A DNA stretch of 45,267 nt from NCBI GenBank assembly GCA_001464625.1, contig LNFJ01000141.1, positions 1-45,267 of the forward strand. The letters are read 5' to 3'. A program made the translations under genes and the position numbers. Position 1 is the stretch's first letter, and every line of letters starts with the position of its first letter. The notes beneath the pieces are model-generated. The model had not been told where the DNA came from and did no database searches. It saw only the letters and a list, made by a program, of their open reading frames with translations. Origin of the DNA: Bacteroidia bacterium Ga0077558 (GTDB lineage Bacteria > Bacteroidota > Bacteroidia > Chitinophagales > Chitinophagaceae). This document shows positions 1 to 45,267 of the stretch, in pieces.

Positions 1-692
1 TTTTCATTGCCCAGGTTTTTAAGAATTAACTCATCTGGTCTGATGATGGCCAGTTCATAATCATTTACATACACCACTTCTTTGGTATATTCTAACATTG
101 GGGAAGCATCAGAGCCTAGAAAATGTTCTCCTTTACCAACGCCAATTACAAGAGGGCTTCCTTTTCTTGCTGCGATGATTGTGCCCGGATCATCTTCATC
201 TAATAATAAAATAACATAGGCACCGGTAACTCTTTTCAACGCCACTCTTACCGCTTCTTCTAATGAACAATTATTATTGTTTTTAATTTCTTCAATAAAA
301 TTCAATAGCACTTCTGTATCTGTATCGCTGGTAAAACTGTATCCCTTGCTGGTAAGCTCTTTTTTTAATTGGGAATAATTTTCAATGATACCGTTATGTA
401 TCATGGCTAACTTTCCACTGGCAGACTGGTGAGGGTGAGCATTTTTATCACTTGGCTCCCCATGTGTAGCCCAACGGGTATGCCCGATGCCAACATGTGC
501 ATGTAAGTCTTTGCCAACTACAAAATCTTCAAGCTCGGCCACTTTCCCTTTTTTCTTATAGACTTTTAGCCCATTACTATTTTGCAAAGCCACACCTGTA
601 CTATCATATCCACGATATTCAAGTCGCTTTAATCCTTTAATAATTACAGGGTAGGCTTCCCTGGGTCCGGTGTATCCAACAATTCCGCACAT
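1..692 (-). CDS. glmS: Glutamine-fructose-6-phosphate aminotransferase, N-terminal part (cut by window edge)
   Basis: GlmS makes glucosamine-6-phosphate from fructose-6-phosphate and glutamine, the first step towards UDP-GlcNAc for peptidoglycan and lipid A. About 230 codons are visible. The protein starts MCGIVGYTG, so Cys2, the N-terminal nucleophile of class II glutamine amidotransferases, is present. EYRGYDSTG and HTRWATHG, the usual glutaminase motifs, follow. Only the glutaminase domain is in the window; the two SIS sugar-isomerase domains lie beyond base 1. The 5' untranslated region of about 70 bases holds a small hairpin (729-745) and a TACATTTG promoter element on the minus strand (761-768). 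No glmS ribozyme is seen. The family is certain. Confidence 0.95.
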   Translation of the reverse strand, partial: MCGIVGYTGPREAYPVIIKGLKRLEYRGYDSTGVALQNSNGLKVYKKKGKVAELEDFVVGKDLHAHVGIGHTRWATHGEPSDKNAHPHQSASGKLAMIHNGIIENYSQLKKELTSKGYSFTSDTDTEVLLNFIEEIKNNNNCSLEEAVRVALKRVTGAYVILLLDEDDPGTIIAARKGSPLVIGVGKGEHFLGSDASPMLEYTKEVVYVNDYELAIIRPDELILKNLGNE

Positions 693-760
693 ATTTTTAT
701 TAATTAAGTTTGTCTGCATTAAACTGAATACCCAATTTTCGGGTATCAATCAATCATTTG

Positions 761-768
761 CAAATGTA
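761..768 (-). promoter_or_regulatory. Likely -7 promoter element of glmS
   Basis: TACATTTG on the minus strand fits the Bacteroidota -7 consensus TAnnTTTG and lies 68 bases before the glmS start. No convincing TTTG element is seen at the right distance upstream, so this is tentative. Confidence 0.4.
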
Positions 769-827
769 TTGTTTTCAGTAGTCGACTGGAGGGAAACCGC
801 AAAAAACCGCAACGAATTTTTAGAAAA

Positions 828-2216
828 TTATAGCAGTACTCCTTTTAGTAACATGAAAGCAGTGCCAAAATAAATTAGCAGTCCGGTTACATCAACCAAT
901 GTTGCTATAAATGGGGTAGAGGAAGTAGCAGGGTCGGCACCTAATCTTTTTAATAGCAATGGCAACATAGAGCCCATGATAGTTCCCCATAATACCACAC
1001 CGATTACTGCTGTGCCAATAGCAAAACCGATGCGAACATAATGTTCACCAAATAAACCAAAAAAATGGTAGCCCCCGTATACAATAAAAAAGCCCATTAT
1101 GCCAAGTGTGATGCCCATGTAGAGACCCGATTGGATTTCTCTGCGGGCAATGCGCCACCAATCTTTAACGGTTATCTCTCCCAAAGCCATTGCTTGTATA
1201 ATAAGTGTTGCTGCTTGTGAGCCACTGTTACCACCACTCGAAATAATCAATGGAATAAAAGTGGAAAGTACTAATACCTGTTCCAGGGTTTCTTGAAAAC
1301 TTGACATAGCAGCGATTGTCAGCGTTTCTCCTACAAAAAGAATGATCAGCCAGATTATTCTTTTCTTATACAATTTGAAAAGGGGTACGTCAAGATATGG
1401 CTCATCTAATGCTGCGGTACCTCCCATTTTTTGCATGTCCTCACTAAACTCTTCCGTGGCTACCCATAAAATATCATCTATTGTTACAATTCCGAGTAGC
1501 TTATTGCTTTTGCTAACTACAGGTAATGCAACCCGGTTATTCATTTTAAAAACTTCGCTGGCGGTTTCCTGGTCGTCTTCCGGATGTAACGAAATAAAAC
1601 GTTCGTCCATTAATTCCGATACTTTCTTATCGGGTGGATTTAAAATAAAGTCACGGATGCGTATATCATCTAGTAATTCGCCTTTATCGTTGATCACATA
1701 AATAACATTGATAGTTTCACTGTCCTTCCCATATTTACGTATAGTGCTGAATACTTCTTCAATAGTATTCCACGGATATACATACACATAATCAGGCGTC
1801 ATCAAACGCCCAATACTATTTTCGGGATAGCCCAATAAAGAGAGTGTGATTTTTCTTTCTTCGGGATCCATCAGTTTAATTAGTTCCCGAACTACATTGC
1901 TGGGTAATTCTTCCAGGAAATCTGTTCGATCATCCGCAGGCAGTTCGTTAAGCAGGGAAGCTGTAGTATTTGGAGGCAGGTCATGTATAATTCTTTTCTG
2001 TACCGACAGATCTAATATTTTAAAAACACTGGCAGCTCTATTGATAGACATGCCGGCAATGATATTACTCTCATAATCTTCAAATTCATACACCAGTTCG
2101 GCCACATCACTAATGTTCTGGTCGTCTAAAAAATCACGGATAAGTAACTTGTCCTCCGTTTGAATAACGGTTTCAAATTGTTCTTGCAGGCTGGGTTGTT
2201 CCAGTTCTAATGACAT
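828..2216 (-). CDS. mgtE: Magnesium transporter MgtE
   Basis: This is a 462-residue MgtE-family Mg2+ channel. The first 130 or so residues form the acidic helical N domain, with repeated leucine-rich helices such as ASLLNELPADDRTDFLEELP. Two CBS modules follow (about residues 135-255, with LMTPDYVYVYPWNTIEEVF at the start of the first). A C-terminal membrane domain of about five helices follows (about 285-460). The pore-region motif SGGNSGSQAATLIIQA is present. In this family the cytosolic N and CBS domains sense Mg2+ and close the channel. Length is normal. It stands alone, convergent to no close partner, with glmS downstream on the same strand. Confidence 0.95.
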   Translation of the reverse strand: MSLELEQPSLQEQFETVIQTEDKLLIRDFLDDQNISDVAELVYEFEDYESNIIAGMSINRAASVFKILDLSVQKRIIHDLPPNTTASLLNELPADDRTDFLEELPSNVVRELIKLMDPEERKITLSLLGYPENSIGRLMTPDYVYVYPWNTIEEVFSTIRKYGKDSETINVIYVINDKGELLDDIRIRDFILNPPDKKVSELMDERFISLHPEDDQETASEVFKMNNRVALPVVSKSNKLLGIVTIDDILWVATEEFSEDMQKMGGTAALDEPYLDVPLFKLYKKRIIWLIILFVGETLTIAAMSSFQETLEQVLVLSTFIPLIISSGGNSGSQAATLIIQAMALGEITVKDWWRIARREIQSGLYMGITLGIMGFFIVYGGYHFFGLFGEHYVRIGFAIGTAVIGVVLWGTIMGSMLPLLLKRLGADPATSSTPFIATLVDVTGLLIYFGTAFMLLKGVLL

Positions 2217-2275
2217 AGTTCAAAAATACGAAGGAAGAGTTTCTAAAGTTTCTTTGATTATTAAGAAAGGCCGTA

Positions 2276-2303
2276 CTTCGTACTTCTTAAATCGTACTTA
2301 TTA
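2276..2303. repeat. Short CGTACTT direct repeats upstream of the SET gene
   Basis: Three copies of CGTACTT occur within about 30 bases directly before the ATG at 2304. They resemble the degenerate short-unit repeats seen elsewhere in this window (7931 and 42010). No function is apparent. Confidence 0.5.
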
Positions 2304-2687
2304 ATGATCCTTCCTTTCTTATTTATTGCCCCAACCGATTCAATGGGTCGTGGCGTTTTTACATCAGAAGATATTGATGCCGGAGTTGTAATTGAAATTG
2401 CACCGGTAATTGTAATGTCAGGGGAAGAAAGAAAGCTGCTGGATCAAACATTATTGCATGATTATATTTTTGAATGGGGAGATGATTTACAGCGATGTTG
2501 TATGGCTTTAGGGTATGTGCCAGTTTACAATCACTCCTATCAAAGTAATTGTGAATACGAAATGGATTTTGAGGAAGAGCTGATAAATATAAAAACCGTT
2601 CGCACTATAAAAGCCGGTGAGGAGCTATTTATTAATTATAATGGAGAGTGGAATGATACAACTCCCCTGTGGTTCGAAGCAAAATAA
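2304..2687 (+). CDS. Small SET-domain protein (putative lysine methyltransferase)
   Basis: This 127-residue protein consists of little more than a SET domain, the S-adenosylmethionine-dependent lysine methyltransferase fold. Visible hallmarks are GRGVFTSEDIDAG near residue 15 (the N-terminal SET motif G-x-G-x-F), PVYNHSYQSNCEY near residue 72 (the NHS motif that binds SAM and forms the pseudoknot) and GEELFINYNGEW near residue 109 (the ELxxxY motif). It lacks pre- and post-SET cysteines. Such stand-alone SET proteins are common in Bacteroidota and their substrate is generally unknown. The gene is monocistronic and ends at a bidirectional terminator shared with the CHRD gene. Confidence 0.85.
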   Translation: MILPFLFIAPTDSMGRGVFTSEDIDAGVVIEIAPVIVMSGEERKLLDQTLLHDYIFEWGDDLQRCCMALGYVPVYNHSYQSNCEYEMDFEEELINIKTVRTIKAGEELFINYNGEWNDTTPLWFEAK

Positions 2688-2722
2688 AACCCGTCTCGTT
2701 TTAAACAAGACGGGCTTAAATA
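2686..2722. terminator. Bidirectional rho-independent terminator
   Basis: A 7-bp stem CCCGTCT/AGACGGG (2690-2696 with 2708-2714) is flanked by A-rich and T-rich runs. It lies between the convergent SET (+) and CHRD (-) genes and can serve both. Confidence 0.8.
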
Positions 2723-2737
2723 TTTTTCAGCTAATTT

Positions 2738-3235
2738 TTATTGAAAAGTAATCTGACCTCTTATTTCTCCACCGGGATAAGCCGCTGAATGAATATTTAC
2801 ATAGTAAAAGCCATTCAGTAAATCATTTTCTTTCACTACCACACCATCTACAAATAAGGTACCCGAAAAGCTACCACAGGATGTAGTAGTAAATGTGGGA
2901 CATCTTACAATATTTGCAATAGTAAATGTTTGTACTATACCGGCAATAAAGCCTGTTGGGGAAAGCCCATGAATATGCATTGCTGCTACATTACCAGTTA
3001 AACCAGACCAGTTTATGGTATAGGATAGAGTTCTGGTTTCACGGGAATAAAAAACATTCATTGTGCCAAGAGCAGTAGAAGGCACTGCAGGAGTTTCCTG
3101 TGCGCCAGACAAAACAATACCAGTATTTACGAACTCTCTGGTTATCCTTTTGTCTGCATTTTTCATGCAGCCGGTTGAACTAATAAATAATGCAGCTAAT
3201 AAAAAAGTTGAAGCAGTTAGTTTGATCAATCTCAT
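2738..3235 (-). CDS. CHRD-domain lipoprotein
   Basis: This 165-residue exported protein starts with a lipoprotein signal peptide whose lipobox is SSTGC (Cys near residue 23). A CHRD domain (named after chordin) follows: SGAQETPAVPSTALGTMNVFYS, MHIHGLSPTGFIAGIVQTF and FYYVNIHSAAYPGGEIRGQI are typical of the family. CHRD domains are beta-rich with an uncertain role, often on the cell surface or in the periplasm. It is expected to be membrane-anchored through its cysteine. It is transcribed towards the shared terminator. Family assignment is firm; function is unknown. Confidence 0.88.
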   Translation of the reverse strand: MRLIKLTASTFLLAALFISSTGCMKNADKRITREFVNTGIVLSGAQETPAVPSTALGTMNVFYSRETRTLSYTINWSGLTGNVAAMHIHGLSPTGFIAGIVQTFTIANIVRCPTFTTTSCGSFSGTLFVDGVVVKENDLLNGFYYVNIHSAAYPGGEIRGQITFQ

Positions 3236-3321
3236 AATTGATGTATTTCCGGTAAAAATAAGAAGTTTTTTGGATTAGCAATATTTTTAAAATGAGGGCT
3301 AAAATACTGTGGGTAAACTGT

Positions 3322-5943
3322 TTATTTAAGCCGCCCTTTAATTTCCTGGAGCTTTAACAAGGCCTCTACGGGAGTAAGCCGGTTGATATCTATTCCCTCC
3401 AGCAATTTTCGTATTTCATCAAAGGTTTCACTATGTGCATCAAAGATAGAGAGCTGCATTTTTGAAGTAGAAAGAGACCGTAATTTGTCTGACTCCTGAC
3501 CTCCGACACCAGATTCACGACTGTCTTCCAGGTGTTTTAATATTTCGTTCGCCCGGTCAATTAATGAAGGAGGCATACCTGCCATTTTTGCAACATGAAT
3601 ACCAAAACTATGGGTGCTGCCGCCCCTCGCCAGTTTGCGGAGGAAGATGATCTTGTTGCCCACCTCTTTATTGGTGACATGAAAGTTCTTTGCTCTCGCA
3701 AACTTTTCTACCAGTTCATTTAGTTCATGGTAGTGTGTGGCAAATAATGTTTTGGGTTGATGTGGTGAATTATGCAAATGCTCAGCAATACTCCAGGCAA
3801 TAGAAATGCCATCATAGGTGGAAGTGCCTCGTCCTATTTCATCCAGCAATATCAGGCTTCGGTCGGTGATGTTATTGATAATGCTTGCCGTTTCATTCAT
3901 CTCCACCATAAAAGTAGATTCACCACCACTTAAATTATCCGAGGCACCAACCCTGGTAAATATTCTATCCGTCAATGAAATTTTTGCTTCGCTGGCCGGC
4001 ACAAAACTTCCGGTATGTGCCATCAAAGTAATTAATGCAGTTTGGCGGAGTAGGGCAGATTTACCACTCATGTTCGGTCCTGTCAAAATGATTAACTGCT
4101 GATCTGTTTTGTTTAACTCTAAATCATTACTGATATAACTTTCTCCGATGGGCAGGTTTCTTTCTATAACCGGGTGGCGACCTTCAGTGATAATTAATTC
4201 ATCGCCTGTATGGAGTTGAGGTTTTTTGTAGTGGTATTGAATGGCATTATTGGCAAAGCAACAAAGACAATCTTGTATGGCTAACAGATTACCGTTGATT
4301 TGAACAGGGGCTAAATAATCGCCTAATTCATTCAGCAACGCTTCAAATAATTCCAATTCAATTTTTAGGATCTTTTCTTCAGCTCCGGTTATTTTTTCTT
4401 CATATTCTTTTAATTCGGGAGTAATGTATCGTTCTGCGTTAGCAAGGGTTTGTTTCCGCATCCATTCTAGCGGCACTTTATTTTTTTGTGAATTGGTAAC
4501 TTCCAGATAATAACCAAACACATTATTAAAACCAATTTTTAGTGAACCAATGCCGGTACGTTCTGCTTCTTTTTGTTGTAACTGTGTCAGGTATTCTTTG
4601 CCGCTGAATGAAATCTTTCTCAACTCGTCCAGTTCGGTACTAACATTACTGTTCATCATGCCCCCTTTAGCAGCTATGGCGGGAGGATTATCTACAATTT
4701 CTTTTAGAATTTTATCTGCGATATACGGACATGGATTTAATGCATCCCCCAATCTTTTTAAATAGTCGTTAGCAGATGACAAGCAAAGTTGTTTTACCAG
4801 TTCTACTTGTTTCAATCCTCTTGCTAGTTGCAATACTTCTCTTGGATTGATCTTCTTCATCGGAATTTTAGAAACCAATCGTTCTATATCACCGCATTGT
4901 TTGATATGCTGAGTGATCTTTGTTCGAAGATCCGTTTCTTTGATCAGGTACTCAACCGTATCTAATCGCTCATTTATTTTCTGAATATCTTTTAAGGGGA
5001 AGACGATCCATCGTTTCAGCAATCTTGCTCCCATTGGGGAAACAGTATTGTCCAACACACTTAATAAGGTATGATTACCTTCGGAATTGCCATATACTAA
5101 TTCCAGATTGCGGATGGTAAACCTGTCCATCCATAGAAAATCTTCCCGGTCTATCCGCTGCAGCGAAGTAATATGCTGCAAGTTGGGATGCTCAGTGTCT
5201 TTTAGATAATGAATGATGGCTCCGGCGGCTATCAACCCATTTTTTAATTCATCTACACCAAATCCTTTTAATGAGTGAGTTTGAAAATGTTTCAGCAAAG
5301 TGTCTTCTGCATATACGTTATCGAAGATCCATTCGTCTAATGTGTAGGTGTAGATTTTACTGTTGAAATATTCTTTGAATTTCTTTTGTTGATGGCGTTG
5401 AAAAACAACTTCAGCAGGTTTAAAGCTTTGTAATAATTTATCGGCGTATTCTCTATCACCTTCAGCAATAAAAAATTCGCCGGTGGAAATATCTAAAAAT
5501 GCCAAACCATATTTTTCATCTGGGGCAAAATGTATGGCCGCTAAAAAATTATTGGTATGATGTTCTAATAATTTATCATTAACCGTGGTGCCCGGTGTTA
5601 CCATATCGGTGACACCTCTTTTTACAATGCCCTTGGCTTGTTTGGGGTCTTCCAATTGATCGCATATGGCTACCCTGTGACCAGCCCGAACTAATTTATG
5701 TAGATAGGTATCCAGTGCATGATGAGGAAAACCGGCCAGTTCTGCGGAAGAAGCTGCACCATTATTTCTTTTGGTTAATGTAATGCCCAGAATTTGTGAA
5801 GCCAGCACAGCATCTTGACCGAAGGTTTCATAAAAATCACCCACTCTAAAAAGCAAGATCGCATCCGGGTATTTTTGCTTAATAGCCCGGTGTTGCTGCA
5901 TCATTGGTGTATCGGTGCTTGCTGTTTTTGACATGGAGGACAA
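3322..5943 (-). CDS. mutS: DNA mismatch repair ATPase MutS
   Basis: MutS recognises base mismatches and small loops in DNA and recruits MutL. The 873-residue length is normal. The mismatch-reading F-x-E motif is in VGDFYETFG (Phe37, Glu39). The Walker A motif is GPNMSGKSALL, followed by the ABC-ATPase signature region LSGGESTFMVEM, Walker B LILLDEIGRGTSTYDG and FATHYHEL. The variable linker before the C-terminal helical tail (about residues 807-819, ESGVGGQESD) is encoded by DNA resembling a dispersed GACTCCxGAC-type repeat of this genome, so it may be a repeat-derived insertion in a tolerant loop. No neighbour belongs to the repair system. Confidence 0.97.
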   Translation of the reverse strand: MSSMSKTASTDTPMMQQHRAIKQKYPDAILLFRVGDFYETFGQDAVLASQILGITLTKRNNGAASSAELAGFPHHALDTYLHKLVRAGHRVAICDQLEDPKQAKGIVKRGVTDMVTPGTTVNDKLLEHHTNNFLAAIHFAPDEKYGLAFLDISTGEFFIAEGDREYADKLLQSFKPAEVVFQRHQQKKFKEYFNSKIYTYTLDEWIFDNVYAEDTLLKHFQTHSLKGFGVDELKNGLIAAGAIIHYLKDTEHPNLQHITSLQRIDREDFLWMDRFTIRNLELVYGNSEGNHTLLSVLDNTVSPMGARLLKRWIVFPLKDIQKINERLDTVEYLIKETDLRTKITQHIKQCGDIERLVSKIPMKKINPREVLQLARGLKQVELVKQLCLSSANDYLKRLGDALNPCPYIADKILKEIVDNPPAIAAKGGMMNSNVSTELDELRKISFSGKEYLTQLQQKEAERTGIGSLKIGFNNVFGYYLEVTNSQKNKVPLEWMRKQTLANAERYITPELKEYEEKITGAEEKILKIELELFEALLNELGDYLAPVQINGNLLAIQDCLCCFANNAIQYHYKKPQLHTGDELIITEGRHPVIERNLPIGESYISNDLELNKTDQQLIILTGPNMSGKSALLRQTALITLMAHTGSFVPASEAKISLTDRIFTRVGASDNLSGGESTFMVEMNETASIINNITDRSLILLDEIGRGTSTYDGISIAWSIAEHLHNSPHQPKTLFATHYHELNELVEKFARAKNFHVTNKEVGNKIIFLRKLARGGSTHSFGIHVAKMAGMPPSLIDRANEILKHLEDSRESGVGGQESDKLRSLSTSKMQLSIFDAHSETFDEIRKLLEGIDINRLTPVEALLKLQEIKGRLK

Positions 5944-6053
5944 AAATAAGGAAGTGGAGGCAAGGTTTCAGGTAAGTGGAAAGTCTGTTTAAATATTGTA
6001 TTACAACTTGTCATATAAAATCTAGCAGTTATAAACACAACAGCTTCGGAAAA

Positions 6054-6135
6054 GCTCAGTAGCGAACAGAACCCAAAAGGAATGAATAACAGAACAAGTT
6101 CGCAACAGACGATGCTAGTAGTACTACGTCTGGAC
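6054..6135 (+). repeat. Dispersed intergenic repeat, family R1, copy A
   Basis: The gap of 262 bases between mutS and the DUF4139 gene holds a copy of an element also found at 23291-23363 and 42491-42561. Shared blocks are AGCGAACAGAAC, CGCAAC-x-GA-x-GATG and TAGTAGTACT followed by CTGGA. This copy carries an extra 14 or so bases in the middle. It also has a CAGACG/CGTCTG inverted repeat (6106-6132), which would form a hairpin. No coding potential was found. Confidence 0.6.
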
Positions 6136-6205
6136 CAATAATTTTCTTCCTCCTTTTATGTAACCTTTCTTTTCGCTGCATCCAGTAGGAAATAAAAGAT
6201 ACGCC

Positions 6206-7927
6206 ATGAAAAAAATGCTCCTGCTTGCCGGGCTGGTATATTATTGTGCCCTGGTGAATGCTCAAACTGCCGTTGCTCCGGCTTCCGATACCGTACGAAC
6301 GGATGCTACAATCAGTAATGCCACCGTATATTTTGGCTATGGTGCCGAACTAACCCACAACTCAAAAGCAAAAGTGGATGCCAATACAAGAATTATCGTC
6401 ATCAATCAACTCAGTACTAAAATAGATGTGAATAGTTTGCAGATAAGTGTGCCGGAAGATGTGGCACTGCTATCGCAAAGGTACAGTGTATATTACCCGG
6501 TGGTGCCGCCTATTGCTAAAACAAGAGAAGTAGAACGATTGGAAGACAGTATTACGCTGGTGCAAAAAGAAATTGGTCGTATTGATAACCTGATCGTAAT
6601 TGACCAGGAAATATTAACGAAAACAGGTTTGCTGATTGAAACAACTATTAATACCAGCGGTAATAAAACTGTAACGAGTGAGGAAGTGTTGAAGTTGCTG
6701 GAATATTATAACAACAAGATCGAAAAATCGAAGACGAATATTTATAATCATAAACAAAATATAGTTGCACAAAACATTCGCATTGCAGAAATAAGAAAAA
6801 AGATTGCCGCTATTACTGCCGTAACTCCGGTTAAACAAAAACCTTACGGGCAAGTTATTTTGCAGGTGATGTGCAAACGGTCGGGTGAAATTCCTGTTGA
6901 TCTATCATATTACACTACCAATGCAGGTTGGACAGCAGTGTATGATGTGCGGGTAAATTCAAAAACCAATAAAGTGAAGATGGTGTACAAGGCAGCGTTA
7001 ACACAAACAAGTGGTATTGATTGGAAGAAAACTAAGTTGACACTGAGTACTGGTACTCCCAATTTTGGTGTAGCTGCTCCGGTACTAACGCCCTGGTATT
7101 TGCAATTGTATGTGCCTGGCATTTATACTGATTTGCAAAGAAGAGCAGCTGCTGGAAATGCGCAGCGGAATATGATACAATCATACAAAGATGATAAGCA
7201 ATTGGCAGAAGAAGTGGTTGTGACTGGCTATGGTGTGGACCGGGTTAAAACAAAAAAAGAACTAGATGGAGTAGACCCAAGCACTTTGCAACAATACACT
7301 ACTCTCAACGAAGGACAGTTAAATACAAACTTTGAAATTGATTTGCCGTATGATATTACCAGCGATGGGGAATTGCATAGCGTTACCATTAAAGACCAGG
7401 AAATTAATTGTACGTTGAAAAATTATGCAGTGCCTCGTATTGATAAAGATGCTTATCTGCTGGCCGAAGTAGCAGACTGGCAGAATCTTGATCTGCTGCC
7501 GGGAGATGCAAATATTATTATGGATGATACATATATTGGAAAATCAATCATTGACCCGAATACTACAGCCGATACATTGAACTTATCATTAGGCAGAGAT
7601 AAAAGAGTAGCTGTAAAACGTTCGCTGATCAAAGAACTCAGCAGCATTAAAACCAGCGGTAAAGAAAGTAAGCAAACATTTACCTATGAAATATTAGTAA
7701 AGAATAATAAAATAACCGATGTAAACCTATTGCTGAAAGACCAATATCCGTTGAGTAATATTAAAGAAGTAACAGTGACATTGGAGGATGGCAGTCAGGC
7801 AATGGTAAATGCAGAAACGGGAGTACTGACCTGGAAACTAGATCTGAAACCCGGAGAAAGTAAAAAAGTGAGGTTTAGCTATGTGGTGAGATATCCGAAA
7901 GATCAGAAGATTGTGAATTTGAAATAA
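6206..7927 (+). CDS. DUF4139 / mucoidy-inhibitor-like exported protein
   Basis: This 573-residue protein has a cleavable signal peptide (MKKMLLLAGLVYYCALVNAQ). It matches the DUF4140-DUF4139 (MuiA-like) pattern: an N-terminal beta domain (about 35-110, ATVYFGYGAELTHNSKAKV), a coiled-coil stretch (about 115-205) and a C-terminal DUF4139 beta domain (VDLSYYTTNAGWTAVYDVRVN through DLKPGESKKVRFSYVVRYP). The biochemical role is unknown. An oddity is EEVVVTGYGV around residue 335, which resembles the TonB-box region of SusC-type receptors and lies in a linker within the DUF4139 domain. The stop codon is followed after 3 bases by a dispersed repeat. Confidence 0.82.
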   Translation: MKKMLLLAGLVYYCALVNAQTAVAPASDTVRTDATISNATVYFGYGAELTHNSKAKVDANTRIIVINQLSTKIDVNSLQISVPEDVALLSQRYSVYYPVVPPIAKTREVERLEDSITLVQKEIGRIDNLIVIDQEILTKTGLLIETTINTSGNKTVTSEEVLKLLEYYNNKIEKSKTNIYNHKQNIVAQNIRIAEIRKKIAAITAVTPVKQKPYGQVILQVMCKRSGEIPVDLSYYTTNAGWTAVYDVRVNSKTNKVKMVYKAALTQTSGIDWKKTKLTLSTGTPNFGVAAPVLTPWYLQLYVPGIYTDLQRRAAAGNAQRNMIQSYKDDKQLAEEVVVTGYGVDRVKTKKELDGVDPSTLQQYTTLNEGQLNTNFEIDLPYDITSDGELHSVTIKDQEINCTLKNYAVPRIDKDAYLLAEVADWQNLDLLPGDANIIMDDTYIGKSIIDPNTTADTLNLSLGRDKRVAVKRSLIKELSSIKTSGKESKQTFTYEILVKNNKITDVNLLLKDQYPLSNIKEVTVTLEDGSQAMVNAETGVLTWKLDLKPGESKKVRFSYVVRYPKDQKIVNLK

Positions 7928-7930
7928 GAG

Positions 7931-8033
7931 TAAGTTTCGAGTTTTGAGTTGCGAGTTTCGAGTGGTTCCCGAAAGAGTAATACTTATTTTCCTGTAGCGG
8001 TTTCCTTTCTCTTAACCCGCAACTCATAACTCG
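7931..8033. repeat. Dispersed repeat, family R3, copy 1, with terminal inverted repeat
   Basis: Degenerate GAGTT units (7931-7963) lead into CGAGTGGTTCCCGAAAGA. The same arrangement occurs at 42010-42061 after rpsQ. The segment 7938-7953 is complementary to 8018-8033 over 15 of 16 bases, so the whole can fold into a long hairpin ending just before the trmH promoter. It may act as a terminator for the upstream gene. Confidence 0.6.
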
Positions 8034-8037
8034 TTGC

Positions 8038-8045
8038 TATATTTG
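8038..8045 (+). promoter_or_regulatory. Likely -7 element of the TrmH-family gene
   Basis: TATATTTG matches TAnnTTTG exactly and lies only four bases before the ATG at 8050. A transcript starting at the usual distance would begin at or near the ATG, so translation would be leaderless or nearly so. No clear -33 TTTG is seen. Confidence 0.45.
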
Positions 8046-8049
8046 CGCC

Positions 8050-8607
8050 ATGCGTAAACTAAGCATGGAAGAACTGGGCCGGAAATCGGTAGAAGAATTT
8101 AAACAGTCGGCCAAAACTCCCGTTATTGTGGTGCTGGAAAATATCCGCAGTGCTTATAATGTAGGCAGTGTGTTTCGGACTTCAGATGCTTTTTTGATAG
8201 AAGCTATTTATATTATTGGTTACACTTCTCAACCTCCCCATAAAGAAATAAAAAAGACAGCTCTCGGTGCCGAAGAATCGGTTGCCTGGAAACATTTTGC
8301 TACTTCTGCCGAAGCGATTGATGAGTTAAGAGGGCAAGGATATAATGTGTATGCAGCGGAACAAGCTGAAGGCAGTTATAAATTAAATGCAATCGGCTTT
8401 GAACCAGCTGAAAAAATAGCCGTGATATTTGGTAATGAAGTAGCAGGAGTAGAGCAATCTACTATTGCATTATGCGATGGCTGCATTGAAATTCCACAAT
8501 TGGGAATGAAACATTCGTTGAATATTGCAACGGCTGTTGGGGTTGTGTTGTGGGAACTGGTAAGACAAAGAATACCCCTGTCCCCTGAAGGGGAACTTAG
8601 GTCATAG
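8050..8607 (+). CDS. TrmH/SpoU-family RNA 2'-O-methyltransferase
   Basis: This 185-residue protein is a minimal SPOUT methyltransferase that transfers a methyl group from SAM to a ribose 2'-OH in tRNA or rRNA. All three SpoU motifs are visible: NIRSAYNVGSVFRTSDAF (motif 1, with Asn and Arg), AVIFGNEVAGV (motif 2) and IEIPQLGMKHSLNIATAVGVVLWEL (motif 3, trefoil knot). It lacks the N-terminal RNA-binding extension of RlmB. The exact target nucleotide cannot be told. The last dozen residues (PLSPEGELRS) are encoded by a short palindromic repeat (8575-8599) that seems to have replaced or extended the natural C-terminus. The next gene follows after 20 bases. Confidence 0.88.
   Translation: MRKLSMEELGRKSVEEFKQSAKTPVIVVLENIRSAYNVGSVFRTSDAFLIEAIYIIGYTSQPPHKEIKKTALGAEESVAWKHFATSAEAIDELRGQGYNVYAAEQAEGSYKLNAIGFEPAEKIAVIFGNEVAGVEQSTIALCDGCIEIPQLGMKHSLNIATAVGVVLWELVRQRIPLSPEGELRS
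8575..8599. repeat. Palindromic repeat, family R2, at the 3' end of the trmH-like gene
   Basis: CCCCTGTCCCCTGAAGGGGA contains the palindrome TCCCCT/AGGGGA. A near-identical copy lies at 13552-13573 in the opposite orientation, also over the end of a gene. Confidence 0.65.
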
Positions 8608-8627
8608 ACTCATTTTAATTTTGAAAG

Positions 8628-9566
8628 ATGTCGAAAATAAAAAGTTATCTCTCTCTTATAAAATTTTCTCATACCATTTTTGCAATGCCCTTTGCGTTGA
8701 TTGGATTTTTTCTTGGGTTAATCACAGGGGTAAAAATTGAATATGGTGTTGGGCAATGGAATTTAAATAAAAATGTTGGTTTTGCTGATGAAGATCCACA
8801 AGAAGATGCATGGATGCAATTGGCGATTCACTTCATCCTCGTCATTCTTTGTATGATCTTTGCCCGCAGTGCCGCCATGGCATTTAACCGTTATCTTGAT
8901 AGAAAATTTGATGCAAAAAACCCCAGAACAGCAATCAGAGAAATTCCAGCGGGAATTATTTCAGAAAAAAATGCGTTGACATTTACGATTATCAGCAGTT
9001 TATTATTTGTTGTTTGTACTTTTTTTATTAACCGGGTATGTTTTTATTTATCGCCTGTTGCATTAGCGGTAGTGTTAGGTTATAGCTATACAAAAAGATT
9101 TACACCACTTTGTCATTTAATATTAGGCTTGGGTTTATCATTGGCACCTATTGGAGCTTATCTGGCTGTAACCGGTAAGTTTGATTTATTGCCAATCCTA
9201 TTTTCACTAGCGGTAATATTTTGGGTAAGTGGGTTTGATATAATTTATGCCTTGCAGGATGAAGAGTTTGATAAATCGCAGCAGTTATATTCTATTCCCG
9301 CATGGTTAGGAAAAGCAAGAGCACTACGGGTATCACAATTTTTACATGTATTAAGTGCAGCCGCAGTTGTGTATGCAGGTGTGTATGGTCAGTTTGACTG
9401 GTTGTACTGGATTGGCGTGGCAGTATTTGTCGGAATGTTAGTTTACCAGCATTCTATTGTAAAACCTACTGATCTGCGAAAAGTTAATCTTGCATTTATG
9501 ACCGCCAATGGAATTGCATCAGTTGTTTTCGCCATCTTTGTTATAGCTGATTTATTTATAAACTAA
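8628..9566 (+). CDS. UbiA-family prenyltransferase, MqnP-like
   Basis: This 312-residue protein has about eight or nine membrane helices and belongs to the UbiA superfamily, which attaches polyprenyl chains to aromatic acids. The two Asp-rich motifs are NRYLDRKFDAKNPRT (first, with Asn in place of the leading Asp) and DIIYALQDEEFDKSQ (second). FSHTIFAMPFALIGFFLG at the N-terminus, REIPAG, and YSIPAWLGKARAL resemble the MqnP subgroup used in futalosine-dependent menaquinone synthesis more than proteobacterial UbiA. Bacteroidota respire with menaquinone, so a menaquinone role is the better inference. No other menaquinone gene is in the window. Confidence 0.82.
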   Translation: MSKIKSYLSLIKFSHTIFAMPFALIGFFLGLITGVKIEYGVGQWNLNKNVGFADEDPQEDAWMQLAIHFILVILCMIFARSAAMAFNRYLDRKFDAKNPRTAIREIPAGIISEKNALTFTIISSLLFVVCTFFINRVCFYLSPVALAVVLGYSYTKRFTPLCHLILGLGLSLAPIGAYLAVTGKFDLLPILFSLAVIFWVSGFDIIYALQDEEFDKSQQLYSIPAWLGKARALRVSQFLHVLSAAAVVYAGVYGQFDWLYWIGVAVFVGMLVYQHSIVKPTDLRKVNLAFMTANGIASVVFAIFVIADLFIN

Positions 9567-9569
9567 ATG

Positions 9570-9640
9570 GAACGCAGATTATCATGATGGTTATGATAAA
9601 ATACCTGCGAAAATCTTAATCATCTTAAAAATCTGCGTTC
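9570..9640. repeat. Intergenic element with 10-bp terminal inverted repeats
   Basis: GAACGCAGAT (9570-9579) and ATCTGCGTTC (9631-9640) are perfect inverted repeats enclosing 51 A+T-rich bases. The element fills the gap between the prenyltransferase gene and ruvX. Similar AACGCAGAT-bounded intergenic elements are, as I recall, scattered through many bacterial genomes. Confidence 0.6.
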
Positions 9641-9647
9641 TGATTTT

Positions 9648-10061
9648 ATGGCAAGAATCCTCTGTATCGACTACGGCCTCAAACGCACCGGCATTGCCGT
9701 TACGGACCCATTGCAAATTATTGCTACGGGGTTAACAACGTTACATTCAAAAGAACTCCTTCCTTTTCTAAAAGATTATTTTACAAAAGAGCCCGTTGAA
9801 AGAATAATAATTGGTTGGCCCACCAATTGGGATGATTCCGCCACTCATGCCACACCGTTGGTAGAAAAAGCAATTAAAGAGCTGCAAAAGAATTTCCCCC
9901 AAATGCCGATCACAAAAGTAGATGAACGCTACACTTCCAAAATGGCCAAAGATGCCATGTTGGAAATGGGACTCAAGAAGATGCAACGCCGCAATAAGGC
10001 CCTGGTAGATGAAATAGCTGCTACTATTATGCTGCAGGAGTACCTGCGGGTGAACGGATAG
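9648..10061 (+). CDS. ruvX: Putative pre-16S rRNA nuclease / Holliday junction resolvase homolog YqgF
   Basis: This 137-residue protein has the RNase H-like YqgF fold. Visible features are ILCIDYGLKRTGIAVTDP at the N-terminus (first catalytic Asp), IIIGWPTNWDDSATHATPLVEKA in the middle, KVDERYTSKMAKDAM (Glu-Arg-Tyr-Thr-Ser motif) and ALVDEIAATIMLQEYL with the last Asp. In E. coli the protein takes part in 16S rRNA 5'-end maturation; a resolvase role was proposed earlier. Length is normal. The gene is followed by def after 28 bases. Confidence 0.93.
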   Translation: MARILCIDYGLKRTGIAVTDPLQIIATGLTTLHSKELLPFLKDYFTKEPVERIIIGWPTNWDDSATHATPLVEKAIKELQKNFPQMPITKVDERYTSKMAKDAMLEMGLKKMQRRNKALVDEIAATIMLQEYLRVNG

Positions 10062-10064
10062 TCG

Positions 10065-10072
10065 TAAATTTG
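10065..10072 (+). promoter_or_regulatory. Possible -7 element of def
   Basis: TAAATTTG fits TAnnTTTG and lies 17 bases before the def ATG, just after the ruvX stop. The upstream -33 element is not clear, so def may also be co-transcribed with ruvX. Confidence 0.35.
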
Positions 10073-10089
10073 CCCTCAAATTTGTAAGA

Positions 10090-10668
10090 ATGATTTTACC
10101 CATAGTGGCATACGGCACACCGGTATTACGAAAAGTAGCAACAGACATACAACCAGATTATCCGCAATTAGCAAAGTTTATTGATGATATGTGGGAGACC
10201 ATGTATGCCAGTAGCGGTGTAGGTTTGGCTGCACCCCAGGTTAATAAAGATATTCGTCTCTTTGTAGTGGATACAGTACAGATGTTTGCTAATATGAATG
10301 AAGATGAAAGAAAAGAGTATCCCGGTGATGAAGGAATAAAAGCAGTTTTCATCAATGCTCACATTGCAGAATTGGAAGGGGAGGAGTGGCCGTATAACGA
10401 AGGATGCCTTAGTATACCCAAAATACGGGAAGATATTTATAGAATGGAAACTGTTACACTGGAATATGTGAATGAGCTATTCGAGCCTCAAATAAAAACT
10501 TTTACCGGGCTATCAGCCAGAGTAATATTGCATGAATATGATCACATCGAGGGTAAACTTTTTATTGACCATCTTTCTCCCTTGAAAAGAAAACTGATGA
10601 AAGGAAAGCTGAATGATATTTCCAAAGGGAAAGTGAATGTAGATTACAAAATGTCATTTCCCGGATAG
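10090..10668 (+). CDS. def: Peptide deformylase
   Basis: This enzyme removes the formyl group from nascent N-formyl-methionine. The 192-residue protein shows the three family motifs in order: GVGLAAPQV (about residues 39-47), EGCLSIP (about 105-111, the cysteine binds metal) and HEYDHIEGKLF (about 149, both metal-binding histidines and the catalytic Glu position as H-E-x-D-H). The insert between motifs 1 and 2 is typical of Bacteroidota forms. No methionyl-tRNA formyltransferase gene is adjacent. Confidence 0.96.
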   Translation: MILPIVAYGTPVLRKVATDIQPDYPQLAKFIDDMWETMYASSGVGLAAPQVNKDIRLFVVDTVQMFANMNEDERKEYPGDEGIKAVFINAHIAELEGEEWPYNEGCLSIPKIREDIYRMETVTLEYVNELFEPQIKTFTGLSARVILHEYDHIEGKLFIDHLSPLKRKLMKGKLNDISKGKVNVDYKMSFPG

Positions 10669-10695
10669 ATAGTTCTGCTGAATAATATTATCCGT

Positions 10696-11634
10696 ATGAA
10701 AAGAAAAGTGCTGTTTGGTTTATTATTATTTGCTTTAATAAAGCCAGTTGCTGCACAGCAGGAGGACTCTCTTGACAATGATCGACTCGCAAAAATGGTT
10801 GATCTCTCAGAAGTAATTATTCGTACAGACCTGAATGTCCCCCGCTTCATGAGCATTGTAAAGAATGACACTACTTTTTATAAAGCATTTCGTAATCTTC
10901 GTATGCTGGGCTATACTTCCTGGAATGATATTAGAATAAGAGATAAAAAAGGCAAAACGAAGGCCAGCTTATTAAGCAAAACAAAACAATCCCGGGCTAA
11001 TGGTTGCCGCAATATGGAAGTGCTGGAAGAAAAAGTAACCGGCGATTTTTATGAAGATGATGGTAGCCATAATTACAATACAGGCGAAATGTATGCAAAC
11101 CTTTTTTTTACTAAAGGAACTATTTGCGGGGAAAATAATATTGTAAAAGGGGTCGACTTTAACCCCCGTTCACTCAGCGGAATGGCAAAGCATAAGGAGC
11201 AGTTGAAAATGCTCTTCTTCAATCCCGGGAAAAAGATTCCAGGTATTCCTTTTATTGGTGATAAGATAAACATATTCGATCCGGATAATGCAGAGAAATA
11301 TGATTTCGCAATCGACTTTGGCGATTATGAAGGACAATCTTGTTACGTATTTTCTATTAAAGCCAGGAAAGATTTAGGTAGCCGCAGCGGTATTGTGATC
11401 GACAGTATGATTACATGGTTCAATATAAAAACCCTGGAGGTAATGGCCCGTAACTATGATATGAGTTACGATGCCGGTGTGTATGATTTTAATGTGCACA
11501 TGGAAGTACAGATGACAAAATTTGGAGAATACCTGGTGCCAAAACTTTTGCGCTACATTGGCAATTTTGATGTGATGTTCAAGAAAAGAGAGAGAGGATT
11601 GTTTACCGCAACACTATTTGATTTTAAGAATTAG
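10696..11634 (+). CDS. Exported protein of unknown function
   Basis: I do not recognise this 312-residue protein. It has a signal peptide (MKRKVLFGLLLFALIKPVAAQ) and no further membrane segment, so it is periplasmic or outer-membrane-associated. The mature part is rich in alternating hydrophobic and polar residues with aromatic turns, consistent with a beta-rich fold. Two cysteines are close to each other (near residues 98 and 146) and one is near residue 218. It follows def after 27 bases and is convergent with the pseudouridine synthase gene, which ends 2 bases after its stop codon. Codon use is like that of its neighbours. Confidence 0.7.
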   Translation: MKRKVLFGLLLFALIKPVAAQQEDSLDNDRLAKMVDLSEVIIRTDLNVPRFMSIVKNDTTFYKAFRNLRMLGYTSWNDIRIRDKKGKTKASLLSKTKQSRANGCRNMEVLEEKVTGDFYEDDGSHNYNTGEMYANLFFTKGTICGENNIVKGVDFNPRSLSGMAKHKEQLKMLFFNPGKKIPGIPFIGDKINIFDPDNAEKYDFAIDFGDYEGQSCYVFSIKARKDLGSRSGIVIDSMITWFNIKTLEVMARNYDMSYDAGVYDFNVHMEVQMTKFGEYLVPKLLRYIGNFDVMFKKRERGLFTATLFDFKN

Positions 11635-11636
11635 TT

Positions 11637-12692
11637 TTATTTCCCTATCGATTGCGAATATTTTCTCCACTTCTCAATTACCTGCTCCATATCTTCTGGT
11701 AATTCGGTTTCAAAAAACATTTCTTTATTAGTAGTAGGGTGAATGAATCCTAATGTTTTTGCATGCAAGGCTTGTCGCTTACAAATAGCAAAACAATTTT
11801 CTACAAACTGTTTGTATTTGGTAAAGACAGTTCCTTTTACAATTCTGTCACCGCCATACGTTTCATCATTAAATAATGGGTGACCCAGATGTTTCATATG
11901 TACTCGTATCTGGTGTGTACGTCCGGTTTCTAAAATACATTGCACCAGTGTTACATAACCAAATCTTTCAATTACTTTATAATGGGTGATAGCTTCTTTA
12001 CCATGATCACCTTCCGGATAAGCTTCAAATAATTTTCTAAATCGTAAGTTTCTTCCTACATGTGCAATGATAGTTCCGCTATCTTCCACTAAATCACCCC
12101 ATACCAGTGCAACGTATTGCCGTTTTACGGTATGGTCAAAGAATTGCTTGGCAAGTGTACGCATTGCCTTATCCGTTTTTGCCAGTACTAATAAGCCCGT
12201 TGTGTTTTTATCAATACGATGCACCAAACCAAATCGGGGCAAAGAATCTTCTGAAATATTCGGGTTTATTTGTTGCAAATAATACGAAACCCCATTTAAT
12301 AATGTACCGGTGTAATTGCCACTGCCCGGATGTACTACCATGCCTGCAGGTTTGTTTACAATCATGATGTCGGTATCTTCATAAACAATATTCAAGTCCA
12401 TTTTTTCTGGTACCACATCCGTTTCATCAGGATGCATATCCGAAAAAACAATAACTGCGTCAAGTGGTTTTATTTTGTAATTCGACTTGATCTCTTTTCC
12501 ATTTACCGTTACCATTCCCAAACTAATGGCCTGTTGTATTTTATTGCGGGTAGCCCCTTCGATCCTGTTTACGAGAAACTTGTCTATTCGTATGGATTCT
12601 TGTCCCTTATCAATAGTCATTGTAAACCTCTCAAAAAGTTCATCGTTACTATCCTGTACCTCCGGATTATTTACGGCTGATTCATCTTGCAT
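11637..12692 (-). CDS. RluA/RluD-family 23S rRNA pseudouridine synthase
   Basis: This 351-residue protein isomerises uridine to pseudouridine in RNA. An S4 RNA-binding domain (about residues 30-95, RIDKFLVNRIEGATRNKIQQAI) precedes the catalytic domain. The catalytic motif is GLVHRIDKNTTGLLVLAKT, with the active-site Asp. IVNKPAGMVVHPGSG and GRTHQIRVHMKHLGHPLFND are further family signatures. S4 plus this architecture matches RluD and RluC; RluD-like specificity (the helix 69 loop of 23S rRNA) is likely but not proven. It is divergent from lipB, with 48 bases between start codons. Confidence 0.92.
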   Translation of the reverse strand: MQDESAVNNPEVQDSNDELFERFTMTIDKGQESIRIDKFLVNRIEGATRNKIQQAISLGMVTVNGKEIKSNYKIKPLDAVIVFSDMHPDETDVVPEKMDLNIVYEDTDIMIVNKPAGMVVHPGSGNYTGTLLNGVSYYLQQINPNISEDSLPRFGLVHRIDKNTTGLLVLAKTDKAMRTLAKQFFDHTVKRQYVALVWGDLVEDSGTIIAHVGRNLRFRKLFEAYPEGDHGKEAITHYKVIERFGYVTLVQCILETGRTHQIRVHMKHLGHPLFNDETYGGDRIVKGTVFTKYKQFVENCFAICKRQALHAKTLGFIHPTTNKEMFFETELPEDMEQVIEKWRKYSQSIGK

Positions 12693-12724
12693 AACGGCAA
12701 AGGTAATGGAAGCTTGCTTTGCTG

Positions 12725-12732
12725 TAAATTTG
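12725..12732 (+). promoter_or_regulatory. Likely -7 element of lipB
   Basis: TAAATTTG matches TAnnTTTG and lies 8 bases before the lipB ATG at 12741. This supports that start over the upstream in-frame ATG at 12687, which would lie before the promoter. Confidence 0.45.
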
Positions 12733-12740
12733 TGTCTTAT

Positions 12741-13487
12741 ATGGAAAAACAGGACGTATTATTTCAGGATTTGGGGCTAATGGATTATCAGGCTGCATGG
12801 GATTTACAGGAGAAGCTGTTGCTCAAAAATGTGGAAGCGAAGCAAAGGTTATGGAAAGTATATACTAGAGATGTTAGCAATGGGCATAATCATAGTGTAT
12901 TAAGAATAATTCCCGAAACAGCTCATCACCTACTGTTTGTAGAGCATCCGCCTGTTTACACGTTGGGCAAAAGTGGAAATAAGGCAAATGTGCTATTGGG
13001 TGATGATGAGTTGAAAGAAAAAAACATCCAGTTTTTTAATACCAACAGGGGAGGTGATATTACTTTTCACGGAAACGACCAGATAGTAGGCTATCCTATT
13101 TTGGATCTGGAAAAATTTTTTACAGACATTGGTAAGTACTTGCGGAATCTGGAAGAGGTCATCATTCAAACTATGGCGGAGTATGGCATAATAGGCGAAC
13201 GGTCAATTGGTGAAACAGGGGTATGGATTGAACCGGGTGTAGCAGGAAAGGAAAGAAAAATTTGTGCAATCGGTGTTCGATGCAGCCGCTGGATCACCAT
13301 GCATGGCTTTGCTTTTAATGTCAATACCGACCTTTCTTATTTTAATTATATAATACCCTGCGGCATCAATAATAAGCAGGTTACTTCATTAGAAAAAGAA
13401 TTGGGCCGCAAATTAGATATGCAGGAAGTGAAAGAGAAAGTAAAAAATAATTTTGCGAAAATATTTGATGTTGAGCTAAAAGAATAA
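12741..13487 (+). CDS. lipB: Octanoyl-[acyl carrier protein]:protein octanoyltransferase LipB
   Basis: LipB moves octanoyl groups from acyl carrier protein to lipoyl domains, the first step of lipoate synthesis. The chosen ATG gives 248 residues beginning MEKQDVLFQDLG. An in-frame ATG 54 bases upstream would add an 18-residue tail unlike the family and overlap the rluD-like start. Motifs are EHPPVYTLGKSGN, RGGDITFHGNDQIVGYPILDL, the catalytic Lys in RKICAIGVRCSRW, HGFAFNVNTDLSYF and the catalytic Cys in IIPCGI. LipA is not nearby. Confidence 0.95.
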   Translation: MEKQDVLFQDLGLMDYQAAWDLQEKLLLKNVEAKQRLWKVYTRDVSNGHNHSVLRIIPETAHHLLFVEHPPVYTLGKSGNKANVLLGDDELKEKNIQFFNTNRGGDITFHGNDQIVGYPILDLEKFFTDIGKYLRNLEEVIIQTMAEYGIIGERSIGETGVWIEPGVAGKERKICAIGVRCSRWITMHGFAFNVNTDLSYFNYIIPCGINNKQVTSLEKELGRKLDMQEVKEKVKNNFAKIFDVELKE

Positions 13488-13551
13488 AGTAAAAAAAACT
13501 CTATTTATTAGTAGACAAGTTTTACAATTTGTAACGACTATTAAACTGAAG

Positions 13552-13573
13552 TACCCCTTTAGGGGACAGGGGC
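13552..13573. repeat. Palindromic repeat, family R2, over the stop of an exported-protein gene
   Basis: Read on the minus strand this is GCCCCTGTCCCCTAAAGGGG, nearly identical to the copy at 8575-8599. It encodes the last residues (APVP) and the stop of the minus-strand gene at 13559. Confidence 0.65.
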
Positions 13574-14338
13574 AAAATCTTTCTCCAAATAAAACTTATG
13601 TTTTTCTAATAACTTCCCATCTTCATATAGTTCAAACCGGAACCATCCGGCATGATAGAAATTCGTTTTATCAATTTTGAATTCTTTCTCTTTGATTTCT
13701 TTTAGTTCAAAGATGAATGTATCCGCATCATCAAAAAATTTGATGGAATATTTTTTGGGTTTTTCTTCATCCGGCAGACTAATGCGTACATACCCGTCCC
13801 GGTGTGTGTAAACATATAACGATGGTGTAAAAGCATTTGGCCTGGGTTTGTTGTTACCAACATTCGGAACTGCAACAGAATCTGTACCCGGAAATTTATC
13901 AATAGTAACTACAAAAGGCTTGGCAGGAGTCAATGAGTCACCTCCTTGCAGTATAACCTGGTTGGTTATCGGGTTAATGCTTTTAATGGTGTCTTTTACA
14001 GGCTTTTTAACTTCGCTAAACAAATACATCCCTTTGTCTAGCATAATGTAAATCCGGTAAAACATATGGTCGTTCGTTGCTTTGGTATCCATATACCCGT
14101 TTTGCGGAAGGGTGGGGTCAGCAACAGTCAATATTGTTTTAAATCCTTTTAAGCTGTCAAATGAACGTTGAATACTTATTTGCTTGATGTTTTGAAAAGT
14201 ATTGGTCCAGCCAACAATAATCCGGTTGCTACCTACATTCTTCAATGAAAATTTAGGAAGTGTGTCTTGTGCCCGCAACTGAAAAGTTACAGCAGAAAAT
14301 AATAGCAGTAAGGACAAAACCAGTTTTTTCATATGCAT
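13559..14338 (-). CDS. Exported protein of unknown function, fibronectin-like N-terminal part
   Basis: This 259-residue protein has a signal peptide ending near LRAQ. A second ATG two codons in (MKKLVLSLLL) is an equally good start. Residues 30-120 (KNVGSNRIIVGWTNTFQNIKQ to the MFYRIYIML strand) resemble a fibronectin type III-like beta sandwich, as often seen in surface proteins of Bacteroidota. The C-terminal part (SLYVYTHRDGYVRISLP and following) is beta-rich and unassigned. I do not recognise a known family. The C-terminus is encoded by a palindromic repeat. Confidence 0.65.
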   Translation of the reverse strand: MHMKKLVLSLLLLFSAVTFQLRAQDTLPKFSLKNVGSNRIIVGWTNTFQNIKQISIQRSFDSLKGFKTILTVADPTLPQNGYMDTKATNDHMFYRIYIMLDKGMYLFSEVKKPVKDTIKSINPITNQVILQGGDSLTPAKPFVVTIDKFPGTDSVAVPNVGNNKPRPNAFTPSLYVYTHRDGYVRISLPDEEKPKKYSIKFFDDADTFIFELKEIKEKEFKIDKTNFYHAGWFRFELYEDGKLLEKHKFYLEKDFAPVP

Positions 14339-14403
14339 AAAACGGAAAAAGGATTGGATTCTTTTATTTATTGCTTCAAAGATAGGATAGGGGAGCTAAA
14401 AAC

Positions 14404-15294
14404 TTAGAATATTAACATCCCCTTTTCGAGAGAACTGTTACCCGAAAGTCCACCACTGTGTATAAGCAAAATCCTGCATCCGGGTTGAAAAGAATTGTTT
14501 TTTACTAATTGATAAAACCCATAAAACAATTTTCCAGTATAAACAAAATCGCTGGGGATACCTGTTTGCTGATAAAACATATTCATAAAGTCAATTAATT
14601 CGGATTTGTACTTAGCATAACCACCAAAATGATAATCATGAATGAATTGAAAATTACGGTCTTCATTTTGTAAGAGTGATTGCACTTTTTCTTGCAATGC
14701 AGTATTATTTTTCAATACGCTGATACCGATAACTTCCTGCATAGATTGCGCAGCATTTATTAGTCCGGCAACCATGGTGCCAGTACCGCAGGCGCAACCT
14801 ATTTTATCATATGATTGTTTATGACAGTGGTCTAAAATAGTAGCAGCACCTTCGGCACCATTCACTCCGTAGCCGCCTTCATTAATAAAATAATCTTCCG
14901 CTGTATTAAGTTCTGCAGGTATTATCTTTTGGCTGTATTGCTCCCGGGTTATAAAAAAAAGTTGCATGCCCTCCGCTTGAGATTGAAGCAGTGTGGGAGA
15001 AAGATTCGCCGGATTTTCTCCCCGTATAATTCCAATAGAATTAAAGCCATTCATTTTGCAAGTCGCTGCCGTTGCAAGAATATGATTAGACCAGGCTCCT
15101 CCAAATGTTACAATCGTTTTTTTATTCTGCTGTTTAGCTTCTTCCAGGTAATAGCGAAGTTTGAACCATTTGTTGCCGGAAATAAGCGGATGAATTTTGT
15201 CGAGACGCAACACAGAAATTTCCACTCCTTTTTCAATAAATAAGGGTACGGTGAGAATATCAACAGAAATGTTATTAAAATTTATATCTGTCAT
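14404..15294 (-). CDS. PLP-dependent ACC deaminase / D-cysteine desulfhydrase-like enzyme
   Basis: This 296-residue protein has the fold type II (tryptophan synthase beta) pattern of the 1-aminocyclopropane-1-carboxylate deaminase/D-cysteine desulfhydrase group. The PLP-binding lysine lies in ISGNKWFKLRYYLEEA, followed by FGGAWSNHILATAATC (substrate-loop SNH motif). The glycine-rich phosphate loop is GCACGTGTMVAGLI. The segment IHSGGLSGN lies near the C-terminus. The family cannot be split into ACC deaminase and D-cysteine desulfhydrase by eye, and most such bacterial genes prove not to be ACC deaminases. It is a single gene, divergent from the nucleotidyltransferase. Confidence 0.85.
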   Translation of the reverse strand: MTDINFNNISVDILTVPLFIEKGVEISVLRLDKIHPLISGNKWFKLRYYLEEAKQQNKKTIVTFGGAWSNHILATAATCKMNGFNSIGIIRGENPANLSPTLLQSQAEGMQLFFITREQYSQKIIPAELNTAEDYFINEGGYGVNGAEGAATILDHCHKQSYDKIGCACGTGTMVAGLINAAQSMQEVIGISVLKNNTALQEKVQSLLQNEDRNFQFIHDYHFGGYAKYKSELIDFMNMFYQQTGIPSDFVYTGKLFYGFYQLVKNNSFQPGCRILLIHSGGLSGNSSLEKGMLIF

Positions 15295-15438
15295 TCAAAA
15301 TAAATAAGTGTCGTGGCGAATTTACTTTAATTTCGTTCGCAAGTTTAATTGAGAGAGTATGAAATGAGCTACCGGAAAAACAAACTTAGTAAAATGATTA
15401 TTTGCAGCGGATAGCAGGCAGCTAAAAACAAAAAACAC

Positions 15439-16293
15439 ATGAAACCAACATTGGTAATATTAGCAGCAGGAATGGCCTCACGATACGGAAGCATGAAGCA
15501 GGTAGAAGGGTTTGGCCCATCTGGCGAAACAATTATGGACTATTCCATCTTTGATGCCATCCGGGCAGGCTTTGGTAAAGTGGTATTTATTATCCGGGAA
15601 GAGTTTGCCGATAATTTCAAAAACATATTTGAGCCAAAGTTGAAAGGAAGAATGGAAACGGCTTATGCGTATCAAAATTTAAATTCTTTTTTAGGTGATC
15701 ATTCAGTACCCGAAGGAAGAACAAAACCATGGGGAACAGCTCATGCCGTTTTGTGTGCTAAAGATGTGGTGAAGGAACCTTTTGCTGTTATTAATGCAGA
15801 TGATTTCTATGGGCAAAATGCTTTTGAAAATGCAGCTGCTTTTTTAAATGTGGGCTGCAATGAAAAGAACTACGCCATTATTGGTTATGATTTACTAAGC
15901 ACACTTTCTGATTATGGAACAGTGAACAGGGGAGTTTGTGAATTGGATCATGACGGTAATCTTGTAATAGCCGACGATGGACTGAAACCTAAAGAACTTT
16001 CTATAAAAACAAGAGTATCGATGAACTTCTGGTGCTTTGATCCCTCTTTCTTTTCTTATACACAAAACTTGTTTGCCACTTTTTTAAAGGACCACGGAAC
16101 TGAATTAAAGTCAGAGTTCTTTATTCCAATTGTCGCGGATCAGTTTATAAAAGAAGGAGGAAAAATTGAAGTGATCCCAACAACTTCATTATGGTTTGGG
16201 GTTACGTATAAAGAAGATGCGCCTTTTGTCGCAAAAAGCCTGAACGAGTTAATTAGCAATGGGGAGTATCCTAAAAATCTTTGGGAGCAATAA
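15439..16293 (+). CDS. Sugar nucleotidyltransferase-like protein
   Basis: This 284-residue protein has the Rossmann-like NTP-transferase fold: LVILAAGMASRYGSMKQVEGFGPSGETIMDY at the N-terminus (the GxGxR-type loop in variant form), KPWGTAHAVLCAKD and VINADDFYG (the metal-binding Asp pair). It probably activates a sugar-1-phosphate, but the sugar and nucleotide are not evident. Close Bacteroidota relatives are, as I recall, around 300 residues, and the stretch between CELDHDG and VSMNFWCF looks short, so a small deletion like those in the ribosomal genes cannot be ruled out. It ends at a strong terminator. Confidence 0.8.
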   Translation: MKPTLVILAAGMASRYGSMKQVEGFGPSGETIMDYSIFDAIRAGFGKVVFIIREEFADNFKNIFEPKLKGRMETAYAYQNLNSFLGDHSVPEGRTKPWGTAHAVLCAKDVVKEPFAVINADDFYGQNAFENAAAFLNVGCNEKNYAIIGYDLLSTLSDYGTVNRGVCELDHDGNLVIADDGLKPKELSIKTRVSMNFWCFDPSFFSYTQNLFATFLKDHGTELKSEFFIPIVADQFIKEGGKIEVIPTTSLWFGVTYKEDAPFVAKSLNELISNGEYPKNLWEQ

Positions 16294-16314
16294 TTTTAAA
16301 AGGCATTTAAAATA

Positions 16315-16354
16315 AAAAAGACCCGTCAAGTATAAAACGAGACGGGTCTTTTTA
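16315..16354. terminator. Rho-independent terminator, bidirectional
   Basis: The stem GACCCGTC/GACGGGTC (16320-16327 with 16341-16348) is flanked by A-rich and T-rich runs, so it can serve the nucleotidyltransferase gene (+) and the protease gene (-). Confidence 0.85.
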
Positions 16355-16402
16355 TAAGTAACAATTTATCTTAATTCACTTTCACCATGAATACGTAGTC
16401 TT

Positions 16403-17428
16403 CTACTTTTTCAACCTGTTGTTGAAAATCAAGTCCGCTTTTTTCAAATCGTCCAGTACTTTGTAAATATGTTTGCCTTGAATGGCAAATGCAAAACCTT
16501 CAGTATTTTTTTGACGGCCATTAAGAATACCGATCACTTCTCCTTTCTTATTTAATATCGGGCTACCACTATTTCCTCTATTGGCAGCTATTTCTATCTG
16601 GCAGCTTAAAGTGTCGCCATTAAAACCAGTTTTTGCACTTAAATAACCTTGTCCGTAAACAATTTCATTTCTTGGATAACCTAGTGTAAAAATTGGCTCT
16701 GCTAATTTGCCGGAAGATTTGCTGATCGAATATGGTATAGAAGAATAAGGTTTAAAATTATCGTCTTCAATTTTCAGGATAGCAATATCTTTTTGCCTGT
16801 CAATAAAAACAACCTTCGCTACAAAATCTCCTTTGCTGTTTTGAACAGCTACATTATTTGCACCTTCCACAACGTGGGAATTTGTTACCAGGTATCCTTT
16901 TGCATCAATTATAAAACCAGTACCGCCTGTAGTATAAATAATAGGATTGCCGGCACTGTTAAGTCTGCTATTTACTTTGCTGATTTCGTTATCCTGTTCT
17001 TTAGTTTTCTTAGCAAGTACTTTGATTTGGGTTTTTAACAAATCCATATCTGAAGTAGGAGCCTTAGGCGCAAATGCGCCAACTAATCCACTTATTGCAA
17101 GGGTGGTAAAAAGAGCAATAGAAGCTGCAATAGCACCCACTCTTTTGTATCGGTTCCACAAGTAAACCACTTTTGCCTTTCCTTTAAGCCTGGCAGAGTC
17201 AATTTTACCTTGTTCAGTAAGATTAGTATGAGCTTCATTTAAAGAAGAACGGAAATTCTTCCATTCGCCAAAACGGTTCATCTGCTGCAGGAAAAGCGTA
17301 TGCTCCACTACTAATTGATCAATTTCAGTATTCGTCTTTCGGAGGTTTTCAAACAACATTCTTTCATCAGGGTTCATCTCACCCTTAATGTAGCGTTCAA
17401 CAGCCTCTAAAATCTTTATATCATTCAT
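16403..17428 (-). CDS. Membrane protein: anti-sigma-like head fused to trypsin-like serine protease
   Basis: The chosen ATG gives 341 residues. Residues 1-80 (MNDIKILEAVERYIKGEMNP...) are helical and cytosolic and resemble the N-terminal part of Bacteroidota anti-sigma factors. One membrane helix lies at about 97-118, followed by a short coiled coil (126-157). A DegP/HtrA-type protease domain follows, with a full triad: His185 in TNSHVV, Asp214 in DRQKDIAIL and Ser287 in NRGNSGSP. There is no PDZ domain. The start overlaps the end of the sigma gene by 8 bases, indicating translational coupling. The upstream in-frame ATG at 17455 is less likely. I infer a sigma-controlling periplasmic sensor protease. 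Confidence 0.82.
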   Translation of the reverse strand: MNDIKILEAVERYIKGEMNPDERMLFENLRKTNTEIDQLVVEHTLFLQQMNRFGEWKNFRSSLNEAHTNLTEQGKIDSARLKGKAKVVYLWNRYKRVGAIAASIALFTTLAISGLVGAFAPKAPTSDMDLLKTQIKVLAKKTKEQDNEISKVNSRLNSAGNPIIYTTGGTGFIIDAKGYLVTNSHVVEGANNVAVQNSKGDFVAKVVFIDRQKDIAILKIEDDNFKPYSSIPYSISKSSGKLAEPIFTLGYPRNEIVYGQGYLSAKTGFNGDTLSCQIEIAANRGNSGSPILNKKGEVIGILNGRQKNTEGFAFAIQGKHIYKVLDDLKKADLIFNNRLKK

Positions 17429-17996
17429 CACTGTTTCCGTTTTTGTAATGTGCAAAAAATATTTTTTTCAGTCTCATCAGGCACTTGTACTTCTGGTTTT
17501 TCGCATTATCGGCATTCGTATATCCAAAGTTGGCAGCAATAACCTGCATGTTCTGTTTTTGCAGGTAGTAAGCCTCTAACAAGCTTTTACAAGGTTCTCC
17601 TAAACTGCTGATGGCTTTATCCATCATTTCAAACTCACTATTCCTTTTTTCATGCTCCTCGATCTCGTCTTCAACCGGTACCACCTGCTCTAAACTCTCT
17701 ACAGGAGGGGAATAACGACTAAGTTGTTGCAACCTTTTGAGCCACAATCGCCTGGCTACCGAATACACATAAGTCTTGATCTGGCAGTTCAGCTCAAAAG
17801 TCCCCGATCTTACATTTTCATAAAGAACTATCATGGCCTCCTGAAAAACATCTTTCGCATCATCTGCAGAGCCGTTGTTGTTGATTACCAACGACTGAAC
17901 CATGTTATAGTTGTCCCGGTAAATGGCCTCCACAGCCTTTTTATCGTTTACAGCTAATCCTTCCAGCAAAAGTCTTTCGTTATTCTCTGGTTTCAC
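17421..17996 (-). CDS. ECF-type RNA polymerase sigma factor
   Basis: This 191-residue protein begins at a GTG codon. Region 2 is DAKDVFQEAMIVLYENVRSG with QIKTYVYSVARRLWLKRL. A charged linker follows. Region 4 is KAISSLGEPCKSLLEAYYLQKQNMQVIAANFGYTNADNAKNQKYKCLMRLKK, a helix-turn-helix. Small sigma factors with this layout direct transcription of stress or envelope genes. The overlapping downstream gene encodes the likely regulator. Three similar A+T-rich motifs upstream (18037-18150) may mark autoregulation. Confidence 0.88.
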   Translation of the reverse strand: MKPENNERLLLEGLAVNDKKAVEAIYRDNYNMVQSLVINNNGSADDAKDVFQEAMIVLYENVRSGTFELNCQIKTYVYSVARRLWLKRLQQLSRYSPPVESLEQVVPVEDEIEEHEKRNSEFEMMDKAISSLGEPCKSLLEAYYLQKQNMQVIAANFGYTNADNAKNQKYKCLMRLKKIFFAHYKNGNSDE

Positions 17997-18036
17997 TTAT
18001 TCCTATGTTTAATACTTTTTTTTAAAAATAGTAACC

Positions 18037-18150
18037 CTGCCCGACTGTAAAAAATATTTAATAAATAGAAGAGGCGGGCCTGCCTCACTACAAAAAATAT
18101 ATTTAAGAAAGTTAAAGCAGGGCAAAGTCGTCTGAAAAAAATATTTTAAA
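18037..18150. repeat. Three imperfect direct repeats upstream of the sigma-factor gene
   Basis: Copies at 18037-18061, 18080-18107 and 18127-18150 share a CTG-containing or CTx-containing head followed by AAAAAATAT and TTTAA. They are spaced about 43-47 bases apart, close to four helical turns. They lie in the gap of 224 bases between the divergent sigma-factor gene and lipoprotein gene. Operator or sigma-binding roles are possible; A+T-rich coincidence is also possible. Confidence 0.35.
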
Positions 18151-18220
18151 AACCGGGTTACCTTTTCCCGTTCCGGGTATTAACAACGAAATATTTCAAC
18201 AAATAACAAAAAATCGAAAA

Positions 18221-18430
18221 ATGAAAAAATTCTTAGCAATCATCGCTATCGCTTCTTTTGCAGTAGCTTGTAACAATTCATCTGAAGCAAAAGATACTGC
18301 TGATAGCGCTGCTGCAGTTGTAGACTCTACAGCAAACGCTGCTATAGATTCAATTAGCAATGTTGCAGATTCTGCTACAAAAGTTATTGATTCTACTACT
18401 AATGCTGTTGTAGATTCTTTAAAAAAGTAA
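18221..18430 (+). CDS. Small Ala/Ser/Asp-rich lipoprotein
   Basis: This 69-residue protein has a lipoprotein signal peptide with lipobox FAVAC (Cys17). The mature part is a repetitive helix with near-heptad units of the type ADSAxxVIDSTxNAxxDS, suggesting a coiled coil or amphipathic helix. It recalls the size and layout of entericidin or Lpp-like small lipoproteins, but I see no specific family motif. It is followed by a strong terminator with a UUCG tetraloop, so it is probably a highly expressed single-gene transcript. Confidence 0.8.
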   Translation: MKKFLAIIAIASFAVACNNSSEAKDTADSAAAVVDSTANAAIDSISNVADSATKVIDSTTNAVVDSLKK

Positions 18431-18451
18431 TTTTATAGGCAAGCAACTTAG

Positions 18452-18480
18452 AAAGCCTTCCTTCGGGAGGGCTTTTTATT
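18452..18480 (+). terminator. Rho-independent terminator with UUCG tetraloop
   Basis: A 10-bp stem (18452-18461 with 18466-18475, one G-U pair) closes the very stable TTCG loop and is followed by a T run. Confidence 0.9.
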
Positions 18481-18511
18481 TATTATCAATGCTTTGTAAT
18501 TGTAAAATACA

Positions 18512-18543
18512 TTGAGCTTTCCCTTTATTAAAAGTTACCTTTG
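18512..18543 (+). promoter_or_regulatory. Promoter of the DEAD-box helicase gene
   Basis: TTG (18512-18514), a 21-base spacer and TACCTTTG (18536-18543) match the Bacteroidota housekeeping promoter, and the GTG start follows 30 bases later. Confidence 0.65.
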
Positions 18544-18573
18544 CCGACTTATTATCATTTTTAATTATTATCT

Positions 18574-20256
18574 GTGACCACATTTCAAGATCTCGGGATT
18601 GAAGAAGGGCTCTTACAATCCATCAATATTTTGGGTTTTACCCAACCTACACCCATCCAGGAAAAAGCAATCCCCGTTTTATTACAAGGAACAAAGGACT
18701 TTATTGGTCTTGCCCAAACCGGTACTGGTAAAACGGCTGCTTTCGGACTGCCTTTATTACAACTGATAAATAAAGAAGACCGTTTTCCGCAAGCTTTGAT
18801 AGTTTGCCCAACCAGAGAACTTTGTTTGCAAATAACCAGCGACCTGGAGAAATTCAAGAGCAAAAAAATAAATATCAGTGTTACGGCTGTATATGGTGGT
18901 ACTTCCATTACTATGCAAATCCGGGATCTGAAAAGAGGCACTCACATTGTAGTGGCTACCCCCGGCCGTTTAATCGATCTTATCGAAAGAAAAGCGATCA
19001 ACCTCGAAAAGATACATTATGTAGTTTTGGATGAGGCAGATGAAATGCTTAACATGGGTTTTAAAGATGATATTGAATTCATCTTAAAAAATACTCCCAA
19101 CCGTCAGAGCACCTGGTTATTCAGTGCTACTATGCCTGCAGAAATAAGAAATGTGAGCAAGAAGTACATGGATAAACCTTTTGAAATTACAATCGGCAAA
19201 ACAAATGAAGGAGCAGCTAATATTGATCATCAGTATTATGCTACCCAACATCATAACAGATACGAAGTATTAAAAAGAATTATCGATTTTAATCCCGGCA
19301 TCTATGGAATTGTATTTGCCAGAACTAAAGCCGACACACAAGACATTGCGGAAAAGTTAACAAGGGAAGGTTATGATATTGATGCCATACATGGTGACTT
19401 AACGCAACAGCAGCGGGATAAAGTGATGGGATTGTTTAGAGATAAAAGTGTGAAGTTGCTCGTTGCAACCGATGTTGCAGCAAGAGGTATCGATGTAAAA
19501 GGCATTACACATGTAATTAATTACGAGTTACCGGATGATGTAGAAGTGTACACACATAGAAGTGGTCGTACTGGCCGTGCAGGTAGTAGTGGGGTTTCTG
19601 TTTCAATCGTTACACCAAAAGAAGTGTATCGTTTACGCCAGGTAGAACGAATAGTGAAGACGCAATTTCATAAAATGGATATTCCAAGCGGTAAAGATGT
19701 TTGCCGTAAACAGTTTTTCCATTTTATCGATAAAATGCTAAGTGCAGATATCAGTCATGGTGAATACGAAGCATACCTGCCTACACTAAGAGAAAAATTT
19801 GCAGAAGTTGAAAAAGAAGAAATATTACAAAGAGTTGCTGCATTAGAGTTTGATCGGTTTTTGAAGTATTACGAAAATGCCGCTGATCTTAATATGAGAG
19901 GTAGCGACAGAAGAGATGATAGAAGAGGGGATAGAACTGAAAGAGGAGCTCCAAGAGAAAGAGACAGGGATACAAAAGGAAGAAGCTTTAGCGGCGGTGG
20001 TAATTACCAACGCTTGTTTGTAAACCTTGGAACCAAAGATGGTTTTTACAAAGCAAGTTTTTTACAGTTCATACTAGATATGAGTGATTTGAAAAAGGAA
20101 GTGCTGGGTCGTATTGATATGAAGGAAATGACCAGCTGGATAGAGATTGACCCAACGGCTGGTAAGAAAATGATAAAAGCAATCGATGGTAAAAACTATC
20201 GGGGTCGTAAGATTCGCATGAATGATGCAGAGTCTGGCGGCGGCAGAGGAAAATAA
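18574..20256 (+). CDS. DEAD-box RNA helicase, DbpA/DeaD type
   Basis: This 560-residue ATP-dependent RNA helicase starts at GTG. Motifs in order: Q motif FTQPTPIQEKAIP, Walker A AQTGTGKTAA, PTRELCLQ, TPGRLIDL, DEAD in VLDEADEMLNMGF, SAT in WLFSATMP, IVFARTK, ATDVAARGIDVKGITHVINYELP and HRSGRTGRAG. A charged Arg/Asp-rich linker (about 440-475) precedes a DbpA-type RNA-binding domain (RLFVNLGTKDGFYKASFLQFI to GRKIRMNDAES). Such proteins remodel rRNA during ribosome assembly or at low temperature. It lies directly upstream of the aromatic operon promoter. Confidence 0.93.
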   Translation: MTTFQDLGIEEGLLQSINILGFTQPTPIQEKAIPVLLQGTKDFIGLAQTGTGKTAAFGLPLLQLINKEDRFPQALIVCPTRELCLQITSDLEKFKSKKINISVTAVYGGTSITMQIRDLKRGTHIVVATPGRLIDLIERKAINLEKIHYVVLDEADEMLNMGFKDDIEFILKNTPNRQSTWLFSATMPAEIRNVSKKYMDKPFEITIGKTNEGAANIDHQYYATQHHNRYEVLKRIIDFNPGIYGIVFARTKADTQDIAEKLTREGYDIDAIHGDLTQQQRDKVMGLFRDKSVKLLVATDVAARGIDVKGITHVINYELPDDVEVYTHRSGRTGRAGSSGVSVSIVTPKEVYRLRQVERIVKTQFHKMDIPSGKDVCRKQFFHFIDKMLSADISHGEYEAYLPTLREKFAEVEKEEILQRVAALEFDRFLKYYENAADLNMRGSDRRDDRRGDRTERGAPRERDRDTKGRSFSGGGNYQRLFVNLGTKDGFYKASFLQFILDMSDLKKEVLGRIDMKEMTSWIEIDPTAGKKMIKAIDGKNYRGRKIRMNDAESGGGRGK

Positions 20257-20269
20257 AAAAGATTAAAAG

Positions 20270-20300
20270 TTTGATTTACTAATCAGGACAACTATATTTG
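20270..20300 (+). promoter_or_regulatory. Promoter of the aromatic amino acid operon
   Basis: TTTG (20270-20273), a 19-base spacer and TATATTTG (20293-20300) match the Bacteroidota consensus TTTG-N19-21-TAnnTTTG exactly. It begins 14 bases after the helicase stop codon. The expected transcription start, a few bases after 20300, falls at or next to the leader ATG at 20307. Confidence 0.75.
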
Positions 20301-20306
20301 TTCAGG

Positions 20307-20393
20307 ATGACAACAACAAACACATATTTTGGTTTCTATTTTTATTACTTCTTTAATAAGAGGCCGGGAATGCTTTTGTTGAAAACAAACTAG
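20307..20393 (+). CDS. Phe/Tyr-rich leader peptide of the aromatic operon attenuator
   Basis: This is a 28-codon ORF starting MTTTNT, then YFGFYFYYFF at codons 7-16, and ending at TAG. Nine of ten consecutive residues are Phe or Tyr, the two end products of the operon. It lies between an excellent promoter and a strong terminator and is followed by pheA. This is the arrangement of pheA-type leader peptides in other bacteria, where ribosome stalling on Phe (or here also Tyr) codons prevents termination. Codons 19-21 contain the anti-terminator segment (20362-20369). The peptide itself has no expected function. Confidence 0.8.
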   Translation: MTTTNTYFGFYFYYFFNKRPGMLLLKTN

Positions 20394-20449
20394 AACAACT
20401 AAAAATCAACATAAAGAATCCCGGTCAGATCGACCGGGATTCTTGTTTT
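20362..20449 (+). terminator. Attenuator: anti-terminator segment and rho-independent terminator
   Basis: The terminator stem is 13 perfect base pairs (20414-20426 with 20432-20444, 5-base loop) followed by GTTTT. Its left arm, bases 20419-20426 (TCCCGGTC), is also complementary to GGCCGGGA at 20362-20369 in the leader ORF (8 pairs, one G-U). The two pairings exclude each other, as required for attenuation. The pheA ATG follows at 20456. Confidence 0.82.
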
Positions 20450-20455
20450 AATACT

Positions 20456-21283
20456 ATGACTAAGATTTCAATACAGGGTTATGAAGGCAGCTTTCACCAG
20501 GTGGCAGCACAACTATTTTTTGGAAAAGGAGTGGAAGTAATTACCTGCAACACATTTAAAGAAGTAGTAAAGATTGCCGGCAATAAAAAAGCAAGCGATG
20601 GTGGTATAATGGCAATTGAAAACTCTATTGCGGGAAGTATTTTACCAAACTATAATTTGCTGCAGAAAAGTAATTTAAAAATTGTCGGAGAAATTTATTT
20701 GCAGATACGACAAAATCTGCTGGTAAATCCTGGCGTAAAATTAGAGGATATCCGGGAAGTGCATTCGCATACCATGGCATTGCAGCAGTGCTATGATTTT
20801 TTAGATAAACATAAATGGAAACTGGTTGAAAAAGATGACACGGCGTTGAGTGCAAAACATATTCACCAGCATAAGAGCAAACATATTGCAGCCATTGCGA
20901 GTAAGTTGGCCGCAGAATTGTATAACCTGGATATGATCGCCCCGAATATCCAAACCATGAAAAATAATTACACAAGATTTTTGGTATTGCAACGGGAAGA
21001 TGCGGCGAAACCAGTTGAAGAAGCGAATAAAGCATCGGTTAACTTTCATACCGACCATTCAAAAGGAAGTTTGGCAAAAGTGTTGACAGCGATTGCAGCG
21101 GGTGGAATTAATTTAAGCAAGTTGCAAAGCTTTCCAATACCGGGCAGTGATTTTAAATACAGCTTTCATGCAGATATGGAGTTTGATTCATTAGAGCAGT
21201 TCAATGATGTAATTGCTCAAATGAAAAAACTAACAGCGGAAACAAAAATTTACGGCGTTTATAAAAAAGGAATTTGGAAATGA
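20456..21283 (+). CDS. pheA: Prephenate dehydratase
   Basis: This 275-residue enzyme converts prephenate to phenylpyruvate, committing flux to phenylalanine. The periplasmic-binding-protein-like catalytic domain has YEGSFHQVAAQLFFG, MAIENSIAGSILPNYNLL and YNLDMIAPNIQTMKNNYTRFLVL (the TRF motif with the catalytic Thr). A C-terminal ACT domain starts near residue 195 (SLAKVLTAIAAGGINLSKLQSFPIPG), the usual site of feedback inhibition by Phe. It has no chorismate mutase domain; that activity is fused to the DAHP synthase two genes later. It overlaps the aminotransferase gene by 4 bases (ATGA). Confidence 0.95.
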   Translation: MTKISIQGYEGSFHQVAAQLFFGKGVEVITCNTFKEVVKIAGNKKASDGGIMAIENSIAGSILPNYNLLQKSNLKIVGEIYLQIRQNLLVNPGVKLEDIREVHSHTMALQQCYDFLDKHKWKLVEKDDTALSAKHIHQHKSKHIAAIASKLAAELYNLDMIAPNIQTMKNNYTRFLVLQREDAAKPVEEANKASVNFHTDHSKGSLAKVLTAIAAGGINLSKLQSFPIPGSDFKYSFHADMEFDSLEQFNDVIAQMKKLTAETKIYGVYKKGIWK

Positions 21284-22428
21284 GAACAAGCAAACGATTA
21301 GAAGGTATCGGCGAATATTATTTCTCCCAGAAATTGAGAGAAATAGAAGAATTAAATAAAGTTGGAAAGCATATTATCAATTTGGGTATTGGTAGTCCGG
21401 ATCTGCCGCCGCATCCGGAGGTAATAAAAACATTGCAGGATGAAAGTGCTAAAACAAATGTACATGCTTACCAATCATACAAAGGTTCGGCGATCTTAAG
21501 AAAAGCTATCAGCGAATGGTACAGAAAATGGTATCGGGTTGAATTAGATGGAGATTCAGAAATATTACCATTGATTGGAAGCAAAGAAGGAATTATGCAT
21601 ATCTGCATGACTTATTTAGATAAGGGCGATGCAGTATTGGTGCCCAATCCAGGTTATCCAACGTATAGAAGTGCAGTAAAGTTGGCTGGTGGAAAATGTA
21701 TAGAATATAAATTAAGAGATAAAAACAATTATCATCCCGATTTTGAAAAGTTGTCAAAAAGCAAACTAAAGAAAGTAAAACTGATGTTTGTAAATTATCC
21801 ACAGATGCCAACAGGCCAATTATCAACAACAGTATTGTTTGAGAAACTGGTGGCATTTGGGAAAAAGCATAATATTCTTATCGTTCATGATAATCCGTAT
21901 TCTTTTATTTTAAATGAGCAGCCACAAAGTCTGCTAAGTGTTGAAGGAGCAAAAGATTGTGTGATTGAATTGAACTCATTAAGCAAAAGTCATAATATGG
22001 CAGGCTGGAGAGTTGGAATGTTGTGTGGCGCAAAAGAAAGAATTGAAGAAGTATTGCGTTTTAAAAGCAATATGGATAGTGGAATGTTTTTGCCGGCACA
22101 ACTGGCTGCAGCAAAAGCATTAAGTCTTGGTAAGGAATGGCATGATGAAGTAAATACAATTTACAGGGCAAGACGGGAAAAAGTATTTGAATTGCTGGAA
22201 TTATTGAACTGTAAATTTTCGAAAGAGCAGGTAGGTATGTTTGTGTGGGCAAGGGTGCCAGCTTCCTACAAAGATGGATATGTGTTAAGTGATGAAGTAT
22301 TGTACAAGTCGAATGTGTTTATAACACCGGGAGGAATTTTTGGATCCGCCGGAGATAAATATATCAGGGTAAGTTTATGTGCGCCAGTGGAGAAATTTGA
22401 AGAGGCAATTCAGAGAATAAAAAACTAA
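21280..22428 (+). CDS. PLP-dependent aminotransferase (likely aromatic)
   Basis: This is a fold type I aminotransferase of class I/II, 382 residues from the ATG that overlaps the pheA stop. The PLP lysine lies in ELNSLSKSHNMAGWRVGM. INLGIGSPDLPPHPEV, NPGYPTYRSAVKLAGG and YIRVSLCAP near the C-terminus are further hallmarks. Its place between pheA and tyrA implies the final transamination of phenylpyruvate and hydroxyphenylpyruvate, though LL-diaminopimelate aminotransferase-like relatives look similar. The TTG two codons upstream is a less likely start. Confidence 0.88.
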   Translation: MRTSKRLEGIGEYYFSQKLREIEELNKVGKHIINLGIGSPDLPPHPEVIKTLQDESAKTNVHAYQSYKGSAILRKAISEWYRKWYRVELDGDSEILPLIGSKEGIMHICMTYLDKGDAVLVPNPGYPTYRSAVKLAGGKCIEYKLRDKNNYHPDFEKLSKSKLKKVKLMFVNYPQMPTGQLSTTVLFEKLVAFGKKHNILIVHDNPYSFILNEQPQSLLSVEGAKDCVIELNSLSKSHNMAGWRVGMLCGAKERIEEVLRFKSNMDSGMFLPAQLAAAKALSLGKEWHDEVNTIYRARREKVFELLELLNCKFSKEQVGMFVWARVPASYKDGYVLSDEVLYKSNVFITPGGIFGSAGDKYIRVSLCAPVEKFEEAIQRIKN

Positions 22429-22432
22429 TACT

Positions 22433-23284
22433 ATGTCACAAAGAAAAAGAGTTGCTATTGTTGGTATAGGGTTGATTGGCGGTTCATTGGCCATTCAACT
22501 GCATGAAAAAAAACTCTCCTCCAAATTGATTGGTGTAGATGACAACGAAGAACATGCAAGACAGGCAGTTGAATTGGAATTAGTGGATGAAACAATGCCA
22601 TTGAATGATGCTATTGAACAGTCAGATGTAATCGTTCTTGCCATACCGGTTGATAAATTAGTAAGCCTGTTGCCATCCATTATGGATAAAATTGATCAGC
22701 AAATTGTTGTTGATCTTGGTTCTACAAAAAGTCAATTGGTAGACGTAATAAAAAGCCATCCTAAAAGGAGGAGATATGTAGCCACGCATCCGATGTGGGG
22801 AACCGAGTATAGCGGTCCGCAATCGGCAGTGCGTGGTGCCTATGAAAACAAAGCAGTAATTATTTGCAACGCAGAAGATAGTGACGCCGATGCATTGGAT
22901 TGGGTAAAGAATATGTACAAAAAAATTGGCATGCACTTATTGGAAATGGAAGCAAAAGCACATGACCTGCATGCGGCTTATGTCAGTCATATTTCACATA
23001 TCACATCATTTGCATTAGCTAATACGGTATTGGAAAAAGAGAAAGAAGAGAATGCCATTTTTGAATTAGCCTCTGCTGGTTTTGAAAGTACCGTAAGATT
23101 AGCAAAAAGTAATCCTGCAATGTGGGTGCCGATATTTATGCAGAACAAAGAAAATGTGCTGGATGTTTTGAAAGAGCATATCGCACAACTATCAAGATTT
23201 AAAGAGAGTATAGAGAAAGAGGATAACGAATATTTAATGAAGTTGATTGAAAATGCGAATAAGATTCGCAGAATAATTAAATAA
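22433..23284 (+). CDS. tyrA: Prephenate dehydrogenase
   Basis: This 283-residue NAD(P)-dependent enzyme forms 4-hydroxyphenylpyruvate from prephenate, the branch to tyrosine. The Rossmann loop is VAIVGIGLIGGSLAIQL, with an acidic residue after the second strand (GVDDNEEHA) suggesting NAD. VDLGSTKSQLVDVI, THPMWGTEYSGPQSA and HAAYVSHISHITSFALANTV carry the catalytic and substrate-binding histidines. It has no ACT domain. It starts 4 bases after the aminotransferase gene. Confidence 0.94.
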   Translation: MSQRKRVAIVGIGLIGGSLAIQLHEKKLSSKLIGVDDNEEHARQAVELELVDETMPLNDAIEQSDVIVLAIPVDKLVSLLPSIMDKIDQQIVVDLGSTKSQLVDVIKSHPKRRRYVATHPMWGTEYSGPQSAVRGAYENKAVIICNAEDSDADALDWVKNMYKKIGMHLLEMEAKAHDLHAAYVSHISHITSFALANTVLEKEKEENAIFELASAGFESTVRLAKSNPAMWVPIFMQNKENVLDVLKEHIAQLSRFKESIEKEDNEYLMKLIENANKIRRIIK

Positions 23285-23290
23285 AACAGG

Positions 23291-23363
23291 GTTGATGACC
23301 AATGGACAGAACCCTGAAGTGTGCGACGCAACGAAGATGCTATGAAAAACAAAAGCTGGGAAC
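23291..23363 (+). repeat. Dispersed intergenic repeat, family R1, copy B
   Basis: It lies 6 bases after the tyrA stop, inside the aromatic operon. TGCGACGCAACGAAGATG is identical to copy C at 42491-42561, and the flanking GACAGAAC and AGCTGG-AAC blocks are shared too. Confidence 0.7.
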
Positions 23364-23390
23364 ATAATAATTAACTTTACAACATAAATT

Positions 23391-24479
23391 ATGCAAATAA
23401 CAGAGCAAGCAACAAACGAAACAGTGCAACAAGCATGGGGTAAACGTCCATTAATCATTAGTGGGCCATGCAGTGCAGAAACAGAAGAACAATTAGTAGC
23501 AACTGCGCAACGATTAGCAGCAACAGGAAAAGTAAATATGCTGCGGGCCGGAATTTGGAAACCAAGAACAAAACCTGGCATGTTTGAAGGTGTTGGAGCA
23601 AAAGGATTGCCCTGGTTGCAGCAAGCAAAAAAGTTAACTGGGCTTCCAACAACAGTGGAAGTAGCTACCGGCAAACAAGTACAGGATGCATTGACATTTG
23701 ATGTGGACGTTTTATGGATCGGCGCAAGAACAACGGTGAATCCATTTAGTGTGCAGGAAGTAGCCGATGCATTGCGGGGAACGAATATTCCGGTGATGAT
23801 AAAAAATCCGATCAATCCTGATCTGGAATTGTGGGCAGGTGCAGTAGAAAGAATAGCAAGAGCTGGAGTAAAACAAATTGGTTTGATACATCGGGGTTTT
23901 AGTTCGTATGGTAATACCGAATTTCGCAATGCACCGATGTGGCATCTGGCCATTGAAATGAAATTGAAATATCCAGAACTGGTTTTTATTAATGACCCTT
24001 CACATATTTGCGGCCGCCGTGATATTTTATTGGATACGATGCAAAAAGCGATCGACCTTGATTATGATGGATTGATGATCGAAAGCCATATAGACCCCGA
24101 CAATGCCTGGAGCGATGCAAAACAACAGGTAACACCTGAAAGGTTGGCTGAAATGCTCGATACAATTATTTGGAGAAAAGAAGATATTAGTTCAGAAGAA
24201 TATCATGCGGCGTTAGAGAAATTGCGTCAGCAAATAAATCAGTTGGATGATGAGTTGATGCAGATATTAAGTCAGCGGATGAAAATCGCTGAACAAATTG
24301 GTACCTATAAAAAGGAGAACAACATTACTATTTTACAAATCAATCGCTGGAATGAAATAATAGAAAGAGCAACAGCAAAAGGGGACAAAATTGGATTGAG
24401 CAAAGAATTCATCACTAAATATTTTGATGCGGTGCATATGGAAAGCATTAATCATCAGAAGAAGGTATTGGACTCTTGA
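23391..24479 (+). CDS. Bifunctional DAHP synthase / chorismate mutase
   Basis: This 362-residue fusion catalyses the first shikimate-pathway step and the chorismate-to-prephenate step. The N-terminal DAHP synthase (KDPG-aldolase-like type I beta) spans about residues 1-260, with ISGPCSAETEEQL, WKPRTKPGMFEGVG, MIKNPINPDLELW, IHRGFSSYG and NDPSHICGRRD. The C-terminal AroQ-type helical chorismate mutase spans about 270-360, with LRQQINQLDDELMQILSQRMKIAEQIGTYKK. In such fusions the mutase domain often mediates feedback inhibition by prephenate. The symbol is left open (aroF/aroG/aroA are all used). The 3' end overlaps a repeat motif. Confidence 0.94.
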   Translation: MQITEQATNETVQQAWGKRPLIISGPCSAETEEQLVATAQRLAATGKVNMLRAGIWKPRTKPGMFEGVGAKGLPWLQQAKKLTGLPTTVEVATGKQVQDALTFDVDVLWIGARTTVNPFSVQEVADALRGTNIPVMIKNPINPDLELWAGAVERIARAGVKQIGLIHRGFSSYGNTEFRNAPMWHLAIEMKLKYPELVFINDPSHICGRRDILLDTMQKAIDLDYDGLMIESHIDPDNAWSDAKQQVTPERLAEMLDTIIWRKEDISSEEYHAALEKLRQQINQLDDELMQILSQRMKIAEQIGTYKKENNITILQINRWNEIIERATAKGDKIGLSKEFITKYFDAVHMESINHQKKVLDS

Positions 24480-24551
24480 GTCGGGAGCTCGTAGTCCAGA
24501 GAACTAAATTCAAAGCGTCTTTGCTCCTTTGCGACTTTGCGAGAAAAAACA
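24470..24551. repeat. Short repetitive segments between the DAHP synthase gene and aroB
   Basis: A GACTCTTGAGTCGGGAG motif (24470-24500), related to those in aroA (26276-26303) and mutS (3490-3524), is followed by CTTTGC-type heptamer repeats (24518-24543). The latter resemble the CTTTGCGACTTTGCGAG intergenic sequence common in many bacterial genomes. Confidence 0.5.
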
Positions 24552-24555
24552 AAAC

Positions 24556-25575
24556 ATGACAAAACAAACTTTTAAATTTTCAACAGCATCTACCGAAATA
24601 CACTTTGCTGCTGGCATTAGTCATCTTAAAAAGATAACTGACCCAAAAGCAACCGTGTTGATAACTGATGAAAATGTTTTCAAGGCTCATACCAAGCGTT
24701 TCAAAGGTTGGAACACTATTGTACTAAAACCCGGTGAAGAATATAAAGTACAGGCAACTGTAGATGCAATCATCGAAAAGCTGATCGAAATGGAAGCCGA
24801 TCGCAAAACAACTTTAGTTGGTGTAGGTGGTGGCGTTGTAACAGATATTACAGGTTATGTTGCTTCTGTTTATATGCGGGGCATTCGGTTTGGATTTTTG
24901 CCAACTTCTATTTTGGGATTAGTTGATGCATCCATTGGCGGAAAGAACGGAATAGATGTGGGTGTTTACAAAAACATGGTAGGAATTATCCGTCAACCAG
25001 CATTTATTTTACATGATATGGTTTTCCTTAATTCATTGCCGCAGCGGGAATGGGAAAATGGTTTTGCAGAAGTGATAAAACATGCTTGTATAAAAGATGC
25101 GGCGATGTTTGCAGCATTGGAAAATAGTTCGCTGAAAGCATATCAAAGCAGACAAAAATCGATCTGCGATTTGATACAACGAAATACGTTGATAAAAACA
25201 AAAGTAGTGCAGAAAGATGAATTTGAAAAAGGAGATAGAAGGTTGTTGAACTTTGGTCACACATTAGGGCATGCATTAGAAACGCAATATGAATTATTAC
25301 ACGGCCAGGCTATTTCCATCGGCATGACTTATGCCTGTCATATTTCAGAGAAGTTGACTGGATTTAAACAGACAGAAAAAGTTGTGGCCCTTTTAGAAAA
25401 GTATAATCTTCCTAATTATGTGTCATTCGACAAACAAAAAGTGTTTGAAATATTGAAGATGGATAAGAAAAGGGAAAGAAAAGAAATGAACTATGTGTTG
25501 CTGGAGAAAATAGGAAAGGGAGTGGTAAAGAGTATTTCGTTGAAACAATTAGAAAAAATCATTCAAGAATTTTAA
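24556..25575 (+). CDS. aroB: 3-dehydroquinate synthase
   Basis: AroB cyclises DAHP to 3-dehydroquinate using NAD and a divalent metal. The chosen ATG gives 339 residues starting MTKQTFKF; the upstream TTG lies in repeat DNA. Motifs: GVGGGVVTDITGYVASVYMRG (NAD binding), PTSILGLVDASIGGKNGID, GFAEVIKHACI (metal-binding Glu), RRLLNFGHTLGHALE (metal-binding His) and HGQAISIGM. aroA starts 2 bases after its stop. Confidence 0.95.
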   Translation: MTKQTFKFSTASTEIHFAAGISHLKKITDPKATVLITDENVFKAHTKRFKGWNTIVLKPGEEYKVQATVDAIIEKLIEMEADRKTTLVGVGGGVVTDITGYVASVYMRGIRFGFLPTSILGLVDASIGGKNGIDVGVYKNMVGIIRQPAFILHDMVFLNSLPQREWENGFAEVIKHACIKDAAMFAALENSSLKAYQSRQKSICDLIQRNTLIKTKVVQKDEFEKGDRRLLNFGHTLGHALETQYELLHGQAISIGMTYACHISEKLTGFKQTEKVVALLEKYNLPNYVSFDKQKVFEILKMDKKRERKEMNYVLLEKIGKGVVKSISLKQLEKIIQEF

Positions 25576-25577
25576 TA

Positions 25578-26912
25578 GTGAAAGTAACAATACATCCGTC
25601 CAGGTTAAAAGGAACAGTTCAGGCACCAGCATCTAAAAGTTCCATGCAAAGAGCTTTGGCAGCAGCATTGTTAAGAAATGGTGAAACGGTTATTCGCAAT
25701 CCCGGTCACTCAAATGATGACAAAGCAGCAATTCGAATCATTAAAGCATTAGGAGCAGAGGTGGCAAATAATGGTGATGAATTAATAATTAATAGTGCAG
25801 GAGTTAATCCAATCGAAAATGAAATTAATTGCGTCGAATCAGGATTGAGTATTAGAATGTTCACCCCACTTGTAGCTTTAAGCGATAAAGAAATTACAAT
25901 CAACGGCTCTGGTAGTCTTGTATCAAGACCAATGGATTTCTTTGATGAAATATTGCCACAGCTTGGAGTTAAGATCAAAAGTAATGATGGCAAATTACCA
26001 ATGACTATTCAAGGCCCATTGGTACCAAAGAATATAGAAGTAGATGGTTCATTAAGTTCGCAATTTCTAACGGGATTATTGATGGCTTATGCAGCCTCCC
26101 CAAACCCCTCCGAAGGAGGGGCTTTAGACTCCGAGAGATTAAGTGTTTCTATAAAGGTTCGTAATCTCAAAAGCAAGCCTTACATAGACCTTACTTTGGA
26201 TGTAATGAAGAAGTTCGGGTTAAGAGTTCCAGAGAATAGAAACTATGAAGAATTTATATTCTCTAACGACTTTATTCCGGACTCCGGACTCCCGACTTCC
26301 GACTACACAGTAGAAGGTGACTGGAGTGGCGGCGCATTCTTATTAGTTGCAGGTGCGACCGCTGGTCCGATAACAGTTCGTGGATTAGATATGTCATCAA
26401 CACAAGCCGATAAAGCGATCGTTGATGCATTAATGGCAGCCAACGCAGGTATTGCAATGGAAGCAAAAGGAATTCAATTGCATCCTACAGCAATGAATGC
26501 TTTTTATTTTGATGCAACGGATTGTCCGGATTTATTTCCTCCATTAGTAGCTTTGGCTGCATATTGCAAGGGCAAAACAATTATTAAAGGAGTAAGCCGT
26601 TTAACACATAAAGAAAGTAATAGAGCAATCACATTGCAGGATGAATTTGATAAAATGGGAGTGACGATAGATCTGGAAGATGATGAAATGATCGTTCACG
26701 GAGGTGGTATCGTAAAAGGTGCTGATGTTCATTCTCATCATGATCATCGCATTGCAATGGCTTGTGCTGTTGCTGCATTAAAGGCAACGGATGAAACGGT
26801 GATTGAAGAAGCACAGGCGATAAGAAAATCATATCCTGATTTTTATAATGATTTGAAATCTTTGGGTGCAGCTGTATCTTTACCTTTCAACCCTGAAAGT
26901 TTAATTAATTAA
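25578..26912 (+). CDS. aroA: 3-phosphoshikimate 1-carboxyvinyltransferase (EPSP synthase)
   Basis: AroA joins phosphoenolpyruvate to shikimate-3-phosphate. The 444-residue protein starts at GTG, 2 bases after aroB. ASKSSMQRALAAALL carries the substrate-binding Lys-Ser, ESGLSIRMFTPL and DGSLSSQFLTGLLMAYA follow, with ATDCPDLFPPLVALAAYCKG, HKESNRA and DHRIAMACAVAALKA near the C-terminus. Two stretches look inserted in frame from dispersed repeats: about residues 173-183 (a palindrome at 26095-26125) and about 234-243 (26276-26303). Both lie in loop regions between conserved motifs, so the enzyme is probably active. Confidence 0.94.
   Translation: MKVTIHPSRLKGTVQAPASKSSMQRALAAALLRNGETVIRNPGHSNDDKAAIRIIKALGAEVANNGDELIINSAGVNPIENEINCVESGLSIRMFTPLVALSDKEITINGSGSLVSRPMDFFDEILPQLGVKIKSNDGKLPMTIQGPLVPKNIEVDGSLSSQFLTGLLMAYAASPNPSEGGALDSERLSVSIKVRNLKSKPYIDLTLDVMKKFGLRVPENRNYEEFIFSNDFIPDSGLPTSDYTVEGDWSGGAFLLVAGATAGPITVRGLDMSSTQADKAIVDALMAANAGIAMEAKGIQLHPTAMNAFYFDATDCPDLFPPLVALAAYCKGKTIIKGVSRLTHKESNRAITLQDEFDKMGVTIDLEDDEMIVHGGGIVKGADVHSHHDHRIAMACAVAALKATDETVIEEAQAIRKSYPDFYNDLKSLGAAVSLPFNPESLIN
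26095..26125. repeat. Palindromic repeat inserted in frame in aroA
   Basis: CCCCTCC-GAA-GGAGGGG (26105-26121) is preceded by CCTCCCCAAA. It belongs to the C-rich palindromes common between genes in Bacteroidota, yet here it is translated (ASPNPSEGGAL). Confidence 0.65.
26276..26303. repeat. GACTCCxGAC-type repeat inside aroA
   Basis: The block GGACTCCGGACTCCCGACTT and the bases after it consist of degenerate GACTCC units and are translated as SGLPTSD. Similar units occur in mutS (3490-3524) and after the DAHP synthase gene. Confidence 0.5.
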
Positions 26913-26926
26913 CCAATTAATATACT

Positions 26927-27919
26927 TTGAATTCATTTGGTCGCATATTTCGCATTTCTATTTTTGGAGAATCGCATGGTGAATGTGTAGGTATTACTAT
27001 TGATGGTTGTCCTGCAGGTTTGTCGTTAATTCCGGAAGATCTATTACCCGATTTGGAAAGAAGAAAAGGTGGCAAGCAAAAAGGTACAACACCTCGTCAA
27101 GAAGAAGACTTCCCGATTTTTAAAAGTGGAATCTTCAATGGCAAAACAACAGGCTTTCCCATCACTATCTTATTCGACAATAAAAATACACGCAGCGAAG
27201 ACTATAATAAGCAACGAAGTATTCCTCGTCCCGGTCATGCAGATTGGGTAGCACATCAAAAATTTGGTGGCAATGAAGATTACAGGGGTGGCGGTCATTT
27301 TAGTGCGAGGTTAACAACCGGGATTGTTGCAGCAGGTGCTATCGCAAAGAAATTAATTGATGAAATTAGCATTCATGCCGAGGTAATAGAAATAGCCGGA
27401 GAAAAAGATTTAGAAAAAGGATTACAAAAAGCCATCGATGCAAAAGATTCAGTGGGCGGAATTATTGAATGTCGGGTAAGTGGTTTACCAGTTGGATTAG
27501 GAGAACCCTATTTCGATTCTATTGAATCAATGTTATCACATATACTCTTTGCAATCCCTGCAGTAAAAGGTGTTGAGTTCGGAGCAGGTTTCGCCGCCGC
27601 AAAAATGTTTGGCAGCCAGCACAACGATGCAATTGAAAATAGGGAAGGCAAAACAAGAACGAATCATGCAGGCGGGATTGTTGGCGGCATTAGCAATGGC
27701 AACGAATTAGTTTTTCGCTTAGCCGTAAAACCTACCTCATCCACACCAAAAGAACAGAACAGTTTAAATTGGGAAACGGGTAAGACAGAAAATTTTTCTA
27801 TCAAAGGCCGACACGACTTATGTGTAGCACTAAGAGCACCAGTAATTGTAGAAGCAGTAACTGCATTGGTGCTAGCCGACTTTATGTTATTAGAACAAAA
27901 AATAAAAAGAATACAATAA
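26927..27919 (+). CDS. aroC: Chorismate synthase
   Basis: AroC makes chorismate from EPSP with reduced FMN. The protein is 330 residues and starts at TTG (MNSFGRIFRISIFGESHG); no in-frame ATG fits. Both catalytic histidines are present, in FGESHGECVG and in IKGRHDLCVALRAPVI. PRPGHADWVAHQKFGGNEDYRGGGHFSARLT is the FMN-binding region. It is shorter than E. coli AroC (361 residues, as I recall), with the missing parts in loops. Its stop overlaps the next ATG by one base (TAATG). Confidence 0.94.
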   Translation: MNSFGRIFRISIFGESHGECVGITIDGCPAGLSLIPEDLLPDLERRKGGKQKGTTPRQEEDFPIFKSGIFNGKTTGFPITILFDNKNTRSEDYNKQRSIPRPGHADWVAHQKFGGNEDYRGGGHFSARLTTGIVAAGAIAKKLIDEISIHAEVIEIAGEKDLEKGLQKAIDAKDSVGGIIECRVSGLPVGLGEPYFDSIESMLSHILFAIPAVKGVEFGAGFAAAKMFGSQHNDAIENREGKTRTNHAGGIVGGISNGNELVFRLAVKPTSSTPKEQNSLNWETGKTENFSIKGRHDLCVALRAPVIVEAVTALVLADFMLLEQKIKRIQ

Positions 27920-28218
27920 TGCCGATTATTTTTCATGTAACAACCAACACCAATTGGAAGGAAGCCAAAGCAAATGGATTCTATATACATCCTTCATTAA
28001 AAGATGAAGGCTTTATTCATTGTTCACAAGTCCACCAGGTAGCAGGTGTACTCGAAAGATATTTCGCCGGGCAAACTGATTTGGTAAAGTTGGTTATTGA
28101 TACAGACAAACTTACCAGCAAGCATGTTTTTGATTGGTCGCCTTCTACCGCTGATACATTCCCTCATGTATATGGGCCCATTAATTCAGATGCAGTTATT
28201 GATGTGATTGCTTTATAA
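27919..28218 (+). CDS. DUF952 family protein
   Basis: This 99-residue protein starts at the ATG overlapping the aroC stop. IFHVTTNTNWKEAKANGFYIHPSLKDEGFIHCS and HVYGPINSDAVIDVIAL are the DUF952 signatures; this small family resembles ADP-ribosyltransferase-like folds in sequence pattern, but its role is unknown. It is the last gene of the aromatic operon and ends overlapping the dipeptidase gene tail by 6 bases, convergently. Confidence 0.85.
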   Translation: MPIIFHVTTNTNWKEAKANGFYIHPSLKDEGFIHCSQVHQVAGVLERYFAGQTDLVKLVIDTDKLTSKHVFDWSPSTADTFPHVYGPINSDAVIDVIAL

Positions 28219-28941
28219 ATCCTTCAGGAGTTTTTTAAAATCAATATCCAATATTTCAAACTTGCCACCATTAGGCCAGGAGTAATGCCACCATTCCTCG
28301 TTATAACAACGAAAACCATATTTCTCCATCAGCGTTTTCAGAAGATTTCTATTTTTCTTTATCTCCTGGCTGAGATTTGTGAAACTATGATGAGCTGTAT
28401 CTGAAAAATTATCAAACCCCGTTCCCATATTTGTTTCTTTTCCTGTTTTACTATCAATAATGGTAAGGTCAACTGCAACACCCCGATTATGGCCGCTTCC
28501 ATTTTTTGGATGAGCTACATATCTTTCATCTTTCACTAACTCCCAAAATTTTTCTGTAACAGCATAAGGTCTGTATGCATCATAAATTTTAAGTCCCAGA
28601 CCAATTTTGTTTAGCTCTTCCTGTACTTTTTGCAGTGCTGTAGCAGCAGGCATTCGCAGAAAAGTATTGTTCGTATTTGCCGGGTACATCAGCCGATGCA
28701 TAAAATTATTGGTAGTTGCGTAGCGGAGGTCATAAACCATGCCCGGTATAAGATGCTTTATTTCTACCATCTTTTTTGTCGAGTCACTTCTCACTTGTTT
28801 TTTGTAATCGTCCCATTTATCTGTTACTGCGGGCTTTGTGTAAGTGTTATCTTGCCCGGTCGTGTTTATCCATAACCCTGTTAAGAAAAAGAGCAGCAGG
28901 AACTGTGAAGTATAAAAGCGATTTGGTATATTGTTAATCAT
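28213..28941 (-). CDS. VanX-family D-alanyl-D-alanine dipeptidase
   Basis: The chosen ATG gives 242 residues with an N-terminal hydrophobic signal (FLLLFFLTGLW). A longer form from 29004 would lead into the neighbouring promoter region. The zinc ligands are visible: His and Asp in SGHNRGVAVDLTI and His in EEWWHYSW; the glutamate of EWWH is the catalytic base, and the Arg in YDAYRPYA is conserved. VanX enzymes hydrolyse D-Ala-D-Ala. Outside resistance clusters, as here, they most likely recycle wall peptides. No vanA or vanH is nearby, so vancomycin resistance is not implied. Confidence 0.9.
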   Translation of the reverse strand: MINNIPNRFYTSQFLLLFFLTGLWINTTGQDNTYTKPAVTDKWDDYKKQVRSDSTKKMVEIKHLIPGMVYDLRYATTNNFMHRLMYPANTNNTFLRMPAATALQKVQEELNKIGLGLKIYDAYRPYAVTEKFWELVKDERYVAHPKNGSGHNRGVAVDLTIIDSKTGKETNMGTGFDNFSDTAHHSFTNLSQEIKKNRNLLKTLMEKYGFRCYNEEWWHYSWPNGGKFEILDIDFKKLLKDL

Positions 28942-29013
28942 ATCCGGGTTTGAAAGATGCCAAAGTAAATTAGTGTAAAAACAGGATATGTTTGCAGACG
29001 CCACTACACCTCT

Positions 29014-30705
29014 ATGTATATGTTCAGAAAGAAGAATCCGTGTCTATTTGTCGCAACACTATGTTTATTAGTGATGGCATCCTGCATCGCAAAAAATAAA
29101 AAGGGAGGTAATATTGCCAGTACTCCCGAGGAACTAACTCAAAAAACTACCCAATTAATCCAGCAATACATCATCAGGGCTGGTTCTACCGGTAATTTTG
29201 ATGACTCTACAATTACACTCAATCAACCTGCAATTTCCCAATCGCTGTATACTAGCAAGTCTTATGCTGCACTGTGGTGTAAGCAGGATCAATGGCTTCC
29301 TGTTGGCGATTCATTATTTCATTTTATTGAAACCTCACAATTGTTTGGTTTGTTTCCAGAAGATTATCACCTCAAACAATTGAAAGTCATTAAGGATAAA
29401 ATGGAAGCTGACAGTCTTGGAAAAGGCGATAGAAATGATGCCAACCTTTGGTCGTTATCAGATATTATGTTGACGGATGCATTTGTGCAAATTATAAAAG
29501 ATGTCAAACTGGGCAGACTTCCCAATGATAGTATATCACAAAGAAAAGATTCAACACTTAGCGAAGAATTTTACCAGCAACAATTACTGTCCATTCAGCA
29601 ATCGGGATTGGCAGCAACAATTAAATCATTAGAGCCTCAACAAAAAGGTTATCACCAGTTGAAAGCAGGAATAAAAAACTTTTTGGATAGTGCAGATTAC
29701 AAACAGTACACAAATGTGCCGTACCCGGTAAAGGATAGAAATAAATTTGAAAGAGCTTTGCAAAAAAGATTATACGAAGCTGGCTTCATTTCTTTTGATA
29801 GTACGGCTGCGGACTCCACACAATTAGCAGAAGCAATCAAATCGTTTCAGAAGAAAAAAGGAATAGCTGTTGACGGAAGGGCAGGAGAGGGCACCGTAAG
29901 AATGTTGAATGTTAATGACAGGGAAAAATTTATCCGCATTGCTATCAGTATGGATAAATACAAAATGCTACCGGAGAAAATGCCTTCCAGGTATATTTGG
30001 GTAAATGCATCATCTAATTATCTTGAGCTGGTAGATGGAGGTGAAGTGAAATTGACAAGCAAAGTTATTTGTGGTAAACCTAAAACAAGAACACCGCTAT
30101 TAACCAGCGACATTACAACGCTTATAACCTATCCACAGTGGGTGCCACCTCCCAGTATTGTTTCCAAAGAAATTTTACCTGCCGTAAAAAAGAATCCGGG
30201 TTATTTAGCAAAAAAGGGCTTTAGCCTGGTTGATTCAAAAGGTAATGAAATTGACCCCTACACGGTCGATTGGTCCAAGTACAGCAAAGGCATTCCATAT
30301 AGAATTGTGCAGGGTAGTGGCGATGATAATGCACTTGGAATCATGAAGTTTGTTTTCAGCAATAAATATTCTGTGTACTTACATGATACAAACCAGCGAT
30401 ACTTATTTGGTAATTCCATGCGGTCATTAAGCCACGGTTGCGTAAGGGTGCAGGATTGGGAGAAACTTGCCTACTATATTCTACGCAACGATAGTCTTAA
30501 TGCAAAAAATGGCAACTATACCAAGGCCGATTCTGTAAAAACATGGCTGGAGAAAAAGCAAAAGCGAAATATCGCCGTGAGAAACAAAATTCCTGTATAC
30601 ATCCGTTATTTGACCTGCGAAGGGCAAAATGGAAAAATTGTTTTTTTTGATGATATATATGCCGAAGACAAGTACCTCCGGGAGAAATATTTTGCTTCCA
30701 AATAG
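29014..30705 (+). CDS. YcbB-like L,D-transpeptidase lipoprotein
   Basis: This 563-residue protein has a lipoprotein signal with lipobox VMASC (near residue 23). It has the YcbB layout: a helical scaffold domain, a peptidoglycan-binding domain (near residue 268, LAEAIKSFQKKKGIAVDGRAGEGTVRML) and the YkuD catalytic domain (about 325-500) with SLSHGCVRVQDW containing the catalytic Cys and preceded by a conserved His (VYLHDT). Such enzymes make 3-3 cross-links in peptidoglycan. It is divergent from the dipeptidase gene, suggesting a shared wall-remodelling locus. A second ATG lies two codons in. Confidence 0.93.
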   Translation: MYMFRKKNPCLFVATLCLLVMASCIAKNKKGGNIASTPEELTQKTTQLIQQYIIRAGSTGNFDDSTITLNQPAISQSLYTSKSYAALWCKQDQWLPVGDSLFHFIETSQLFGLFPEDYHLKQLKVIKDKMEADSLGKGDRNDANLWSLSDIMLTDAFVQIIKDVKLGRLPNDSISQRKDSTLSEEFYQQQLLSIQQSGLAATIKSLEPQQKGYHQLKAGIKNFLDSADYKQYTNVPYPVKDRNKFERALQKRLYEAGFISFDSTAADSTQLAEAIKSFQKKKGIAVDGRAGEGTVRMLNVNDREKFIRIAISMDKYKMLPEKMPSRYIWVNASSNYLELVDGGEVKLTSKVICGKPKTRTPLLTSDITTLITYPQWVPPPSIVSKEILPAVKKNPGYLAKKGFSLVDSKGNEIDPYTVDWSKYSKGIPYRIVQGSGDDNALGIMKFVFSNKYSVYLHDTNQRYLFGNSMRSLSHGCVRVQDWEKLAYYILRNDSLNAKNGNYTKADSVKTWLEKKQKRNIAVRNKIPVYIRYLTCEGQNGKIVFFDDIYAEDKYLREKYFASK

Positions 30706-30824
30706 GATAGAAAGTTGGCAAAGACATAAACGAAATCAGTGGGTTTGCCTTCGAGCTGCCCAACTCCTCCCAAAGTGGTGAATACTAGGTAAATAATTTA
30801 TTTCAGGATATTGAACTTACCAGT

Positions 30825-30832
30825 TATTTTTG
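30825..30832 (+). promoter_or_regulatory. Likely -7 element of the OmpA-family gene
   Basis: TATTTTTG fits TAnnTTTG and lies 27 bases before the ATG at 30860. The -33 position is TTTC, an imperfect match, 20 bases upstream. Confidence 0.4.
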
Positions 30833-30859
30833 TCCAGTTTTAAACCAAACTATCTCTTT

Positions 30860-32200
30860 ATGAAGAAGATACTCTTTGCATTATTTGCATTGTACTTGCT
30901 TGTTCCGGCCACATTTGGTCAAGATGACGAAATTAGACCCAAAGCGATTGGGATAAGTTTTTTCATGAATGACTTTTTAACTCCCTCCAGAATTAGAAGC
31001 ACTTCTCTTAGTTCAGTAATAAGTAGTAAGCAGTTTGCAAAGTTCAATGAAATGACTCCGGGCTTAGCAGTGACTTATTTTAAAGGTATAAGAAAGCATA
31101 TTGATTTTGCCGCTACTTTAGGTGGGTCTTTTGTTAGATATCCAATGACAGGCAAAACTTTCACAAACGATAATTTTTTGCTGGAGTCTAATGCTTCCAT
31201 GCATCTTAAAATGGTTTCTGAAAAATATTGGGTTCAGCCATACATTTCGTTAGGTATAGGTGCTCATAAATATCTTAACTATTATGGCGCCTTTTTGCCA
31301 CTTGGATTAGGTTTGAAAGTGAACTTCTTTGATGACGCACATTTGTTTATCAATTCTAATTACCGTGTGCCAGTTACTACCGAAACTGCTAATTATCATT
31401 TACAACATAGCATAGGTTTGGCAGGAAGAATTGGTAAGAAAAAAGAACCAGTTGTTATCCCACCACCACCTCCACCGCCACCAGTTGATACAGATGGTGA
31501 TGGTATCATTGACAATCTTGATAAATGCCCTACTGTAAAAGGTATTGCCAAATATGATGGCTGTCCAATACCAGATACCGATAAGGATGGCATTAATGAT
31601 GAAGAGGATAAATGCCCTACTGTTCCGGGCCTTGCCCGCTACCAGGGTTGTCCAATACCTGATACCGATAAGGATGGTATTAATGATGAAGAAGACAAAT
31701 GTCCAACTGTTCCTGGCGTAGCCCGTTACCAGGGTTGTCCTATACCAGATACTGACGGTGATGGTGTAAACGATGAAGAAGATAAGTGTGTAACTATACC
31801 TGGCCCAAGAGAAAATCAAGGTTGCCCCATCATTCCTGAAGAAATTAAGAAAAGAGTAAATGTGGCAGCTAAGAATATCCTGTTTGTAACAGGTAGTGCT
31901 AAATTGCAGGCTAAGTCATACAAGGGATTGAATGACGTTGTGAAAATCATGCAGGAGAATCCGGGAATGAGTCTTGCAATTGATGGCCATACAGATAATG
32001 TTGGTACAGAAGAAAGTAATCAAACTTTGAGTGATAATAGGGCGGCTTCTGTAAAAGCATATCTTGTTAGCAAAGGAATAGATGAAAGTAGAATTACAGC
32101 CATCGGCCATGGTGAAATGGTGCCAATTGCAGATAACAAAACTGCTGCTGGTCGTCAGCAAAACCGCCGTTCAGAATTGAACTTGAGTTATTACAAATAA
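30860..32200 (+). CDS. OmpA-family protein with thrombospondin type 3 repeats
   Basis: From the ATG giving a good signal peptide (MKKILFALFALYLLVPATFG) the protein is 446 residues. An N-terminal beta-barrel domain of about 185 residues is followed by an octaproline linker, then four calcium-binding thrombospondin-3 repeats of the DTDxDGIxDxxDKCPT...GCP type, then an OmpA domain (AAKNILFVTGSAKLQAKSYKGL, IDGHTDNVGTEESNQTLSDNRAASVKAYL) that binds peptidoglycan. The repeats are nearly identical at DNA level (about 31570-31740). It ends at a strong terminator. Confidence 0.92.
   Translation: MKKILFALFALYLLVPATFGQDDEIRPKAIGISFFMNDFLTPSRIRSTSLSSVISSKQFAKFNEMTPGLAVTYFKGIRKHIDFAATLGGSFVRYPMTGKTFTNDNFLLESNASMHLKMVSEKYWVQPYISLGIGAHKYLNYYGAFLPLGLGLKVNFFDDAHLFINSNYRVPVTTETANYHLQHSIGLAGRIGKKKEPVVIPPPPPPPPVDTDGDGIIDNLDKCPTVKGIAKYDGCPIPDTDKDGINDEEDKCPTVPGLARYQGCPIPDTDKDGINDEEDKCPTVPGVARYQGCPIPDTDGDGVNDEEDKCVTIPGPRENQGCPIIPEEIKKRVNVAAKNILFVTGSAKLQAKSYKGLNDVVKIMQENPGMSLAIDGHTDNVGTEESNQTLSDNRAASVKAYLVSKGIDESRITAIGHGEMVPIADNKTAAGRQQNRRSELNLSYYK
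31485..31830 (+). repeat. In-frame tandem repeats (thrombospondin-3 units) in the OmpA-family gene
   Basis: About four units of 87-90 bases occur in tandem. The middle two (from about 31570 and 31657) are almost identical, so recombination could change the copy number. Confidence 0.75.
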
Positions 32201-32218
32201 ACACATGAGAAATACACA

Positions 32219-32246
32219 AAATGCCCCGGTGACGGGGCATTTTTTA
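32219..32246 (+). terminator. Rho-independent terminator of the OmpA-family gene
   Basis: The stem ATGCCCC/GGGGCAT (32221-32227 with 32234-32240) is followed by a run of six T. Confidence 0.9.
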
Positions 32247-32350
32247 TTTATAGAAGCCTAGTAAATAAAAAGTTCATTATTTCTAAAGTCTGTTTTCATT
32301 CCCATTTCTTCAAACTTATCCACAGATAGAATTCCGAAATATCGACCCCA

Positions 32351-32379
32351 TTGATTTCGGCCTTTTTCCCTTACCTTTG
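32351..32379 (+). promoter_or_regulatory. Promoter of fusA
   Basis: TTG (32351-32353), an 18-base spacer and TACCTTTG (32372-32379) match the housekeeping consensus. The ATG follows 57 bases later. Confidence 0.65.
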
Positions 32380-32436
32380 CGCCTCCAAAACCATAGGGTT
32401 TTATTATTGAATTAAACAACTGAAAATAAAGCAGTC

Positions 32437-34581
32437 ATGGCAGACTTAAAATTTCAAAGAAACTTTGGTATTGCAGCACATATTGATGCGGGCAAAACTA
32501 CAACGACGGAACGTATCCTTCGTTATACTGGTATGATTCACCGCATTGGTGAAGTACACGATGGTGCGGCTACCACCGACTGGATGGAGCAAGAAAAAGA
32601 AAGAGGTATCACTATTACTTCTGCTGCCGTTAGCTGCCAGTGGAATTTCCCAACTATTAAGGGTAAAGAATCTGCTGATACTAAAAAATATTCGTTCAAT
32701 ATTATCGATACTCCAGGTCACGTTGACTTTACCGTAGAGGTAGAACGTTCCATGAGAGTATTGGACGGTTTGATCGCTTTGTTCTCTGCTGTTGATGGTG
32801 TAGAGCCGCAATCTGAAACTGTATGGCGCCAGGCAAATCGTTATGGTGTTCCACGTATCGGCTTTGTAAATAAAATGGATCGTTCCGGTGCTGACTTCCT
32901 GATGGTGGTTAAGCAAGTAAAAGAAATGCTCGGTTCTAAAGCAGTTCCATTACAGTTGCCAATTGGTGCAGAAGATGATTTTAAAGGTGTGGTTGACTTA
33001 ATCAAAATGAAAGGTATCATCTGGCACATGGAAACAGAAGGTATGACTTTCGACGAAATAGAAATTCCTGCAGATATGCTGGAAGAAGCAAAAGAATGGA
33101 GAGCTAACCTGGTAGAAGCCGTTGCAGAATATGATGATAAGTTGATGGAGAAGTTTTTTGAAAACCCAGATAGCATTAGTGAAGATGAGATACATGAAGC
33201 GGTACGTAAGGCGACCGTTGATCTTACCATCGTTCCAATGATGTGTGGTTCTTCATTTAAGAACAAAGGAGTACAAACTGCACTGGATGGTGTATGTCGT
33301 TACCTGCCTTCCCCGATCGATATTCCTGATACCATAGGTACTAACCCGGATACTGGTGAACAAGAGACAAGAGCAGCAGATCCTAAAGCGCCGTTTGCAG
33401 CATTAGCATTTAAGATCATGACCGATCCTTTTGTGGGTCGACTTGCATTCTTCCGGTGCTATTCTGGTCATTTGGATGCTGGTTCTTATGTATTAAATGT
33501 AAGAAGTGGTAAGAAAGAACGGATCAGTCGTATCATGAAGATGTTTGCTAACAAGCAGAACCCAATCGATTTCATCGAAGCAGGAGATATTGGAGCGGCA
33601 GTTGGATTTAAAGAAATTAAAACGGGTGATACATTGTGTGATGAAAATCATCCGATCACCCTGGAGAATATGTTTATTCCAGAACCCGTTATCGCCGTAG
33701 CTATTGAGCCGAAAACTCAGGCCGACGTTGATAAAATGGGTATGGCTATTGCAAAACTGGTGGAAGAAGATCCTACACTTCGTGTAAATACAGATGAAGA
33801 AACAGGACAAACTATCCTTCGTGGAATGGGTGAGTTGCATTTGGAGATCATCATCGACCGTATGCGTCGTGAATTTAAAGTAGAAGTTAACCAGGGTGCA
33901 CCACAGGTTGCATATAAAGAAGCTTTCAATACTACTGTTCAACATCGGGAGACATTGAAGAAACAAACTGGTGGTCGTGGTAAATTCGCCGACATCCAGT
34001 TTGAACTTGGGCCAGTTGATGCAGAATGGAAAGCAGAAAATCCTGATAAATCATACCAGTTTGTAAATGGTTTGTTCGGAGGATCAATTCCTAAAGAATT
34101 CGTTCCTGCTATCACTAAAGGATTTGAGCAATCAATGACCACAGGTGTATTAGCAAGCTACCCGGTTGACAACATGAAGATCCGTGTATTCGACGGTAGC
34201 TTCCACGCAGTTGACTCTGATGCGATGTCATTTGAATTGTGTGCTAAACAAGGTTTCCGTGAAGCAGCTAGAAAAGCAAAACCAGTTTTGCTGGAGCCGA
34301 TCATGAAAGTAGAAGTTATTACTCCTGCACAATACATGGGAGATGTGACCGGTGACTTGAACCGTCGTCGTGGTATGATGGAAGGGATGGATACCCGTGC
34401 CGGTGCAGAGGTTATCAAAGCCAAAGTTCCATTGAGTGAAATGTTTGGTTATGTGACCCAACTTCGTTCATTATCTTCAGGCCGTGCATCTTCTACCATG
34501 GAGTTTTCACATTATGCGCCAGCACCAAACAATATCGCTGAAGAAGTGATAGCAAAAGTGAAAGGCAAAGTGAGTGCTTAA
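32437..34581 (+). CDS. fusA: Elongation factor G
   Basis: EF-G drives translocation on the ribosome and helps recycle it. The 714-residue protein has the full GTPase set: [16 protein letters not shown] (P loop), RGITITSAA (switch I), [19 protein letters not shown] and the SSFKNKG motif, then domains II to V ([17 protein letters not shown] in domain [17 protein letters not shown] in domain V). Unlike the usual rpsL-rpsG-fusA-rpsJ order, it has its own promoter and terminator and no rpsL or rpsG upstream. Confidence 0.97.
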
Positions 34582-34600
34582 TTTTCTAATTCATTTTATT

Positions 34601-34637
34601 CAACCCGTCCCGATAATATTGGGACGGGTTTTTTCTT
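34601..34637 (+). terminator. Rho-independent terminator of fusA
   Basis: A 10-bp stem AACCCGTCCC/GGGACGGGTT (34602-34611 with 34621-34630) is followed by a T run. Confidence 0.9.
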
Positions 34638-34668
34638 TCAAACAACTTAACTCAAATCAACTCATTTT

Positions 34669-34810
34669 TACCTTCGTGGCACTGTGTTTGCATTTTATTG
34701 CGGGAAATTGCCCCGTTTTTAAGATTTCAATTCTATGCCGGCCTTGAGCTGATATGAAAAACACAATGTTCTATGGTTAAGGACTCAATTATGTTGAGTC
34801 CTTTTTTTAT
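34669..34810 (+). ncRNA. Possible small RNA between fusA and the methyltransferase gene
   Basis: About 130 bases without an ORF start near TACCTTCG (34669-34676, one mismatch to TAnnTTTG). They contain a CGGG/CCCG stem and end at a perfect 10-bp terminator (34779-34803). The terminator may instead simply serve the convergent FkbM gene, whose stop lies next to it. No known RNA family was recognised. Confidence 0.25.
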
Positions 34811-34811
34811 T
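34779..34811. terminator. Rho-independent terminator
   Basis: AAGGACTCAA/TTGAGTCCTT (34779-34788 with 34794-34803) has a 5-base loop. T runs on the plus side and A-rich flanks make it possibly bidirectional. Confidence 0.85.
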
Positions 34812-35448
34812 AGATCCAGTTCAGTTTGATATTACTGATTTTCTTTTCTTCCAATAGCTTTTTTATACATCGCAGTTCTTTTACATGAGAAAGAATTTTC
34901 GTTTCATGTGTTTCCACATACATACGTTTGAATAAATGCCAGCTTCCGGTGCTAATTACCTTTTTTAGAATTTCAATTTCAGCACCTTCTACATCCAGTT
35001 TTATTAAATCAACTTTCTTGTTTAGTTGTTGCATGAATGCTACGAGGTCAATTACTTCTATTGTTTGCGTTTTTGAAATATTAATATTCTTTTTATCTGC
35101 AATGATGGAAGAGCCTACAGTAAAGCTTGTTTCTTTCCCGGTAGAATTTTTATGAGCATATAAATGTAGAACAGTTTCTTTATCCCAAACGCCTTTTTGA
35201 ATAAGTGTTATGTTCTTTTTGTTGCCACAGCGTTGTTGTAATTTTTCAAAAGCAATAGGGTCTGGTTCAAATGCAATTATGGTAGCTCCGGTTGATGCAA
35301 GCATTTTAGAAATATGACCCACATTAGCTCCGCAATCAATTACAATAGAGTTTTTCCCAAGCCTAAACCAATCGGGGATGAGTTTGATGTAGCTAATGCC
35401 TGTTGCCCCGGCATTCAGAAATTTTCTTTTTAGTAGTGCTGTATTCAT
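34810..35448 (-). CDS. FkbM-family methyltransferase
   Basis: From the ATG, 212 residues; a TTG 12 bases upstream is less likely. The SAM-binding motif is SIVIDCGANVGHISKMLASTGATIIAFEPDP and the FkbM C-terminal motif is DLIKLDVEGAEIEILKK. The family O-methylates sugars and lipids, often of the cell envelope. It lies 48 bases downstream of the flippase-like gene and probably in its operon. The block sits between fusA and rpsJ, usually adjacent genes. Confidence 0.9.
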   Translation of the reverse strand: MNTALLKRKFLNAGATGISYIKLIPDWFRLGKNSIVIDCGANVGHISKMLASTGATIIAFEPDPIAFEKLQQRCGNKKNITLIQKGVWDKETVLHLYAHKNSTGKETSFTVGSSIIADKKNINISKTQTIEVIDLVAFMQQLNKKVDLIKLDVEGAEIEILKKVISTGSWHLFKRMYVETHETKILSHVKELRCIKKLLEEKKISNIKLNWI

Positions 35449-35496
35449 AAGTAATACCAATGAAAATGAACTTTGATCGTCACAAATTTATTTATA

Positions 35497-36393
35497 CTAA
35501 TTACGATTATTGCTCAAAGGATTTTTAAATATAAATGGAATCCCTCCTAATGAACAAATAACTGTAACTATATAAAATATCATGCTTAGCATAAAAGCAT
35601 TGTGTTGACCCTGCAATCCAAGTCCTGCATATTTTGCACCTTCAATAATCACAAACTCTCTTATACCTAATCCTCCACCAACAGATATTGGAAGTACTGA
35701 AGCAATTGCTGCTATAAGAAAAATAAAAATATAACTGCTTATACCTTCATTAATATTCAATGCGAATAAAATAAAATACACACAAAGCAATACACTAAGT
35801 TGTACTACAGCACCCAATAAAAAAGTAGGCCAATAGCTCTGTAAGAAAGAAGGAAAAACTTTTTTGATGATAAAATACAGAACGGGTAGGGCTGCCATAG
35901 CTCCAGTTATTAGTAAAATAGTTATCCATCTTTCTTTCACAACAAAAAAACTGAAAATCGCAACAATCAATCCCAAAGAAAGCAGGCCGCTAAACCGGTC
36001 CAGTAAAATCGCTGCCGTTGTTTTTTTATATGGAACAGTAAATCTCTTAGAGAGTAACATTACCTTGTACGCATCTCCGGTGATAGCACCGGGTAGAAAT
36101 AGGTTATAAAACATTCCCAGCCAATAAAGCTTTACATTTTGCCAGTAGGCGAGGGTAAGGCCGATATTCTTAAAATAGATATTTAGTCTTACTGATGCTA
36201 TGAGCTTTGACAAAGTATAGATGAGAAATGCAGCTAAAAGCCAGCTCCAATCAGCCTTTCGTAAAATTCCGAAGGCATCGACAAAGTCGATTTTTGAGAA
36301 AACGTACCAGAGACAGGCTATTGTAACCCCAATTTTCAGTAGCAGTTTCAAGTACCTTAAAACTCCCGGTTTTGCATTAGTAGAAGTCTCCAT
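35497..36393 (-). CDS. Lysylphosphatidylglycerol synthase-like membrane protein (UPF0104, flippase-like)
   Basis: From the ATG, 298 residues with about eight membrane helices; the in-frame TTG at 36423 would extend it unusually. It matches the membrane half of MprF/AglD-type proteins: GMFYNLFLPGAITGDAYKVMLLSK is the family signature region, with ILLDRFSGLLSLG and SVGGGLGIREFVI. The cytosolic synthase domain is absent, so it does not make lysyl-phosphatidylglycerol. A lipid-linked substrate transport role is inferred from the family. Confidence 0.87.
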   Translation of the reverse strand: METSTNAKPGVLRYLKLLLKIGVTIACLWYVFSKIDFVDAFGILRKADWSWLLAAFLIYTLSKLIASVRLNIYFKNIGLTLAYWQNVKLYWLGMFYNLFLPGAITGDAYKVMLLSKRFTVPYKKTTAAILLDRFSGLLSLGLIVAIFSFFVVKERWITILLITGAMAALPVLYFIIKKVFPSFLQSYWPTFLLGAVVQLSVLLCVYFILFALNINEGISSYIFIFLIAAIASVLPISVGGGLGIREFVIIEGAKYAGLGLQGQHNAFMLSMIFYIVTVICSLGGIPFIFKNPLSNNRN

Positions 36394-36490
36394 TGAAGCC
36401 GTTAAGTTAAGCCTGAAAGTCAATCAACTATGCAGAAATTAGACTTTTAATAATAAGTTTGTCCACAGGCTAAAAATTCTTTCCCAACTA

Positions 36491-36522
36491 TTTGGAAGGT
36501 ATGCCCTGCAACCCTACCTTTG
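36491..36522 (+). promoter_or_regulatory. Promoter of the S10-spc ribosomal operon
   Basis: TTTG (36491-36494), a 20-base spacer and TACCTTTG (36515-36522) match the consensus exactly. The start codon normally expected for rpsJ is missing from the sequence that follows. Confidence 0.75.
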
Positions 36523-36552
36523 CACTCCCAAAAGAAAATTGGGTATTCACAT

Positions 36553-36813
36553 CTGGTAGATAAATCTGCAGAGAAAATCGTAAAAACAGTACGCAGTACT
36601 GGTGCAGTAGTAACAGGACCAATTCCTTTACCTACTCGTCGTAAAATATTTACTGTATTGCGTTCACCACACGTTAATAAGAAAAGCCGTGAGCAGTTCC
36701 AGTTAGCTACGCATAAGCGTTTGCTGGATATCTACACCTCTTCTTCAAGAACGGTGGATGCATTAAGTAAGTTGGATTTGCCAAGTGGCGTTGAAGTAGA
36801 AATCAAAGCGTAG
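36553..36813 (+). pseudogene. rpsJ: Ribosomal protein S10, start missing
   Basis: From [20 protein letters not shown] to the end (GVEVEIKA) this is a normal S10. The N-terminal strand that every S10 has (of the MxQRIRIKLxSYDHN type) is absent: the promoter and about 28 bases of leader run directly into codon 16 or so. The only upstream in-frame start is TTG at 36520, inside the promoter. About 50 bases including the ATG seem deleted. Since S10 is essential, an assembly error is most likely. S10 also takes part in NusB-dependent antitermination. Confidence 0.8.
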
Positions 36814-36939
36814 TACCTCCGGCCTGTTAAGGGTTGAAGGGAAAAAGTTCTTATAAATTAAAACATTGCTATCTCTCAATCGAAGTTGTCAGCCTCAAAA
36901 CTAACAGCAAAGAAAAAAGAGCTCTGGCTGATAAACATA

Positions 36940-37045
36940 AAACAAGCCATTCAGGGTTTGTTTACTGCCGGTACTTCCCCATAAAGGAAAAGGTCGGTGG
37001 CAAACGGGGATTGAAGTGCCTTGGTTCGTGTCTCCACGAAACAAG
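36940..37045 (+). promoter_or_regulatory. Candidate structured leader RNA upstream of rplC
   Basis: Three hairpins follow each other: 36940-36948 with 36955-36963 (9 pairs), 36970-36980 with 37006-37020 (8 plus 3-4 pairs around a 3-base bulge) and 37020-37045 (4 plus 6 pairs around a G-A mismatch). They fill the unusually long gap between rpsJ and rplC. A ribosomal-protein-binding autoregulatory leader is the natural guess. No run of T follows, so translational control is more likely than termination. Confidence 0.5.
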
Positions 37046-37085
37046 ACATTGTCCCAATAACCTTGCAGGCACAAACAGTACAACC

Positions 37086-37703
37086 ATGAAAGGTATTATT
37101 GGGAAAAAAATTGGGATGACCAGCATCTTCGATTCCACAGGTAAACAAACCGCCTGTACGATTATTGAAGCTGGTCCATGTGTAGTTACCCAGGTTAAAA
37201 CAATTGAATCTGACGGGTACAATGCACTTTCACTTTCTTTGGGTGATAAAAAAGAAAAACACTCTACTAAGTCTGAAGTTAATCACTACGCAAAAGCACA
37301 GACTGCACCAAAGAAATTCACTAAAGAATTCCGCAACTATTCTCTCGAAAAAAATATTGGAGAAACTATTACACTTGACATTTTCGCTGAAGGCGATTCT
37401 GTTGAAGTAGTAGGCACCACCAAGGGTAAAGGTTTTCAGGGTGTTGTAAAACGCCACGGTTTCCATGGTGTTGGTCAACAATCTCACGGTCAGCATGACC
37501 GTCAGAGAGCACCAGGTTCATTGGGTAACTCATCTGATGCTGCCCGTGTTATGAAAGGTATGAAGATGGCTGGCCGCATGGGTAACGACCGTGTTAAACT
37601 AAAGGGATTGAAAGTGGTAAAGATCTTTGCTGAGAAGAATTACATTCTTGTTAGTGGCTCTGTACCCGGTTATAACGGTTCAATTGTTTTAATTCAGAAA
37701 TAA
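37086..37703 (+). CDS. rplC: Ribosomal protein L3
   Basis: The 205-residue L3 starts MKGIIGKKIGMTSIF, the usual N-terminus; an upstream in-frame ATG at 36834 lies before the structured leader and would add an unrelated 84 residues. GFQGVVKRHGFHGVGQQSHGQHDRQRAPGSLG and KGMKMAGRMGN are the conserved loop reaching the peptidyl transferase centre. It appears intact. Confidence 0.95.
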   Translation: MKGIIGKKIGMTSIFDSTGKQTACTIIEAGPCVVTQVKTIESDGYNALSLSLGDKKEKHSTKSEVNHYAKAQTAPKKFTKEFRNYSLEKNIGETITLDIFAEGDSVEVVGTTKGKGFQGVVKRHGFHGVGQQSHGQHDRQRAPGSLGNSSDAARVMKGMKMAGRMGNDRVKLKGLKVVKIFAEKNYILVSGSVPGYNGSIVLIQK

Positions 37704-37743
37704 GGATTTTGGAACGCTGTTCCTAATCTAAAAAGATAAGAAA

Positions 37744-38379
37744 ATGAAAGTTGAAGTTTTAAATACAAAAGGAAAAGCTACAGGCAGATCGGTAGAGCTA
37801 CCGGAAGAAATTTTCGGAGCTGAACCAAACAATCATGTTATCTACCTGGCAGTAAAACAATACCTGGCTGCACAACGTCAGGGTACACACAAAGTAAAGA
37901 CCCGTGCCGAAGTACAAGGTGCAAGCCGCAAGCTGCATCGTCAAAAAGGTACTGGTGGTGCCCGTAAAGGAAATATCAGAAACCCTTTATACAAGGGTGG
38001 TGGTACCATCTTTGGTCCAAAACCACACTTATACGATTTCAAATTGAATCGTAAAGTGAAAGATCTCGCAAAAATTTCTGCATTGTCTTACAAAGCAAAA
38101 GAAAATGCCATTGTAATAATAGAAGATATAACAATGGATTCTCCTAAGACCAGAACTTTTGTTGACATCTTAGGTAATCTAAAAATGGCTGATAAAAAGA
38201 TCATGTTCATTCAGCCGGAGTACAATGCTAATGTAGAATTGTCTTTACGTAATGTGCCTTCAGTATTAGGTATGTTGCTGAGCGACATCAACACTTACGA
38301 CATCGTAAACTCTGAAATATTAGTATTAACTGAAAGTGCAGCAAAGATTTTTGCTGATGATGAAAAAGCAGAGGCTTAA
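37744..38379 (+). CDS. rplD: Ribosomal protein L4
   Basis: 211 residues, intact. The loop that lines the exit tunnel is KLHRQKGTGGARKGNIRNPLYKGGGTIFGPKP. In gamma-proteobacteria L4 is the autoregulator of the S10 operon; if a similar circuit exists here, the structured RNA before rplC would be its target. Confidence 0.96.
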   Translation: MKVEVLNTKGKATGRSVELPEEIFGAEPNNHVIYLAVKQYLAAQRQGTHKVKTRAEVQGASRKLHRQKGTGGARKGNIRNPLYKGGGTIFGPKPHLYDFKLNRKVKDLAKISALSYKAKENAIVIIEDITMDSPKTRTFVDILGNLKMADKKIMFIQPEYNANVELSLRNVPSVLGMLLSDINTYDIVNSEILVLTESAAKIFADDEKAEA

Positions 38380-38401
38380 TTAAAAATTTAAAGAACAAGC
38401 A

Positions 38402-38701
38402 ATGAAACCTTCTGATATTTTAATAAAACCCATTTTGACTGAAAAGGCAAATGCACAGCAAGAATCTTTGCGTCGCTATGCTTTCAAAGTGGCAAGAAAA
38501 GCAAATAAACTGGAAATCAAAAAAGCAATCGAAAGCTTTTATGGCGTAACAGTTACTGATGTAAATACTTCAGTAGTTCCAGGTAAAAATAAAAGCCGCT
38601 TTACAAAAGCTGGTGTAATCTCAGGTCGCAAGCCTGCTTACAAAAAAGCATTTGTAACTGTAGCTGAGGGAGAGAATATTGATCTGTATTCAAACATCTA
38701 A
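38402..38701 (+). CDS. rplW: Ribosomal protein L23
   Basis: 99 residues, intact: IKPILTEKANAQQESLRRYAFKV and KAIESFYGVTVTDVNT are the core. L23 forms the docking site at the tunnel exit for trigger factor and SRP. Confidence 0.96.
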   Translation: MKPSDILIKPILTEKANAQQESLRRYAFKVARKANKLEIKKAIESFYGVTVTDVNTSVVPGKNKSRFTKAGVISGRKPAYKKAFVTVAEGENIDLYSNI

Positions 38702-38761
38702 CCCTATTTAATGAATGGCTTCAACAGCCGCTAATGTTGAACTAAAAAAACGAATTGAACA

Positions 38762-39553
38762 ATGGCATTAAGAAAATTTAAACCGATTACTGCAGGAACC
38801 CGTTGGAGAATTGGTAATGCGTATGCAGAGGTAACTACGAATGTTCCTGAAAAAAGCTTAGTAGAAGCAAAACCCAGAACTGGTGGTCGTAACTCTTCAG
38901 GTCATTTGTCTATGCGCTACAGAGGTGGCGGACACAAAAAGAAGTATCGTATAATCGACTTCAAAAGAAATAAAGCTGGTGAAGCAACAGTAGAATCAAT
39001 TCAGTATGATCCAAATCGTACTGCATTTATTGCACTCGTTGTTTATGCTGATGGCGAGAAGCGTTATATCCTTTCTCCGCAAGGATTGGAAGTTGGCGCT
39101 AAAGTAGAAGCCGGTGCTGAAGTGGCTCCTGAAATTGGTAATGCTTTACCAATGAAGAATATGCCGCTTGGTACTAACGTTCACAATATTGAAATGCAGC
39201 CTGGTCAGGGTGGTAAATTAGCCCGCAGTGCAGGTTCTTCAGCTCAGCTGACGAACAAAGAAGAAAAATATGCTATCCTTAAAATGCCTTCTGGCGAGTT
39301 AAGAAAAGTATTGGTTAATTGCTACGCAACAGTTGGTGTAGTTAGCAATAGTGACCACTTCTTACAAAGCATGGGTAAAGCCGGACGTAACAGGTGGAAA
39401 GGTATCAAACCAAGAAACCGTGGTGTAGCGATGAACCCAGTAGATCATTCTAGAAATGGTCAGTATTCAAGAGGTCTGAAAACCAGAACTAAAGGAAAAG
39501 GAAGCGATAAAATGATTATCCAGCGTAAGAACGGAAACAAGCTGGCTAAATAA
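38762..39553 (+). CDS. rplB: Ribosomal protein L2, conserved glycine-rich segment missing
   Basis: L2 is normal from MALRKFKPITAGTRWR up to GVAMNPVDH (residue 229), then jumps directly to SRNGQYSRGLKTR. Every L2 I know continues after NPVDH with a PxGGGEGRxxGGHP-type segment, the most conserved part of the protein, close to the peptidyl transferase centre. About 15 residues (45 bases) are lost in frame at 39448/39449. The 263-residue length plus 15 would give the expected size. A ribosome with this L2 would hardly work, so the gap is probably an assembly error. Confidence 0.93.
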   Translation: MALRKFKPITAGTRWRIGNAYAEVTTNVPEKSLVEAKPRTGGRNSSGHLSMRYRGGGHKKKYRIIDFKRNKAGEATVESIQYDPNRTAFIALVVYADGEKRYILSPQGLEVGAKVEAGAEVAPEIGNALPMKNMPLGTNVHNIEMQPGQGGKLARSAGSSAQLTNKEEKYAILKMPSGELRKVLVNCYATVGVVSNSDHFLQSMGKAGRNRWKGIKPRNRGVAMNPVDHSRNGQYSRGLKTRTKGKGSDKMIIQRKNGNKLAK

Positions 39554-39582
39554 TAATAACTAACTAATACAACGATACAAAC

Positions 39583-39852
39583 ATGGCTCGTTCGATTAAA
39601 AAAGGTCCTTATATAGCTACTCATCTTGATAACAAGGTGACTGCTATGAATGACGGTAAAAACAAGAAAGGTGTTATTAAGACATGGAGCCGTCGCTCTA
39701 CTATCTCACCTGACTTTGTAGGTCACACATTTGCGGTGCATAATGGCAACAAATTTATTCCTGTATACGTAACGGAATTTATGGTTGGTCATAAGCTAGG
39801 TGAATTTGCGCCTACCCGCCAGTTCAAAGGACACTCTAAAAAAGAAGGTTAA
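39583..39852 (+). CDS. rpsS: Ribosomal protein S19
   Basis: 89 residues, intact, with [23 protein letters not shown] and [14 protein letters not shown]19 binds the head of the 30S subunit next to S13. Confidence 0.97.
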
Positions 39853-39869
39853 TAAAGAAATTAAATAAA

Positions 39870-40283
39870 ATGGAAGCAGTAGCTAAACTGAGAAACTATC
39901 CGACATCACCCCGCAAAATGCGTTTGCTGGCTGACCTCATCCGTGGCCAGAAAGTTGAAAAAGCATTGGCTGAGTTGGAACATAACGCAAAACACCCTGC
40001 AGTTCCTTTGCGCAAACTGGTATTGAGTGCTATCAGTAACTGGAAGCAAAAGAATGATGGTGGTGATGAAAGCCAACTGGTGGTGAAAACCATTTTTGTT
40101 GATGGTGCAAGAACATTGAAAAGAATGCGCCCTGCTCCGCAAGGTCGTGGATACAGAGTTCGCAAAAGAAGCAATCATGTAACTGTGATTGTTGATACTA
40201 AAGCAGATTCACCAGCAACGAAAGGTAAAACTGCCGTTAAAGAGGGAGCAAAAACAAATAAAATAACTACTAATAACGCATAA
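39870..40283 (+). CDS. rplV: Ribosomal protein L22
   Basis: 137 residues. [26 protein letters not shown] and the tunnel-lining hairpin [20 protein letters not shown] are normal. A low-complexity Lys/Thr/Ala tail of about 25 residues follows, as often seen in this phylum. Confidence 0.96.
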
Positions 40284-40285
40284 AA

Positions 40286-41045
40286 ATGGGTCAAAAAGCA
40301 AATCCGATTGGTAATCGATTAGGCATCATCCGTGGTTGGGAATCTAACTGGTTCGCAACGAAAAAAGATTATGCCGGCAAACTAATCGAGGATCATAAGA
40401 TCAGAACTTATTTGAATGCCCGTATCAATAAGGGCGGTATCTCTAAGATCGTTATCGAGAGAACATTAGGTAAGCTGATCATTACGATTCATACATCTAA
40501 GCCTGGTATCATTATCGGTAAAGGTGGCGGAGAGGTTGATCGTATCAAAGAAGAGTTGAAGAAATTGACTGGTAAAGATGATGTGCAGATCAACATTCTT
40601 GAAATACGTCGTCCGGAATTAGAATTTTAAGAGAGCTACTAAAATGGCGATCGCTTCTTCACTTCGTATGGGTGCAGAAGGTATTAAAGTAAAATTGAGC
40701 GGACGTTTGAATGGTTCTGAGATTGCCCGTAGTGAAGAATTCAAACAAGGCCGTGTGCCGTTGCATACTTTCCGTATGGATATTGATTATGCCAATGTGT
40801 TTGCACAAACTGTATATGGCAAAATTGGTATCAAAGTATGGATCTGTAAAGGTGAAGTTCTTACTAAGAGAGATTTGAATCCAAACATCATAGCAGGTGG
40901 TGGTAAGAATGAAGGTGGAGCACAAGGTGGTGGCGACCGTAGGGATGATAGAAGAGGTGGTGGAGATCGTCGTGATGACAGAAGAGGCGGCGGCGGTGGA
41001 GACAGAAGAAGCGGTGGTGGTCGTGGTGGAGAAAGAAGAAATTAA
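40286..41045 (+). pseudogene. rpsC: Ribosomal protein S3, split by an internal deletion and frameshift
   Basis: The first part (40286-40630) runs from [20 protein letters not shown] to EIRRPELE and then hits a stop. S3 resumes in another frame with [19 protein letters not shown] (from about 40626) and continues through KVWICKGEV to a Gly/Arg/Asp-rich tail ending at 41045. The missing link is the IVAENIAxQLExRIS-type helix, about 50 bases. The KH domain is in part 1; part 2 alone has no start apart from an internal ATG at 40644. Read as one gene damaged in assembly, not two genes. Confidence 0.85.
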
Positions 41046-41083
41046 TTTTGAAACAAGAATCAAGTAACTAGAAATTTTATACA

Positions 41084-41506
41084 ATGTTACAACCGAAAAG
41101 ATCGAAGCACAGGAAAATGCAACGGGGCCGTATGAAAGGCGATGCTAAAAGAGGCACTACCATTTCCTTTGGTTCATTTGCTTTGAAAGCATTAGAAAGT
41201 CATTGGATTACTGACCGTCAGATTGAAGCTGCCCGTCAGGCATTAACCCGTGAAATGAAAAGAGAAGGTAATGTTTGGATCCGCATTTTCCCTGACAAAC
41301 CAATTACTGCAAAACCTGCAGAGGTGAGAATGGGTAAAGGTAAAGGTAATCTGGAGTTCTGGGCTGCTGTAGTAAGACCAGGACGTATCATGTTTGAGAT
41401 CGACGGAGTAGACGAGAAAGTTGCCCGTGCTTCTTTAGCATTAGCCGCTGGTAAGTTACCGATCAAAACAAAGTTCATAGTACGTCGTGACTTGGTTACA
41501 GCGTAA
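41084..41506 (+). CDS. rplP: Ribosomal protein L16
   Basis: 140 residues, intact: [41 protein letters not shown] and [13 protein letters not shown]16 contacts the tRNA acceptor arms near the A site. Confidence 0.96.
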
Positions 41507-41527
41507 TAATTTAATAAATCGAATACG

Positions 41528-41737
41528 ATGTCAAAGAAATCTGATTTTGTAAAAAGCATTCACGGGATGAATGAGCAGGACCTGAAGGCCCGCCTTGAAG
41601 AAGACAAACAACGTTTGAAAAAACTGGAGTTTGCCCATACTATTTCTCCCCTGGAGAACCCGATGACCATCCGCGGCTTACGCAGGGATGTAGCTCGTCT
41701 GATAACGGAATTGAAGTTAAAGCAACAGCAAGCATAA
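41528..41737 (+). CDS. rpmC: Ribosomal protein L29
   Basis: 69 residues, intact, helical hairpin with [26 protein letters not shown]. Confidence 0.94.
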
Positions 41738-41750
41738 TAAAGCGAATACA

Positions 41751-42008
41751 ATGGAAGCAAGAAATTTAAGAAAGACCAGAACAGGTGTTGTTACCAGCAA
41801 CAAAATGGCTAAGACTATTACTGTTGCCGTTGAGAGAAAAGTAAAGCACCCTATCTATGGTAAGTTTGTAAAAAAGACTACCAAGTTCCATGCGCATGAT
41901 GATAAGAACGAATGCAGCATTGGTGATGTGGTAAAAATCATGGAAACCCGTCCGCTTAGCAAAACAAAGCGTTGGAGATTGGTGGAAGTGGTAGAGAAAG
42001 TTAAATAA
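41751..42008 (+). CDS. rpsQ: Ribosomal protein S17
   Basis: 85 residues, intact: [37 protein letters not shown] and [19 protein letters not shown], an OB-fold 16S rRNA-binding protein. A dispersed repeat begins 2 bases after the stop. Confidence 0.96.
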
Positions 42009-42009
42009 G

Positions 42010-42061
42010 ATAGGTACGAGTCGTGAGTTTAGAGTTACGAGTCGTTGCCGAAAGATTAATA
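42010..42061. repeat. Dispersed repeat, family R3, copy 2, between rpsQ and rplN
   Basis: Degenerate CGAGT/GAGTT units lead to CGAGTCGTTGCCGAAAGA and TTAATA, closely matching copy 1 at 7931-7982. It starts directly after a stop codon, as copy 1 does. Confidence 0.6.
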
Positions 42062-42115
42062 AACGTTTTAACTGCTCAATTCGCCAATGACGAAAAGAGC
42101 TAAAAGCAAAATAAA

Positions 42116-42484
42116 ATGATTCAGCAAGAAAGCCGGTTAAATGTTGCGGACAACAGTGGTGCCAAAGAGGTGCTTTGTATCCGTGTACTCGGTAATAGCG
42201 GTCAGCGTTATGCAAGAATTGGCGATAAAATAGTAGTAACAGTTAAGGATGCAATTCCTGCCGGCGGTATCAAAAAAGGTACAGTAGCTAAAGCAGTAAT
42301 TGTTCGTACTACTAACAAATTACGTCGTAAAGATGGTTCTTATATCCGTTTCGATGATAATGCAGTAGTGATATTGAACCAGGCAGATGAGCCTCGTGGT
42401 ACCCGTATTTTTGGGCCAGTGGCAAGAGAGCTCCGTGATAAAGGCTACATGAAAATTATTTCATTGGCTCCGGAAGTTCTTTAA
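42116..42484 (+). CDS. rplN: Ribosomal protein L14
   Basis: 122 residues, intact: [26 protein letters not shown] and [18 protein letters not shown]. It contacts 16S rRNA at the subunit interface. Confidence 0.97.
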
Positions 42485-42490
42485 GAACAA

Positions 42491-42561
42491 GTGCTGAGCA
42501 GCGAACAGAACGATGAAGAGTGCGACGCAACGAAGATGATAGTAGTACTGAAGCTGGAAAC
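42491..42561 (+). repeat. Dispersed intergenic repeat, family R1, copy C, between rplN and rplX
   Basis: The element starts 6 bases after the rplN stop. It shares TGCGACGCAACGAAGATG with copy B and GCGAACAGAAC and TAGTAGTACT with copy A. Confidence 0.7.
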
Positions 42562-42605
42562 AAAAAAAGTAAATCATTCCGCAAAATCGGAGTAAAGAAT
42601 AAAAA

Positions 42606-42950
42606 ATGAAAGCAAGATTTAAACCCAAGTACAACATCCGCAAAGGAGACAGTGTAGTGGTTATTACCGGTGATGATAAAGCATTGGATAAACCCCGCAT
42701 TGTAAAAGAAGTATTGGTAGAAGATGCTAAAGTGATAGTTGAAGGTGTAAACATCATTACCAAGCATACTAAACCTTCTGCACAAAACACTAAAGGTGGT
42801 ATTGTAAAGAAAGAAGCACCTATCCACATTAGTAATGTTATGCTTTGGGATGCTGCACAAAAAACAGGTGCAAAAATTTCAAGAGTAAGAACAGAAGGTA
42901 AAACTGAAAGGGTTTTTAAAATCAAAAAAACTCAGGGAGGTAAAAAATAA
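42606..42950 (+). CDS. rplX: Ribosomal protein L24
   Basis: 114 residues, intact, with the KOW motif [15 protein letters not shown] and [10 protein letters not shown]. It is an assembly initiator of the 50S subunit. Its stop overlaps the rplE ATG (TAATG). Confidence 0.95.
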
Positions 42951-43528
42951 TGAGCACAAAAAAATATACCCCAAGACTGGCAGACAAGTATACTAAAGAA
43001 GTTATACCTGCCTTGGTAAAAAAATTCAGTTACGACACGGTAATGCAGACTCCCCGTTTGGAAAAGATCTGTGTTAACCGTGGTGTAAACGGAGCTGTTA
43101 CTGATAAAAAACTAGTAGATATTGCATTAGATGAGTTAACTACTATTACTGGTCAGAAAGCTGTAGCCACAATGTCTAAAAAAGACATCTCTAACTTTAA
43201 GTTGCGTAAAAACATGCCAATTGGCGCAAGAGTTACGCTTCGCGGAGTAAAGATGTATGAATTCTTAGATCGTTTGATCTCTGTGGCTTTACCCCGTGTT
43301 CGTGACTTTAAAGGTATCAACGAAAAATCATTTGATGGCCGTGGTAACTATACCATGGGTGTAACAGAACAGATCATTTTCCCTGAGATCGATATTGATA
43401 AAGTAAATAAAATTACTGGTCTTGATATCACTTTTGTAACAACTGCTGGTACAGATGAAGAAGCATACGAATTGTTGAAAGAACTGGGTATGCCTTTTAA
43501 AAATGCAGCAAAATCTATTTCAAACTAA
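42950..43528 (+). CDS. rplE: Ribosomal protein L5
   Basis: 192 residues, intact: [31 protein letters not shown], and [33 protein letters not shown]. It binds 5S rRNA. Confidence 0.97.
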
Positions 43529-43545
43529 ATAAGAAATAATATAAC

Positions 43546-43815
43546 ATGGCAAAAACATCAATAAAAGCCAGGCAGAGAAAAAGAGAAAAGATGGTAGCCC
43601 AGCATGCAGCCAAAAGAGAAGAGTTGAAGAAAGCTGGCGACTGGAAAGCTCTTGACGATATGCCGAAAAATTCTTCTAAAGTTCGATTGAAAAATCGGTG
43701 TCAGTTAACAGGTCGTCCTAAAGGATATGTTCGCTACTTCGGTCTTTCAAGAATTATGGTGAGAGATATGGCATTGAATGGAAAAATTCCAGGATTGAAA
43801 AAAGCTAGCTGGTAA
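43546..43815 (+). CDS. rpsN: Ribosomal protein S14, zinc-free type
   Basis: 89 residues, intact. It is the long form without the CxxC zinc ribbon: [21 protein letters not shown] and [15 protein letters not shown]. Confidence 0.96.
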
Positions 43816-43889
43816 TTCAGCAACTATAACTGGCTGCTCCGGCAGCGAGAATAGAAACAAAATTTTGAACTGATTTAATTAGATATAAC

Positions 43890-44252
43890 ATGGTAACAGA
43901 TCCTATAGCAGATTTTTTGACAAGAATTCGTAACGCACAGATGGCAGGCCATCGTGTAGTGGATATTCCTGCTTCTAATCTTAAGAAGCGTATGACAGAA
44001 ATTCTGTACGCTCAGGGATATATTCTGAAGTACAAAGCTTTGAAGTATGATGCTGCTACTAAACAGCCTGCTATACAAAGTATGGAAAGAGTTAGCCGTC
44101 CTGGTTTGCGCCAGTATGCTTCTCCTGCAGAATTTCGCAGAGTAAAGAATGGTTTAGGTGTTGCAATTTTGTCTACTTCTAAAGGAGTAATGACAGATAA
44201 AGATGCAAAGGTGCAGAATGTAGGTGGTGAAGTTCTTTGCTACATCTATTAA
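43890..44252 (+). CDS. rpsH: Ribosomal protein S8, short by about 12 residues
   Basis: The protein is 120 residues. MVTDPIADFLTRIRNAQMAGH to YILKYK is normal, but it then joins directly to ALKYDAATKQPAIQSMERVSRPGLRQY. Bacteroidota S8 has a loop of about 12 residues (roughly FxxxxxQGxIKI) between these. An in-frame loss of about 36 bases at 44036/44037 is inferred. Together with the other damaged genes this looks like an assembly error. Confidence 0.93.
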   Translation: MVTDPIADFLTRIRNAQMAGHRVVDIPASNLKKRMTEILYAQGYILKYKALKYDAATKQPAIQSMERVSRPGLRQYASPAEFRRVKNGLGVAILSTSKGVMTDKDAKVQNVGGEVLCYIY

Positions 44253-44344
44253 GTGAATAAGAAAAGTTGCTGATACATTAAGCTGAAACTATACTAAGCT
44301 GACCGGTCGGTAACAATTAAAAATAAAAGATAAACTAAGTAATT

Positions 44345-44853
44345 ATGTCTCGTATAGGAAAGACAATGTGGTTACTGTTAAAGGACCAAAAGGCGAATTG
44401 AAACAAGCTATTGACCGTGATATTACTGTAGAAGTAAAAGATGGTACAATCACTTTTGCCCGCCCTACAGATCAAATTCGTCACCGTGCATTGCATGGTT
44501 TGTATCGTTCATTAGTTTCAAACCTTGTAAAAGGTGTTACTGATGGATACGAAAGAAAATTAGAATTAATTGGTGTGGGTTTTAAAGCAGCTAACCAGGG
44601 CAATGTACTGGATCTTGCTTTAGGATATTCTCACAACATCATATTCGAAGTGCCGAAAGAAATTAAAGTGGCTACTGCACAGGAGAAAGGACAAAATCCG
44701 ATTATTACTCTTGAAGGTATCGACAAGCAATTAATAGGGCAGGTAGCTGCTAAATTAAGAAGCTTGCGTAAGCCAGAGCCGTACAAAGGAAAAGGTGTTC
44801 GTTATGTTGGAGAAGTGGTACGTAAGAAAGCAGGTAAAGCCGCTGGTAAATAA
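44345..44853 (+). pseudogene. rplF: Ribosomal protein L6, frameshifted by a deletion near the start
   Basis: The gene starts ATG with MSRIGK (44345-44362), as in normal L6, then jumps to NVVTVKGPKGELKQ in another frame (from about 44363). The PIxxPxGVxVxV segment that lies between them, about 46 bases, is missing. The rest to the stop (YKGKGVRYVGEVVRKKAG) is intact. A GTG at 44368 could start a truncated product. The gene is essential, so an assembly error is likely. Confidence 0.85.
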
Positions 44854-44902
44854 TTAAGTAAAGTATGACCTTGGCAGAATCAAGGTTCAAAAAATAAAAG
44901 AG

Positions 44903-45265
44903 ATGAATCCAAAAGTTAAATCACAAAGAAGACAAAACATCCGCTATCGTATTCGCCGCAAGATTGGCGAAGGATCGGCTGCTAAGCCAAGGTTGTCTGT
45001 TTTCAGAAGCAACACTGATATCTATGTTCAATTGATCGATGATGCAAATGGTCAAACATTAGCAGCAGCTTCTTCAAAAGACAAAGAGATCAAAGCTCAA
45101 ACAGCTAACAAGGTTGATAAGAGCAAAATGGTAGGAGAGGCAATTGCAAAGAAAGCTGTTGCTCTTGGAATCCAGGATGTAACTTTTGACCGTGGTGGTT
45201 ATTTATATCATGGCCGTGTGAAGTCTGTAGCTGACGGTGCAAGAGAAGGTGGTCTGAAATTTTAA
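44903..45265 (+). CDS. rplR: Ribosomal protein L18
   Basis: 120 residues, complete up to the window end: [32 protein letters not shown] and [26 protein letters not shown]. It binds 5S rRNA with L5. rpsE would be expected next. Confidence 0.95.
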
Positions 45266-45267
45266 GA

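Follow-up and report, generated by a model that had tools for sequence, protein, structure and literature searches.

A predicted Phe/Tyr leader-peptide attenuator at the aromatic amino acid gene cluster of a member of the Chitinophagaceae

In the pheA (pheL) and trp attenuators of E. coli, the first gene is preceded by a short open reading frame (ORF) that carries the control codons, by helices that exclude one another and by an intrinsic terminator. The Rfam family Bacteroid-trp (RF01692) is linked to trp genes and leader peptides. This family is listed in Table 1 of PMC2864571, and the E. coli pheA and trp attenuators are named in PMC11802643, where the AroR leader that precedes the aroF operon of C. 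glutamicum is also described, after Neshat 2014. For B. thetaiotaomicron, the operon pheA > hisHb > aroAI-aroQ > tyrA was given in 2005 with a putative attenuator taken from a prediction database (PMC1173090 Table 7); in the accessible text of that paper the word "leader" does not occur, and the B. thetaiotaomicron entry is given without a leader peptide. In Flavobacterium psychrophilum and other Flavobacteriaceae, a structured and transcribed 5' element of pheA with no Rfam match was reported in 2021 (PMC9723704); the same paragraph names leader-peptide attenuation for amino acid operons and, in the text available, does not state that pheA is such a case. In the accessible parts of these four papers and of PMC4833913, PMC7366714, PMC8079986 and PMC2965389, no Phe/Tyr leader peptide was found described for an aromatic operon of the Bacteroidota, subscription journals lying mostly outside the scope of the search.

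The window considered here is the whole 45,267-nt stretch of DNA that was analysed. According to our data, the short leader of its pheA gene is very probably an attenuator of the trp/pheA type, in which a ribosome controls transcription, with termination, stalling and the amino acids sensed all inferred from the sequence.

Anatomy of the leader and of the genes behind it

All the parts of the leader lie on the forward strand. A predicted Bacteroidota-type promoter, with TTTG at 20270-20273, a 19-nt spacer and the box TATATTTG at 20293-20300 (consensus according to PMC7366714), ends 6 nt 5' of the AUG of an ORF of 28 codons plus stop (20307-20393), whose product MTTTNTYFGFYFYYFFNKRPGMLLLKTN was defined from its translation and from its relatives. 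Codons 7-16 (20325-20354) read YFGFYFYYFF, so that nine out of ten of these control codons are aromatic, and their reading is frame-specific in relatives. In the window this Phe/Tyr leader is unique on both strands among ORFs of 10-50 codons with at least 8/10 Phe/Tyr, and no such ORF arose in 25 dinucleotide-shuffled windows. The leader region also folds more stably than its shuffled versions (z = -6.83 against 200 shuffles).

The leader is predicted to hold the full classical set of 1:2, 2:3 and 3:4 helices, formed by regions 1 to 4. In the protector hairpin 1:2 (20314-20381), predicted by folding, the 5' arm takes in codons 3-7 and some of the aromatic codons, and the 3' arm is the antiterminator 5' arm. 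The antiterminator joins region 2 (20362-20382), within the leader ORF, to region 3 (20406-20426), which overlaps the terminator 5' arm; folding, coevolution and covariation all point to this helix of 19 pairs, with an 8-base core formed by GGCCGGGA (20362-20369) and TCCCGGTC (20419-20426). The predicted intrinsic terminator (20414-20449), supported by folding and covariation, has a 13-bp stem (20414-20426/20432-20444), a 5-nt loop and a short tail, GTTTT (20445-20449), and 11 nt separate its stem from the pheA ATG. The sequence-only reading had already placed the ORF, the control codons, the terminator and the 8-base complement, all of them correctly to the base on recheck; the promoter and the protector helix are additional to the parts that it listed. 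The 8-bp antiterminator which it proposed does exist as a complement, being only the core of the longer helix, and the "22 bases" that it gave between stop codon and antiterminator were wrong, since the 5' arm ends (20382) 8 nt before the stop codon (20391-20393) and the 3' arm begins 12 nt after it.

In the Bacteroidota, translation of most genes does not use a Shine-Dalgarno site. A TAnnTTTG box ending 0-14 nt 5' of the leader start was found in 105/132 family leaders (94 of them at 4-8 nt), in 3/40 leaders from other families and at 104/2604 other ATGs, a comparison which favours the box because for each leader the in-frame start lying furthest upstream near a -7 box was taken and the background ATGs had no such freedom. 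Thus, the family leader is probably nearly leaderless, with a very short 5' UTR and a transcript start a few bases before the AUG. Leaderless mRNAs account for 5.5% in F. psychrophilum and, according to PMC7366714, 5' UTRs shorter than 10 nt for about 3.7% in B. thetaiotaomicron; as such mRNAs are scarce in these two species, a very short leader 5' UTR would be unusual. Leaderless leader peptides have been described in Streptomyces lividans (PMC8079986). If true, a near-leaderless start would explain how ribosome and RNA polymerase are coupled in time for attenuation in Bacteroidota.

Seven aromatic genes follow on the same strand: pheA, the first structural gene, encoding prephenate dehydratase (20456-21283; PF00800, 7e-58), a class I/II aminotransferase gene (21274-22428; PF00155), tyrA for prephenate dehydrogenase (22433-23284; NF006307 over cut-off), a DAHP synthase-chorismate mutase fusion (23391-24479; PF00793 and PF01817), aroB for 3-dehydroquinate synthase (24529-25575; TIGR01357 over cut-off), aroA for EPSP synthase (25578-26912; TIGR01356 over cut-off) and aroC for chorismate synthase (26927-27919; TIGR00033 over cut-off). 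Terminator-like sites on the forward strand from 20450 to 27919 are all within these genes and none lies between them, and the cluster is regarded as a putative co-transcribed operon. The idea of a whole aromatic operon under the attenuator would apply to these seven genes, and "whole" is loose, because aroD, aroE and aroK were not among the ten proteins typed at the cluster. A DAHP synthase match lies 3' of pheA in all 17 leader-bearing loci for which longer sequence was at hand.

Distribution of the leader and coevolution of its helices

Relatives were chosen by the presence of PheA, blind to the leader, and a leader was scored when an ORF with at least 6/10 aromatic codons was found upstream of pheA, a criterion that 7/198 reverse-strand controls also pass. 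In the genus, PheA is present in 21/42 genomes and the leader in 20 of these 21; the exception (G012) has no leader, and just pheA and the aminotransferase gene out of the seven were found in its 15-kb stretch. In the other 21 genomes of the genus PheA was not matched; 17 of them are of 2.1 Mb or less, a sign that a lineage with reduced genomes may be auxotrophic for aromatic amino acids. In the family, PheA is present in 169/244 genomes, from which 94, mostly one per genus, were sampled together with 20 further genomes of the genus; one genome has two PheA, giving 115 upstream regions. A leader precedes pheA in 111 of these, and four have none by the criterion. In a partly overlapping set of named relatives, all Chitinophagaceae (the best 80 of 225 loci, including Terrimonas, Niastella, Filimonas, Lacibacter, Puia and Flavihumibacter), an aromatic ORF lies upstream in every case. 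The predicted design of the leader is well supported by this comparison with many relatives.

PheA was found in 52/198 genomes of the class survey and in 172/198 of the phylum survey, and from both we drew 66 of the 70 PheA genomes of the class outside the family. The leader is present in 47 of these 66 regions, covering 13 out of 22 families, and absent by the criterion from 19; it is missing from all six regions of one family (f13) and present in three of six of another (f16). The 6/10 threshold scores three loci (L142, L146 and L221) as having no leader, although a short aromatic ORF with 5/10 is present in each. Among all the loci compared, one genome (G190) has two PheA copies (L216 and L217) with a leader before only one of them. 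Outside the class, the leader was found in 3 of 17 regions, which were our own selection from 127 PheA-bearing genomes and included the closest PheA matches. These three leader-pheA loci (L163 in G607, L164 in G488 and L264 in G529) may reflect transfer of the operon together with its leader; the PheA of G607 is 62% identical to that of the window. A terminator follows the leader in 105/111 cases in the family, 37/47 in the rest of the class and 3/3 outside it, 145/161 in total, and was not found by the script in the other 16.

The helices were compared in 172 distinct leaders with terminators, 132 from the family and 40 others (three of them from outside the class), obtained from 278 loci after removal of 37 without leader, 26 without detected terminator and 43 duplicates. 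The mean energy of the 2:3 pairing was -20.5 kcal/mol for native partners, -12.6 for partners swapped across families and -8.3 for shuffled ones. The native pairing was better than the mean swap in 168/172 leaders, than the shuffled mean in 172/172 and than every sampled swap (up to 25) in 89/172; swapped pairings are strong because a CCGGG core is common to many families. The exact CCGGG string is absent from 25/132 family leaders, at least one of which (L021) has a matching change in the terminator. Helix 1:2 was better with native than with swapped partners in 116/132 family leaders and in 20/40 from other families, which supports it in the family and gives it no support elsewhere.

Covariation was assessed in 112 family leaders, after a similarity and spacing filter. 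Double changes in the 2:3 helix occur at 15/19 pairs, in 78 cells, as compared with a mean of 43 and a maximum of 56 in 300 shuffles, which ignore relatedness, and with 18-59 when the partner was slid by 1-3 columns. For 3:4 there are 66 cells (mean 24 and maximum 36 in the same kind of shuffles; 7-30 when slid). For both helices, double changes and paired cells exceed all 300 shuffles and all slid versions. The antiterminator is predicted to exclude the terminator, and its two arms, regions 2 and 3, coevolve. Orthologous leaders with aromatic codons and the alternative stem, which the sequence-only reading had called for, were found in the family and in the other class families noted above, and its proposal of an attenuator is largely upheld by the anatomy, the conservation and the coevolving 2:3 and 3:4 pairings.

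Proposed mechanism and alternative explanations

Transcription would begin a few bases 5' of the leader AUG, and a ribosome would load immediately. When charged Phe- or Tyr-tRNA is scarce, the ribosome would stall in codons 7-16 and mask region 1, so that the 2:3 antiterminator could form before region 4 is transcribed and RNA polymerase would continue into pheA and on through the rest of the aromatic cluster. When charged tRNA is ample, the ribosome would proceed through region 2 toward the stop codon; with region 2 occupied, region 3 would be free to pair with region 4 and transcription would end near 20449. If there is no translation, helix 1:2 would form first and sequester region 2, and the terminator would follow. 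Ordinary ribosome masking may suffice for this, because the antiterminator 5' arm is inside the ORF and reaches nearly to the stop codon.

Masked folding, which finds minimum-energy structures and takes no account of kinetics, gave for RNA without a ribosome a minimum with 1:2 up to 20420, with 2:3 for 3' ends at 20425-20436, and, from 20440 on, with 1:2 plus the terminator. A ribosome placed on codons 9-14 abolishes or weakens helix 1:2, and 2:3 then forms at 20425-20436. A ribosome placed within region 2 allows the terminator alone, and one at the stop codon leaves room for 6-8 pairs of the 2:3 helix before the terminator is complete. The complete terminator is the most stable state at every ribosome position tested. 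Since this is so, and since 2:3 is the minimum at 20425-20436 even without a ribosome, the switch would have to be kinetic, depending on whether 1:2 or 2:3 has already formed.

An attenuator which in practice senses a single amino acid, either Phe or whichever charged tRNA drops first, is the strongest alternative, and we consider it unlikely, albeit deserving of attention. The C. glutamicum AroR leader has Phe-Tyr-Phe codons and yet is described as responding to Phe, not to Tyr (PMC11802643), and in the family leaders Phe codons outnumber Tyr codons (766 against 489). However, all 132 family leaders have at least two Tyr and at least two Phe codons, 39/40 of the others have at least two Tyr codons, and the operon makes both Phe and Tyr. 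Trp codons are found in 21/132 family leaders and 17/40 others. In the last ten codons of the run, 1138/1320 codons of the family leaders are aromatic in frame 0, and the two remaining frames give 312 and 417, the frame-0 count being inflated because leaders were picked as the most aromatic upstream ORF. The contrast between TTT/TTC (700 run codons in the family leaders) and TTG (one) or TTA (none) is less affected by this choice. The aromatic run is kept in a single frame, with the third base free between T and C and Leu codons nearly absent.

It is very improbable that the hairpin acts instead by blocking initiation at the pheA start codon, with no premature termination. Its position 11 nt before the ATG would allow this, and in 64/132 family leaders the stem is at most 30 nt from the start of the PheA match, but in 54/132 this gap exceeds 60 nt, with a maximum of 191, and a T-rich tail comes directly after the stem; such blocking of the ribosome-binding site was disfavoured on account of this variable distance. 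We give still less credit to a reading in which the hairpin does no more than terminate the DEAD-box helicase gene upstream, with the ORF as a chance T-rich stretch. That gene reaches to 20256, and in 66 of 178 loci compared a helicase homologue is found within 1.5 kb; however, the predicted promoter stands between the gene and the hairpin, leaders also occur at loci for which no such homologue was found, and a chance ORF would agree neither with the coevolution of its pairing with the terminator nor with its frame-specific codon choice.

That the product of the ORF is a small protein with a function of its own, and not a sensor peptide, seems scarcely tenable. Its C-terminal KRPGMLLLK appears conserved in near relatives, but elsewhere among the relatives a different frame is used for the same RNA (KPGSFC followed by the stop, or SSRVVFAKA), and for this reason it was dropped as a conserved peptide. 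Moreover, CCGGG occurs in all three frames inside the ORF of the family leaders (86, 4 and 16) and once beyond the stop; therefore it is the RNA, and not the peptide end, that is conserved. A T-box or ligand-binding riboswitch, for which the position 5' of a biosynthetic operon is the sole point, can be dismissed with similar confidence: no Rfam model, T-box and riboswitches included, matches the window at gathering score, and among the sub-threshold matches, Phe_leader and six others of unrelated families, the best by E-value in 20200-20500 is Phe_leader (RF01859; 26.2 bits, E 0.019, gathering cut-off 55).

Other amino acid leaders and comparison with known systems

Other leaders were observed in the genome of the window. 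About 0.2 kb 5' of a trpE domain match (L299, G000:C72) lies a near-leaderless ORF encoding VIKHTNNIWWWHTTLRGL, with WWW codons and a terminator that pairs with the ORF end; a W-rich leader is present at 18 of the 20 trpE loci of the genus (17 with WWW and one with WRW; 17 detected by script and L315 from its printed sequence) and was not found at L306 and L317. An ORF 5' of hisG (L300, G000:C143), encoding MTTYTHNYHHFLLPKSRP and accompanied by a TACTTTTG box and a terminator, is likely to be a His attenuator. An ORF ending in IASVATIIIVVVIIISSNGGGA, about 1.2 kb 5' of an ilvD domain match (L301, G000:C163) and with a terminator complementary to the ORF end, is likely to be an Ile/Val attenuator. 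The His and Ile/Val leaders were observed in this genome, in which no convincing leader was found 5' of two HMGL-like and two homoserine dehydrogenase matches. It is conceivable, with a chance a little short of even, that nearly leaderless attenuators for Phe/Tyr, Trp, His and Ile/Val form a set in this family; in each, the ribosome would start at the RNA 5' end and the final part of the leader ORF would contain the antiterminator. The aromatic one would have been retained in much of the class as a shared shikimate-pathway sensor, with Trp codons added in some lineages.

Bacteroid-trp resembles the leader of the window in being a cis-regulatory RNA of Bacteroidetes, and it was found neither in the window at gathering score nor in any of 19 genomes, namely the window's own and 18 relatives. 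The B. thetaiotaomicron operon is of the same class, with pheA first and a predicted terminator/antiterminator switch. The pheA element of the Flavobacteriaceae belongs to another family, and the leader was compared with it by description alone. As in the E. coli pheA and trp attenuators, there is an ORF with control codons, exclusive helices and a terminator before the first gene; in contrast to them, the leader is mixed Phe/Tyr, carries an antiterminator arm inside the ORF and is probably nearly leaderless, and the cluster is longer and includes DAHP synthase. AroR shares the Phe/Tyr codons and an operon with DAHP synthase, and its ribosome stalling is proposed likewise here; however, it belongs to another phylum, with Phe-Tyr-Phe codons and a response described as Phe-only, whereas the leader of the window has a run of nine aromatic codons.

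The alignments obtained here could found an Rfam family and serve to annotate pheA leaders across the class. The locus offers a well-supported and testable attenuator in a phylum for which the literature we found, as far as its text was accessible, holds just predictions and transcript hints. The attenuation design itself is already known, and in the accessible accounts attenuation of this operon had been predicted in B. thetaiotaomicron (PMC1173090) and a pheA element noted in Flavobacteriaceae (PMC9723704); to these, the present analysis adds the leader peptide itself, the coevolution of its helices, its breadth among relatives and its probable near-leaderless start.
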